From positions 4,216,001 to 4,280,000 of the forward strand of contig NZ_JAUSUZ010000001.1 of NCBI RefSeq assembly GCF_030813715.1: a stretch of 64,000 nucleotides of DNA, in the 5' to 3' direction. Below the pieces are notes generated by a model that was not told where the DNA came from, did no database searches, and saw nothing but the letters and a program-made list of their open reading frames with translations. The stretch's first letter is position 1; every line of letters begins with the position of its first letter. Below, in pieces: positions 1 through 64,000 of this stretch. Both the position numbers and the translations under genes were made by a program. Origin of the DNA: Catenuloplanes indicus. GTDB taxonomy: Bacteria > Actinomycetota > Actinomycetes > Mycobacteriales > Micromonosporaceae.

Positions 1-169
1 CGCCCGCCGCCGTCATGACGGCCTCCGTGGTCAGCGGAGTGATCTCTGAGACGGCGCCGACAAGCGTGGTCTTGCCGACGCCGAAGCCGCCGGCGATCAC
101 GATCTTGGCGGAGGTTATTTCTTTGCGCCGCTCCGGGCCCCCCGCTCGGTCAAAGCCTGCGAAGTCCAC
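1..169 (-). CDS. cvnD: Conservon GTPase CvnD (N-terminal part, cut by window edge)
   Basis: Only about 56 residues are present because the gene runs off the left edge. The reading frame from a GTG at 169 contains the P-loop GGFGVGKTT, typical of the small ATP/GTP-binding proteins that close actinobacterial conservons. Family knowledge: CvnD is a Ras/MglA-like GTPase that acts at the membrane with CvnA, CvnB and CvnC as a G-protein-like signalling complex. The start overlaps the end of the DUF742 gene by 20 nt, the usual translational coupling in these operons. The rest of the protein cannot be judged. Confidence 0.9.
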   Translation of the reverse strand, partial: MDFAGFDRAGGPERRKEITSAKIVIAGGFGVGKTTLVGAVSEITPLTTEAVMTAAG

Positions 170-512
170 TTAGCACCCTTTCAAGGAGATCCATCCGCTC
201 CTCATACGCTTCAACGGGAGCGGCACTGTGCAGGGTCAGCAGACCGTCGACAACCATGTCGGCGACGATGACGCGTGCGACGCCGAGCGGCAGGCGAGCA
301 TACGCGGCGATCTCCGCCAGGGACATCGCACGACCCTCGCAGAGGGATGCGATGCGGTGCTTGTCGTGTCCGGCGAAGCGCGCCTCCTGCACATTGGCGA
401 CGCTTGCCGTAAGGATCGCCTCGACGGCGATGTCTCGGCGCGCCTCTGTGCGGCCACGAGTGACCGCGTAAGGACGGACCAGTGACCCACGGGGGTCTTC
501 CGGCTGCACCAT
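150..512 (-). CDS. cvnC: DUF742 protein CvnC (conservon third gene)
   Basis: A 120-residue protein of the DUF742 family, with the N-terminal PRGSLVRPYAVTRGRT stretch and a predicted winged-helix-like middle (SLAEIAAYARLPLGVARVIVADMV). In conservons this protein couples the sensor CvnA and roadblock CvnB to the GTPase CvnD. Its biochemical role is not settled. The start at 512 is preferred over the GTG at 521 because AGGAGG lies 8 nt upstream of the ATG, while the GTG sits inside that ribosome-binding site. It lies 80 nt after cvnB and overlaps cvnD. Confidence 0.9.
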   Translation of the reverse strand: MVQPEDPRGSLVRPYAVTRGRTEARRDIAVEAILTASVANVQEARFAGHDKHRIASLCEGRAMSLAEIAAYARLPLGVARVIVADMVVDGLLTLHSAAPVEAYEERMDLLERVLSGLRRL

Positions 513-592
513 GACGGTCACCTCCTAGTAGCGCACTGCCCCGTTGTCAGAACCATCGATGATATTAACTGCTGTCCGGCTTCGCCGGGGGG

Positions 593-1006
593 TCATACGG
601 TGTGACCCACGGCCTCGCGCGGAAGCGGGCGCAGAGCCGCACCGACCCGCTCCACGAGAAGCGCCATCTCGTAGCCGACCTGGCCCACGTCGCAGCTGCG
701 CGCGGCCAGCACGGCCATCGAGCTTCCGTCCGAGATGGACATGAGGAAGAGGTACCCGCTGTCCATCTCGATGATGGTCTGCTGGACGCCGCCGCCGTGG
801 AACATCCGGGCGGCGCCCTCGGTCAGGCTGACCACACCGGAGGTGATGGCCGCCAGCTGGTCCGCCCGGTCGTGCGGGAGGTCCCGCGACGACGCGAGCA
901 ACAGGCCATCCGCCGACACGGCCACCACGTGGGCGATGCCGGCGACGCTGTCGGCGAAGTTGCTCAAAAGCCAACCCATGTCCTGCATCGCAGCTTGGCG
1001 GGTCAT
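593..1006 (-). CDS. cvnB: Roadblock/LC7 domain protein CvnB
   Basis: A 137-residue roadblock/LC7 protein (MGWLLSNFADSVAGIAHVVAVSADGLLLASS near the start). Family knowledge: roadblock proteins act as scaffolds or GTPase-activating partners of MglA/Ras-like GTPases, here CvnD. The length is normal for the family. The start has AAGGAG 8 nt upstream, and its ATG overlaps the cvnA stop codon in ATGA, so it is translationally coupled to the sensor gene. Confidence 0.93.
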   Translation of the reverse strand: MTRQAAMQDMGWLLSNFADSVAGIAHVVAVSADGLLLASSRDLPHDRADQLAAITSGVVSLTEGAARMFHGGGVQQTIIEMDSGYLFLMSISDGSSMAVLAARSCDVGQVGYEMALLVERVGAALRPLPREAVGHTV

Positions 1007-4000
1007 CCGTTGGTCTCCTTGGGGTTGGACTCGGCGTCGCCGGCTTCGGCACCGGCGCTCCGGCCGCGGTGCACACCACGGTGGTACGCGGACAGCAGGC
1101 CACGCACCTCATCGGGGGTGCGACGGGTTCGTTCCGCGGGCTTCGTCTCGACGCCGCCGGGGACCAGCTGCGCCTGCGGGGTCCGCTTCGGCAGGCCGGA
1201 CCGGGTGGTGCCGCTGGTGGCCGGCTTGGCCGCCTCCTGCGCGCGCTTCCAGCCGTCGTCGGCCGCGGTGCGCCAGGTGGCCTCGTCCGGCGTCACCGAC
1301 GGAGACGTCGCCGGGGCCGGTACCGGAGCCGGTGCGGGCGCCGCGGCCGGAGCGCCGAAACCGGAACTCACCGGCGTGCTGGTCTCCGCGCCGTACGACG
1401 TCGCACGGCTCTCGGACCGCCGCGGCGCGGCCGGCTCGGGAGCGCGCACCGGCAGCGCCGTGGTCTCGGCCGTCATCGCGGACGACGCCGACGGGGACGG
1501 CGCGCTGGTGCCACCGACCGGCGGCGGCGCGTACCCGGCCGTCGGCATCGACCAGACCGCGGTGTCGGCCTGGCCGTGGGTGCGGAACCAGACCGCCTCC
1601 ATCTGCCGGAAGATCGGCGCCTCGCCCTGCTCCGCCGGTGCACCGCCACGCTCGAACGGGGCCGTGCTGACCCCGCCCGGGGAGGCGGACATCGGGTGGA
1701 CGGTGGCGGAGATCGTCTGCGCTTCGGGCGCCGAGGCGACCGGGGGCACGATCGGCGTCTGCACCGACGGCGGGGCCGGCGGTGCGACCGGTGGGGCTAC
1801 CGGCGGCGGCGCGACCGGAGCCGGAGCGATCGCCGCGGGCTGCGTCTGCCGCTGGCTCGGGAACGCGGACCCGCCGATGGTCGGCAGCTGCTGCGTGGCG
1901 TCCTGCCGGGGGCGCAGCGGGTTCTGCCCGGCGACCGGCAGCGCCTGCGTCGGAGTGCCCGCGTTGACCTGGAAGTCACGCGGCTGCTGCGGTGCGGGCT
2001 GCTGCCACTGCTCGGCCGGCTCGCGCGGCGGGGTGAGCGTGGCGGTACGCGACGGGGTGAGCGACTCGCCCCACGCGGGTGGGGAGCTGACCGGTGCCGA
2101 CGGGCCCTGCTCGACGGCGAGCGGGCTGCGCGGACGCGGCAGAGCAGGCTCGCGCCCACGGGTGCGCGGTAGCACAACCACCCCGTGCGGCAATGTCACT
2201 TGCGCGACAGTACCACCCTCCACATTGGGCCGAAGCTCCACTCGGATGCCGTAACGGGAGGCGAGCCGGCCGACGACCGCGAGACCCATCAGGCGGAACG
2301 CGCCGACGTCCACGGTGGGCGGTGTCTCGAGCCGCTGGTTCAGCGACTCCATCTGCTCCTCGGTCATGCCGAGGCCACGGTCCTCCACCTGGATCAGCAC
2401 GTAGTCCCGGACGCGGCGGGCGTCCGCGACCACCACCGTGTTCGGCGGCGAGAACCGGGTCGCGTTGTCGAGCAGCTCGGCGACGAGCCGCACGACGTCG
2501 TTGACCGCGTGCGCGGAGACCGAGATGTCGGTGTCCACCGTGCCGAACTCGATGCGGTTGTAGAGCTCGACCTCGGACTGCGAGGCCCGGAGCACGTCGA
2601 TCAGAAGCGCGTCCTCGCGCCGCGGCGGCGCGGAGTCCGCGCCCGCGAGAACCAGCAGGTTCTCGTCGTTGCGGCGCATTCGGGTGGCGAGGTGGTCGAG
2701 CTGGAAGAGCTGGGCGAGGCGCTTGGGGTCCTCCTCACCTCGCTCGATCTTGTCGAGCTCACCGATCATGCGGTCGACCAGCGCCTGCGAGCGGCGGGCC
2801 AGGTTGAGGAACATCGCGGAGACGGAGGTACGGAGGGCGGCCTGCTCGGCCGCGATCCGGACCGCCTCGCGGTGCACCACGTTGAAGGCCTGCGCGACCT
2901 CACCGACCTCGTCCCGCGTGTTGAGGCGGATCGGGTCGCGCAGCTCCTTGACGATCTCGTCCGCGCCGCCCTCACCGAGGCTGCGCACGTCACGGAGCCG
3001 GGCGACCGCGTCCGGGAGGTCGTGGTTGGCCACCGTCATGGCGCCCTCACGCAGTCGCCGGAGCGACGCGTTGAGCGAGCGGGCGAGCAGGAACGCGAGA
3101 GCGACGGCGACCGCGAGCGCGATGAGGACCAGCGCGATCTCGATGATCACCTGCTGGACGACCGCGTTCTGCTCCGCCTCCGCGTACGCGACGAGCTGCT
3201 GCTCGATGCCGATCTCGGCGTGCCGCATCAGGTTCGCGACCGCGCCGATGGCGGCGGAGGCGGCGTCCGCGGTGATCTCCGGCTGCGCGGTCGAGCCGGC
3301 GGTGGTGATGATGGTGTTCGCCACGCGCTCGGCGAACGTGACCGCGTCACCGGTGATCGTGCTGTTGACGACGTTGCGCAGCGCCTCGTCGTTCGAGGCC
3401 GCGACCGCGACCTGCGCCTCCTGCTGTTCGGCCAGCGTGGCGAGGAACGAGGCGAGCTGCTCCTGCCCGAGGTTCCGGTTGCCCAGCAGCGCGACGTACG
3501 CGACGGCCTGCTCCTCCGCGGTGGCGTTCTTCGCGTTCGAGAACGCGAAGGCGGTCCGCAGCGAGTCGGCGAGGTCACCCTCACCGGCGGTCTGACTGAT
3601 CACCTCCAGGTACGCCATCAGGTCGTCCATCACCACGCCGTAGCGCAGGATCGCGGCCTGCGGGGTGGTCCTCTCCCCCGCCAGCACGTCCTGCCGGGTG
3701 GTGTCCAGCCGCTCGTCGATGTTGCTGTCGATGGTCAGCAGCCGGGTCTCGACGTTCTCCGGCAGACCGGAGAGTGCCCGCCGGGACTCCTGGTAGGACG
3801 CGATGCGCTGATCGGTCGCCGCGGTCGCGGCCGTGAACGCGTTCGACAGGTTGGCGTTGCTCCCACCCGCGAGCAGGCGAGCGGCTGCCATCCGCTCACC
3901 GTGCAGATCATGGGAGAGCGCCGACACGTCGAGGCTGAGCGCGGTCAGCGACCGCACGAGGCCTGCGTCCGCGGCCCGGTTGGTGCTCTCCCAGAGCCGC

Positions 4001-4149
4001 AGGCTTGCGAGCACGAGGATGGCTGCCACCGGGACCACGAGGATCATGGCGAGCTTTGTACGGATCCGGGCGTCGCGAAGGCGCGGCAGACCGGATCGAC
4101 GCGCGGGACGCGCGAAGTTGCCCAAATTCGCTTTGGGGTGCGTGCTCAC
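1003..4149 (-). CDS. cvnA: NIT-domain sensor histidine kinase-like protein CvnA
   Basis: A 1,048-residue membrane sensor that heads the conservon. Visible layout: basic N-terminus, TM1 at about residues 30-50, extracytoplasmic nitrate/nitrite-sensing (NIT) type helical domain to about 330, TM2 about 336-358, HAMP-like linker to about 383, dimerisation region with a candidate His in QLDHLATRMRR, and a HATPase domain with N-box ELLDNATRFSPP (about 560) and DRGLGMT (about 593). The last ~380 residues are a Pro/Ala/Ser-rich, probably disordered tail. GTG at 4149 is chosen because GGAGG lies just upstream; in-frame TTG/GTG further up lack one. It probably relays an outside signal to CvnB/C/D. The ligand is unknown. 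Confidence 0.92.
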   Translation of the reverse strand: MSTHPKANLGNFARPARRSGLPRLRDARIRTKLAMILVVPVAAILVLASLRLWESTNRAADAGLVRSLTALSLDVSALSHDLHGERMAAARLLAGGSNANLSNAFTAATAATDQRIASYQESRRALSGLPENVETRLLTIDSNIDERLDTTRQDVLAGERTTPQAAILRYGVVMDDLMAYLEVISQTAGEGDLADSLRTAFAFSNAKNATAEEQAVAYVALLGNRNLGQEQLASFLATLAEQQEAQVAVAASNDEALRNVVNSTITGDAVTFAERVANTIITTAGSTAQPEITADAASAAIGAVANLMRHAEIGIEQQLVAYAEAEQNAVVQQVIIEIALVLIALAVAVALAFLLARSLNASLRRLREGAMTVANHDLPDAVARLRDVRSLGEGGADEIVKELRDPIRLNTRDEVGEVAQAFNVVHREAVRIAAEQAALRTSVSAMFLNLARRSQALVDRMIGELDKIERGEEDPKRLAQLFQLDHLATRMRRNDENLLVLAGADSAPPRREDALLIDVLRASQSEVELYNRIEFGTVDTDISVSAHAVNDVVRLVAELLDNATRFSPPNTVVVADARRVRDYVLIQVEDRGLGMTEEQMESLNQRLETPPTVDVGAFRLMGLAVVGRLASRYGIRVELRPNVEGGTVAQVTLPHGVVVLPRTRGREPALPRPRSPLAVEQGPSAPVSSPPAWGESLTPSRTATLTPPREPAEQWQQPAPQQPRDFQVNAGTPTQALPVAGQNPLRPRQDATQQLPTIGGSAFPSQRQTQPAAIAPAPVAPPPVAPPVAPPAPPSVQTPIVPPVASAPEAQTISATVHPMSASPGGVSTAPFERGGAPAEQGEAPIFRQMEAVWFRTHGQADTAVWSMPTAGYAPPPVGGTSAPSPSASSAMTAETTALPVRAPEPAAPRRSESRATSYGAETSTPVSSGFGAPAAAPAPAPVPAPATSPSVTPDEATWRTAADDGWKRAQEAAKPATSGTTRSGLPKRTPQAQLVPGGVETKPAERTRRTPDEVRGLLSAYHRGVHRGRSAGAEAGDAESNPKETNG

Positions 4150-4570
4150 GAGACCTCCGTCGTTCTCGTCCACGCGCAACCCGCCTTCATGACGGCATGG
4201 GGGGTGGGGTTGTCACACGCGGCACGATCCGCGATTTCACCAGAAGCGGCCGCGAATGGGAAGCCTCAGGGAGGCAGGAATCGGTCTCGGCGGACCGATC
4301 ATCCAAGAACAGTCAGCCGGTGTGGAGTCGGTCTCACCGCGTTGAACTGCACGAATGACTCGGCGCGTGCTATTAATCACCGCAAAGTTATGCCAAATGC
4401 ACACCGGACCCGCCCGCATCGTGGGACGAAGTGTCCACGAACGAGCATCCACCTCCAGCTTGACCAGTAGACCGAACGGTTGGCACAGTTCTCGCGTTTG
4501 CCGTCTCGTACGCGGGACGGCAGTGAGCGCCGCGCAGCCGTCGCTGCGCCGCGAAGAGGAGGACTGACCC
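4150..4570. other. Divergent intergenic region between cvnA and orphan binding protein
   Basis: About 420 nt separate the two divergent genes, so both promoters should lie here. The stretch around 4360-4400 is noticeably more A+T-rich than its surroundings (tgctattaatcaccgcaaag). No confident -35/-10 pair, operator repeat or RNA gene was identified. Confidence 0.4.
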
Positions 4571-5734
4571 TTGAGGCCAACCCGCGCCATGCTCGCGGTG
4601 GTCACCTCGGCCGCTCTGCTGGCAACGGCCGCCGGATGCGATTCAGCGACCACTGAGGACACCGCAGCAACCATTCTGATCGCCGCCGATCTGGAGCTGT
4701 CCGGTTCCGGCGCCTCGGTGGGCACCGCCTACAAGAACGCGCTGGAGCTGAAGAGAGATCAGCTCAACGCGGTGCCCGGTGGCCCGAGGATCGAGCTGGA
4801 CATCAAAGACAACCGGTCGGACAGCAAACTGTCGGCCCAGAACATCACCCAGTTCGCCAACAACTCGAATGTTGCGGCGCTCATCACAGGCGCTTGCGCG
4901 CAGTGTGTGACGGAGTCACTGGAGACGATCACGGCGCGCAAGCTTCCGACGATCTCTCTGTCGCCGTCGTCCGATGTGGTGCTTCCGGTCACAGAACGTC
5001 AATTCATCTTCAAGCTTGCGTCCAATCCGGATCACAACGCGTCCGCACTGGTGTCCGAAATTGCGTCGTCCGATATTGATCGCTTCGCGTTGGTGACGAC
5101 GACCGACCCGTACGGCGAGAACATGCGGGAGACGATCACCAACGAGGCGCGCAACGCGGATATGACCAAGGTCGGCGACCGGCCGATCGCGCCGGGCGAC
5201 GCGGAGGTCGACACCGCCGTCGCGCAGCTGGTCGCGCTGGCCCCGGACGCGCTGGTGGTGGGCGCGCTGCCGGACCGCGCGCAGGAGGTCGCGGTCAGCG
5301 CCCGCAAGGCCGGCTTCGACGGCCCCATCTTCTTCGACGCGGCCGCGGCCGGTGACCTGTTCCTGTCCGGCGAGGCGCAGAAGGCGTCGGACGGCGCGAC
5401 CATGGTCTTCTCGCAGACGCTGACGATCGACGAGGTCATCGCGAACACGCCGGCCAAGGCTTCGCGAGCCGCGTGGTTCAGCGACTACACGTCCCGGTTC
5501 GGCACGTACTACGGGCCGTCCTCGTTCGCCGCGGACGCGGTGCAGCTGATCGTGAACGGCGTGCAGCGGGCCGGCGGCACGAACGGCGACGCGCTGCGCG
5601 GCGCGATCGAGACCAGCCAGATGGACGGGATCACCGGCCCGATCCGCCTGACCCCGACGAACCACTCGGGTCTGATGCCGCAGACGCTGGTGGTGCTGGT
5701 CGCGGACAGCGGTCGCTGGCACCTGAAGGCCTGA
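4571..5734 (+). CDS. Orphan branched-chain-type ABC substrate-binding lipoprotein
   Basis: A 387-residue periplasmic-binding protein of the LivJ/receptor-family ligand-binding type. It has a signal peptide ending in lipobox LATAAGC (Cys about residue 23), so it should be a membrane-tethered lipoprotein. The fold is suggested by ILIAADLELSGSGASVGTAY, a first lobe with GACAQCVTES and a second-lobe segment DRFALVTTTDPYGENMRE. The TTG start at 4571 is favoured by AGGAGG about 8 nt upstream; an in-frame ATG at 4589 would shorten the signal peptide. No LivH/M/F/G genes are nearby. Divergent placement next to cvnA suggests, as inference, that it delivers or senses a ligand for the conservon sensor rather than feeding a transporter. 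Confidence 0.85.
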   Translation: MRPTRAMLAVVTSAALLATAAGCDSATTEDTAATILIAADLELSGSGASVGTAYKNALELKRDQLNAVPGGPRIELDIKDNRSDSKLSAQNITQFANNSNVAALITGACAQCVTESLETITARKLPTISLSPSSDVVLPVTERQFIFKLASNPDHNASALVSEIASSDIDRFALVTTTDPYGENMRETITNEARNADMTKVGDRPIAPGDAEVDTAVAQLVALAPDALVVGALPDRAQEVAVSARKAGFDGPIFFDAAAAGDLFLSGEAQKASDGATMVFSQTLTIDEVIANTPAKASRAAWFSDYTSRFGTYYGPSSFAADAVQLIVNGVQRAGGTNGDALRGAIETSQMDGITGPIRLTPTNHSGLMPQTLVVLVADSGRWHLKA

Positions 5735-5750
5735 TCCACCACGGTACGAC

Positions 5751-5782
5751 GAAGGGGGCCCGCCGACCGGTGGGCCCCCTTC
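5751..5782. terminator. Bidirectional terminator hairpin
   Basis: A 14-bp stem (one G-U pair) with the 4-nt loop GACC, between two convergent genes (binding protein on plus, permease on minus). Position and strength suit termination from both sides. Confidence 0.8.
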
Positions 5783-5792
5783 GCGTTGCCGT

Positions 5793-6587
5793 CTACCGGG
5801 AGGTCTCCCGGGCCCACGGCAGCAGCAGGCGCTCCGCCCAGACGATCAGGTAGTACGACAGCACGCTCATCAGGCCGAGCAGGAAGATGCCGGCGAACGC
5901 GAGCGGCGTGTTCAGCTGCGACCGGGACGACGCGATCACGTAGCCGATGCCGTCGCCGCCACCACCGATGAACTCACCCACCACCGCGCCGACGAACGCC
6001 AGCGAGATGCCGAGCTTGAGGCCGGTGAAGAACTGCGGCAGCGCCCACGGCACGCGGACCTTGAGGAACGTCTTCAGCTTCGACGCGTCCATCGACTGGG
6101 TCAGCTCGATCAGGTCGGCCGGCACCGACTTCAGGCCGGCCATCGTGGACAGCACGATCGGGAAGAACGAGAGCAGCACCACGACCAGCACCTTCGGCTC
6201 GTAGCCGAAGCCGAACCACATCACCAGCATCGGGCCGATGGCGATCTTCGGGATGGCGTTGAAGGCCACCAGGATCGGGGAGATGGCCTGGTCCAGCACG
6301 CGCGAACCGGCAAGCGACAGCGCCAGCAGCACCCCGATGACGATCGCGATGGCAAAGCCCAGCCAAACCTCGAACAGGGTGAACAGCGACTGGTCGATCA
6401 GGTACTCGGCACGTGAGCCGACGATCACCTCGAGCGCGAGCTCGGGCGACGGGACCACGGACGTCGGCACGTCCCAGACGCGTACCGCGGCGTACCAGGC
6501 GGCCAGGATCAACACGAAAGCGAACAACGGCAGAAGCACGCCGCCGACCTGCGGGCGTCGGAAACGCCCCACGGCCTGCGTGGTCAT
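5793..6587 (-). CDS. ABC transporter permease, SsuC/TauC/NrtB type
   Basis: A 264-residue inner-membrane permease of the nitrate/sulfonate/pyrimidine importer class. Hydrophobic segments begin with LLPLFAFVLILAAWYAAV. The EAA-loop region that docks with the ATPase is visible (GLKSVPADLIELTQSMDASKLKTFLKVRVPWALPQFFTGLKLG). The start at 6587 has GGGAG about 7 nt upstream; longer in-frame extensions lack membrane-protein character. The matching ATPase gene starts 139 nt away on the other strand and the binding protein follows it, so the three probably form one importer. The substrate is not deducible from sequence. Confidence 0.9.
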   Translation of the reverse strand: MTTQAVGRFRRPQVGGVLLPLFAFVLILAAWYAAVRVWDVPTSVVPSPELALEVIVGSRAEYLIDQSLFTLFEVWLGFAIAIVIGVLLALSLAGSRVLDQAISPILVAFNAIPKIAIGPMLVMWFGFGYEPKVLVVVLLSFFPIVLSTMAGLKSVPADLIELTQSMDASKLKTFLKVRVPWALPQFFTGLKLGISLAFVGAVVGEFIGGGGDGIGYVIASSRSQLNTPLAFAGIFLLGLMSVLSYYLIVWAERLLLPWARETSR

Positions 6588-6725
6588 AGGAACTCCCTTG
6601 TGGACCTGAGGGGTGGGAATCTCGCGATAGCGGCAAATCATGAGATTTGACGCTATGTACGGACCAATGATGCAGGGGCTAGCCTGTGCGCGCAGGGTGC
6701 TCGCCGATCGCACAGGAGAGGGCAA

Positions 6726-7496
6726 ATGATCCAGCTCAACAACGTCTCCCGGACGTTCCACGGACGCCGCGGCACCGTGGAGGCGCTGCGGGGCATCAAC
6801 TTGCACATCCGCGAGGGCGAGTTCGTCGCGATCGTGGGCCGGTCCGGTTGCGGCAAGTCCACACTGCTCCGCCTGATCGCCGGGCTGCTCCCGGTGACCG
6901 ACGGCAACATCGTGGTCGGCGGCACCGCCGTCACCAAGGCGCGGCGGGAGACCGCAATGCAGTTCCAGCGTCCGGCACTGCTGCCGTGGCGTACCGTGCT
7001 GGGCAACGTGCTGTTCCCGGTGGAGATCTTCGGCTGGAAGAAGCGCCAGCACGTCGAGCGCGCCCGACAGCTGCTCGCCACCGTCGGCCTCGAGGGGTTC
7101 GAGGACCGCATGCCGCACGAGCTCTCCGGTGGCATGCAGCAGCGTGTCTCGCTGTGCCGGTCGCTGATCCAGTCGCCCAAGGTGATGCTGATGGACGAGC
7201 CGTTCTCCGCGCTCGACGCGCTCACCCGCGAGGAGATGAGCGTCGAACTGCAGCGCATCCACATGGAGGAGCGGACCACCACGGTCTTCGTCACCCACTC
7301 GATCGACGAGGCGGTGCTGCTGGCCGACCGGGTGATCGTGCTCAGCCCGCGGCCGGGCCGGATCAAGGAGATCGTCGATATCGACGTCCCCCGCCCGCGG
7401 TCGCTCGGCCCCAGCGCGCACCTGGAGACGCTGGCCGGGCACCAGGCCCGCCTGCACGAGCTGCTGATGCACCGGGACGAGCCGATCGCTGCCTGA
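6726..7496 (+). CDS. ABC transporter ATPase, SsuB/TauB type
   Basis: A 256-residue ABC ATPase with Walker A GRSGCGKST, Q-loop QRPALLPWRT, signature LSGGMQQRV, Walker B VMLMDEPFSALD and the switch His in FVTHSIDEA. These are the standard features of the SsuB/TauB/NrtD importer class. GGAGAGGGCAA lies directly ahead of the ATG. It powers uptake together with the permease at 5793-6587 and the binding protein at 7566-8588. It lies on the opposite strand from both partners, which is unusual for this class, where all genes are normally in one operon. Confidence 0.93.
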   Translation: MIQLNNVSRTFHGRRGTVEALRGINLHIREGEFVAIVGRSGCGKSTLLRLIAGLLPVTDGNIVVGGTAVTKARRETAMQFQRPALLPWRTVLGNVLFPVEIFGWKKRQHVERARQLLATVGLEGFEDRMPHELSGGMQQRVSLCRSLIQSPKVMLMDEPFSALDALTREEMSVELQRIHMEERTTTVFVTHSIDEAVLLADRVIVLSPRPGRIKEIVDIDVPRPRSLGPSAHLETLAGHQARLHELLMHRDEPIAA

Positions 7497-7508
7497 CCTT
7501 TGTGGACA

Positions 7509-7548
7509 GACATTCGGCCGTGCCCCGCGAGGGACACGGCCGAATGTC
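7509..7548. terminator. Bidirectional terminator hairpin
   Basis: A perfect 14-bp inverted repeat (7509-7522 with 7535-7548, 12-nt loop) between the convergent ATPase and binding-protein genes, 12 nt after the ATPase stop. It should terminate both transcripts. Confidence 0.85.
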
Positions 7549-7565
7549 GTTGCGGCATCGTGCGA

Positions 7566-8588
7566 TCAGGCCTTGGGAGCCAGATCGATCTTCACGAAGT
7601 CCGCCGGGGTCTTGCCGGCCGGGATCGAGCCGGCGCCCTCGAGGATCGCGATGACCTTGGCGACCCGGTCCGCGTCGACGACGCCCAGCTTCGGCGCGTC
7701 ACCGATGGTGTAGGTCTTCATGATGACCATCTCGGCCGCGGCGACCTCGACGTCCGTCTCCGGGACGGCCTTGGCGAGGATGTCCGCGGACTCCTTCGGG
7801 TTGTTGATCGAGTAGTCCATGCCCTTGAGCAGCGCGGTCGCGAACTTCTGCGCCATCTCCGGGTTCTCGTTCGCGATCTTGTCCGAGGTGAGCAGGAAGT
7901 GACCGTAGAGGTCGGTGATCACGTCGGAGAACGGCAGCGAGACCGCCTTGCGGGTGCCGCCGCCGGCCGCCTTCTCGATCAGCGGCTGACCCACGACGAA
8001 CTGGCCGATCGCGTCGACCCTGCCCTGGCCGAGCGCCGGGCCGAGCGCGCCCGCCTCGGTCGGGACGATCGTGACCTTCTTGTCGTCGAAGCCGGCGAGC
8101 TTCGCGTACAGCGGGAAGAGGATCGAGGTGGTGGCGCCGTTCTGGTCGCCGAGCTTCTTGCCCTCGAGGTCCTTCGGCGTGGTGATGCCCTTGTCGTCGA
8201 GGGTCATGATGCCGACCATCGAGCGCTGCTGCACGGCCGCGACCGCGGTGATGCCCTCGGTCTTGCCGTTCGCCTTGGTCAGCATGTAGCCGGTCGAGTC
8301 CACCGGCGCGAAGTCGGCGGCGCCGGACTGCAGCGCGGCCATGTTCTCGCCGGAGCCGGTGCCGACCTGGATGTCGACGTCGAGGCCGACCTCCTCGAAG
8401 AAGCCCTTCTCCTTCGCGACGTACGCGTAGCCCTCACGGCCGAACGTATTGAACGCTGTTAGGTACGTCACCTTGGTGAGCTCGCCGGAGGCGCTGTCGC
8501 CTCCGGAGTCACCCGAATCGGTGCATCCGGCCACTGCCACCACTGCCATGGCAGCAACAGCCGCCGCGAGTCCGCGGAACGTCCTCAT
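7566..8588 (-). CDS. NMT1/SsuA-type ABC substrate-binding lipoprotein
   Basis: A 340-residue lipoprotein with lipobox AVAGC (Cys about 22) followed by an NMT1/THI5-like/SsuA periplasmic binding fold (AYVAKEKGFFEEVGLDVDIQ, LQSGAADFAPVDSTGYM, TPKDLEGKKLGDQNG). It should deliver ligand to the permease and ATPase encoded just to its left. Family members bind sulfonates, nitrate, taurine, riboflavin or the thiamine pyrimidine precursor. The nearby thi operon makes a pyrimidine role tempting, but the W-PN-H pocket start seen in ThiY/THI5 proteins is absent and there is no TPP riboswitch upstream, so the substrate stays open. Confidence 0.88.
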   Translation of the reverse strand: MRTFRGLAAAVAAMAVVAVAGCTDSGDSGGDSASGELTKVTYLTAFNTFGREGYAYVAKEKGFFEEVGLDVDIQVGTGSGENMAALQSGAADFAPVDSTGYMLTKANGKTEGITAVAAVQQRSMVGIMTLDDKGITTPKDLEGKKLGDQNGATTSILFPLYAKLAGFDDKKVTIVPTEAGALGPALGQGRVDAIGQFVVGQPLIEKAAGGGTRKAVSLPFSDVITDLYGHFLLTSDKIANENPEMAQKFATALLKGMDYSINNPKESADILAKAVPETDVEVAAAEMVIMKTYTIGDAPKLGVVDADRVAKVIAILEGAGSIPAGKTPADFVKIDLAPKA

Positions 8589-8836
8589 GGGATTCTTGCC
8601 CTTCCTCCAGCCACCCTGGCTAGGCCATCTAGGTCAGGTGTGAGCGGGCCGGGCGGTGGCGGCATCACTATCGATCCCCCTGCCGACAACCCCCGGCGTA
8701 GCGGGCAACAGAGTACGAGACCACGCGTTACCGGTCACCCCGCCCTCGCATTGCGAGACGGCAACGAAATGGACAGTGTTGGCTTAACCACTTCTTAGGT
8801 GCGAGAACGCCGAGATGGGGGCTAACCTCTGCGCCC

Positions 8837-9769
8837 ATGCGAGTCTGCGTGTTCACCGAGCCACACCGTGGCGCCACATTCGACGAGATGGTGCGCGCGG
8901 CGCGGCACGCCGAGGCAGCCGGTTACGACGGCTTCTTCCGCGCGGACCACTTCATGCCGGTGAACAGGTCGGACGGCTTCCCGGGCCCGTCCGACGCGTG
9001 GGTGACGCTCGGCGCGATCGCGCGTGAGACGCGCACTATCCGGCTCGGCACACTGCTGACTTCAGCGACTTTCCGTCACCCCGCGATCACGGCGGTAACC
9101 GTCGCGCAGGTGGACGAGATGAGCAACGGACGCATCGACTTCGGTCTCGGCGCGGGGTGGCTCGGCGCGGAACACACAGCGCTCGGTATTCCTTTCTTCA
9201 CACCGCGTGAAAGGTTCGAGCGTCTCGACGAACAGCTCCAGATCATCACCGGGCTGTGGGCGACTCCGCGCGGCGAGCGCTTCTCGTTCAGTGGCAAGCA
9301 TTTCACGCTCGTCGACGCACTCGCGTTGCCGAAGCCGGTGCAGACGCCCGGCCCGCCGGTGATCGTCGGCGGCCGCGGTCCGAAGAGCACGCCGCGGCTG
9401 GCCGCGCTGTACGCGGACGAGTACAACGTGCCGCCGTCGTCCGCCAAGAAGTGCGCCGAGCAGTACGAGCTGGTCCGCGCCGCGAGCGAGAAGTACGGCC
9501 GGACCAAGGCACCCCTGGTGTTCTCCGCGAGCGTCGCGGTCGCATGCGGGCGCACCGACGCGGAGATCGCCGAGCGCCTGGCGCTGCTGGAGGAGCCGTC
9601 CATCCTGCCGCCCGAGCCGGTCGTCGCCGGCACGCCAGCCCAGGTGGTCGAGGAGCTCGCCGCGTACGCCGAGGCCGGCGCCACCCGGCTCTACGTGCGG
9701 CTGCGCGACCAGTCCGACCTGGACCTGCTGGATCTCCTCGCGGCCGAGGTCATTCCGCACCTTCCGTAA
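8837..9769 (+). CDS. LLM-class, probably F420-dependent oxidoreductase
   Basis: A 310-residue luciferase-like monooxygenase-family TIM barrel: N-terminal TFDEMVRAARHAEAAGYDGFFRADHFM, cofactor-side GLGAGWLGAEH and VIVGGRGPKSTPRLAALYADEYNV near residue 175. In actinomycetes this subgroup usually uses coenzyme F420 rather than FMN; the substrate is unknown. The ATG at 8837 is only weakly preceded by GATGGGGG. It is followed after 28 nt by a membrane-protein gene on the same strand and may be co-transcribed with it. Confidence 0.88.
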   Translation: MRVCVFTEPHRGATFDEMVRAARHAEAAGYDGFFRADHFMPVNRSDGFPGPSDAWVTLGAIARETRTIRLGTLLTSATFRHPAITAVTVAQVDEMSNGRIDFGLGAGWLGAEHTALGIPFFTPRERFERLDEQLQIITGLWATPRGERFSFSGKHFTLVDALALPKPVQTPGPPVIVGGRGPKSTPRLAALYADEYNVPPSSAKKCAEQYELVRAASEKYGRTKAPLVFSASVAVACGRTDAEIAERLALLEEPSILPPEPVVAGTPAQVVEELAAYAEAGATRLYVRLRDQSDLDLLDLLAAEVIPHLP

Positions 9770-9797
9770 CGTTTCCGCCACCCGTAACGTGCCCCAC

Positions 9798-10958
9798 ATG
9801 GCCATTCGGACCTGGGGCAGGGTGCTGCTGACCTCGCTCGGCGTGAGTCTCCTGGTGGGCGCCGGTCAGCTCGGCGTCGCCTACGGGTTCGGCCTCGTCC
9901 GCTTCGGGCGCGCGTTCGCCGACGGCATCGAGAACCAGTGGCACGCGCAGCTCACCTGGGTGGCCTGGTTCGCGATCGTCGCGGCCGTCACCGGCGCGCT
10001 GGCCGCGGACCGCGCCGCCCGCCGGCTCGGCTACGACGGCGGCCTCCGCATGCTGGCCGGTCTGGCGGTCTCCGCCTCGATCGGCGCGGCCGGGGTAGCC
10101 CTGATCACCATGCCGGCCGCGCACGCCGCGCGGCTCACCGACGGCACCGATCCGGCCGGCGCGGTCGGCACCGCGGTCCTCGCCGGTGCGGCCGCCGGCC
10201 TGCCGCTCGCCGCGCTCGCCCTCTGGCAGCGCGCGTACGCCTGGGCACTGATCGCCGTCGCGGCCGCGGCCTGGCTGCTCGCCGTCGCCTCGGCGGTGCC
10301 GTCGTTCGGGCCGGGCCAGGAGATGCCGGCCGTCCGGCTGGGTGTGCTCGACCCGGCCGCGTTCAGCACCGGCACCGTTCAGCGCCTCGCGGTCGTGGTG
10401 ATGCCGTCGCTCGCGCTGATCGCCGGTGCCGCGGTCGGCGCGGTCGCCCGCCGCCGGGAGTGGCACACCGCGGTCATCGCCACGTCCGGGCTGCTCGGGG
10501 CGGCGCCGCTGGCCGTCGCGTACCTCGCAGCCGGCCCCGGTGGCCCGGCCGACGCCTACCAGGCGGCGCCGTTCTGGGGCTCGCTGGTGGCGCTGGCCGC
10601 GGGCGCGCTGGGCTCGCTGCTCGCGGTCGTCACGCACCGCACCGACGTCAAAGACCCAGATCAGAACCCTCCGCCGGTACGGGGTGAGCCCGGCGACCCG
10701 GACTCCTCCCCCGGCGGTCCCGGTTCCTCGTCCGAGGCTGGTTCTCCGGCCGCGAGCGGGGTATCCGTACCCGATGTGACCCTTGATCCGGCCGCGCCCG
10801 GCGCGGTCGACCCGCGACACGGACCGGACCTCGGCGAATCCGCTCGATCCCGGCACTCCGATAAGCTCCATCGGCTCGACCAGCACGGACGAACCAGTCA
10901 GTACAGACATACCGGCCACAACGGGGAAGTCAGACCACCCAGGAACGAAGGACGATGA
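9798..10958 (+). CDS. Multi-pass membrane protein with disordered C-terminal tail
   Basis: A 386-residue protein of unrecognised function. The first ~285 residues hold about seven hydrophobic segments, for example VLLTSLGVSLLVGAGQLGVA, VAWFAIVAAVTGALAA and LVALAAGALGSLLAVV. The remaining ~100 residues are polar, Pro/Ser/Gly-rich and probably cytoplasmic. An in-frame GTG lies 9 nt upstream of the chosen ATG. It ends 121 nt before the preferred start of the giant low-complexity ORF, suggesting co-expression. It was not assigned to a named family. Confidence 0.75.
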   Translation: MAIRTWGRVLLTSLGVSLLVGAGQLGVAYGFGLVRFGRAFADGIENQWHAQLTWVAWFAIVAAVTGALAADRAARRLGYDGGLRMLAGLAVSASIGAAGVALITMPAAHAARLTDGTDPAGAVGTAVLAGAAAGLPLAALALWQRAYAWALIAVAAAAWLLAVASAVPSFGPGQEMPAVRLGVLDPAAFSTGTVQRLAVVVMPSLALIAGAAVGAVARRREWHTAVIATSGLLGAAPLAVAYLAAGPGGPADAYQAAPFWGSLVALAAGALGSLLAVVTHRTDVKDPDQNPPPVRGEPGDPDSSPGGPGSSSEAGSPAASGVSVPDVTLDPAAPGAVDPRHGPDLGESARSRHSDKLHRLDQHGRTSQYRHTGHNGEVRPPRNEGR

Positions 10959-11079
10959 TCCGCCCGGCAGGGAATCTCACATCTCCCGTGATTCCGTGCC
11001 GAACGCTTTGATCTCTCCGACACTGGATGACGTGTTGTCTCCCAAGGAACGCGAGACGCAGGAAGAGGGCGGGAGCGAC

Positions 11080-14000
11080 ATGTTCACCCCCGAGACGGAC
11101 GGCGGCGACCGCGACCAGACGCGCCCGCGGGGCGACGCCGACCCGGCCCAGGAGCACCCGCTCCCGGACGACGCTGCCTGGACCAGCCCGGCATCCCTCC
11201 GCCAGGGCAGTCGCAGCGGCTTCGGCGAGATCGAGGAGCCGCCCCCGGCCCTGGACGCACTCCGCCAGCCGACCGGCGCGTTCCGCCAGGCCAACTGGTC
11301 CGCCGCCTTCGGCGCCAACCAACCCTGGGAACTCGACCAGTCCGAACGCGAGCCCACCCCCTTCGAACTCGCCGAACGCGCCCGCCGCGCCGAAGCCGAC
11401 CGTCTCCTCGCCACCGGCGACCACGACTTCGGCGCCCCGGCCGACGCGCCTTCGACGCCCACCGGGAACAGCGACGCCACCGTCCCGGCGGACAGCGGCG
11501 CGGCCTTCCCGGCGCCCGCTGATGGTGGTGACGCGGTGCAAGACGGTGGGATCGATCACGATCGCGACGTCGGCACGAGCACGAGCACGAGCGCCGAACG
11601 AATCCCGGCCGCACAGGACCGATCGAGCGTCGGTGACCGCGCCGCTGACACCGGCCACTCGGTCACCCTGGACTTCGGAGCGTCGGCGGAGCCGCCACCG
11701 GAAGCGCCGCAGAGCGGCAGCCTGAACACGCGGATCGGCCTCGCAAGCCTGCGCGCCGACTTCGCGGCCGGCATCCGCGCCGGCTCGGAGGACGCCACCG
11801 AGTTGCCCGGCGGCCCGGCCATCCCGCCGCCTCCCGCTCCCGGCCCGCCTCCCCCGCTCCCGACGCACTCCCAGCGCCCCGCGTCCACGTCCGCCGCACA
11901 GCCGGACGACCCGGCCGGTGCGGTCACGCGTCCAGGCGGCCCGGCCGCCGCCATGCAACCAGACAGCCCGATCGACGCCACCACGCAACCGGGCGACACC
12001 ATCGCTACGCCGCCGGACACCCTGACCGGCGCCACCACGCAGTCGGGTGTCCCGGCTGCGGCGGCGTTCCAGCCGGGGGCCTCGGCCGGCGCAGGTTCCT
12101 CCGCCACGCCGCCGGGTGGCGAGCCCGGCACCGCCGCGCAGCCGGGTGGCGGGGTCGCGGCCGACTCCGTCCCACAGGAGGCCGGGGCGGTACCGGTCGC
12201 TGGTGCGGCCACCGCATCCGGCGGGACCGATCCGGCCGAGACGTTCGCACCGGCGCCGACGTCCACGCCGGAGGCGACGCCGCCGGCCCCGGACACCACG
12301 CGGCCAGCGCCGGAGGCGACGTTCGCGCCGGAGGCGACGCGGATGGCGCCGCCGGTGATCGAGCCGGAGTTCCGGGTCGTTCCGCCGGACCCGCCCGCCG
12401 ACGACTCCCTCACGGTCGCGTCGCCGGTGCAGGCCGTCCCGGTCCCGGGCCCGGCCCCGGCCCGCACACTCGGCGAGCGCCTGGTCGAGGCCGGCCTCTT
12501 CGACAAGGACTACTTCACACCGCGCCGGGAGACCGAAACCCCCGCCGCCGACCAGCCACCGGCGCACGGCGACGTGTGGACCCCGCGTCAGGAGCCGACC
12601 CAGACGGAGGCACCCGCCGCCGACCAGCCAGCAGCACACGGCGACGTGTGGAGTGCGCACCAGGAGCCGGCCCGGGCCGAGGCCCAGGCAGCCGCCGGCC
12701 TGCCCGCGGCACACGACGACGTACGGGGCACACGCCAGGAGCCGGTTCAGGACGATCCGGCGCGCAGCCCTTCCCCGGCGACCGCTCACGGGGACGTCCC
12801 GGCCGCGCCCGCGGAGCAGAGCCGCCCGGCCGGTGACGCGGCCGAGCCGGCGTACCCGGCGCGGGTCTTCCCCCGGATCTTCGATCCGATAGAGCCTCCC
12901 GCGGAGATGCCCGGTCTCTTCGAGTCGGCCGGTTCCCGCGCCGCTCCGGCGCCGTCGCTCTTCGAGCCGGTCCGGCAGAAGCTCAGTGAGCCGCCCGCCG
13001 AGCAGCCCGCAGCCACCCCTGCCGCGCTGCGTCCCACCGGCACCGCCCCGCAGTGGCCCGCGGACACGCCGCCGGCCGGTCCCGGCACGCCATGGGGCAC
13101 GCCCGCGGACGTCGCGTCGGCCGCCCCGGGTGCACAGTGGGCCGCCGCCTCGCAGCCACAGGACACCACCTCACGGCAGGCCGAGCCGGGCGGGATGGAT
13201 GAGGAGCACTCGCAGCGACGCGAGGCCGCCCCGCCGGCCTTCGCCGACCGGCCAGCCGGTGCCGCCGACTCGGCGGCGGCGCACGGCGCCACGCCTGCCT
13301 CAGCGGCGCATGGCGCGACTCCGCCTTCGGCGGCGCCGCGGCCGCCGGAGCGTTCAGGGCTGCCCCGGTTCGCCGTCAGCCGCCCGGAGAACAGCACGCT
13401 GCCGGATGTGCCGGCTCCGTCCCGGTTCGGCACGGGGCCGGCGCCCGCCGGGCCCAGCCCGCGCGTCAACCCGGCACCGAACGCGACGGGCGATAACGCC
13501 GCGCGACCGCAGCTACGGTTCCCCGGTGGTGCCGGTGATGCCCGGGATGCCGGTGCGCACCCGGCAGCCCCGGCGGCGCAGTTCGGTGACCCGGCGGTGA
13601 CCGGACCGACCGCGCAGCCGGATTCGTGGCCGGTCGCCGGTACCGGACGGCCGGGCTTCCCCGCGCCGGAGACCACCGGGCCGGCTCAGCAGATCCCACC
13701 CGGACCGGCTCAGCAACCCCCAGCGGGCCCGGCCGTCCGTCCGCCGAACATCCGGACGGCGAACGACATCGTCGCTCAGGCGGACCTGCGGTTCCCGGCC
13801 GCGTCCGCGCAGCCGGACGCACCGGCATCGCGGCCCACCAGCCCGGCGGCGACCGGACTCAGCGCATCGCCGGCCCCGAACGACGCCGCGACGTGGCAGG
13901 ATGCCGCCGCCTCACACTCGGGCGCCACCAGCACACCGCCGACGCTGCGTTTCCCGGCGGACACCGGCGCACGGCCGGACTTCCCGGCCACCGGCACGGC

Positions 14001-15285
14001 CACAGCGGATGCCGCCGCCCCGGGCGACCCGCGGCTCTCCGCCGGCGACGCCACCCACCCCGATGCCCAGACGTCGCCGGCCACCGGCCCGACTGCGGCG
14101 GACGCCGTCCAGGCTGGCCCGCCGCTATCCGGCGACTCCTCCGCTGACCAGCGCGGTGTGCCGGCCGAAGACAACCGCACCGAGCCGCACCCCGGCTTCC
14201 CGGCCGCCGAAGCCGCGCGACCGCTCTCCCCGGCGCCGCGGCCTGTCAGCCCAGCGGCACCCGGCGTCTTTGATCAGCCCGTCCCGGCGCCCCGGCCCGT
14301 CGGCCAGGCAGCGCCCGACCTCGCCGACCGGCCAGGTCCAGCACCACGACCCATCAGCCCGGCAACGCCCGGCCCGGTCGGTCAGCCGGGCCCGGTGTCG
14401 CGTCTCCCCGAGGCCGACATCACGCGGCCGGCCTCACCCGAGCCGTGGGAAACGGACCCTGCGACGACGGACCTGCGCGCGCCAGAAGCCGCGACCGGCC
14501 GCCCGCACTCGCCCACACCGTGGAACGCCGACCCGGCGACGACCGGTCTCCGCGCACAGCCGGACCGTTTCCCGGCCGGGCCGGAGGCGGATGCACCGCG
14601 ACCGCACTCCCCGTCTTCGTGGGACACCGAACCGGCGACCATGGACCTCCGCGCACAAGCGGCCCGCTTCGCCACCGGACCAGAGGCCGAGGCGGCCCGG
14701 CCACACTCCCCGTCCCCGTGGGGAACCGACCCGGCGACCACGAACCTCGGTTCGGCGTCGCCGCGCCGGCCCGCGGAGGGCACGGCCGGCCGGAATGAAT
14801 CCGGCGGGCGGGCGGAGACGGTGCACGAAGGGGTGCTGTTGCCGCCGGAGGAGCCGCGGGCGGCGCGGAACACCTGGTCGATGCCGGATTCGTGGGGCGC
14901 GGACGACGCCTGGTCGGTGACGGATGACTGGGCGCCGACCGCGCCGACTTCCGGTGGCCGTACGGTGCGGCCGGCCCGGGACGACGTGTGGCCCGCGCCG
15001 GACGAGCCGGCCGGTGCCTGGGGTTCCGGGTCCGCGTACGAGGCCGGTGCCCCGACCGGCGCCCGGCCGGCGCCCGAGCCCTGGCAGTCCCCGGCCCCGG
15101 ACGCACCGGCCGCCGCACCGGAGGACGTGGATGTGCCGGCCGCGAAGCCGGAGAAGCGCCGCCGCGGTCTCTTCCGGCGCCGTAACCAGCCCGCTCAGCC
15201 GCCGGTGGCGGAGGCGGTCCCGCTGCGGGACGAGGAGTACGTCGACTGGGTCAGCGGCCTCGGCGACCGCTCCGACGAGGACTGA
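11080..15285 (+). CDS. Giant Pro/Ala-rich low-complexity protein with internal repeats
   Basis: About 1,401 residues with no recognisable enzyme domain and no TM segment. Coding is supported by consistent G/C third positions over 4.2 kb. The frame is open back to 10783, but that would overlap the upstream gene; ATG 11080 follows a purine-rich GGAAGAGGGCGGGAG and avoids the overlap. Composition is Pro, Ala, Asp, Gly and Thr, indicating intrinsic disorder. It carries three ~24-residue repeats (AAxxxxAHGDVW) and four copies of an SPxPWxxDPATTxLRA repeat. The end has a Trp-rich segment (TWSMPDSWGADDAWSVTDDW), a basic patch (KRRRGLFRRR) and an acidic terminus (EEYVDWVSGLGDRSDED). The function is unknown; a scaffold or phospho-regulated linker is one guess. 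Confidence 0.75.
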   Translation: MFTPETDGGDRDQTRPRGDADPAQEHPLPDDAAWTSPASLRQGSRSGFGEIEEPPPALDALRQPTGAFRQANWSAAFGANQPWELDQSEREPTPFELAERARRAEADRLLATGDHDFGAPADAPSTPTGNSDATVPADSGAAFPAPADGGDAVQDGGIDHDRDVGTSTSTSAERIPAAQDRSSVGDRAADTGHSVTLDFGASAEPPPEAPQSGSLNTRIGLASLRADFAAGIRAGSEDATELPGGPAIPPPPAPGPPPPLPTHSQRPASTSAAQPDDPAGAVTRPGGPAAAMQPDSPIDATTQPGDTIATPPDTLTGATTQSGVPAAAAFQPGASAGAGSSATPPGGEPGTAAQPGGGVAADSVPQEAGAVPVAGAATASGGTDPAETFAPAPTSTPEATPPAPDTTRPAPEATFAPEATRMAPPVIEPEFRVVPPDPPADDSLTVASPVQAVPVPGPAPARTLGERLVEAGLFDKDYFTPRRETETPAADQPPAHGDVWTPRQEPTQTEAPAADQPAAHGDVWSAHQEPARAEAQAAAGLPAAHDDVRGTRQEPVQDDPARSPSPATAHGDVPAAPAEQSRPAGDAAEPAYPARVFPRIFDPIEPPAEMPGLFESAGSRAAPAPSLFEPVRQKLSEPPAEQPAATPAALRPTGTAPQWPADTPPAGPGTPWGTPADVASAAPGAQWAAASQPQDTTSRQAEPGGMDEEHSQRREAAPPAFADRPAGAADSAAAHGATPASAAHGATPPSAAPRPPERSGLPRFAVSRPENSTLPDVPAPSRFGTGPAPAGPSPRVNPAPNATGDNAARPQLRFPGGAGDARDAGAHPAAPAAQFGDPAVTGPTAQPDSWPVAGTGRPGFPAPETTGPAQQIPPGPAQQPPAGPAVRPPNIRTANDIVAQADLRFPAASAQPDAPASRPTSPAATGLSASPAPNDAATWQDAAASHSGATSTPPTLRFPADTGARPDFPATGTATADAAAPGDPRLSAGDATHPDAQTSPATGPTAADAVQAGPPLSGDSSADQRGVPAEDNRTEPHPGFPAAEAARPLSPAPRPVSPAAPGVFDQPVPAPRPVGQAAPDLADRPGPAPRPISPATPGPVGQPGPVSRLPEADITRPASPEPWETDPATTDLRAPEAATGRPHSPTPWNADPATTGLRAQPDRFPAGPEADAPRPHSPSSWDTEPATMDLRAQAARFATGPEAEAARPHSPSPWGTDPATTNLGSASPRRPAEGTAGRNESGGRAETVHEGVLLPPEEPRAARNTWSMPDSWGADDAWSVTDDWAPTAPTSGGRTVRPARDDVWPAPDEPAGAWGSGSAYEAGAPTGARPAPEPWQSPAPDAPAAAPEDVDVPAAKPEKRRRGLFRRRNQPAQPPVAEAVPLRDEEYVDWVSGLGDRSDED
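12535..12753 (+). repeat. In-frame ~24-residue triplicate repeat
   Basis: Three head-to-tail units of 24, 24 and 25 codons sharing E(A/T)xAAxxxPAHGDVWxxxQEP, inside the giant ORF. Each has diverged in sequence, so the duplication is not recent. Confidence 0.8.
14434..14760 (+). repeat. In-frame SPxPWxxDPATTxLRA repeat, four copies
   Basis: Four units of about 25, 33, 33 and ~16 residues, each beginning SP-x-x-W and containing (D/E)PATxxL. The middle two are full 33-residue copies. They precede the basic and acidic C-terminal segment of the giant ORF. Confidence 0.8.
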
Positions 15286-15292
15286 CGTGCGA

Positions 15293-15321
15293 ACGGGGGG
15301 TCCCGCACCCGGGACCCCCGT
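15293..15321. terminator. Bidirectional terminator between giant ORF and thiC
   Basis: An 11-12 bp stem (ACGGGGG(G)TCCC paired with GGGACCCCCGT, 6-nt loop) placed exactly between the stops of two convergent genes. Confidence 0.85.
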
Positions 15322-15325
15322 CCGG

Positions 15326-19224
<3,899 letters not shown>

Positions 19225-19247
<23 letters not shown>

Positions 19248-20472
19248 GCCGTCCTCCGTTCCGTGAGTCACGCCGCCGGTCCGCGAATCGCGCCGCCGCG
19301 AACGCGTCCGGTGGCGCCGTGCCGTCCAGCAGCAACGTCGTGATCAGATCCGCGGTGACCGGGGTCAGCAGGATCCCGTGCCGGTAGTGACCGGCCGCCA
19401 CCACGACCTCGCGACTCCCCGCGGTCCAGTGCCCGAGGACCGGCCGGTTGTCCGGCGAACCCGGTCGCGCGCCGGACTGCGCCTCGACCAGCGCGTACTC
19501 CTCGATCTCCGGGATCAGGCCGGCCGCCGCGCGGAGCAGCTCCAGCACCGCGCCCGCGGTCACGTCGTCGTCCGCCCGTTCGTGCGCGGTCGCGCCGACC
19601 ACCACCTCGCCGTCCCGCCGCGGCACCAGGTAGACCTCGCGGCCGTCCGCGTACCCCCTGATCACGTGCGTGAAGCCGGGCTCCCGGTGCGGTGCGCGCA
19701 GCCGCAGCACCTCGCCGCGCACCGGCCGCACCGGCAGGCCGGTCAGCGCCGCCGTACCGCATCCGGCCGCGACCACCACCCGGTCGGCGTACACCTCGGA
19801 CACGTCCGCGACCCGCCGTCGAACGAACCGCACGCCGGCACGCGCGGCCGCGATCCGCAGCGCCGCGGTCATCCGGCGCGGGTCCACCTGGTGATCACCG
19901 GAGATCAGCGCGCCGCCGCGCACCCGCGGGCTCAGCACCGGCTCGTGGGCACGCATCGCCGACGGCGTCAGCGGCTCGACGGCAAGACCCAGATCCCGCT
20001 GGTACGTGATGAGGCGCGTCGCGGCGGCCAGGTCGTCCGCGGTCAGTGCCACCGCGAGCGTGCCCTCGGAGCGGTATCCGACGCCGGTCCCGGCGGCGGC
20101 CGCCAGCTCCGCGGCGAAGGCGGGCCAGCGCGCGGCCGAGTCGACCAGCAGCGCGGTCAGTTCGGTCTCGCCGAAGTAGGCCTCGCCGATCGGCGCCAGC
20201 ATCCCGGCCGCCACCTCCCAGGCCCCGTGCACCCCGCCGACCGCCGCCCGCCCGCCGCCGGCCGCCGCCGGTACGTGATCCCGGCCGGTCCACGGCGTGT
20301 CCCGGGCACCGGCCGCCACCGGCCCGGCGTGGCCGTCCACCGCCGGCGTGGCGTCGTCGTAGACCGCGACGTCGAATCCGCGCCGGGCGCAGGACCAGGC
20401 GATCGACAGTCCGATGGGGCCGCCGCCCACGATGCCGATCTCGGCCCGGCCGGAACGCCGATGGGTGGTCAC
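19225..20472 (-). CDS. thiO: Glycine oxidase ThiO with extra N-terminal insertion
   Basis: A 415-residue FAD-dependent oxidase supplying dehydroglycine to ThiG. It has an N-terminal dinucleotide motif (IGIVGGGPIGLSIAW), then WEVAAGMLAPIGEAYFGE, GGALISGDHQVDPRRMTAAL, GYADGREVYLVPRRDGEVVVGAT and the C-terminal RPVLGHW...GHYRHGILLTP. Between the FAD-binding strand (VAVYDD) and WEVAAGML lies an extra ~40-residue Gly/Ala-rich stretch (about residues 42-84), where family members normally have a short loop. The gene overlaps thiE by 4 nt upstream and thiS by 23 nt downstream. Confidence 0.94.
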
Positions 20473-21215
20473 CGCACACCTCCCCGGGCCGGCTCGGCGT
20501 CGTCCTGCCGATCCCGGCCGTGCTGGTCCCGATCGCGCTGATCGTGGTCGACCGCCGCGCGGGCCAGTTCCCGCAGCAGCTCACTCACCGCGCGCCCGGG
20601 ATCGGCGGCGCCGCTGACCGCGCCGACCACCGCCACGCCGTGTGCGCCGGCCGCGAGCAGCTCCGCCACCCGGGCCGCGGTGACGCCCGCGATCGCGACC
20701 ACCGGCACCGGCACCGCGCCGGTGACCGCGGCCAGCCCGGCCGGCCCGAGCGGCGACGGCAGCCCGTCCTTCGTGCTGGTCGCGTAGCAGGGCCCCACGC
20801 CTAGATAGGACGCGCCGCCCGCGATCGCGGCCCGTCCTACGCCGGAGGTCCGCGCGGTGGCGCCGAGGATCGCGCCCGGCCCGAGCACCCGCCGCGCCGC
20901 CGCGACCGGAAGGTCCAGCGCGCCCACGTGCCCGCCGTCCGCGCCCACCGCGAGCGCCACGTGCAGCCGGTCGTTGATCAGGCAGGTCGCGCCGGCCGCG
21001 GCGCACAGCTCGCGCACCCGTACCGCCAGCTGGTAGGCGTCCAGGTCGGTGGCGTCGTCCTCGACGCGCACCTGCACGACGAGCGGCCCGGTGGCGGCCC
21101 GGACCGCGTCCCCGGCCGCCGCGTGTGCCGCCAGCGCGGCCCGCACGGTGCCGACCGGGTCCCGGCCGGGGCGTGCGTCGGTGATGAGATGCAGTCGTCC
21201 TAGGGTCGCGTCCAC
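20469..21215 (-). CDS. thiE: Thiamine-phosphate synthase ThiE
   Basis: About 248 residues. Joins HMP-PP and thiazole phosphate to thiamine phosphate. Conserved features: RLHLITDARPG, VVQVRVED, INDRLHVALAVGADGGHVGALDLP, LGVGPCYATSTKDGLPSPLG, VPVVAIAGVT and GVAVVGAVSGA. The last ~20 residues are a charged tail (DHDQRDRDQHGRDRQDD). It is the first gene after the TPP riboswitch. GTG 21215 is favoured (GGAGG 10 nt upstream); GTG 21224 is only 2 nt from that site, which is embedded in the end of the riboswitch. Confidence 0.95.
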   Translation of the reverse strand: MDATLGRLHLITDARPGRDPVGTVRAALAAHAAAGDAVRAATGPLVVQVRVEDDATDLDAYQLAVRVRELCAAAGATCLINDRLHVALAVGADGGHVGALDLPVAAARRVLGPGAILGATARTSGVGRAAIAGGASYLGVGPCYATSTKDGLPSPLGPAGLAAVTGAVPVPVVAIAGVTAARVAELLAAGAHGVAVVGAVSGAADPGRAVSELLRELARAAVDHDQRDRDQHGRDRQDDAEPARGGVR

Positions 21216-21225
21216 ATCGTCCACA

Positions 21226-21320
21226 TCCTCCCTGCGCCGGCATGATCCGGATCAGGTTCGACGGTCGGGGGCTGCACAGCCCCCCTCTCAGCCCGGTGCA
21301 CCGGACTCCCGTGGGGTTGT
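21226..21320 (-). promoter_or_regulatory. TPP riboswitch (THI element)
   Basis: Reading the minus strand, the conserved parts occur in order: CCACGGGAG, GGGCTGAGAGG, a variable GC-rich P3 arm (GGGGGCTGTGCAGCCCCC), then ACCTGATCCGGATCATGCC and GGCGCAGGGAGGA. These are the TPP-binding cores of P2/P4. The last GGAGG doubles as the thiE ribosome-binding site, which implies translational control: bound thiamine pyrophosphate should hide the site and shut off the operon. Confidence 0.97.
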
Positions 21321-21334
21321 TGTGTTCGTGGCCG

Positions 21335-21364
21335 ACCATACGCCGACGATTACGCAGACGTAAA
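21335..21364 (-). promoter_or_regulatory. Possible thi operon promoter
   Basis: Minus-strand -35 TTTACG and -10 TATGGT, 18-nt spacer, just upstream of the TPP riboswitch. Each hexamer matches 4 of 6 of the housekeeping consensus. The predicted start falls a few bases before the first riboswitch helix. Confidence 0.5.
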
Positions 21365-21398
21365 GCCCCGTGACACAGCGCTCATTGACCTTGTCTCA

Positions 21399-21430
21399 CC
21401 GCGCGCGCTGGTCCATGATCGCGCGCGCGG
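21399..21430 (-). terminator. Terminator-like GC hairpin after the ABC-F gene
   Basis: A 10-bp perfect stem (CCGCGCGCGC with GCGCGCGCGG, 12-nt loop) 23 nt downstream of the ABC-F stop and ahead of the thi promoter. It would keep the two minus-strand units apart. Confidence 0.6.
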
Positions 21431-21452
21431 GCGCCCGCTCCGGAGTGTCCGG

Positions 21453-23105
21453 TCAGGCCACGTCCCAGACCGGCTCCGGCGTCTCGACGACCTCGCCGTC
21501 ACCCTGGAAGAGCACGAACCGGTCGAACGACCGGGTGAACCAGCGGTCGTGGGTGACGGCCAGGACCGTACCGTCGAAGGCCTTCAAGCCCTCCTCCAGT
21601 GCCTCGGCCGAGGCCAGGTCGAGATTGTCGGTCGGCTCGTCGAGCAGCAACAGCGTGGCGCCGGACAGCTCCAGCAGCAGCACCAGGAACCGTGCCTGCT
21701 GACCGCCGGAGAGCGTGCCGAAGACCTGGTCGCCCTGCGCTGCCAGCTCGTACCGGTTCAGCACCCGCATCGCGCCGTGCCGGTCCAGCCCGAAGCGGTG
21801 CTCGTCGCCGCGCCAGAGGATCTCGACCAGCGTACGGTCGCGCAGCTCGGGCCGGTCGTGCGTCTGCGAGAAGTGACCGGGGCGCACGCGCGCGCCGAGC
21901 CGGGCCACGCCGTCGTGCGGTACCGGCTCCAGGACCACGCCGGAGATCGGTTCGGCGTCCGGCTCAGGGTCGGTGCCGCCGCGCGCGAGCAGGCGCAGGA
22001 AGTGCGACTTCCCGGTGCCGTTCGCGCCGAGCACGGCCACCCGGTCGCCGTACCAGACCTCCAGATCGAACGGGTACGTCAGCCCGTCCATCTCCAGCTG
22101 CTCGCAGACGATCGCCCGCTTGCCGGTGCGCCCACCGCCGAGCCGCATCGCGATCTCCTGGTCCTTCGGCGGCAGCGGCGGTGCCCCGGCCTCCTCAAAC
22201 TTGCGCAGCCGGGTCTGCGCGGCCTGGTAGCGCGACGCCAGCCCGTCGTTGAACGCGGCCTTGTTCTTCAGCGTGAGGACCAGTTCGCGCAGCTTGACGT
22301 GCTCCTCGTCCCAGCGCCGGCGTGCCTCCTCCATCCGCTCGTGCCGGGCGCCGCGCGCGGCGTGCCAGCTGGCGAACCCGCCCGGGTGCGTCCACGCGCC
22401 GCCGCCCTCGACCGCCACCACCCGGTCCGCGGTCTGGGCGAGCAGCTCCCGGTCGTGCGACACGTAGAGCACGGACTTGCCGGACTCGCGCAGCCGCGCC
22501 TCCAGCCAGCGCTTGCCGGGCACGTCCAGGAAGTTGTCCGGCTCGTCCAGCAGCAGCACCTCGTCGGTGCCGCGGAGCAACAGCTCCAGTGCGAACCGCT
22601 TCTGCTGGCCGCCGGAGAGCGTGGCCACCGGCCGGTCGCGGACGCGGTCCCACGGGAGCTTGAGCGCGGCGACGCTGGCGGTGTCGAACGTGACCTCCGC
22701 GTCGTACCCGCCGGCCTCGCCCCAGGCGGCGAGCGCGGACGCGTACCCCATCTGGGTCTTCTCGCTCTCCGCCCGGTGCATCGCGGCCTCGGCCGCGGTC
22801 AGCCGCGCACCGGCGTCGCGCAGCGCGGGCGGGGAGAGCGACAGCGCGAGGCCGCCGAGCGTGGTCTCGTCCGCGATCATGCCGATGAACTGCCGCATCA
22901 CTCCCAGGCCACCGACCCGCGCGATGCTGCCCTGCTGCACGGCCAGATCGCCGGCGATCATGCGCAGCAACGTCGTCTTACCGGCGCCGTTCGGCCCGAC
23001 CAGCGCGATCTTGGCGCCCTCGCCGACGCGGAACGAGACGTCCTCGAACAGCACCCGCCCGTCCGCCAGCGTATGCCCCGCTCCGGCCACGTCCACATAT
23101 CCCAC
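21453..23105 (-). CDS. ABC-F family ATPase (ribosome-associated)
   Basis: A 550-residue soluble protein with two ABC cassettes and no TM segments, the ABC-F layout. First cassette: Walker A GPNGAGKTT, signature LSGGQQKRF, Walker B LLLDEPDNF. Second: GANGTGKS, LSGGQQARF, LLLDEPTDNLD and the switch LAVTHDRWF. The charged interdomain linker (about residues 240-310) is the arm that ABC-F proteins insert into the ribosomal E/P site. Members act as translation factors or antibiotic ribosome-protection proteins; which applies here cannot be told. GTG start at 23105. Confidence 0.92.
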   Translation of the reverse strand: MGYVDVAGAGHTLADGRVLFEDVSFRVGEGAKIALVGPNGAGKTTLLRMIAGDLAVQQGSIARVGGLGVMRQFIGMIADETTLGGLALSLSPPALRDAGARLTAAEAAMHRAESEKTQMGYASALAAWGEAGGYDAEVTFDTASVAALKLPWDRVRDRPVATLSGGQQKRFALELLLRGTDEVLLLDEPDNFLDVPGKRWLEARLRESGKSVLYVSHDRELLAQTADRVVAVEGGGAWTHPGGFASWHAARGARHERMEEARRRWDEEHVKLRELVLTLKNKAAFNDGLASRYQAAQTRLRKFEEAGAPPLPPKDQEIAMRLGGGRTGKRAIVCEQLEMDGLTYPFDLEVWYGDRVAVLGANGTGKSHFLRLLARGGTDPEPDAEPISGVVLEPVPHDGVARLGARVRPGHFSQTHDRPELRDRTLVEILWRGDEHRFGLDRHGAMRVLNRYELAAQGDQVFGTLSGGQQARFLVLLLELSGATLLLLDEPTDNLDLASAEALEEGLKAFDGTVLAVTHDRWFTRSFDRFVLFQGDGEVVETPEPVWDVA

Positions 23106-23154
23106 GGCCGGATGATGGCCGATCCGGTGCCCCGCCGACCAGCCCTTTTCCGCG

Positions 23155-23772
23155 TCAGGGGCGACTGACCCGCAGGACCCGGTACCCCTTCTGGCTGGCG
23201 TGCCGCTCGACGGCCCAACCGCGGTCGGTCAGCCACTGGTGCAGCGAGTCGCCGCCGAGGTGCCGCGCGATGACCAGCCACGCGACGCCGTCCGGCGCGA
23301 GCCGCGGCAGCCAGCGGTCGAGCAGGTCGTGCAGCTCCGCCTTACCGATCCGGATCGGCGGATTGCTCCAGATCTGATCGAAGACCACATCAGCGGGTAC
23401 GTCGTCCGGCGCGTTCACCACGACGCGGCGCGCGGCACCCAGCCGCTCCGCGTTCTCCGCGGTGAGCTCGCGGGCACGCGCGTTGACGTCCACCGCATGG
23501 ACGGTCGCGGCCGGCGCCTCGGTCGCCAGTACGGCCGTGATCGGGCCGAAGCCACACCCGAGATCGAGGAAGGATCCCTTAACTCCCGGTTCGGGGAGGT
23601 TTGCCTTTTTGAGCAGAACGGCCGTACCAGGGTCGAGACGCGCCGCCGAGAAGACGCCACGGGCCGCGACGAGCACGTAGTCCCGTCCCTGAACGGTGAA
23701 CGACACCTCGTGCCGCCCTGCGGGGGCAGCCGGTTCAGCGCTGAAGTAGTGCTCGGCGGTCACGCCCCGCAT
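23155..23772 (-). CDS. RsmC-like class I SAM methyltransferase
   Basis: A 205-residue methyltransferase. SAM-binding motif I is FLDLGCGFGPITAVLA, the acidic motif II is VHAVDVNARA, and the catalytic NPP motif is in IWSNPPIRIGK, the arrangement of the RsmC/RlmG enzymes that methylate guanine N2 in rRNA. It matches the single-domain actinobacterial version, lacking the degenerate N-terminal half of E. coli RsmC. It starts at an ATG preceded by GGAGG. The ABC-F gene follows after 49 nt on the same strand, pairing two possible ribosome-acting proteins. Confidence 0.85.
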   Translation of the reverse strand: MRGVTAEHYFSAEPAAPAGRHEVSFTVQGRDYVLVAARGVFSAARLDPGTAVLLKKANLPEPGVKGSFLDLGCGFGPITAVLATEAPAATVHAVDVNARARELTAENAERLGAARRVVVNAPDDVPADVVFDQIWSNPPIRIGKAELHDLLDRWLPRLAPDGVAWLVIARHLGGDSLHQWLTDRGWAVERHASQKGYRVLRVSRP

Positions 23773-23857
23773 TCTTCCTCCCCGCCCGCACGCCGCAGAA
23801 CCGGGGTTCCAACGCCCGGAACAAGCAAAATGTCTAATCTGTCGACTCGCGCGCTAT

Positions 23858-26800
23858 GTGGATAGAGGCGAACCGGCCAGGATGTCCATTACCCTGTGCG
23901 ACATGGCGTACGGGCAGCACGGCGAAGCGGACGACGGTCGCCCAGCCGCAGAACACGAACCGCGCTCACGCCGCACCGCCACCCCACCCAGCGGCGCCTG
24001 GCCCGCCCTCGAAGTGCCGGGCCCCGACGTCATGCTCTGGGACACCGACCGCACCACCCCGCCCCGCCGCAGCCGCGCCGACTCCACCGCTTCCGGCGGC
24101 CGCCGGCGCGCTCCAGAGCCACCGGCCGGCCACCGCCACACCACACCAGCCACGCCGGACCCGTCCGCCCCGGCCCCCGGCGGCCGCGCCACACCGGCCA
24201 CGGCCAACCCGGCACCCACGGCCCCCGGCCGCTGGGCAGCACCTGACCCGTCGGCGCCCGCGAACCCGGCCGGCGGTGGCCGGGCCGCGGCGGGCATGAC
24301 GGATCCGGCGGCACCCGCCACCGGCCGCCGGGCAGCACCCGGACCGGCGACGCCCGCGAAAACGGCCGGCGGCGGCCGGGCTGCGGCAGGCATGACAACC
24401 CCGGCAGGTCCTGTGGTGCCCGCCCCCGGGCGCCGGGCGGCGGCTGGCGCGCTCAGCAGCCCAGACACCGCAACCGACCTGGCGGGGACCACGAGCCCGG
24501 CAACCGCCGGGCGTCGGGCTGCGCCGGATGCGCCGACCGGGTGGCGTGCCGCGCCTGAGGGCACCGGTCCTGTCGAACCGGGGCGGCCGGGCGCCGTGTT
24601 CGGTGATCCCCACCCCACCGAGGACGATGCGGCGGCGCTGATCCGCCGCACTACCGGGGAACATTCGACCGGACGACGCGCGGCCCCGGGCGAACCTGCT
24701 CCCACCGGTCGCCGGGCGGCCCTGGACGAACCGGTTTCCGCTGGTCGCCGAGCCCGGGTCGACGATCTCGCGATGCCGGGCCACCGCGTCGCCGAGGAGC
24801 CGCCCGACCCGCTGCGCCAGGCCGCGCCGGGCGGCAACCCGGCCGGACGCCGGGCGGCGGCGGAGGGCACGGCGTGGTCCGCGCCTCCGGCCGGACGACG
24901 TGCGGCGCCCGAGCCCGCCGAACACCCCGCGCCGCGCGGCCGTCGCGCGGCGCCGGAGCTGGCGCCGGAGCCGCCGGCCACCGGCGGCTCACCCGCCGCC
25001 GGCGACGGGACGGCTGGGCGGCGCCATGCCGCGACCGACGAACCGGGTGGGCGGCGGCGTGCCGACGGCGAAAGCTCCGGCGGGTTCCGCATCGAGGCCG
25101 GACCGGCGGGAACCCCTGCCGCAGGCGGGCGACGGCGTGCGGTCGAGGGAGCGGAAAGTTCCGGATCCTGGCGGCTTCCCGCCCAGCCGGAGCGAACGGC
25201 CGAGCCGCAGGCGGGTATCGCCTCAGCCGAGGCGACCGGTGGGCGCCGACGAGCAGCCGACGAGCCCTCCGGCGGCGCGGCGGAACGCTCCGGCGGACAT
25301 CGGTTCGACCCGGCCGCGGTCACCCCACCGGAACAGCCGACCGGCCGCCGCACGACACAACCCGGTCCAGCCACCGCCGCCGCACCCGGCCAGCCGACCG
25401 GCCGCCGCGCGACGCTCGATCCGGCCGCCACCGCCGCGCCCGGCCAGCCGGCCGGGCGTCGCGCGAGGCTCGACCCGCCGGCCGCGTCAGGCGCGCGAGA
25501 AGCGCACGAGGCGGGCATGAGTGGCTCTCATGCGCTTCCCGAGGCCGCTGCGGGCCGCCGGGCCGTCCCCGAGCCCGAGAGCGGCCGACGGCCCCCGTCC
25601 CCGGACGACGACCGCGCCATCACCGACACGGGCAGCCTCCGGCGACGCCGGGCCGCCGAGGGCAACGCGGTACCGGACGACGACCGGGCCCTCACCGACA
25701 CCGGCAGCATCCGGCAACGCGGCACCGCAGCGGGCCGCCCGGTACCGGACGACGACCGGGCCCTCACCGACACCGGCAGCCTCCGGCGACGCCGGGCCGC
25801 CGAGGGACACGCCGTCCCGGGCGCCGAACCACAACCGGCCGGGCTGCCGCCCGCATGGTCGGCGCCACCGGGGCGGGCCGGGTCGGCGCAGGCGCCACGC
25901 GACCGGTTCGCGGCCGACAGGGAGCCGCGTGACCGCGACCCGTCCGGCGACGTGACGGCCGGGCGCGGCCGAAGCCCATGGAGCAGCCTGCCCGAGACCG
26001 GCCCCACCGGATCGCCGGGCGACCGGAACGCTCCTGGCGCGGTGCGCCCCCGGGGCGCCTCGACGGCCCCGGGAGCGGAGGTCCGCGGTGCGGCGCCGCA
26101 CGACGACCCCCAGCGTGGCCGGACCGGGATCCCGGTTCAGGTCCCGCACGAGCCCGCCCGCGCCGCCGTGCCCCCGCCACATGCCGACACACCCGCCGCC
26201 GGCCCACGAACGCCGCACACCGACGCTCCGGTGGCACCGCACGACGGCCGCAGAACGCCGCAGGCCAGCGCTCCGGGAGTGCACGCCACCGGACCACGCG
26301 CATCGCACCCCGGCGTCGCCGGTGCCGCGCGGCCGGTGCCTCCGGCCGGTCAGGATCCGGCTCAGGGTTCGGCCCGTCCGCCGCGGGTTCCGGCGGACCG
26401 CCCGCCACCCGGCGCGGGCCCGTCCGGCGGCAATCCCACGCTCTCCGGCTCGGCCAGGGTGCCGGTCCCCGGCACCGTCCCACCTGCCGGCAGCGCGCCC
26501 GCCGCCCCCGTCGCCGGCGGCGTGCCCGTCTCACCCGCACGCGGCGGCGCCTCGGTCCCCGGCCGCGCCCAGCCACCGGGCCAGGCCCAGCCGCCCGGCC
26601 AGGCCCAGCCGCCCGGCCAGGCCCAGCGCCCCGGACAAGTCCAGCCACCCCGCCAAGCCCAGCCACCCGGCCAAGGCGCAGCTCCGGATCAAGGACCCAC
26701 CCCGGCCCAGGGGGCAACCCACGGCCAGATCCAGCCACTCGGCCAAGCGCAACTGCCCGGCCAAGCCCCGCTACCCGGCCGTGCACCCGCCGTCCGGGGT

Positions 26801-27835
26801 CAGGACCACACCGCCGCCGGCCCGCGCCGGAGCGGCCGCTTCGACAAGCCACGGGACCCGGTCCAGCACCCGGAGGCCTCCGGTCCGCACTACCGGCACG
26901 ACACGTCCAAGGCCATCCGGCTGAGTTCCGACAGCTCCGGCATCTACCGACCGGCCCAGGACGCCGGCCAGGACCCCGCGGACTCCGGCGGTCACCGCCT
27001 GGAATCCGCGTCCGACGTCTCCGGGACCTCCCTCGCCACCCGCCCGCCGAGCACGGTCGCCCGGATCACGCCGACGCCGCCCGAGAACGACAAGAAGCCG
27101 GCGGACGACAAGAAACCCGCACCGGAGCCGCGCAAGCCCTGGCAGGTCCTGGTCGGCGCGCTCGCCGTACTGGTGCTGGTGGCCGTGTGCGGTCTGAGTT
27201 CGTTCTTCATCCTGGCGGACGAGCAGAGCGGCCGGGACGCCCGCGCGTCCGGCGGGAACGCGCAGGCGACCGCGGAGGCACGCGACATCAGCTCGCGCGG
27301 CGTCGACGGCGAGCCGCTGAGCACGAACGAGGTCTTCCCCGCCGCCACCATCGCGATCACGCCGCAGGAACCGCCGTACACGGTGCTGAAGACGGAGCAG
27401 CTCGACGACTGCGGCAAGGCCGCGTCCGGCGAGATTCCGCAGCTGCTGAAGGACCTGGGCTGCAACCAGGTGGTCCGCGGCACGATGCGCTCGCCCGACT
27501 CCGGCTACCTGGTCACCGCGGGCGTCTTCAACCTGGAGGACGAGACCGGCGCGAAGTGGGCGCACGAGCAGATCAAGGGCATGGTCGACGGCCAGAGGGG
27601 CCGGTTCGCCGGGATGAACGCGGGCGCCGGCACCGAGGTGGTGGAGGAGTCGTCCGCGCAGGTCGGCTGGAACATCCGCGGTCATTACCTGGCGTACTGC
27701 GTGATCGCCCGCGCGGACGGCGAGAAGATCATTGACGGTGATCCGAAGGCCCGGCAGATCCTCTACGACATGGTCGAGCTGCACCTGCGCAACGGCGTGC
27801 TGGAGAAGCGCGCCACCCAGCCGGCTAAGAACTGA
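23858..27835 (+). CDS. Giant membrane-anchored low-complexity protein with tandem repeats
   Basis: 1,325 residues if read from GTG 23858; in-frame ATGs at 23882 and 23903 are equally possible and none has a good ribosome-binding site. Residues ~20-1090 are Pro/Ala/Gly/Arg-rich with dozens of GRRAAP-like motifs, three exact-length 24-residue repeats and QPPGQA hexapeptides. A charged linker (ENDKKPADDKKPAPEPRK) leads to one TM helix (about 1094-1119), then a ~200-residue folded-looking outer domain with Cys residues (DDCGKA, LGCNQ, YCVIA). Topology should be a cytoplasmic disordered tail, single TM and outside domain. The function is unrecognised. Its end overlaps the end of truA by 11 nt. Confidence 0.82.
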   Translation: MDRGEPARMSITLCDMAYGQHGEADDGRPAAEHEPRSRRTATPPSGAWPALEVPGPDVMLWDTDRTTPPRRSRADSTASGGRRRAPEPPAGHRHTTPATPDPSAPAPGGRATPATANPAPTAPGRWAAPDPSAPANPAGGGRAAAGMTDPAAPATGRRAAPGPATPAKTAGGGRAAAGMTTPAGPVVPAPGRRAAAGALSSPDTATDLAGTTSPATAGRRAAPDAPTGWRAAPEGTGPVEPGRPGAVFGDPHPTEDDAAALIRRTTGEHSTGRRAAPGEPAPTGRRAALDEPVSAGRRARVDDLAMPGHRVAEEPPDPLRQAAPGGNPAGRRAAAEGTAWSAPPAGRRAAPEPAEHPAPRGRRAAPELAPEPPATGGSPAAGDGTAGRRHAATDEPGGRRRADGESSGGFRIEAGPAGTPAAGGRRRAVEGAESSGSWRLPAQPERTAEPQAGIASAEATGGRRRAADEPSGGAAERSGGHRFDPAAVTPPEQPTGRRTTQPGPATAAAPGQPTGRRATLDPAATAAPGQPAGRRARLDPPAASGAREAHEAGMSGSHALPEAAAGRRAVPEPESGRRPPSPDDDRAITDTGSLRRRRAAEGNAVPDDDRALTDTGSIRQRGTAAGRPVPDDDRALTDTGSLRRRRAAEGHAVPGAEPQPAGLPPAWSAPPGRAGSAQAPRDRFAADREPRDRDPSGDVTAGRGRSPWSSLPETGPTGSPGDRNAPGAVRPRGASTAPGAEVRGAAPHDDPQRGRTGIPVQVPHEPARAAVPPPHADTPAAGPRTPHTDAPVAPHDGRRTPQASAPGVHATGPRASHPGVAGAARPVPPAGQDPAQGSARPPRVPADRPPPGAGPSGGNPTLSGSARVPVPGTVPPAGSAPAAPVAGGVPVSPARGGASVPGRAQPPGQAQPPGQAQPPGQAQRPGQVQPPRQAQPPGQGAAPDQGPTPAQGATHGQIQPLGQAQLPGQAPLPGRAPAVRGQDHTAAGPRRSGRFDKPRDPVQHPEASGPHYRHDTSKAIRLSSDSSGIYRPAQDAGQDPADSGGHRLESASDVSGTSLATRPPSTVARITPTPPENDKKPADDKKPAPEPRKPWQVLVGALAVLVLVAVCGLSSFFILADEQSGRDARASGGNAQATAEARDISSRGVDGEPLSTNEVFPAATIAITPQEPPYTVLKTEQLDDCGKAASGEIPQLLKDLGCNQVVRGTMRSPDSGYLVTAGVFNLEDETGAKWAHEQIKGMVDGQRGRFAGMNAGAGTEVVEESSAQVGWNIRGHYLAYCVIARADGEKIIDGDPKARQILYDMVELHLRNGVLEKRATQPAKN
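25601..25816 (+). repeat. Three tandem 72-nt (24-residue) repeats
   Basis: Units at 25601, 25673 and 25745, each exactly 72 nt, encoding PDDDRA(I/L)TDTGS(L/I)R followed by a variable basic and Ala stretch. The TDTGS core is identical in all three, while the flanks have drifted, suggesting selection on the core. Confidence 0.9.
26570..26677 (+). repeat. Six 18-nt repeats encoding QPPGQA hexapeptides
   Basis: Six head-to-tail 18-nt units (consensus QPPGQA, variants QRPGQV, QPPRQA and QPPGQG) within the giant membrane protein. More degenerate PGQ-containing units follow to about 26770. Confidence 0.85.
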
Positions 27836-28640
27836 GCGTACGGATCCGCCGGGTGGCCTCGGCCCGCGCCGCGAACTCGTCCGCGGCCGGGTAGCCGACC
27901 GCGACCAGCGTCAGCCCATGCGCCGGTGCGACCGTTACCTCGCTGGACCGTGCGGTGAGCCGCAGCAGCGAGCCCGGCCACTCCGGCGGCCGGCGCCCGT
28001 CGCCGACGTGCAGCATCGCGCCGACCAGGCTGCGCACCATGGCCTGGCAGAACGCGTCCGCCTGCACGGTCGCGACCAGCACCCCGTCGGCGTCGCGATC
28101 CCACTCCAGCCGGTTGATCGCCCGTACCGTGGTGGCGTTGTCCTTGCGACGGCAGAACGCGGCGAAGTCGTGCTCGCCGACCAGCCCGGCCGCGGCCGCG
28201 TTCAGCAGCGCCGGGTCGAGCCTGCGCGGCCAGGCGAGCGTGTCGTGACGGCGCAGCGGCTCGGCGCCGTGCACCGCGTCCGTGACCCGGTAGTGGTAGC
28301 GCCGGAACGTGGCCGAGAACCGCGCGTCGAACGTGTCCGGCACCTCGGTGGCCGCGTGCACCCGCACGTCGCCGGGGAGCAGCGCCGCGAGCCGCCGCAG
28401 CAGCGTCGGCGCGGTCGTCTCCCACGCGTCGGCCGGCAGCTCGATGTGACACACCTGCCCGGTCGCGTGCACGCCCGCGTCCGTCCGCCCGGCGACGACC
28501 ATGCCGAACGCCGTGTCCGCCCCGAAGAGCCGGCCCAGGGCCTCCAGCAGCACCCCCGCGACGGTACGGCGGGTAGGCTGCACCGCCCAGCCGGAGAAGT
28601 CGGTGCCGTCGTAGGCGACGTCCAGGCGTACCCGTGGCAT
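27825..28640 (-). CDS. truA: tRNA pseudouridine(38-40) synthase TruA
   Basis: A 271-residue enzyme that isomerises uridines 38-40 in the anticodon stem-loop. Hallmarks: LDVAYDGTDFSGWAVQPTRRTV, the catalytic Asp in VVAGRTDAGVHATGQV, RYHYRV, and AFCQAMVRSLVGAMLHVG near the C-terminus. The ATG at 28640 begins MPRVRLDVAYDG, the usual family start. It follows rplQ and its terminator as the last gene of the superlocus. Its stop overlaps the end of the convergent giant ORF. Confidence 0.96.
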   Translation of the reverse strand: MPRVRLDVAYDGTDFSGWAVQPTRRTVAGVLLEALGRLFGADTAFGMVVAGRTDAGVHATGQVCHIELPADAWETTAPTLLRRLAALLPGDVRVHAATEVPDTFDARFSATFRRYHYRVTDAVHGAEPLRRHDTLAWPRRLDPALLNAAAAGLVGEHDFAAFCRRKDNATTVRAINRLEWDRDADGVLVATVQADAFCQAMVRSLVGAMLHVGDGRRPPEWPGSLLRLTARSSEVTVAPAHGLTLVAVGYPAADEFAARAEATRRIRTLSS

Positions 28641-28659
28641 GAAAGCTCCTGATCCACGA

Positions 28660-28695
28660 GCAGGGCCCGGTCCCCAGAAGGAGACCGGGCCCTGC
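28660..28695 (-). terminator. Terminator after rplQ
   Basis: A perfect 13-bp inverted repeat (GCAGGGCCCGGTC and GACCGGGCCCTGC, 10-nt loop) 13 nt past the rplQ stop. It closes the alpha operon and precedes truA, which therefore probably depends on read-through or its own promoter. Confidence 0.85.
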
Positions 28696-28707
28696 CAGAA
28701 AACGGAC

Positions 28708-29286
28708 TTACTTGTCGTCGCCCTCGGCCTGCGTACCGGGACCGTCCGCGTCCTTGTCACCGGAGGCGGAGATCGGCGCGTCGGCGTCCTGGTCGGCGTC
28801 GGTGTCCGCGGCGGCCGGAGCGGAGGTCGTGGCCGGAGCCTCGTCCTCGCGGGCCAGCGCCTCGACCTTGTCCTGCTGGCGAGCGGCCTTCTTGGCGGCC
28901 TTGGACGGGCCGGTGACGGCCGCGACCTCGAGCGCCTCGACCAGCTCGATGATCGCCATCGGAGCGGCGTCACCGCGGCGCGGCCCGGTCTTCACGATCC
29001 GGGTGTAGCCGCCGGGACGGTTCTCGAACCGCGGTGCGATCTTGTCGAACAGCTCGAACACCACGTCCTTGTCGCGGACGACGGTGAGCACCCGCCGGCG
29101 CGAGTGCAGGTCGCCGCGCTTGGCCTTGGTGATCAGCTGCTCGGCCAGCGGACGAACCCGCCGCGCCTTGGCTTCCGTGGTCTTGATCTTCCCGTGCCGG
29201 AACAGCTCGGTGGCCAGGTTGGCCAGGATGAGCTTCTCGTGCGCGGGTCCGCCGCCGAGGCGGGCTCCCTTGGTGGGCGTAGGCAT
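28708..29286 (-). CDS. rplQ: 50S ribosomal protein L17
   Basis: 192 residues. The first ~120 form the L17 core ([72 protein letters not shown]). The last ~70 residues are an Ala/Asp/Glu-rich acidic extension, a known actinobacterial variation. L17 lies by the peptide-exit tunnel. It is the last gene of the infA-rpmJ-rpsM-rpsK-rpsD-rpoA-rplQ unit, 49 nt after rpoA. Confidence 0.98.
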
Positions 29287-29335
29287 TTCGGTGCTCCTGA
29301 ATACGCTTCAGCCGGAGAGAACCCGGCGGGGAAAG

Positions 29336-30358
29336 TTACAGCTGCTCGGTCTCGCGGTAGTCGTCGCTGTCGTAGTCGACCTCGCCGAACGAGTCCACGA
29401 CGTTGGTCGGGTCGAAGGAGGGCGCGGAGTCCTTCAGGCCCAGGCCCATGCCGGCCAGCTTCATCTTGACCTCGTCGATGCTCTTCTGCCCGAAATTCCT
29501 TATATCGAGGAGATCAGCTTCCGTGCGCCCGATGAGCTCGCCCACGGTGTTGATGCCCTCGCGCTTGAGGCAGTTGTAGGACCGGACCGTGAGGTCCAGC
29601 TCCTCGATCGGGAGCGCCAGGTCGGCGGCCAGCTGCGCGTCCTGCGGAGACGGCCCGATGTCGATGCCCTCGGCGGTCTCGTCCAGCTCGCGGCAGAGAC
29701 CGAACAGCTCGACCAGGGTCGAACCGGCGGACGCCAGCGCGGTACGCGGGGAGATGGACGCCTTGGTCTCGACGTCGATGATCAGCCGGTCGAAGTCCGT
29801 GCGCTGCTCGACACGGGTGGCCTCGACGCGGTAGGTCACCTTCATCACCGGCGTGTAGATCGAGTCGACGGGGATCCGCCCGATCTCCGCACCGGCCTGC
29901 TTGTTCTGCGCGGCGGTGACGTAGCCACGACCCCGCTCGACGGTCAGCTCCATGTCGAGCCGGCCCTTACCGTTCAGCGTGGCCAGCTTCAGGTCGGGGT
30001 TGTGCACGGAGACGCCGGCCGGGGGCTGGATGTCCCCCGCGGTGACGTCGCCCGGGCCCGCCTTGCGCAGGTACATGCTGACCGGCTCGTCGTGCTCGGA
30101 GCTGACGCACAGCTCCTTCACGTTCATGACGAGCTCGACCACGTCCTCCTTGACGCCCGGGATCGTGGTGAACTCGTGCAGAACGCCGTCGACCTTGATG
30201 CTGGTGACGGCCGCACCCGGGATCGAGGAGAGCAGGGTACGACGGAGCGAGTTGCCGAGCGTGTAGCCGAAGCCGGGCTCGAGCGGCTCGATGATGAACT
30301 TCGAGCGGGTCTCGCTGATCGGCTCCTCGGAGAGGGCCGGCCGCTGGGTGATAAGCAC
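29336..30358 (-). CDS. rpoA: RNA polymerase alpha subunit
   Basis: 340 residues. The N-terminal dimerisation and assembly domain runs from [31 protein letters not shown] to about residue 235. The C-terminal domain ([47 protein letters not shown]) contacts UP-element DNA and activators. It ends with an acidic tail. It lies between rpsD and rplQ, the standard alpha-operon place; two hairpins precede it in the rpsD-rpoA gap. Confidence 0.98.
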
Positions 30359-30378
30359 AGAACTTCTTCTTTCGTTCG

Positions 30379-30440
30379 GGGCAGCCGCTATTTGCTGCCC
30401 AAACTTGACGACCGGCGGCGCCTCCGCGAGGCGCCGCCGG
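30379..30440 (-). terminator. Two intra-operon hairpins between rpsD and rpoA
   Basis: In transcription order: a perfect 13-bp stem with a 3-nt loop (30412-30440), then a 7-bp stem GGGCAGC/GCTGCCC (30379-30400). No U-run follows the first. Placement inside the operon suggests attenuation, pausing or an RNA-processing point that sets rpoA relative to ribosomal-protein output. Confidence 0.7.
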
Positions 30441-30449
30441 ACAACAGCC

Positions 30450-31076
30450 TTACTTGGAGTAAAGCTCGACGATCAGCTGCTCCTGGACCTGCGTGTCGAT
30501 GACCTGCCGGCTCGGGAGCGAGTGGACCAGAACCTTGAACTGGCTCGGGATCGACTCCAGCCACGCCGGAATGGTGCGACCGCCGGCCTGGGCCGACGCG
30601 ACGACGAACGGGGTCATCTCGCGAGACTTCTCGCGGACCTCGACGATGTCGTGCTCCTTGATCCGGTACGACGGGATGTCGACCTTCTTGCCGTTCACCA
30701 GGAAGTGGCCGTGCTTGACCAGCTGCCGCGCCATGTCGCGCGACGAGGCCCAGCCGGACCGGTAGACGACGTTGTCGAGACGGGTCTCCAGGATCTGGAG
30801 CAGGACCTCACCGGTCTTGCCCTTCTTGGAGACGGCCTCGTCGTAGTAACCGCGGAACTGCTTCTCCAGCACGCCGTAGACGCGACGGGCCTTCTGCTTC
30901 TCGCGGTGCTGGAGCAGGTACTCCGACTCCTTGGTCCGGCCGCGGCCGTGCTGGCCGGGCGGGAACGGACGGGACTCGAAGGGGCACTTCGGTCCGTCGC
31001 ACTTGCTGCCCTTGAGGAACAGCTTCATCTTCTCGCGCCGGCAACGGCGGCAGTCGGCACCCGTGTAGCGAGCCAT
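30450..31076 (-). CDS. rpsD: 30S ribosomal protein S4
   Basis: 208 residues with the S4 core and S4 RNA-binding domain ([38 protein letters not shown]). Four Cys near the N-terminus ([24 protein letters not shown]) form a zinc-binding C+ type N-domain. S4 nucleates 30S body assembly and in many bacteria regulates the alpha operon. It lies 16 nt after rpsK. Confidence 0.98.
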
Positions 31077-31092
31077 TTTCTTCCTCTACCTC

Positions 31093-31500
31093 TCAGACCC
31101 GGCGACGCTTCGGCGGACGGCACCCGTTGTGCGGCTGCGGCGTGACGTCGGAGATCTGCCCGACCTCGAGACCGACGGCCTGCAGCGAACGGATGGCGGT
31201 CTCCCGGCCGGAGCCGGGGCCCTTGACGAACACGTCGACCTTGCGCATGCCGTGCTCCATGGCGCGACGCGCGGCGGCCTCGGCGGCCATCTGCGCGGCG
31301 AACGGAGTCGACTTGCGGGAGCCCTTGAAGCCCACCTGGCCGGCGGAGGCCCAGGAGATGACAGCACCGGTCGGGTCCGTGATGGACACGATGGTGTTGT
31401 TGAAGGTGCTCTTGATGTGCGCCTGCCCGTGGGCGACGTTCTTGCGTTCCTTGCGCCGGACCTTCTTGACTGCGGCCCCAGCGCGTGCCTTGGGTGGCAT
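31093..31500 (-). CDS. rpsK: 30S ribosomal protein S11
   Basis: 135 residues. A basic N-terminal tail ([30 protein letters not shown]) leads into the S11 core, with [31 protein letters not shown] and the conserved C-terminal [19 protein letters not shown]11 lines the mRNA exit region of the platform beside S7 and S18. It sits between rpsM (39 nt upstream) and rpsD. Confidence 0.99.
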
Positions 31501-31539
31501 AAGCTCTCTGCGCTCCTATATGGGTGAGATCGGGACTTA

Positions 31540-31920
31540 CTACTTCTTGCCGGGCTTCTTCTTGCCGGCGACGGTGCGCTTCGGACCCTTGCGGGTACGA
31601 GCGTTCGTCCGGGTCCGCTGACCGCGGACCGGAAGACCCCGACGGTGCCGGATGCCGGCGTAGCAGCCGATCTCGACCTTGCGGCGAATATCCGCGGCGA
31701 CCTCGCGGCGCAGGTCGCCCTCTACCTTGAAGTTCCCCTCGATGTAGTCGCGCAGCTGCACGACTTCCTCATCGGTGAGGTCCTTGGCGCGCTTGTTCGG
31801 ATCGATGCCGGTCGCGGCCAGCGCCTCGACGGCGCGGGTCCGTCCGACCCCGAAGATGTAGGTGAGCGCGATCTCCATCCGCTTCTCGCGGGGGAGGTCG
31901 ACGCCGACTAGACGTGCCAT
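31540..31920 (-). CDS. rpsM: 30S ribosomal protein S13
   Basis: 126 residues: [21 protein letters not shown], the helix-two-turn-helix [11 protein letters not shown], and the C-terminal [28 protein letters not shown] that reaches toward P-site tRNA. S13 forms inter-subunit bridges in the 30S head. A 175-nt spacer separates it from rpmJ and contains a small CCCCGG/CCGGGG hairpin. Confidence 0.99.
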
Positions 31921-32095
31921 GTGCGGGCGTACTCCTCAACTTCTTCTCACGGAGGTCTGCGCCGTCCCCTCCCCCGCACTGGCGCGCGTGCGCCTGCCCG
32001 GCGGGGCCCCGGCCTCCGACCGGGGGTGCACCGCGACGAATCGCGGCGGGAACGAACTCAGCTGTCGGGGGCGCGTCGGACCCCGGTCGCCAGAA

Positions 32096-32209
32096 TCAGC
32101 CCTGGCGCTGCTTGTGGCGCGGGTCCTCACAAATGATCATGACCCGGCCGTGCCGGCGGATGACGCGGCACTTGTTGCAGATCTTCTTGACGCTCGGCTT
32201 GACCTTCAC
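32096..32209 (-). CDS. rpmJ: 50S ribosomal protein L36
   Basis: A 37-residue protein read from GTG 32209: [35 protein letters not shown]. It has the Cys-X2-Cys, Cys and His ligands of the zinc-containing form, so it needs zinc for folding. L36 packs against 23S rRNA near the L7/L12 stalk base. It lies between infA and rpsM as expected for this operon; AAAGG is the only weak ribosome-binding site. Confidence 0.97.
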
Positions 32210-32318
32210 GGTGCGCCTTTGCTGTTCATCCGTGTCACCGGCACGGCACGATAGCCGCCCGGCTGGCACGGGTGACGGACACAGGAAATCCCGCCCCGTC
32301 GATCAAATAGCGGTGGGC

Positions 32319-32540
32319 TTACTTGTACCGATAGACGATGCGCCCACGGGTGAGGTCGTACGGAGAGAGTTCCACGACGACCCGGTCCTCGGGCAGAATG
32401 CGGATGTAGTGCTGCCGCATTTTGCCGCTGATGTGAGCCAGCACCTTGTGACCGTTGGCGAGCTCCACCCTGAACATTGCGTTCGGCAGTGGCTCGATCA
32501 CTCGGCCTTCGATCTCGATGGCTCCGTCTTTCTTCGGCAT
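32319..32540 (-). CDS. infA: Translation initiation factor IF-1
   Basis: 73 residues starting [23 protein letters not shown], an OB-fold protein with [22 protein letters not shown] and [13 protein letters not shown]. It binds the 30S A site with IF-2 and IF-3 during initiation. It is the first gene of the alpha-type operon here, with its own upstream region carrying a possible promoter and the element shared with the str and S10 leaders. An in-frame upstream extension to 32588 is not needed. Confidence 0.98.
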
Positions 32541-32682
32541 GTCCTCCGCTACCTGACAATCGGTTATGGGACGAGCACACAACGCCACTCGCGAGACAGA
32601 ATCGCCTCACGCCAGCCGCGGCCCCGCCACCCACCGAAGCGCTGGTGGACATGACGGAAGGGACGCTGTGCGCCAATCAACG

Positions 32683-32712
32683 AGTGTACGCCGCGCATTA
32701 CATCGACACCAA
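32683..32712 (-). promoter_or_regulatory. Possible infA promoter
   Basis: Minus-strand -35 TTGGTG and -10 TACACT with an 18-nt spacer, about 140 nt ahead of infA. The -10 is identical to that of the better-matching rpoB promoter. The match at -35 is only partial. Confidence 0.4.
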
Positions 32713-32727
32713 ACCGAGGTCACGCAT

Positions 32728-32746
32728 CCCGCGGTCGGGTGTGTCG
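32728..32746 (-). promoter_or_regulatory. Conserved leader element, infA copy
   Basis: Minus-strand CGACACACCCGACCGCGGG, differing by one base from the copies before rpsL and rpsJ. It contains the small palindrome CCCG-ACCG-CGGG. It lies 188 nt ahead of infA, 15 nt beyond the possible -35 box. Confidence 0.7.
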
Positions 32747-32779
32747 CGGGCCGCCGATAACCGGACGTAAGGGCCTAAA

Positions 32780-33337
32780 TCACTCGTCGGAGTCACCGTC
32801 CTCGGCCGCCTTCAACCGCTTCCGGGCCTGCTTCGCCGCCCACCGCTGCGGCTCACCGTTCGCCAGACCGGCCATCGTCGCGATCACCAGGAAGATCCCC
32901 CACGGCCCGGCCACCCAACCCGGCCAGAACGCACCGATGCCGTCGTCACTCTGCACCGCCTGCAGCGCCCAGATCGCCACCACCATCCCGACGACACCCA
33001 GATAGGGCGCCCAGTTCTCGATCAGCCAGCGACGCGTCGCATCCAGATACCGCCCGTCCGCCCCGACCGGCCACTCCGGCACCACCACCGCGCCCTGCAC
33101 CGCACCGGCCGCCGGCACCGCCAGCCGCTGCCGCTCCGCGGGCGCGACATCCGGCAGGTCGGTCAGCAGGGGATCGAGATCGCCGTAGGTCTTGGCCGCG
33201 TAGGCCCGGCCGAGCCGCTCATCGAACTCGGCAAGGTCCAGCCGCCCCTCGTTGAGCGCGACGCGCAGCCGCTCCGCGACCGCCTCGCGATCAGCGTCGG
33301 CCGCACGCATCTCCTCACGCCCCATGCGTACCAGCAT
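32780..33337 (-). CDS. DUF1707 small membrane protein
   Basis: About 185 residues. The N-terminal DUF1707 domain is clear (MRAADADREAVAERLRVAL, NEGRLDLAEFDERLGRAYAAKTYGDLDPLLTDLP), followed by a linker and two TM segments (APYLGVVGMVVAIWALQAV and PWGIFLVIATMAGLA) and a charged C-terminus (KQARKRLKAAEDGDSDE). DUF1707 proteins are common in actinomycetes with no settled role. The start is uncertain: ATGs at 33337, 33325 and 33310, none with a good ribosome-binding site. It sits between map and infA on the same strand. Confidence 0.82.
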   Translation of the reverse strand: MLVRMGREEMRAADADREAVAERLRVALNEGRLDLAEFDERLGRAYAAKTYGDLDPLLTDLPDVAPAERQRLAVPAAGAVQGAVVVPEWPVGADGRYLDATRRWLIENWAPYLGVVGMVVAIWALQAVQSDDGIGAFWPGWVAGPWGIFLVIATMAGLANGEPQRWAAKQARKRLKAAEDGDSDE

Positions 33338-33453
33338 GGCACCGCCCGACAAACCAAATCAAGATCATCAGTGGGTACGGGCGCGGCCCTCCCCGGCCTC
33401 TCCTGAGCACCCGGCGCCCACCCGCCCAGACCCGCCGGCGGCGGCCTCCGTCG

Positions 33454-33578
33454 CCGGTCACCCCCGCGGCGTGCCGCCGGTTCATGCACCCGGTCACCCC
33501 CCGCGGCGTACCGCCGGACTACGCACACCGTCAGCTCCGCCGCCCGCCGCCCGCCGCCGGCTCATGCACCCGGTCACC
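33454..33578. repeat. Short intergenic direct repeats
   Basis: In the ~390-nt gap between map and the DUF1707 gene, a 25-nt stretch (CCGCCGG-Y-TCATGCACCCGGTCACC) occurs at 33474 and 33554 with one difference. A partly overlapping ~28-nt stretch beginning CCGGTCACCCC occurs at 33454 and about 33490. No convincing ORF covers the region. Confidence 0.7.
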
Positions 33579-33641
33579 GTCGCGCACTTCGCGCACCGAC
33601 GCCGGGGCACTACGGAACTCGCGACCGCGCCGGGATATGCC

Positions 33642-33685
33642 TCAGGCGTCACCCATGTCGCTCCAGCGACGCGGGTGACGCCTGA
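33642..33685 (-). terminator. Terminator after map
   Basis: A perfect 13-bp stem (TCAGGCGTCACCC with GGGTGACGCCTGA) enclosing a smaller TCGC/GCGA stem, 44 nt past the map stop. It probably ends the secY-adk-map transcript. Confidence 0.8.
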
Positions 33686-33729
33686 TCAGCTGTGGCCCGC
33701 CCGCCCACCGACCTGAGCGGGTGAGCGCG

Positions 33730-34572
33730 TCAGTTCGTGGCGGGCTGGCGCGCGGTGACCAGATCGCCGAGGCGCTCGCGGCCGCCGTCGACCGCGGTCA
33801 GCACCCAGATGCCGTCCTCCAGCAGCGCCATCGAGTGCTCCACGTGCGCCGCCACGGACCGGTCCTTGGTGATCACCGTCCAGCCGTCGGACAGCTCAAT
33901 CGACTTCGGCGAGCCCAGCGTGATCATCGGCTCGATCGCCAGGCACAGCCCGTTCGTCAGCGAGACGCCCCGCCCCGGCCGGCCGTAGTTCAGCACGTGC
34001 GGGTCCTGGTGCATCTCCGTACCGATGCCGTGCCCGCCGTACCCCTCGACGATCCCGTAGCGGCCGCCCGCGCGCACCGCCTGCTCCACCGCGTGCGAGA
34101 TGTCGGACAGCTTGCCCCGGCCCGACGCCGCACCGCGTGCCGCCGCCGCCAGCCCGGCCCACATCGCGTCCTCCGCGACCGCGGCCATCTTCAGCAGCTC
34201 CGGACGCACCTCGCCGACGCCGACCGTGATCGCCGAGTCGCCGTGCCAGCCGTCCAGCACCGCGCCGCAGTCGATCGAGATCAGGTCGCCCTCCTGGAGC
34301 ACCTGCTTCTCGGACGGGATCGCGTGCACGATCTGCTCGTTCACCGAGGAGCAGATCGACGCCGGGTAGCCGTGGTAGCCCTTGAACGACGGCACCGCGC
34401 CGGCGTCCCGGATGACCTTCTCGGCGATCCGGTCCAGGTCCGCGGTGGATACGCCCGGCGCGACCGCCGCACGCATCTGTTCCAGGGCCTCGGCCACGAC
34501 GAGCCCGGCGGCCCGCATCTTGACTATCTGGTCCGTGGTCTTCAGCTGAATCTTCAGCTGCTGGCGGCGCAT
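33730..34572 (-). CDS. map: Type I methionine aminopeptidase
   Basis: A 280-residue dinuclear metalloprotease that removes N-terminal Met from new proteins. Ligands visible in family order: SFKGYHGYPASICSS (catalytic His), ISIDCGAVLDGWHGDSA (two Asp), GIGTEMHQDPHVLNY (His), IEPMITLG (Glu) and AAHVEHSMAL (Glu). The ATG at 34572 follows AGAGGG. It is the third gene of the secY-adk-map run; a hairpin lies in the 119-nt gap to adk. Confidence 0.97.
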   Translation of the reverse strand: MRRQQLKIQLKTTDQIVKMRAAGLVVAEALEQMRAAVAPGVSTADLDRIAEKVIRDAGAVPSFKGYHGYPASICSSVNEQIVHAIPSEKQVLQEGDLISIDCGAVLDGWHGDSAITVGVGEVRPELLKMAAVAEDAMWAGLAAAARGAASGRGKLSDISHAVEQAVRAGGRYGIVEGYGGHGIGTEMHQDPHVLNYGRPGRGVSLTNGLCLAIEPMITLGSPKSIELSDGWTVITKDRSVAAHVEHSMALLEDGIWVLTAVDGGRERLGDLVTARQPATN

Positions 34573-34630
34573 GCGTACCCTCTGACTCTCGTGCACGTGT
34601 CGGCGCCGCTCAGCGACGCCCTGAACGGCC

Positions 34631-34669
34631 AGAGCCGGCTCAACCGCGTGTATGCGGCTGGCCGGCTCT
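34631..34669 (-). terminator. Hairpin between adk and map
   Basis: A 9-bp stem AGAGCCGGC/GCCGGCTCT capping an inner CCGC/GCGG stem, 22 nt after the adk stop on the minus strand. It could attenuate map expression. Confidence 0.6.
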
Positions 34670-34691
34670 CCCCGCTTCGATGGCGGCCGGT

Positions 34692-35345
34692 TCAGCCGCC
34701 GTAGGACCGCAGTGCGTCGATCGCGCGGACCGTGACGTCCTCGACCGGGCCGGTGGCGTCGATGCCGACCAGCTTGCCCTGTGCCCCGTAGTAGTCGACC
34801 AGCGGTGCGGTGTCGCGGGCGTAGACCCGCAGCCGCTCCGCGATCGTCTCGGCCTTGTCGTCGTCGCGCTGGAACAGCTCGCCGCCGCACCGGTCGCAGA
34901 TGTCCTCCCGGGACGGCGCGTCGAACTCGACGTGCCAGATCTTCCCGCAACCACGGCAGGTGCGCCGGCCGGACAGGCGCCGGATCACCTCGTCGTCGTC
35001 GACGACGAGCTCCAGCACGATGTCCAGCGCGGTGCCCAGGTCGGCCAGCAGCTTGTCCAGCGCGTTCGCCTGGGGCGTGGTACGCGGGAAGCCGTCCAGC
35101 AGGAAGCCGTCCGCGGAGTCCGGCTCGGCCAGCCGCTCCCGGACCATGTTGATCGTGACCTCGTCCGGGACCAGCTGGCCCGCGTCCATGTAGCGCTTGG
35201 CCTCGACACCGAGCGGCGTCCCCTGAGCCACGTTCGCCCGGAAGATGTCACCGGTCGAGATCTTCGGCACGGCCAGGTGGGCGGCGATGAACTCGGCCTG
35301 GGTCCCTTTGCCCGCCCCCGGGGGACCAACCAGTACGAGTCTCAC
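34692..35345 (-). CDS. adk: Adenylate kinase (zinc-type LID)
   Basis: 217 residues. Interconverts ATP + AMP and 2 ADP. P-loop [15 protein letters not shown]-binding [10 protein letters not shown] and LLDGFPRT, and a long LID domain carrying Cys-X2-Cys pairs ([10 protein letters not shown] ... DICDRCGG), the zinc-binding version found in Gram-positives. GTG start at 35345, 37 nt after secY, in the conserved secY-adk-map order. Confidence 0.98.
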
Positions 35346-35382
35346 CTATGCGCCCCCCTGGCTCGCTCGCTCCGCCCGCCCA

Positions 35383-36714
35383 CTAGCGCAGGAACCCTTC
35401 GTAGTTCCGCTGCATGAGCTGGCTCTCGATCTGCTTCACCGTCTCCAAGCCCACACCAACCATGATGAGCACCGCGGTGCCACCGAACGGGAAGTTCTGG
35501 AACTGGTTGTTGTCGAGCCAGATGAAGAAGAAGTTGGGCAGAATCGAGATCACACCAAGGTACAGCGAACCGGGCAGCGTGATGCGACTAAGGATGAAGT
35601 CAAGATAGTCCGCCGTCGGCTTCCCCGGGCGGATACCCGGGACGAAACCACCGTACTTCTTCATGTTCTCCGCAACCTCGGTCGGGTTGAACGTGATGGA
35701 GACGTAGAAGTAGGTGAAGAAGATGATCAACAAGAAGTAGATCACGATGTGCATCCACGACGCGGGATCCACGATGTTGTTCTGCACCCAGGTCTGCACC
35801 GGCCCCGGGTCGTTCTGGTCGAAGAACTGCAGGATCAGCTGCGGCAGGTAGAGCAGCGAGGACGCGAAGATCACCGGGATGACACCGGCCTGGTTGACCT
35901 TCAGCGGGATGTACGTCGAGGTGCCGCCGTACATCTTCCGGCCGATCATGCGCTTCGCGTACTGCACCGGGATGCGACGCTGTGCCTGCTCGATGAAGAC
36001 GACCAGCGTGATGACCAGCAGGACCATCACGAGAACCGCGATGAACCAGCCCCAGCCGCGGGACTCCTTGATCGCCCAGCCCTCGCTGGGGAGGCGAGCC
36101 GCGATCGAGGTGAAGATCAGGACCGACATGCCGTTGCCGACGCCGCGGTCGGTGATCAGCTCGCCGAGCCACATCACCACACCGGTGCCGGCGGTCATCG
36201 TGATGACCAGCGCGACCAGGGTGATCCACATCGGCAGCCCGGTGTTCTCCGGGACGATCGGGAACTGGTCGCACTGGTTGCTGAACAGCTGGCCGGACCG
36301 CGCCAGGGCCACGAAGGCCGAGGACTGCAGGACCGCGAGGCCGAGCGTCAGGTACCGCGTGTACTGGGTGATCTTCGCCTGGCCGGACTGGCCCTCCTTG
36401 CGGAGCTGTTCGAGGCGCGGGATCACCACCGTCAGGAGCTGCAGGATGATCGACGCGGTGATGTAGGGCATGATGCCCAGCGCGAAGACCGACAGGGACA
36501 ACAGCGCGCCGCCGGAGAACAGGTTCAGCAGCGAGAAGACCCCGCTGGTGGCACCGGACTCCATGACGTCGATGCACTTCTGCACGTTGCTGAACGAGAC
36601 GCCAGGGCTTGGGAGTGTCGCTCCGAGCCGGTAGACCGCGATGATGGCGACTGTAAACAGCAGCTTTTTGCGCAGGTCAGGCGTGCGGAACGCACTGAGA
36701 AAGGCGGAGAGCAA
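35383..36714 (-). CDS. secY: Protein translocase channel subunit SecY
   Basis: 443 residues with ten TM segments, forming the SecYEG pore for exported and membrane proteins. Visible: RTPDLRKKLLFTVAIIAVYRLG (TM1), the plug region FSNVQKCIDVMESGATSGVFSLLNLFSGGALL, LGIMPYITASIILQLL, GNGMSVLIFTSIAARLP and the C-terminal FVPGIRPGKPTADYLDFIL. The TTG start at 36714 has AGGAGG exactly 6 nt upstream and gives the usual start LLSAFLSAF; an extension to 36789 has no such site. Separated from rplO by a terminator. Confidence 0.97.
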   Translation of the reverse strand: MLSAFLSAFRTPDLRKKLLFTVAIIAVYRLGATLPSPGVSFSNVQKCIDVMESGATSGVFSLLNLFSGGALLSLSVFALGIMPYITASIILQLLTVVIPRLEQLRKEGQSGQAKITQYTRYLTLGLAVLQSSAFVALARSGQLFSNQCDQFPIVPENTGLPMWITLVALVITMTAGTGVVMWLGELITDRGVGNGMSVLIFTSIAARLPSEGWAIKESRGWGWFIAVLVMVLLVITLVVFIEQAQRRIPVQYAKRMIGRKMYGGTSTYIPLKVNQAGVIPVIFASSLLYLPQLILQFFDQNDPGPVQTWVQNNIVDPASWMHIVIYFLLIIFFTYFYVSITFNPTEVAENMKKYGGFVPGIRPGKPTADYLDFILSRITLPGSLYLGVISILPNFFFIWLDNNQFQNFPFGGTAVLIMVGVGLETVKQIESQLMQRNYEGFLR

Positions 36715-36936
36715 CTTCTTCCTCCTGCGCGAGGTAGCCGCCACGATGGCGGTCGGAGCGGGTCCCGGTTGCGACACCCGCGTATCCATGGGCTGGAAAC
36801 GGACTCTAACAGTCGGCGACGTGCCCGGTCAGCATGGCCGGGCACATACACCGGCCCCGATATTAACGGCACGGCGTAGTCGGTTCGACACCGCGCCTCC
36901 CCTTTTAACGGTGCGATGCCTCACCAGACACTACGA

Positions 36937-36984
36937 CGAGGGTGCTGATCCGCCCACCAACGGCAGGCGAATTCAGCACCCTCG
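36937..36984 (-). terminator. Terminator after rplO
   Basis: A perfect 12-bp stem CGAGGGTGCTGA/TCAGCACCCTCG with a 24-nt loop, 15 nt past the rplO stop. It splits the long ribosomal run from secY-adk-map, which then needs its own promoter in the ~220 nt before secY; none was confidently located. Confidence 0.8.
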
Positions 36985-36998
36985 TACGCATGTCGTGC

Positions 36999-37442
36999 TT
37001 ACAGCTCGGTCGCCGAGCCGCCGGCCGCCGCGATCTTCTCCTTGGCCGACGCGCTGAACGCATCCGCCTTGACCTGGATCGCAACGCCGTTCAGGTCGCC
37101 CGTGCCGAGCACCTTGATCGCGTGACCGCGGCGAACCGCGCCCTTCGCGACCAGCTCGTCCGGTCCGACCTCGCCGCCGTTCGGGAACAGCTCGGCGAGC
37201 CGGTCCAGGTTCACGACCTGGAAGACGACCTTGTTCTTGTTCTTGAAGCCCTTCATCTTCGGCAGGCGCATGTGGATGGGCATCTGACCACCCTCGAACG
37301 CCGCCGAGATGTTCTTGCGGGCCTTGGAACCCTTGGTACCGCGACCGGCGGTCTTGCCCTTGGAGCCCTCACCGCGACCCACGCGGGTCTTGGCCTTCTT
37401 GGCTCCGGGCGCCGGCCGGAGGTCATGAATCCGGATGGTCAT
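36999..37442 (-). CDS. rplO: 50S ribosomal protein L15
   Basis: 147 residues: [36 protein letters not shown] (basic, Gly-rich extended tail), [18 protein letters not shown], and the C-terminal globular part. A late-assembling 50S protein. The ATG overlaps the rpmD stop by one base (TAATG). The last gene before the terminator. Confidence 0.99.
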
Positions 37443-37624
37443 TAGTCGACCTCCTCCACCTTCACGAGGTGGTTCACCGCGAAGATCATGCCGCGAATCT
37501 CCGGCCGATCCTCCTTGACCACCACATCGTTGATCCGCTTCAGGCCGAGCGAACGCAGCGACTCACGCTGGTTGTGCTTGGCGCCGATGGTGGATCGCAG
37601 CTGCGTCACCTTCAGGCGAGCCAT
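37442..37624 (-). CDS. rpmD: 50S ribosomal protein L30
   Basis: 60 residues: [48 protein letters not shown] small 50S protein near the GTPase-associated region side. ATG 37624 is the right start; the longer open frame to 37840 overlaps rpsE and is not coding. It begins one base after the rpsE stop codon. Confidence 0.98.
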
Positions 37625-37625
37625 C

Positions 37626-38249
37626 TCAGACCCCCGCCCCTGCACGCGCCGCGAGCATGGCGGCCGGAGCGACGTCCTCGACCGGCAGGCCACGACGGGC
37701 CGCGACAGCCTCGGGCGACTCGAGCTTCTTGAGAGCCGCGACCGTGGCGTGCACGATGTTGATCGGGTTGGACGAGCCCAGCGACTTCGACAGGATGTCG
37801 TGGATGCCCGCGCACTCCAGCACGGCACGCACCGGGCCACCGGCGATGACGCCGGTACCGGCGGAGGCCGGCTTCAGGAGCACGACACCGGCGGCGTCCT
37901 CACCCTGCACCGGGTGCGGGATGGACGCGGCGATGCGCGGCACCTTGAAGAAGTGCTTCTTGGCCTCCTCGACACCCTTGGCGATCGCCGCGGGCACCTC
38001 CTTGGCCTTGCCGTAGCCGACGCCGACGGTTCCGTCGCCGTCGCCCACGATCACGAGCGCGGTGAAGCTGAAGCGACGACCGCCCTTGACGACCTTCGCG
38101 ACACGGTTGATCGCGACGACCCGCTCGAGGTGCGGGGTCTTCTCGGCCGGAGCGTTACCCCGGCCACCGTCGCGGCCGCGGCCCTCGCGACGGCCGCCGC
38201 CACCTTCAGAACCGCCGGACCCGCCGCCTCGGCGCTGTTGACCTGGCAT
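37626..38249 (-). CDS. rpsE: 30S ribosomal protein S5
   Basis: 207 residues. A ~38-residue Gly/Arg-rich N-terminal extension precedes the core ([48 protein letters not shown]), then [41 protein letters not shown]5 takes part in decoding accuracy and mRNA unwinding. It follows rplR by 12 nt and is coupled closely to rpmD. Confidence 0.98.
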
Positions 38250-38261
38250 TGGTCTTCCTTC

Positions 38262-38657
38262 CTAGAACTCGAGTCCGGCTTCGCGGGCGGCCGTCGCCAG
38301 GGCGGCGATGCGCCCCGCGTACCGGTTGCCGCCGCGGTCGAAGACGACCTTGCTGACGCCAGCGGCCTTGGCCCGCTCGGCGAGGAGCGTGCCGACCTTG
38401 CCGGCCAGGGCGCTCTTGTCGCCCTCGCCGCCACGGATGGTGGCGTCCATCGTCGAGGCCGACGCGAGGGTGTGCCCCTTGCCGTCGTCCACGACCTGGG
38501 CCGTGATGTGCCGCAGGGACCGGGTGACGACCAGGCGAGGACGCTCCTCCGTGCCACGCACGACGGTGCGCAGCCGGAAGTGACGACGCGCGCGGCCGAC
38601 GGCCCGCTTCGCGGCGATCCCGCCGCCGTTGCGGCGCTTGAGCAGCGTGGCGCTCAC
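38262..38657 (-). CDS. rplR: 50S ribosomal protein L18
   Basis: 131 residues: [35 protein letters not shown] (5S rRNA-binding basic stretch) and [29 protein letters not shown]18 with L5 and L25 anchors 5S rRNA. GTG start overlaps the rplF stop by 4 nt (GTGA), indicating coupling. Confidence 0.98.
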
Positions 38658-39196
38658 TTCTTGCCTGCCTTTCCAGCCTTACGGCGGATGACCTCGCCCT
38701 GGTACTTCACGCCCTTGCCCTTGTAGGGCTCCGGCGGACGGATCTTGCGAATGTTCGCGGAGACCTCGCCCACCAGCTGCTTGTCGATGCCGGCCACGTG
38801 GAACAGGGTCGGGCGCTCGACGGTGAACGTGATGCCCGCCGGAGGCTGGATCACCACGGGGTGCGAGAAGCCGAGGGCGAACTCGAGGTCGTTGCCCTTG
38901 GCGGTGACCCGGTAACCGGTGCCGTTGATCTCCAGCGACTTCCGGTAACCCTCGGTCACGCCGACGATCATGTTGGCGACGAGCGTCCGGCTGAGGCCGT
39001 GCAGCTCCTTCGCCTTCCGCTCGTCGTTGGGGCGGCTGACCTGAATGGTGCCGTCCTCAGCGCGCTCAGCGGTGATCGGCTCCGCCAGGGTGTGCGACAG
39101 CTCGCCCTTGGGGCCCTTCACCGTGACAACGGCACCGTCGATCTTGACATCGACGTTGGCCGGCACGGCAATAGACTTACGTCCGATTCGCGACAT
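38654..39196 (-). CDS. rplF: 50S ribosomal protein L6
   Basis: 180 residues, two repeated L6 folds: [31 protein letters not shown], then [15 protein letters not shown] and the C-terminal signature [27 protein letters not shown]6 lies close to the sarcin-ricin loop. 12 nt after rpsH. Confidence 0.99.
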
Positions 39197-39208
39197 TAGA
39201 GCTCTTCC

Positions 39209-39616
39209 TCACCAGACGTAGGCGAGGACTTCCCCGCCCACCCCTCGCTTGCGGGCCTGCCGGTCGGTGAGCAGCCCCTGGGACGTCGAGATGATCGCCA
39301 CGCCGAGGCCGCCGAGCACGCGCGGCAGCTCCGGGGACTTGGCGTACACCCGCAGACCGGGCTTGGACACCCGGCGGATGCCGGCGAGGCTGCGCTCGCG
39401 GCTCGAGCCGTACTTCAGCTCGACCACCAGCTTCTTGCCGACGACGTCCTCTTCCGGGTCCTCGACCGACCAGCTGGCGATGTAACCCTCGGCCTTGAGG
39501 ACCTCGGCGATGTTCGCCTTGATCTTCGAGTAGGGCATCGCCACCCGGTCGTGATACGCCTGGTTGGCGTTACGCAGACGCGTGAGCATGTCTGCGATCG
39601 GGTCAGTCATGGTCAT
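39209..39616 (-). CDS. rpsH: 30S ribosomal protein S8
   Basis: 135 residues: [31 protein letters not shown] and the C-terminal [31 protein letters not shown]. It binds 16S helix 21; in other bacteria S8 is the repressor of the spc operon. Two in-frame ATGs (39616, 39610); AAAGG is 11 nt before the first. The ~100-nt gap to rpsN upstream holds nothing recognised. Confidence 0.98.
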
Positions 39617-39719
39617 TGGTTTGTCAGCCTTTCTCGCCGGGGTTCCCAGGCGACGTGCCGGGGCCTACGGCGAAGAGGTGCCACTGTCTTCTCTGTGAAA
39701 AGCGCAGCGTGGCGGATGG

Positions 39720-39905
39720 TTACCAGGAAGCCTTCGACACACCGGGCAGCTCGCCGCGGTGGGCCATCTCCCGGATGCAGACGCGGCACAGACCGAACTT
39801 GCGGTAGACGGCCTTCGGCCGGCCGCACCGCTGGCAACGGGTGTACGCGCGCACCGCGAACTTGGGCTTCGCGGCCGCCTTCAGGATCAGCGCCTTCTTG
39901 GCCAT
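39720..39905 (-). CDS. rpsN: 30S ribosomal protein S14, zinc-binding type
   Basis: 61 residues: [47 protein letters not shown]. Two Cys-X2-Cys pairs make this the short zinc (C+) form; many actinomycetes carry a second zinc-free paralogue elsewhere that replaces it in zinc shortage. Located between rplE (7 nt upstream) and rpsH. Confidence 0.98.
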
Positions 39906-39912
39906 GTCTCGC

Positions 39913-40482
39913 TCACTGCTCCTTGAACGGGAAGCCCAGGAGCTTCAGCAGCGCCCGGCCCTCATCGTCGGTCTTCGCCGAGGTCACCACGGTGATGTCC
40001 ATGCCCCGGGTACGGTCGATCCGGTCCTGGTCGATCTCGTGGAACACCGACTGCTCGGTCAGACCGAACGTGTAGTTGCCGTTGCCGTCGAGCTTGCGCC
40101 CGTCGAGACCGCGGAAGTCGCGGATACGCGGGAGCGCGATCGACAGCAGCCGGTCCAGGAACTCCCACATCCGGTCGCCGCGAAGGGTGACCTTCGCGCC
40201 GATCGGCATGCCCTCGCGCAGCTTGAACTGCGCGATGGACTTGCGGGCCCGGCGGACCAGCGGCTTCTGACCGGTGATGGTGGCCAGATCACGCACAGCA
40301 CCGTCGATGAGCTTGGCGTCACGCGCGGCCTCACCGACACCCATGTTGACCACGATCTTCACCAGACCGGGGACCTGCATGGCGTTCGAGTACTCGTACT
40401 GCTCACGCAGCTGCGCGATGATCTCGTTGCGGTACCGCGCCTTGAGGCGCGGCAGCGTCTTGGTTTCGGTAGCTGCCGTCAT
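39913..40482 (-). CDS. rplE: 50S ribosomal protein L5
   Basis: 189 residues: [72 protein letters not shown], and [37 protein letters not shown]. Binds 5S rRNA and touches P-site tRNA. ATG 40482 is preferred (AAGGA just upstream) over the GTG three bases earlier; both overlap the rplX stop. Confidence 0.98.
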
Positions 40483-40802
40483 CACAGTTCCTTACCGCTG
40501 CGGCGCGAGATACGGATCTTGGTGCCGTTCTCGTCGATCCGGTAGCCCACCCGGGTCCGGTTGCCGTCGGAGTCGACCACCATCACGTTCGAGACGTGAA
40601 TGGGAGCCTCCTGCGTCACGATGCCACCGGTCTTGGCGCCACGCTGGGTGGTCTGGATGCGCTGGTGCTTCTTGACTCGGTTCACGCCCTCGACCAGGAC
40701 CTTGTCCAGGCGGGGGTAGGCCGCGATGACCTTACCCCGAACGCCCTTGTCCTTCCCGGCGATGACCTCGACCGTGTCGCCCTTCTTGACCTTCACGGTC
40801 AC
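40482..40802 (-). CDS. rplX: 50S ribosomal protein L24
   Basis: 106 residues with a KOW motif: [38 protein letters not shown], then [20 protein letters not shown]. An early 50S assembly initiator. Its GTG overlaps the rplN stop by 4 nt. Confidence 0.98.
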
Positions 40803-41167
40803 AACACCTCCGGGGCGAGCGAAATGATCTTCATGAACCGCTTGTCCCGCAGCTCGCGGCCCACCGGGCCGAAGATACGGGTGCCACGGGGGTCACCGCC
40901 GTCCTTGATGATCACGGCGGCGTTCTCGTCGAAGCGGATGTACGACCCGTCGGGCCGGCGCCGCTCCTTCGCGGTACGGACGACGACCGCCTTGACGACG
41001 TCGCCCTTCTTGACACCGGCGCCCGGGATCGCGTCCTTGACGGTGGCCACGATGACGTCGCCGATGCTCGCGTAGCGCCGACCCGAGCCGCCGAGCACCC
41101 GGATGCACAGGATCTCCCTGGCACCCGTGTTGTCGGCGACACGCAGTCGCGACTCCTGCTGGATCAC
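40799..41167 (-). CDS. rplN: 50S ribosomal protein L14
   Basis: 122 residues: [101 protein letters not shown]. It binds near the subunit interface and ribosome-silencing factor. GTG start with AGGAGA upstream. It heads the spc part; 130 nt with two hairpins separate it from rpsQ. Confidence 0.99.
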
Positions 41168-41191
41168 GTCTATCTCCTATGTCTGCCAGTT

Positions 41192-41286
41192 CTCCGCCCG
41201 GGAGGGGGCGGAGCTTGGCGGAACCTGGTCCGCGCTAGGCGCGGGCTGATTTCCCGCACCGACACGTGCCGGGGCCGAAGCCCCGG
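41192..41286 (-). other. Two hairpins between rpsQ and rplN
   Basis: In transcription order: CCGGGGC-UUCG-GCCCCGG (41269-41286), a 7-bp stem capped by the very stable cUUCGg tetraloop, then CTCCGCCC/GGGCGGAG (41192-41213). This is the boundary between the S10-like and spc-like gene groups. No U-run follows, so pausing or processing is as likely as termination. Confidence 0.7.
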
Positions 41287-41297
41287 AACCTGTCGGG

Positions 41298-41573
41298 CTA
41301 CTTCGCCTTCTCGAGGATCTCGACGATCCGCCACCGCTTGGTGGCGGACAGCGGCCGGGTCTCCATCAGGGAGACGCGGTCGCCGACGCCGGCGGCGTTC
41401 TGCTCGTCGTGCACCTTCAGCTTGCGGGTACGACGGATGACCTTGCCGTACAGCGCGTGCTTGACCCGGTCCTCGACCTCGACGACGACGGTCTTGTCCA
41501 TCTTGTCGCTCACGACAAGGCCCTCACGGACCTTGCGCTGGCGGCGAGCGGCCGTGGCGTTCTCTTCACTCAT
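41298..41573 (-). CDS. rpsQ: 30S ribosomal protein S17
   Basis: 91 residues, OB-fold: [74 protein letters not shown] primary 16S rRNA binder. The ATG overlaps the rpmC stop (TGATG); a GTG three bases upstream is also in frame. Confidence 0.98.
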
Positions 41574-41806
41574 CACGCAGTCACCTCAGACGGCGCGGAC
41601 GAGAGACCGAGCTCCCGCTCACGCAGAATCGTGTAGATCCGGGCAATCTCCCGGCGGACGACAGGCAGCCGCCGGTTGTTGTCGAGCTGCCCCGTGGCGC
41701 CCTGCACTCGGAGGTTGAACAGCTCCGCCTTGGCCTCCTTGAGCTTCGCGGTCAGCTCCTCATCGGAGAGCTCACGGAACTCGGTGGCCTTGGTACCGGC
41801 TGCCAT
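41573..41806 (-). CDS. rpmC: 50S ribosomal protein L29
   Basis: 77 residues, two-helix protein: [56 protein letters not shown]. It sits by the exit tunnel and contributes to the docking site for trigger factor and SRP. Start overlaps the rplP stop (TGATG). Confidence 0.98.
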
Positions 41807-42231
41807 CACGCCTCACCCACTTCGCGCTTCACGATGCGGCACTTCATCGGCAGCTTGTGAATCGCGCGGCGCATCGCCTCACGCGCGATCGCCTCGTTCG
41901 GGAAGGACATCTCGAACAGGACGCGGCCCGGCTTGATGTTCGCGACCCACCACTCGGGCGAGCCCTTACCGGAACCCATGCGGGTCTCAGCCGGCTTCTT
42001 GGTCAGCGCCTGGTCCGGGAAGACCGTGATCCAGACCTTACCGCCACGCTTGATGTGGCGGGTCATCGCGATACGGGCCGACTCGATCTGCCGGTTGGTG
42101 ACGTAGGCCGGCTCCAGAGCCTGGATACCGAACTCACCGAACACCACTCGGTTGCCGCCCTTACTCGCACCGTGACGGTCCGGGTGGTGCGGCTTGCGGA
42201 AGCCCTTCGGGGGCTTGCGCGGGATCAGCAT
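41806..42231 (-). CDS. rplP: 50S ribosomal protein L16
   Basis: 141 residues: [68 protein letters not shown] and [23 protein letters not shown]. It organises the A-site tRNA elbow region near 5S rRNA. 3 nt after rpsC. Confidence 0.99.
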
Positions 42232-42234
42232 GTG

Positions 42235-43098
42235 TCAGCCCTCCTGCTGCGTTTCTGCGACAGCCGGCGCGGCCGCGACGGCCGCGTTGCTGACGGACTC
42301 ACCGGTCGGCGTGTCCGACTGCTGCTGCGCGGCAGCCGCCGCGCGCCCGGCCTCGGTGCCGCCCGCGGTGGTGCCGGACGAACCGGACCGGCCACGACGC
42401 GGCCGCTCGGGCCGGTCGCCACGCTCACGGCGCGGACGGGACGGGGCCGTGTCCTGCGGAGCCTCGCGGCCCGGCACGGCGTCACCCTTGTAGATCCACA
42501 CCTTCACGCCGATCCGGCCGAAGGTGGTACGGGCCTCGAAGAAGCCGTACTCGATGTTGGCCCGCAGCGTGTGCAGCGGGACGCGACCCTCACGGTAGAA
42601 CTCCGTGCGGCTCATCTCGGCGCCGCCGAGGCGGCCCGAGACCTGCACCCGGATGCCCTTGCAGACCGGGTTCTTCATCGCGGACTGCATCGCCTTGCGC
42701 ATGGCACGACGGAAGCTGACCCGGCTGGAGAGCTGCTCGGCAACGCCCTGGGCGACCAGCTGCGCGTCCGACTCGGGGTTCTTGACCTCGAGGATGTTCA
42801 GCTGCACCTGCTTGCCGGTGAGCTTCTCCAGCTCGCCACGGATCCGGTCCGCCTCCGCGCCCTTACGGCCGATGACGATGCCCGGACGGGCGGTGTGGAT
42901 GTCGACGCGGACCCGGTCCCGGGTGCGCTCGATGTCCACCTTGGAGATGCCGGCGCGCTCCAGGCCCCGGGACATCATCCGGCGGATCTTGACATCCTCG
43001 CCGATGTAGTCCTTGTAGAGCTTGTCCGCGAACCAGCGGGACTTCCAGTCGGTCGAGATGCCGAGTCGGAACCCGTGCGGGTGAACCTTCTGACCCAT
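42235..43098 (-). CDS. rpsC: 30S ribosomal protein S3
   Basis: 287 residues. KH domain and S3 C-domain are intact ([102 protein letters not shown]). Beyond about residue 215 there is a ~70-residue Arg/Pro/Ala-rich extension, common in actinobacteria. S3 lines the mRNA entry tunnel and aids helicase activity. The start overlaps the rplV stop by one base. Confidence 0.99.
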
Positions 43099-43550
43099 TA
43101 CTCGGCCGCCTCCGTCTCGTTCTTGGGCTGCTCGGCCGCGGGAGCGGCCTTCTTGGCAGCGGCCTTCTTGGCCGGCCGCGCCTTCGGCGCCACAGCCTCG
43201 ACGGCGATCGTGATGTGGCAGGTGCGCTTGCGGATGCGGTAAGCCCGACCCTGAGCGCGCGGCCGGAACCGCTTGAGCGTCGGGCCCTCGTCCACAAACG
43301 CCTCGGCGACCAGCAGCGCGTCAGGATCCAGCCGCTCGTTGTTCTCAGCGTTCGCGATCGCGCTGGCCAGCACCTTGTAGACCGGCTCGCTCGCCGACTG
43401 CGGTGCGAACTGCAGCACCGTGAGTGCCTCCTTCGCGGGCAGACCACGAACGAGGTCGACCACCCGACGCGCCTTCATCGGCGAGACGCGCACGTGCCGC
43501 GCCACCGCCCGCGCGCCCGGCAGCACCGGAGCGTCGCCTTTTCCTGGCAT
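43098..43550 (-). CDS. rplV: 50S ribosomal protein L22
   Basis: 150 residues: [55 protein letters not shown], then the extended loop [28 protein letters not shown] that lines the exit tunnel at the macrolide constriction. The last ~30 residues are a Lys/Ala tail. 38 nt after rpsS. Confidence 0.99.
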
Positions 43551-43588
43551 CGCTGTAACCCCTTGATCCTCTAATCCGTGACTTCTGC

Positions 43589-43870
<282 letters not shown>

Positions 43871-43897
43871 GTCAGTTCTCCAGTCCAGCTGTCTCTA

Positions 43898-44737
<840 letters not shown>

Positions 44738-44749
44738 GTCCTACACCCC

Positions 44750-45052
44750 TCAGCTGACCGGGCCGCCGAAGGCCTCGATGCGGTCGCCGTCGGCCAGCTT
44801 GACCAGAGCGCGCTTCGTAGCCTTGCGCTGGCCGAAACCGGTCCGCGTCCGCTTCCGCTTGCCCTCGCGGTTCGCAGTGTTCACGGTCAGTACGCGCACG
44901 TTGAAGATCTGCTGGATAGCGATCTTGATGGCGGTCTTGTTCGCGTCCGGGTGGACCAGGAACGTGTACCAGTTCTGGTCGAGAACGCTGTAGCTCTTCT
45001 CGGAGACCACCGGCGCGATGATGATGTCGCGCGGGTCCGCGATGGTGGTCAC
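44750..45052 (-). CDS. rplW: 50S ribosomal protein L23
   Basis: 100 residues: [49 protein letters not shown] with the basic loop [23 protein letters not shown]. Main docking point for trigger factor and SRP at the exit tunnel. GTG start overlaps the rplD stop by 4 nt. Confidence 0.99.
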
Positions 45053-45693
45053 TTGTCGCCCTCCTCGGCCTTGCCGGCGCCCGTGAACTCGTCGTAGGCG
45101 TCCTTGGTGAAGATCACCGCGGAGGAGTTCAACACGTCGTACGTGTTGAGCTGCCCGACCTCGAGCAGGTGCACGGTCGGCTCGTTGCGCAGCGAGAGCC
45201 AGTTCAGCTCGTCCACGCCGGTCAGCACGACCAGGACCTTGGTCTCCTCGGTGACCTTGCGCAGCGTCGCCAGCGCGGCCTTCGTCGACGGCGTCTCGCC
45301 GGAGACGAACGCCTCGACCACGAACACCGCGTTGTCGCGGGCCCGGTCCGAGAGGGCGCCCCGCAGCGCGGCGGCCTTCATCTTCTTCGGGGTCCGCTGC
45401 GAGTAGTCGCGCGGCACGGGGCCGTGCACGACGCCACCGCCGGCGAACTGCGGCGCACGGGTCGAGCCCTGACGGGCGCGGCCGGTGCCCTTCTGCTTGT
45501 ACGGCTTCTTGCCGCCGCCGGAGACCTCACCGCGGGTCTTCGCCTTGTGCGTGCCCTGCCGGGCGGCCGCCAGCTGAGCCACCACGACCTGGTGCATCAG
45601 CGGGATGTTGGCCTGCACGTCGAAGATCGCCGCGGGCAGCTCGACGGAGCCGGCCTTCGCGCCCTCGGTGTTCAGCACGTCAACGGAGCTCAC
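45049..45693 (-). CDS. rplD: 50S ribosomal protein L4
   Basis: 214 residues: [67 protein letters not shown] (the long loop reaching into the exit tunnel), then a globular domain. In Proteobacteria L4 autoregulates the S10 operon; the E. coli-type leader was not recognised here. GTG start overlaps the rplC stop by 4 nt. Confidence 0.98.
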
Positions 45694-46352
45694 TTGGCAG
45701 CACCCTTCTTGACGGGGGCCTTCGCCGCGGAGCGAACCAGGATCAGCGCGCCCTTGGGGCCGGGAATGGCACCGCGGACGAGCAGCAGGTTGTTCTCCAC
45801 GTCGACCGCCTGAACGGTCAGGTTCTGCACGGTGTAGCGCGCGCTGCCCATCCGGCCCGCCATGCGGACGCCCTTGAACACGCGACCGGGGGTCGCGCAG
45901 GCGCCGATCGAGCCCGGGGAGCGGTGCTTGCGCTCGACACCGTGGCTCGCGCGGAGGCCGTGGAAGCCGTGCCGCTTCATGACACCGGCGAAGCCCTTGC
46001 CCTTGGTCCGGCCGGTCACGTCGACCGGGGAACCCACCGGGAACGAGTCGACGGTGACCTCCTGGCCGAGCGAGTACTCGCTGGCGTCGGTCGTCCGCAG
46101 CTCGACGATGTGGCGACGCGGCGCGACATCGGCCTTGGCGAAGTGCCCGGCCCGCGGCTTGTTGGCCTTGCGGGGGTCGATCGCACCGAACGCCAGCTGG
46201 ATCGCGGAGTAGCCGTCCGTGTCAGCGGTGCGGACCTGGGTCACGACGCACGGGCCGGCCTGCACCACGGTCACCGGGACAACCTTGTTGTTGTCCCAGA
46301 CCTGGGTCATGCCGAGCTTGGCGCCCAGGATGCCCTTCACTTGCCTGTCCAT
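45690..46352 (-). CDS. rplC: 50S ribosomal protein L3
   Basis: 220 residues: [96 protein letters not shown]. One of the first 50S assembly proteins; its loop nears the peptidyl-transferase centre. 13 nt after rpsJ. Confidence 0.99.
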
Positions 46353-46365
46353 GAGTTCGCAGTCC

Positions 46366-46674
46366 CTACAGCTTGATCTCGATGTCGACGCCGGCCGGCA
46401 GGTCGAGACGCATGAGCGAGTCGACCGTCTTCGGAGTCGGGTCGATGATGTCGATCAGACGCTTGTGCGTACGCATCTCGAAGTGCTCGCGCGAGTCCTT
46501 GTACTTGTGCGGCGAACGGATCACGCAGAAACGGTTGATCTCCGTGGGCAGCGGCACCGGGCCCGCGACCTGCGCCCCGGTGCGCGTCACCGTCTCGACG
46601 ATCTTCCGCGCCGAGGAATCGACGACCTCGTGGTCGTAGGCCTTGAGCCGGATGCGGATCTTCTGTCCCGCCAT
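46366..46674 (-). CDS. rpsJ: 30S ribosomal protein S10 (NusE)
   Basis: 102 residues: [76 protein letters not shown]. Part of the 30S head and, as NusE, a partner of NusB/NusG in transcription antitermination. First gene of the long ribosomal unit, preceded by a ~400-nt leader and promoter region. Confidence 0.99.
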
Positions 46675-47073
46675 GGTGGCTTCTGTTTCCTTCTCTCGAT
46701 GCCGCTACCTGCCGAGTAGAACTCCTCGGCATGCCCCCGGATCAGACTCGGCCGGGTGTTTCACCGGCCGGATTTGACCCGGGGCACAGGGCCCTCGACC
46801 CTGTGCTGTCCGACCCCCGCGGTCGGGCGTGTCGCGTTTTAACTTCACGCCCCGCCCCGGAATCCGGAGCAGATTGCCCGTCAGCCCTCGGTGAGGACTT
46901 CGTCCGCCGGGATCGGGGCGCCCTGGGCGATCAACCAACTATTCATTGATCAACAAACCCCAGACGCCGGGCGAGGGCGACCGGACATGACACATCCAGC
47001 CGCCCCGCGCGGACGCAACCTGACTAGTATGCCGTATTACCGAACGGCAACGCTAATCGGGGTACCTGTTTAC
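46675..47073 (-). other. S10 operon upstream region
   Basis: The 399-nt gap between rpsJ and the tuf stop has no ORF that looks real. It holds the 25-nt element at 46811-46835, a CACAGGG/CCCTGTG pair at about 46784-46804, and an A+T-rich island near 46928-46958 with two GATCAAC direct repeats 19 nt apart (46929 and 46948). No clear terminator follows tuf, so partial read-through from tuf into rpsJ is possible. No convincing -35/-10 pair was found. Confidence 0.5.
46811..46835 (-). promoter_or_regulatory. Conserved leader element, S10 copy
   Basis: A 25-nt stretch identical to 51671-51695 before rpsL; its 19-nt core CGACACGCCCGACCGCGGG (46816-46834, minus strand) recurs with one change before infA. 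It can fold as CCGACC-GCGGG-GGTCGG. It lies about 138 nt ahead of rpsJ. Confidence 0.8.
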
Positions 47074-48267
47074 TTACTTGATGATCTTCGTGACCGTGCC
47101 GGCGCCGACGGTGCGGCCACCCTCACGGATCGCGAACTTCAGGCCCTGCTCCATGGCGATGGGCTGGATCAGCTTGACCGCCATCGAGGTGGAGTCGCCC
47201 GGCATGACCATCTCGGTGCCCTCGGGGAGGGTCACGACGCCGGTCACGTCGGTGGTCCGGAAGTAGAACTGCGGACGGTAGTTCTGGAAGAACGGCGTGT
47301 GCCGGCCACCCTCCTCCTTGGAGAGGATGTAGACCTGGCCCTCGAACTCCGTGTGCGGAGTCGTGGTGCCCGGCTTGATGACGACCATGCCGCGCTCGAC
47401 GTCCTCGCGCTTGATGCCGCGGAGGAGCAGACCGACGTTCTCGCCGGCACGCGCCTCGTCCAGCACCTTGCGGAACATCTCGATACCGGTGCAGATCGTC
47501 TTGGTCGACTTCTCGCGGATGCCGACGATCTCCACCTCCTCGTTCGGCTTGAGGATACCGCGCTCGGCGCGGCCGGTGACGACCGTTCCACGACCGGTGA
47601 TCGTGAAGACGTCCTCGATCGGCATGAGGAACGGCTTCTCGGTCTCACGGTCCGGCTGCGGGATCGCGGTGTCGACCGCGTCCATCAGCTCGAGCAGCTT
47701 GCCGGTCCACTCCGGGTCGCCCTCCAGCGCCTTGAGCGCCGAGACACGCACGACCGGCAGGTCGTCGCCCGGGAACTCGTAGGTGCTGAGCAGCTCGCGA
47801 ACCTCGAGCTCAACGAGCTCCAGGAGCTCCTCGTCGTCGACCATGTCGCTCTTGTTGAGCGCCACGACGATGTACGGAACGCCGACCTGGCGGGCCAGGA
47901 GCACGTGCTCCTTGGTCTGCGGCATCGGGCCGTCGGTCGCCGCGACCACCAGGATCGCGCCGTCCATCTGCGCGGCACCGGTGATCATGTTCTTGATGTA
48001 GTCCGCGTGGCCGGGGCAGTCGACGTGGGCGTAGTGCCGCTTGTCGGTCTGGTACTCGACGTGCGCGATGGAGATCGTGATACCGCGGGCCTTCTCCTCC
48101 GGCGCCTTGTCGATCTCGTCGAACGGCGTGTAGGGGTTCAGGTCCGGGTACTTGTCGTGCAGGACCTTGGTGATGGCCGCAGTCAGCGTCGTCTTACCGT
48201 GGTCGATGTGACCAATGGTGCCGATGTTGACGTGCGGCTTAGTCCGCTCGAACTTCGCCTTCGCCAC
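47074..48267 (-). CDS. tuf: Elongation factor Tu
   Basis: A 397-residue GTPase delivering aminoacyl-tRNA to the A site. G1 [10 protein letters not shown], switch [10 protein letters not shown]3 DCPGHADY, G4 NKSDMVDD and G5 SALKAL are intact; domains 2 and 3 ([14 protein letters not shown] ... [20 protein letters not shown]) are full length. GTG start at 48267 with AGGAGG upstream. Last gene of the str operon, 181 nt after fusA, with several hairpins in between. Confidence 0.99.
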
Positions 48268-48303
48268 TGGGTCCTCCTGTGGACTGTCTGGTTCGTTTGC
48301 GCA

Positions 48304-48401
48304 CGGCGCCGGCTGGGGCGCCGCGAACATTGTCGACTGTGCGCCACGGGCCGGATTGGCATCCGGCCCGTGACACTGCGGTCTTTGAGGCCGCTTCGGC
48401 C
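48304..48401 (-). other. Hairpin cluster between fusA and tuf
   Basis: Three inverted repeats in 100 nt: GGCCG/CGGCC (48389-48401), a perfect 12-bp stem with a 4-nt loop CACGGGCCGGAT/ATCCGGCCCGTG (48345-48372), and CGGCGCC/GGCGCCG (48304-48323). They may set tuf transcript ends, attenuate, or protect a separate tuf mRNA. No clear tuf promoter was found. Confidence 0.7.
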
Positions 48402-48448
48402 GTCAGGCCAGGTCTCACACAGCCCGCCGAGACGGGCCCGGGGTGGAA

Positions 48449-50545
<2,097 letters not shown>

Positions 50546-50615
50546 TGTAATCCCTACTTCGTCGTCTCGTCGGGTTGCTGAATCACCCGGCAGGCACCGG
50601 ATGAGGGTTGCGCCG

Positions 50616-50674
50616 GGTAATCCAGCGGTGTGCCCGGCGGCCGGCCGAGACCGGCGCCGGGCGGCTGGATTACC
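50616..50674 (-). other. Large hairpin overlapping the rpsG stop codon
   Basis: Outer 11-bp stem GGTAATCCAGC/GCTGGATTACC (50616-50626 with 50664-50674), whose one arm contains the rpsG stop, and an inner stem of 12 bp with one bulge (GCCCGGCG-CCGG with CCGG-CGCCGGGC, 50632-50662). It sits between rpsG and fusA. Confidence 0.75.
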
Positions 50675-51140
50675 AGCGGTAGTGCGCGAAGGCCTTGTTG
50701 GACTCGGCCATCTTGTGCGTGTCCTCGCGCCGCTTGACGGCGGCACCGAGGCCATTGCTCGCGTCGAGCAGCTCGTTCTGCAGCCGCTCGATCATGGTCT
50801 TCTCGCGACGGGCCTTGGAGTACGTGGTCAGCCAGCGCAGGCCCAGCGTCAGAGCGCGGGACGGGCGGACCTCGACCGGCACCTGGTAGGTCGCGCCACC
50901 GACACGGCGGCTGCGGACCTCGAGGGTCGGCTTGACGTTGTCCATGGCGCGCTTGAGCGTCACGACCGGGTCAGTGCCGGTCTTCTCCCGGCAGCCCTCG
51001 AGGGCGCCGTAGACGATGCGCTCGGCGAGCGCGCGCTTGCCGTCCATCAGGATCTTGTTCACCAGCTGGGTGACCAGCGGCGAGTTGTAAACCGGGTCCG
51101 GCGTCAGCGGCCGACGGGGAGCGGGGCCCTTACGCGGCAT
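50670..51140 (-). CDS. rpsG: 30S ribosomal protein S7
   Basis: 156 residues: [83 protein letters not shown], ending AFAHYRW. Organises the 30S head and the mRNA exit channel; represses the str operon in E. coli. Starts just after the rpsL stop. Confidence 0.99.
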
Positions 51141-51141
51141 G

Positions 51142-51516
51142 TCAGCTCTTCTCCTTCTTCGCGCCGTAGCGGCTGCGCGCCTGCTTGCGGTTACGCACAC
51201 CCTGGGTGTCGAGCGAACCGCGGATGATCTTGTAGCGAACGCCCGGCAGGTCCTTCACGCGACCGCCACGCACGAGCACGATCGAGTGCTCCTGCAGGTT
51301 GTGACCCACACCCGGGATGTACGCGGTCACCTCGATCTGGCTGCTGAGCTTGACACGAGCGACCTTGCGCAGCGCCGAGTTGGGCTTCTTCGGGGTGGTG
51401 GTGTAGACGCGCGTGCAGACTCCGCGACGCTGGGGACTCCCCTTCAGCGCCGGCGTCTTGGTCTTACTCGTCTTCGCCTGGCGGCCCTTGCGGACCAGCT
51501 GCTGGATCGTGGGCAC
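51142..51516 (-). CDS. rpsL: 30S ribosomal protein S12
   Basis: 124 residues at the decoding centre: [67 protein letters not shown] and [17 protein letters not shown]. The Lys residues of the PKKPNS and RVKDLPG loops, where streptomycin-resistance changes arise, have the ordinary sensitive form. GTG start. First gene of the str operon, behind a ~300-nt leader. Confidence 0.99.
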
Positions 51517-51670
51517 CGGGTACTCCGCTCCCTGTCCTGTCCGGGCCCGTGGGCCCGTTAACTTCCGTGGCGGCCGCCCTTGTGGCGACCGGACCGTCTG
51601 TCTTACCTACCCGGCTGCGCCGGTCTTGCCTCTTGCTGCCGATCGGGGGGCCTGCTGGGAGTAGGCCTCT

Positions 51671-51695
51671 CGACCCCCGCGGTCGGGCGTGTCGC
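51671..51695 (-). promoter_or_regulatory. Conserved leader element, str copy
   Basis: Identical over 25 nt to 46811-46835. It lies about 155 nt ahead of rpsL and ~130 nt downstream of the predicted transcription start, so here it should be transcribed. It can form CGACC-GCGGG-GGTCG. Confidence 0.8.
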
Positions 51696-51830
51696 CCGGC
51701 GCTACGGTCGCGCGGTGAAGACTCGCGCTGGTCTGCCATTGTCGTGGTGCGCATCGCTCATCCGGACTCTGAAATCCGGACCGAACGGCGCACGCACAAG
51801 TTGCCCGGGCTAGCCCGGGCACGAAGGGAA

Positions 51831-51859
51831 AGAGTACCCACCGTGAGGGCGCTGGTCAA
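51831..51859 (-). promoter_or_regulatory. Probable str operon promoter
   Basis: Minus strand -35 TTGACC (5 of 6), 17-nt spacer, -10 TACTCT (4 of 6). The predicted start near 51824 gives a ~300-nt leader. A GCCCGGGC inverted repeat begins about 4 nt after the start. Confidence 0.75.
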
Positions 51860-52079
51860 AACCGGACGGTAAGGAGAGCTATCTCCCCACTACACGACTC
51901 CCAACGGATCTCCGGCTTCGGACCTCACACCCGGCGATCCGGCACCGGGAAACCCGGGATCCAGAACTCCTGATGCTGACACCTTCAGCGACGAACCACT
52001 CTGCAAAGCCAAGTGTACCCGGTCCCCAGGGACGCCATTCACTGACTCCCTACATGCCGACGGGCCGCCGGGCAAGTAC

Positions 52080-53399
52080 CTACGACAGGCTCAGCACCAC
52101 CACGATCAGCAGGGAGAGCAGCGCCACCACGGCCCCGCCACCGCCGAGCGACAGGCCGGCGATCGCCAGCCCGCGGCCGCTGAACCGGATCGACGACGCC
52201 TCGGCCGGCCGGCGCACCTGCCGCAGCGCGCCGGTGCCCTGCACCACCGCTCCGACGCCCGCGATCACCGCCAGCAACGCGAACGCACCGGCGACCAGGC
52301 CGCCCCAGCCACCCTGCGCGCCGAGCAGCCCGAAGCACGCCACGGCGAACGACACCAGCAGCGCCGCACTCCCGGTGATCAGCGACCCGATCGCGAGCCC
52401 GGACACCACCGCGGGCACCTCCAGGTGCACCACCGCGAACGGCGTCTCCGGCACCGGCTCCACCCGCTCCGCGTTCCCCCAGCCCTCCCGCGGCGGCGGC
52501 GGAAACCCGTGCAGACCCGTCCGGGGGTACGCCGCGGCCCGCGGCCCGGCCGGCAGCGGCGCACCGGCCATCGCGTACCCCGGGTGCGCCATCACCGCGA
52601 CCAGCTGCTGCGCCGGCACCGCCGGATATCCCGGGTACGCCGCCGGCGGCGGGCCACCCGGCCCGGGGTGGGCCACCGGCTGCCCGGGGTAACCAGAACC
52701 GGCCTGCCCCGGATACGCCGCCGGCTGCCCGGGATACCCGGAACCGAGCGCCACCGGATTCGCCGCCGGCTGGCCGGAATACCCGGAGCCGGGCGCTACC
52801 GGATACGCCGCAGGTTGCCCGTAATACCCAGGACCGGCCTGCCCCGGATGCCCGTAGCCCGGATACATCTGCTCGCCGAACGACTGCGCCGGATACCCCT
52901 GGCCGGCATGCGGCTGCCCGGAATATGCCTGGGCCCACGAGGCCTGCCCCGGATACGGCTGCCCCGGATACGGCTGCCCCGGATACGGCTGCCCGGGATA
53001 CGGCTGAGCCGGGGACGCCGACCCGGGATAGGGCTGCCCCGGATACGGCGGATGACCGGGATAGGCCGCGGGGCGCACCGGTCCCGGCGCCGCGTGTGGC
53101 GGCATTCCCGCTCCCGGTCCGTTGACGAGCGGCCCGGCTCCCACAGTGGACGGCCCCGGCTGCGCGGCCGCCGCCCCGGAAGCTGCCGGGGTAGGCGCCG
53201 GAACCTCCGTGACCGCCGGCCCTGGCTCGGCCGCACCCGCCGGCTCGGCCGCACGCGGCGGCTCGGCCGCATGCACCGGCTCGGGCGCGGACAGCGGCTC
53301 GGCCGCGGACGGCGGATCGGGCGCGCGCGACGGCTCGGATCCGGCCGCCGGTCGTTGCCACACGGAATCGGGGTGCCCGCCCTGCGGCTGTTCGGTCAC
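52080..53399 (-). CDS. Pro-rich membrane protein with YPGQP repeats (DUF4190-like C-terminus)
   Basis: 439 residues. Ala/Glu/Pro-rich N-terminus, then from about 110 to 260 many YPGQP/YPGQA-type repeats (QPYPGQPYPGQPYPGQ). The C-terminal ~140 residues carry three to four hydrophobic segments (VSGLAIGSLITGSAALLVSFAVACFGLL, LVAGAFALLAVIAGVGAVV, GLAIAGLSLGGGGAVVALLSLLIVVVL), resembling DUF4190-type small membrane domains. GTG 53399 is backed by GGGAGGAG about 9 nt upstream. Function unknown; it and the next gene interrupt the usual rpoC-rpsL neighbourhood. Confidence 0.8.
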   Translation of the reverse strand: MTEQPQGGHPDSVWQRPAAGSEPSRAPDPPSAAEPLSAPEPVHAAEPPRAAEPAGAAEPGPAVTEVPAPTPAASGAAAAQPGPSTVGAGPLVNGPGAGMPPHAAPGPVRPAAYPGHPPYPGQPYPGSASPAQPYPGQPYPGQPYPGQPYPGQASWAQAYSGQPHAGQGYPAQSFGEQMYPGYGHPGQAGPGYYGQPAAYPVAPGSGYSGQPAANPVALGSGYPGQPAAYPGQAGSGYPGQPVAHPGPGGPPPAAYPGYPAVPAQQLVAVMAHPGYAMAGAPLPAGPRAAAYPRTGLHGFPPPPREGWGNAERVEPVPETPFAVVHLEVPAVVSGLAIGSLITGSAALLVSFAVACFGLLGAQGGWGGLVAGAFALLAVIAGVGAVVQGTGALRQVRRPAEASSIRFSGRGLAIAGLSLGGGGAVVALLSLLIVVVLSLS

Positions 53400-53493
53400 G
53401 CCTGTGTTCTCCTCCCACTGTCCCCGCGGCCTCGCGGGGCCTCGCGTGCGTCGAGGGCGTCCGCCGAGCATGGCACAGCGGAGCACGCCCGTG

Positions 53494-53847
53494 TCAGTCG
53501 ATGCCGGGCGCGAAGTCCTGCAGCGGTGCGTTGGCGTAGTTGAAGATTCCGACGACCAGCGCCAGCACCAGCGCGCAGGCCGCGAGCGTGATCCCGGACC
53601 AGGCGAGCACGGTGCCGCGGCGGATCCACGCGGCCCCGGTCAGGTAACCGCCGGACGCGTACGCCTCGCGCTCCGCCTGCCGGGCCAGCAGCAGCGCGAT
53701 CGTGGCCGGCACCAGGCCGCCGACCAGCGGCCCGGCGAGGAACGCGATCAGCCCGAGCGCGAATACGGCCGGCGCCTTGGTGGACCGCACCGGCTCCGGA
53801 TCGAGCGGATGCCGCCCCGGCCCGACCACCGCCTGAGGAAAGCTCAT
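53494..53847 (-). CDS. Small DUF4190-like membrane protein
   Basis: 117 residues with two hydrophobic regions (APAVFALGLIAFLAGPLVGGLVPATIALLLA and AWSGITLAACALVLALVVGIFNY) and between them a polar helix with AEREAYASGGYLTGAAWIRRGTVL, a pattern of DUF4190-type proteins. ATG 53847; the longer frame to 53889 enters the rpoC terminator zone. Its neighbour at 52080 carries a similar membrane domain, so the pair may work together. Role unknown. Confidence 0.8.
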   Translation of the reverse strand: MSFPQAVVGPGRHPLDPEPVRSTKAPAVFALGLIAFLAGPLVGGLVPATIALLLARQAEREAYASGGYLTGAAWIRRGTVLAWSGITLAACALVLALVVGIFNYANAPLQDFAPGID

Positions 53848-53871
53848 GCACCCATCATCCCTCGCGAAACA

Positions 53872-53908
53872 CCGGAGGCGGGGACGCATCCCGCGTCCCC
53901 GCCTCCGG
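53872..53908 (-). terminator. Strong terminator after rpoC
   Basis: A perfect 16-bp inverted repeat with a 5-nt loop (CCGGAGGCGGGGACGC paired with GCGTCCCCGCCTCCGG), 30 nt past the rpoC stop. It should end the rpoBC transcript ahead of the two small membrane-protein genes. Confidence 0.9.
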
Positions 53909-53937
53909 CGGTGGTTCAGAAAACTAGATCAAGCAGC

Positions 53938-57828
<3,891 letters not shown>

Positions 57829-57876
57829 GTTATATATCCCTCGTGTCGTGTCTTTAAGGCTAGTTGGGCTCCGGGG

Positions 57877-57910
57877 CAGGTGAGGGGCGGGCGGACCCGC
57901 CCCTCACCTG
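57877..57910 (-). other. Perfect 15-bp hairpin between rpoB and rpoC
   Basis: 57877-57891 pairs perfectly with 57896-57910. The RNA on the coding strand would be a 15-bp G/C-rich stem closed by a UCCG tetraloop (UNCG family), starting 6 nt after the rpoB stop. No U-run follows, so full termination is doubtful; attenuation, RNase processing or mRNA protection fits better inside an operon. Confidence 0.85.
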
Positions 57911-57915
57911 GAACC

Positions 57916-61347
<3,432 letters not shown>

Positions 61348-61945
61348 GATGCGTCCTTCCGAGGACCGGTGCTGCAAAACGGCCGTTATGCGCGCACCCC
61401 AACTGACCCCGCATGGGCGGAATGACCGGTCTGAGCATTCCAGGGCAGGGCTGTAGTGAGAAGGCAGCGCAAACTAGCAGTGTAGCCGCACGGCTAACCG
61501 CTGTCCAGCCCCCCACCACAGGTCGTCGCGGAACAGGCCGGGCGCACCTGATCGGTGCTCGCCGGGCCGCTCGGAACGCGGCGTGACTCTGTCGGTTCGC
61601 CCCCGGTATTACCCGGGTCGGGGCCGTCGCAAGCGCGGAAGGTCTTGCTGCCGTTTAGCGTGCCTGCCCCCACAGCCCACGTCAAGGGCTGCGAGGCGGG
61701 TCGGAGCCCGGTGATCGACGACAAGCGTCCGAAACGGGCCACATAAGCCGTAAATCCGGCAATATGCCTGGCGAATCAGAAGGTTTAGTGATCACCTAAT
61801 ACGGTCCGCAATCGGACGATGCCGAACAGCATCCCCCAGCGGCGGTACGGCCGACCTGCCCGACTACGCCGGCCGGCTAAACCGGGCAGCGCCGTACCGA
61901 TGCCCGGAGCGACCCCGCGAGTGACGAATGCCACTGCGGAACGCC
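61348..61945 (-). other. rpoB leader and upstream region
   Basis: The 5' leader is about 125 nt from the predicted start near 61472 to the TTG. Further upstream, to the rplL terminator, ~430 nt contain no believable ORF. A CCCGG-TATTAC-CCGGG pair sits near 61605-61620 and an A+T-richer patch at 61745-61815, which may hold a second promoter that was not resolved. Confidence 0.5.
61479..61507 (-). promoter_or_regulatory. Probable rpoB promoter
   Basis: Minus strand -35 TGGACA (5 of 6) and -10 TACACT (4 of 6) with a 17-nt spacer. Predicted start about 61472, giving a ~125-nt leader to rpoB. Confidence 0.75.
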
Positions 61946-61981
61946 GGAAGGCGGGCGCCCCGGCCGGGACGCCCGCCTTCC
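61946..61981 (-). terminator. Terminator after rplL
   Basis: A perfect 12-bp stem GGAAGGCGGGCG/CGCCCGCCTTCC with a 12-nt loop, 16 nt past the rplL stop. It separates rplJL from rpoBC, so rpoBC probably relies on its own promoter at 61479-61507. Confidence 0.85.
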
Positions 61982-61996
61982 GCGGAAACGCAGGAC

Positions 61997-62380
61997 TTAC
62001 TTGAGGGTGACCTTGGCGCCTTCGCCCTCGAGCTTCTCCTTGGCCTTCTCGGCCGTCTCCTTGTTGACCTTCTCGAGGATGGCCTTCGGCGCCGACTCGA
62101 CGACGTCCTTGGCCTCCTTCAGGCCCAGGCCGGTCAGCTCGCGCACGACCTTGATGACCTGGATCTTCTTGCCACCGTCGGCCTCGAGGACGACGTCGAA
62201 CTCGTCCTTCTCCTCCTCCTGCGGCGCGGCGGCGGCCGGGCCGGCCGGGCCCGCGACGGCGACCGGGGCGGCGGCGGTGACGTCGAAGGTCTCCTCGAAC
62301 TGCTTCACGAACTCGGAGAGCTCGATCAGCGTCATCTCCTTGAACGCGTCGAGCAGCTCGTCGGTGCTGAGCTTCGCCAT
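61997..62380 (-). CDS. rplL: 50S ribosomal protein L7/L12
   Basis: 127 residues. N-terminal dimerisation helices ([30 protein letters not shown]), an Ala/Pro/Gly hinge ([19 protein letters not shown]), and the factor-binding C-domain ([47 protein letters not shown]). Forms the flexible stalk that recruits EF-G and EF-Tu. 88 nt after rplJ. Confidence 0.99.
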
Positions 62381-62468
62381 GTCGGCGGTCCTTCCTCTTG
62401 CTTCTGCAACACGCGAGCGGGCTCGCGGGTCAGGTCTGTGGTTGGGGTCTTACCGAGCGCAGAGGGCC

Positions 62469-63014
62469 TCAGGCGGCCTCCGCGCCCTCCTTCTCACGCT
62501 TTTCCTGCAGCGCGGCCGCCGTGCGGACGGCCTTGGACAGCGGCGCCTGGAAGAGCGCAGCGGCCTTGCTGAGGCTGGCCTTCATGCCGCCGGCCAGCTT
62601 GGCCAGCAGCACCTCACGGGACTCGAGGTCGGCGAGCTTGTTGACCTCGGCGGCCGAGATGGCCTTGCCCTCGAAAACGCCGCCCTTGATGACGAGCGCG
62701 GGGTTGGCCTTCGAGAAATCACGAAGGCTCTTCGCCGCCTCGACGGGGTCGCCGGAAACGAAGGCGAGCGCGGTAGGACCGGTGAACAGCGTGTCGAGGC
62801 CCGAGATGCCCGCGTCCGTCGCGGCGCGCTTCGCGAGCGTGTTCTTCGCGACCGCGTAGGTGGTCTCGCGACCCAGCGAGCGCCGCAGCTTGGTCAGCTG
62901 CGCGACCGTCAGGCCCCGGTACTCGGTGAGCACGGTGGCGCCCGAGTTACGGAAGTGCTCCGTCAGCTCGGCGACGGCAGTGGCCTTGTCGGCCCGAACC
63001 GGCTTGTCCGCCAT
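62469..63014 (-). CDS. rplJ: 50S ribosomal protein L10
   Basis: 181 residues: [81 protein letters not shown], ending in an Ala/Glu-rich helix that carries L7/L12 dimers. ATG 63014 follows GAAGGGAGGGAC. The longer open frame to 63251 is the untranslated leader. L10 with L12 is expected to repress its own mRNA through that leader. Confidence 0.99.
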
Positions 63015-63023
63015 GTCCCTCCC

Positions 63024-63180
63024 TTCTCGTTGCTTGCGGCTGGTCTGCCCCGGACAACGAGAAAGCCCCGGCGCAGGACAGCGCACGGGGCCGGGCGCGG
63101 CTCGGGAGCCGCGGCGGATCCAACGTTCTAGCGCTCGCCCTGCGCGGGTCGCCCGTCGGACGGGACCTTCGGCCACACCA
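63024..63180 (-). promoter_or_regulatory. L10 (rplJ) leader RNA with attenuator-like hairpin
   Basis: Upstream of rplJ on the minus strand lies a structured leader. The clearest element is GCCCCG-U-GCGC...GCGC-CGGGGC (63065-63091, 6-nt loop), followed by CUUUCUC; there is also GCGGCT/AGCCGC at about 63098-63113. Position and shape fit the widespread L10 leader, where L10-L12 binding lowers expression. Exact limits are approximate. Confidence 0.7.
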
Positions 63181-63356
63181 TGAGGCGCGGCGACCAGCGG
63201 TCTATGGGTGAAACTCCGACCAAGACTAGCGGCCCGTCCGGTCATCGCCAAATCCGGGGGCGGGCGGGCCCCGTCAGGTTAAATCTTGAGAACTTTTCGC
63301 CCCGAAGTCGGACATCCGCTTGCCCTGCGTGCCGACGCGCTCCATGATCAGCCGCC

Positions 63357-64000
63357 GTGCCCGCAGAGACACCCACCCAGCGTACGGTCGAGAACGGCGA
63401 TCATGCCGACGCTCCGAAGGCCGGCTCGAACCCGGCTACCCGGCCCGCCGCCCCGCCGGCGTCCGAGGGCCCCGGGAAGTCCTGGTGGCCCGCGATCCGG
63501 ATCGGCGGTGCGGTCTGGGCCTCCTCCTATCTGGCCTGGATCACCGTCACGCTCTTCACGCAGTACGGCCGGCCGCACGGCAACCCGATCGCGTTCGTGG
63601 ACCTCATGCGCAGCTGGTGGCGCTACGACGCGATGGTCTTCACCCGGCTCGCCGAGAACGGCTACGGCACCCATCCGGTCGACCCGGCTTTCTTCCCGCT
63701 CTACCCGATGCTGGTCCGCGGCGCCGACATGCTGCTGCCCGGCAGCGCGAAGTTCACCGCGATCGCCGTCGCCGCGGTTGCCATGTTCGCCATGTACACG
63801 CTGCTCTACCGCCTGACGGAGGTCGAGTTCAGCCCGGCGGTGGCGGTGCGGACCTGCTGGGCGATGGCGGCCTGGCCGGTCGCCTTCTTCCTCGGCATCG
63901 GGTACAACGCCTCGTTGTTCATCGCGCTGATGCTGGGCGCGGTCTACGCGATGCGCCGCGGGCACTGGTGGGTGGCCGGCGTGCTCGGCGGGTTCGCGTC
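63357..64000 (+). CDS. Mannosyltransferase-like multi-pass membrane protein (N-terminal part)
   Basis: At least 214 residues, open to the right edge. A polar Pro-rich start (to about residue 40) leads to membrane segments: IRIGGAVWASSYLAWITVTLF, AIAVAAVAMFAMYTLLY, MAAWPVAFFLGIGYNASLFIALMLGAVYA. Between TM1 and TM2 it has WRYDAMVFTRLAENGYG and PAFFPLYPMLVRG, the loop pattern (WD/YD...FFPLYP) of GPI-mannosyltransferase-2/PIG-V-like enzymes that use polyprenyl-phosphate sugars. GTG 63357 is the first in-frame start after a stop at 63345. It diverges from rplJ and separates it from any rplK-rplA upstream. Confidence 0.85.
   Translation, partial: MPAETPTQRTVENGDHADAPKAGSNPATRPAAPPASEGPGKSWWPAIRIGGAVWASSYLAWITVTLFTQYGRPHGNPIAFVDLMRSWWRYDAMVFTRLAENGYGTHPVDPAFFPLYPMLVRGADMLLPGSAKFTAIAVAAVAMFAMYTLLYRLTEVEFSPAVAVRTCWAMAAWPVAFFLGIGYNASLFIALMLGAVYAMRRGHWWVAGVLGGFA

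Follow-up and report, generated by a model that had tools for sequence, protein, structure and literature searches.

A 26-nt sequence element shared by str and S10 ribosomal-protein operon leaders of Actinomycetes, which looks like a signal for the control of ribosome production

Both the str and the S10 operon of Catenuloplanes indicus carry in their leaders a 26-nt element that has the appearance of a hitherto undescribed signal with a part in the control of ribosome production. In the sequences compared, the element was conserved throughout the class Actinomycetes, fixed in orientation, nearly confined to these two leaders, placed at the head of transcription units and free of covariation. 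The explanation that we favour, and put forward tentatively, is that GCGACACRCCCGANCGCGKGGGTCGG could act as a cis-acting RNA signal, present about once, close to the 5' end, on each transcript of the str and S10 units, with a role in elongation or antitermination.

Reading out the minus strand of the window (the whole 64,000-nt stretch of DNA analysed here) gave GCGACACGCCCGACCGCGGGGGTCG both at 46835-46811 ahead of rpsJ and at 51695-51671 ahead of rpsL, confirming the 25-nt identity between the S10 and str leaders reported by the initial annotation, and gave CGACACACCCGACCGCGGG at 32746-32728 ahead of infA, the near copy of the 19-nt core with one change that had also been described. The block conserved among copies measures 26 nt, so the length of the element was corrected, and the distances to the start codons of rpsJ, rpsL and infA came out as claimed, at about 137 to 188 nt. 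With ≤3 mismatches allowed, exactly three sites were present in the window, compared with an average of 0.47 and a maximum of 2 in 100 shuffles. We then scored the window with a weight matrix built from 65 distinct copies from other genomes, the own genome being left out; besides the three sites, whose scores are given in Table 1, all window sites scored ≤4 bits, and the top score in five shuffled windows was 8.2. The reported absence of the element before rpoB, rplJ and secY thus held. The S10 protein encoded by rpsJ in this window is identical to several Micromonospora and Actinoplanes records.

Table 1 Positions of the element, neighbouring genes and predicted promoters in the window; bits are weight-matrix scores and E values are from the sequence-only model
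Feature	Position	Strand	Remarks
26-nt element GCGACACGCCCGACCGCGGGGGTCGG in the rpsJ (S10 operon) leader	46810..46835	-	38.8 bits; E 1.4e-7
26-nt element, last base A, in the rpsL (str operon) leader	51670..51695	-	37.9 bits; E 1.0e-7
Partial third copy, upstream of infA	32722..32747	-	25.4 bits; E 8e-4
rpsJ (S10)	46366..46674	-	heads the S10 operon
rpsL (S12)	51142..51516	-	heads the str operon; GTG start
infA (IF1)	32319..32540	-	
Predicted str promoter TTGACC-17-TACTCT	51831..51859	-	8/12 consensus letters; upstream of the element
Promoter-like block CGGCATACTAGTCAGGTTGCG behind tuf	47014..47034	-	conserved; upstream of the S10 element
Probable infA promoter TTGGTG-18-TACACT	32683..32712	-	downstream of the third copy

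Throughout the 9.25-Mb genome, the 19-mer occurred twice exactly, once with one mismatch and four times with two mismatches, and the total of 61 hits at three mismatches showed no clear excess over the 51 hits of a reversed control. A sequence-only model of 65 copies from other genomes ranked the str and S10 copies on top, followed by the infA copy and a site within ftsX (E 0.0014), with the next hit at E 0.17. By this measure the S10 and str copies are beyond doubt, and the infA copy, at 22.8 bits compared with 22.0 bits for the ftsX site, stands hardly above the best site in coding sequence. No ribosomal gene was found among the ORFs at five other sites of the genome, two of which were assigned by Pfam to FtsX and to a glyoxalase-like protein, and a scattered repeat was rejected. 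The initial annotation had named dispersal over many unrelated sites as an outcome that would argue against a role in ribosomal operons; neither the 19-mer search nor the model search showed such dispersal.

Absence of the element from the leaders of close relatives had been named as a second such outcome, and relatives carried it in both the rpsL and the rpsJ leaders. Within the Micromonosporaceae, a 15-mer of the element was matched in 109 of 121 genomes, a count that includes chance matches of the kind also given by a reversed control, and many site pairs lay ~4.6-5 kb apart, which is the str-S10 spacing. Among 30 loci from 16 genomes reached via named loci (one more listed match had no locus), 23 stood before rpsL (13) or rpsJ (10) and 7 elsewhere. 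Named carriers were Micromonospora, Actinoplanes, Dactylosporangium, Streptomyces, Kitasatospora, Nocardioides, Microlunatus, Frankia, Actinomadura and Glycomyces.

For a class sample free of pattern bias, we used 79 genomes in which rpsL and rpsJ were matched by protein search (in 74 and 72 genomes, respectively), read 450 nt upstream of the start and scored the element as present at ≥19 of 25 defined letters; one rpsL and one rpsJ at contig starts were dropped. The element was present in 71 of 75 rpsL leaders, covering 29 of 30 families, and in 38 of 71 rpsJ leaders, covering 15 of 30 families. Among the four rpsL genes without it, one was a second, divergent rpsL of 56% identity. A score of only 19-20 was obtained for seven rpsL copies, of which four came from a single family (f2); the best of 20 shuffles also reached this level in a few leaders, and the model recovered six of the seven too. 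The antisense element (≥20 of 25 letters) was found in 0 of 146 leaders.

Running the model at E ≤0.001 on 78 whole genomes returned 110 hits in 73 of them, of which 108 stood before rpsL (69, plus one across an assembly gap) or rpsJ (38). The other two were the infA site of C. indicus and a site directly following an ORF whose product has a DUF5615/PIN-like domain, and hits never exceeded three per genome. That a model built from such leaders should find its own leader type is unsurprising; the result is the scarcity of other hits. All five genomes of 1.3-1.4 Mb (family f98) retained the element. No other block common to the str and S10 leaders was as frequent, promoter and tuf-coding words aside. 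Across the phylum, a 17-mer was matched in 119 of 396 genomes; among the matches listed from other classes, none of 15 fetched loci preceded rpsL or rpsJ as judged by protein-start motifs, and in the part of the phylum examined the element did not show up beyond the class.

Presence of the element before rpsJ followed the distance to tuf. A tuf stop codon lay 74-326 nt upstream of all 33 element-less rpsJ genes (≤165 nt in 24 of these), all 23 rpsJ genes for which the 450 nt upstream yielded no tuf had the element, and where both occurred (n = 15) tuf lay 183-411 nt upstream. From this pattern, rpsJ appears to do without its own copy where it seems to belong to the str unit, which has one in its leader, as would be expected of a once-per-transcript mark. 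About one copy per transcription-unit head is thus a strong tendency in these genomes and not a law, because the families are not independent and nine of the element-less rpsJ genes have tuf gaps of 245-326 nt, which leave room for an own promoter.

To define promoter-like pairs, we required ≥8 of 12 letters of TTGACA and TATAAT at a spacing of 16-18 nt, with TAnnnT obligatory. Such a pair lay upstream of the element in 58 of 71 rpsL leaders, compared with 5.2% for letter shuffles of the same stretches, and 46 of the 58 had TTGACC. The distance from the -10 to the element in rpsL leaders ranged from 20 to 255 nt (median 121). From the element to the start codon there were 54 to 184 nt. The str copy of the window lies 135 nt past its predicted -10 box, which bears out the earlier placement ~130 nt inside the predicted transcript. 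A stock promoter scan with a limit of 9/12 gave no promoter in 46700-52000, and pairs of the kind searched for were missing in 13 of 71 rpsL leaders and in 34 of 38 element-bearing rpsJ leaders, being present in the other 4. Of 14 rpsJ leaders from Micromonosporaceae, 11 contained ten-mers of the S10 block CGGCATACTAGTCAGGTTGCG, which there stands ~130-217 nt ahead of the element, and its position together with a -10-like CATACT/CATAAT core suggests that it is a promoter. Because of the promoter-like pairs upstream of most rpsL copies, the element is probably transcribed. Kenney and Churchward (1996) reportedly mapped the Mycobacterium smegmatis rpsL start ~199 nt before the start codon. In the portions consulted, PMC6529629 remarks on the -10 sequence of the same promoter, and PMC6599336 refers to its supplement for the site at which transcription from the rpsJ promoter of Actinoplanes SE50/110 begins.

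The copy ahead of infA had been described as a near copy alongside the other two; the site itself was confirmed, but it was seen in two genera only and lies upstream of the probable infA promoter. Its 5' part matches the element, and its 3' arm differs or is missing. The infA 19-mer was exact in all five genomes of the own genus examined and carried one further change in two genomes of a second genus; it was not found in 10 other family genomes in which infA was present, nor in the three of eight genomes outside the family in which infA was located. A TTG...TAnnnT pair was seen in 14 of 16 family infA leaders read by script, and in 7 of 7 genomes the copy sat upstream of the TTGG...TACACT pair and hence outside the leader of that transcript. 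The infA copy may have a role on read-through RNA or at the DNA level, or it may be incidental.

Nine columns were invariant in the 65 distinct copies (A3, C4, C8, C9, C10, G11, C16, G17 and G19, numbered from the C of CGACAC). RNAalifold predicted 0 pairs on these copies. Of the two candidate helices, CCCG/CGGG pairing was retained in 93.5% of cells and CCGACC/GGTCGG pairing in 80.5%, and neither showed a single compensatory change on both sides across the 65 copies. Because of this lack of compensatory change, the palindromes singled out by the initial annotation are not the conserved feature, and a hairpin was rejected; as judged from these alignments, the element is conserved as sequence, not as structure. 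When 109 copies were folded in context, 43 formed CCGACC/GGTCGG, 24 CCCG/CGGG, 3 a third pairing and 39 none of these. Shuffling the flanks left the unpaired probabilities nearly unchanged, and in these predictions the element is not shaped by its surroundings. When it was aligned locally to both strands of the own 16S and 23S rRNA, the best alignments were no better than those of shuffled elements (fraction 0.31-0.93), so rRNA mimicry was rejected and the proposed r-protein site found no backing in rRNA likeness. A helix-44 stretch that was also searched for gave no match in the 16S locus of this genome.

The fixed orientation, the copy at the unit head, the free distances, the conservation of sequence and the retention in small genomes indicate that the site is probably in RNA and read by the core machinery. 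Genomes of only 1.3-1.4 Mb keep the element, from which we infer that it is recognised, as sequence, by some part of the core machinery for gene expression. In the mechanism that we propose, an elongation or antitermination factor, or else the polymerase, would capture the element RNA as it emerges from RNA polymerase, and the bound element would set the number of polymerases that continue into the long str and S10 operons, in the manner of boxA/nut or put. For the elongation-control step we make a guess from position, given that promoter and start-codon distances vary widely; judged by position alone, processing, stability or feedback would do equally well. Several observations count against the RNA-signal explanation, namely the infA copy upstream of its promoter, where an RNA signal would work only on read-through transcripts, the promoter gaps among rpsL and rpsJ leaders together with the empty stock scan, and, for a once-per-transcript mark, the nine element-less rpsJ genes with wide tuf gaps. 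A narrower and more doubtful version would have RNA polymerase or a Nus-like factor read one 26-nt mark per transcript, a sequence-specific site unrelated to boxA, and thereby couple these two largest ribosomal-protein units to each other and to growth, a service like that of boxA for rRNA operons. As for the shared leader or operator coordinating ribosomal-protein operons that had been suggested initially, the oriented, class-wide presence in str and S10 leaders stands, the membership of infA is doubtful and the hairpin is unsupported.

Other explanations draw on the same observations. A nuclease that cuts at the element or is excluded by it could set the half-life of the two long mRNAs, and the roughly single copy per unit, close to the 5' end, and conservation of sequence rather than structure would suit this; bacterial nucleases are not known to us to prefer a sequence of 20 nt, and we consider such processing or stabilisation unlikely. 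Scarcely different in probability is a DNA operator, a double-stranded site in the leaders, and upstream of infA in two genera, bound by a transcription factor. The infA copy close upstream of its promoter would be natural for a DNA site, and many copies contain the inverted repeat CCGACC-N5-GGTCGG, but the element keeps a single orientation in all leaders with none in antisense, its conserved columns are asymmetric with the 3' arm the most variable part, and its position downstream of the predicted rpsL -10 is variable for a usual operator. A leader peptide (uORF) with a conserved nascent chain is highly improbable: variable positions 7, 13 and 22 are third codon positions in one frame, but third positions 4, 10, 16 and 19 of that frame are invariant in the 65 distinct copies, variable positions 15 and 18 are second positions and the flanks hold no constant start codon, so that the third-position test fails.

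We give least credence of all to chance or a mobile repeat, which would fit the infA copy taken alone, given its ftsX-like score, but not a class-wide presence at two orthologous places, the rarity of matches in shuffles or the at most three model hits in each of 78 genomes; the class-wide sequence data already refute it as far as the copies before rpsJ and rpsL are concerned. Feedback, by which an excess of an r-protein encoded in str or S10 would bind the element and repress both operons, is possible but rather doubtful. Both operons encode r-proteins, feedback is the rule in Escherichia coli, through uS7 for str and uL4 for S10 (PMC10931766, in part), and a single r-protein acting on two operons would account for identical copies. 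However, similarity to the own 16S and 23S rRNA was not above that of shuffled elements, the distance to the start codon is variable and covariation, by which the r-leaders in the part of PMC7247131 consulted are backed, is lacking.

The phylum is home to the antibiotic-producing actinomycetes and the mycobacteria, and PMC8470358, in the part consulted, states that there is almost no information on such control in Actinobacteria, where the control of ribosomal proteins has hardly been studied. A near-invariant element with a simple placement rule would offer a direct handle on it. The 26-nt RNA used as bait could fish out the reader protein, and the predictions are testable in Streptomyces. 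One sequence mark for two separate ribosomal-protein operons would be an unusual case.

Antitermination elements that act on RNA include boxA/nut (rrn operons, lambda), put and the EAR type. Like these, the element is a short, oriented mark at the head of the unit with variable distances to promoter and first gene, and the predicted promoters would place it in RNA near the transcript 5' end. To our knowledge its sequence resembles no known boxA. Unlike boxA, it has no similar site in the own rrn loci scanned (one 16S and one 23S locus with flanks; no weight-matrix hit >4 bits), which speaks mildly against a plain rrn-type boxA. Rfam 15 yielded no known RNA family at the element, the whole window giving only a TPP riboswitch elsewhere at gathering score and 46600-52200 giving nothing at the element at E ≤10. 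Literature searches, with figures, supplements and subscription papers outside their reach, returned no description of the element and no text match to five stretches of it. In the searched part of Eckert and Weinberg (2020; PMC7247131), rpsJ did not occur and 'rpsl' occurred once, in the L13 row. The r-leaders described there and in Rfam 15 are, like the element, non-coding, placed before ribosomal-protein operons and conserved over a large taxon. They are supported by covariation, whereas the element is conserved in sequence with no covariation-backed structure, bears no likeness to an rRNA site and is common to two separate operons; a 5' UTR location is predicted for its str and S10 copies and not for the infA copy. 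The mycobacterial rpsO leader under uS15 control (PMC8470358 and PMC10931766, each in part) shares with the element the phylum and the 5' UTR of a ribosomal-protein gene, but is a pseudoknot bound by the gene's own product. In E. coli the same two operons are autoregulated by uS7 and uL4, and according to the part of PMC10931766 consulted uS7 acts at the region preceding its own cistron and the target of uL4 is a long, structured leader, whereas here one short element heads both.

The probable promoter pair of infA (TTGG...TACACT) is conserved in most of the Micromonosporaceae genomes examined, and the partial copy of the rpsL/rpsJ leader element that lies upstream of it is not conserved alongside the pair in these genomes. 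This copy is preceded by a gene for a DUF1707 (SHOCT-like) protein, whose stop codon is about 30 nt before the copy. Besides infA, the sequence-only model of the element gave a sole match outside rpsL and rpsJ leaders across 78 genomes, at about 558-583 of a single locus (L370, genome G566), directly behind an ORF with a DUF5615/PIN-like domain.

At the predicted start of the str transcript, an inverted repeat, GCCCGGGC, is followed by GTGCGTG, and similar words are present again in the str leaders of other families. Second rpsL genes were seen in two genomes: genome G586 carries the element before both of its rpsL genes (L333 and L261), and the second rpsL of genome G542 (L334, 56% identity) is without it.

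Among other RNA features, a TPP riboswitch was found in the window. Outside it, the genome holds a 23S rRNA remnant of three adjacent pieces whose 5' part is absent, in addition to its four full 23S genes.

Coordinates of the features (window positions unless a contig is named)
Feature	Position	Strand	Remark
TPP riboswitch	21211-21322	-	61.7 bits
probable infA promoter pair	32683-32712	-	
DUF1707 protein gene	32780-33352	-	directly upstream of infA element copy
Inverted repeat and GTGCGTG	51780-51830	-	
23S rRNA remnant	C1:7732502-7734670		own-genome contig
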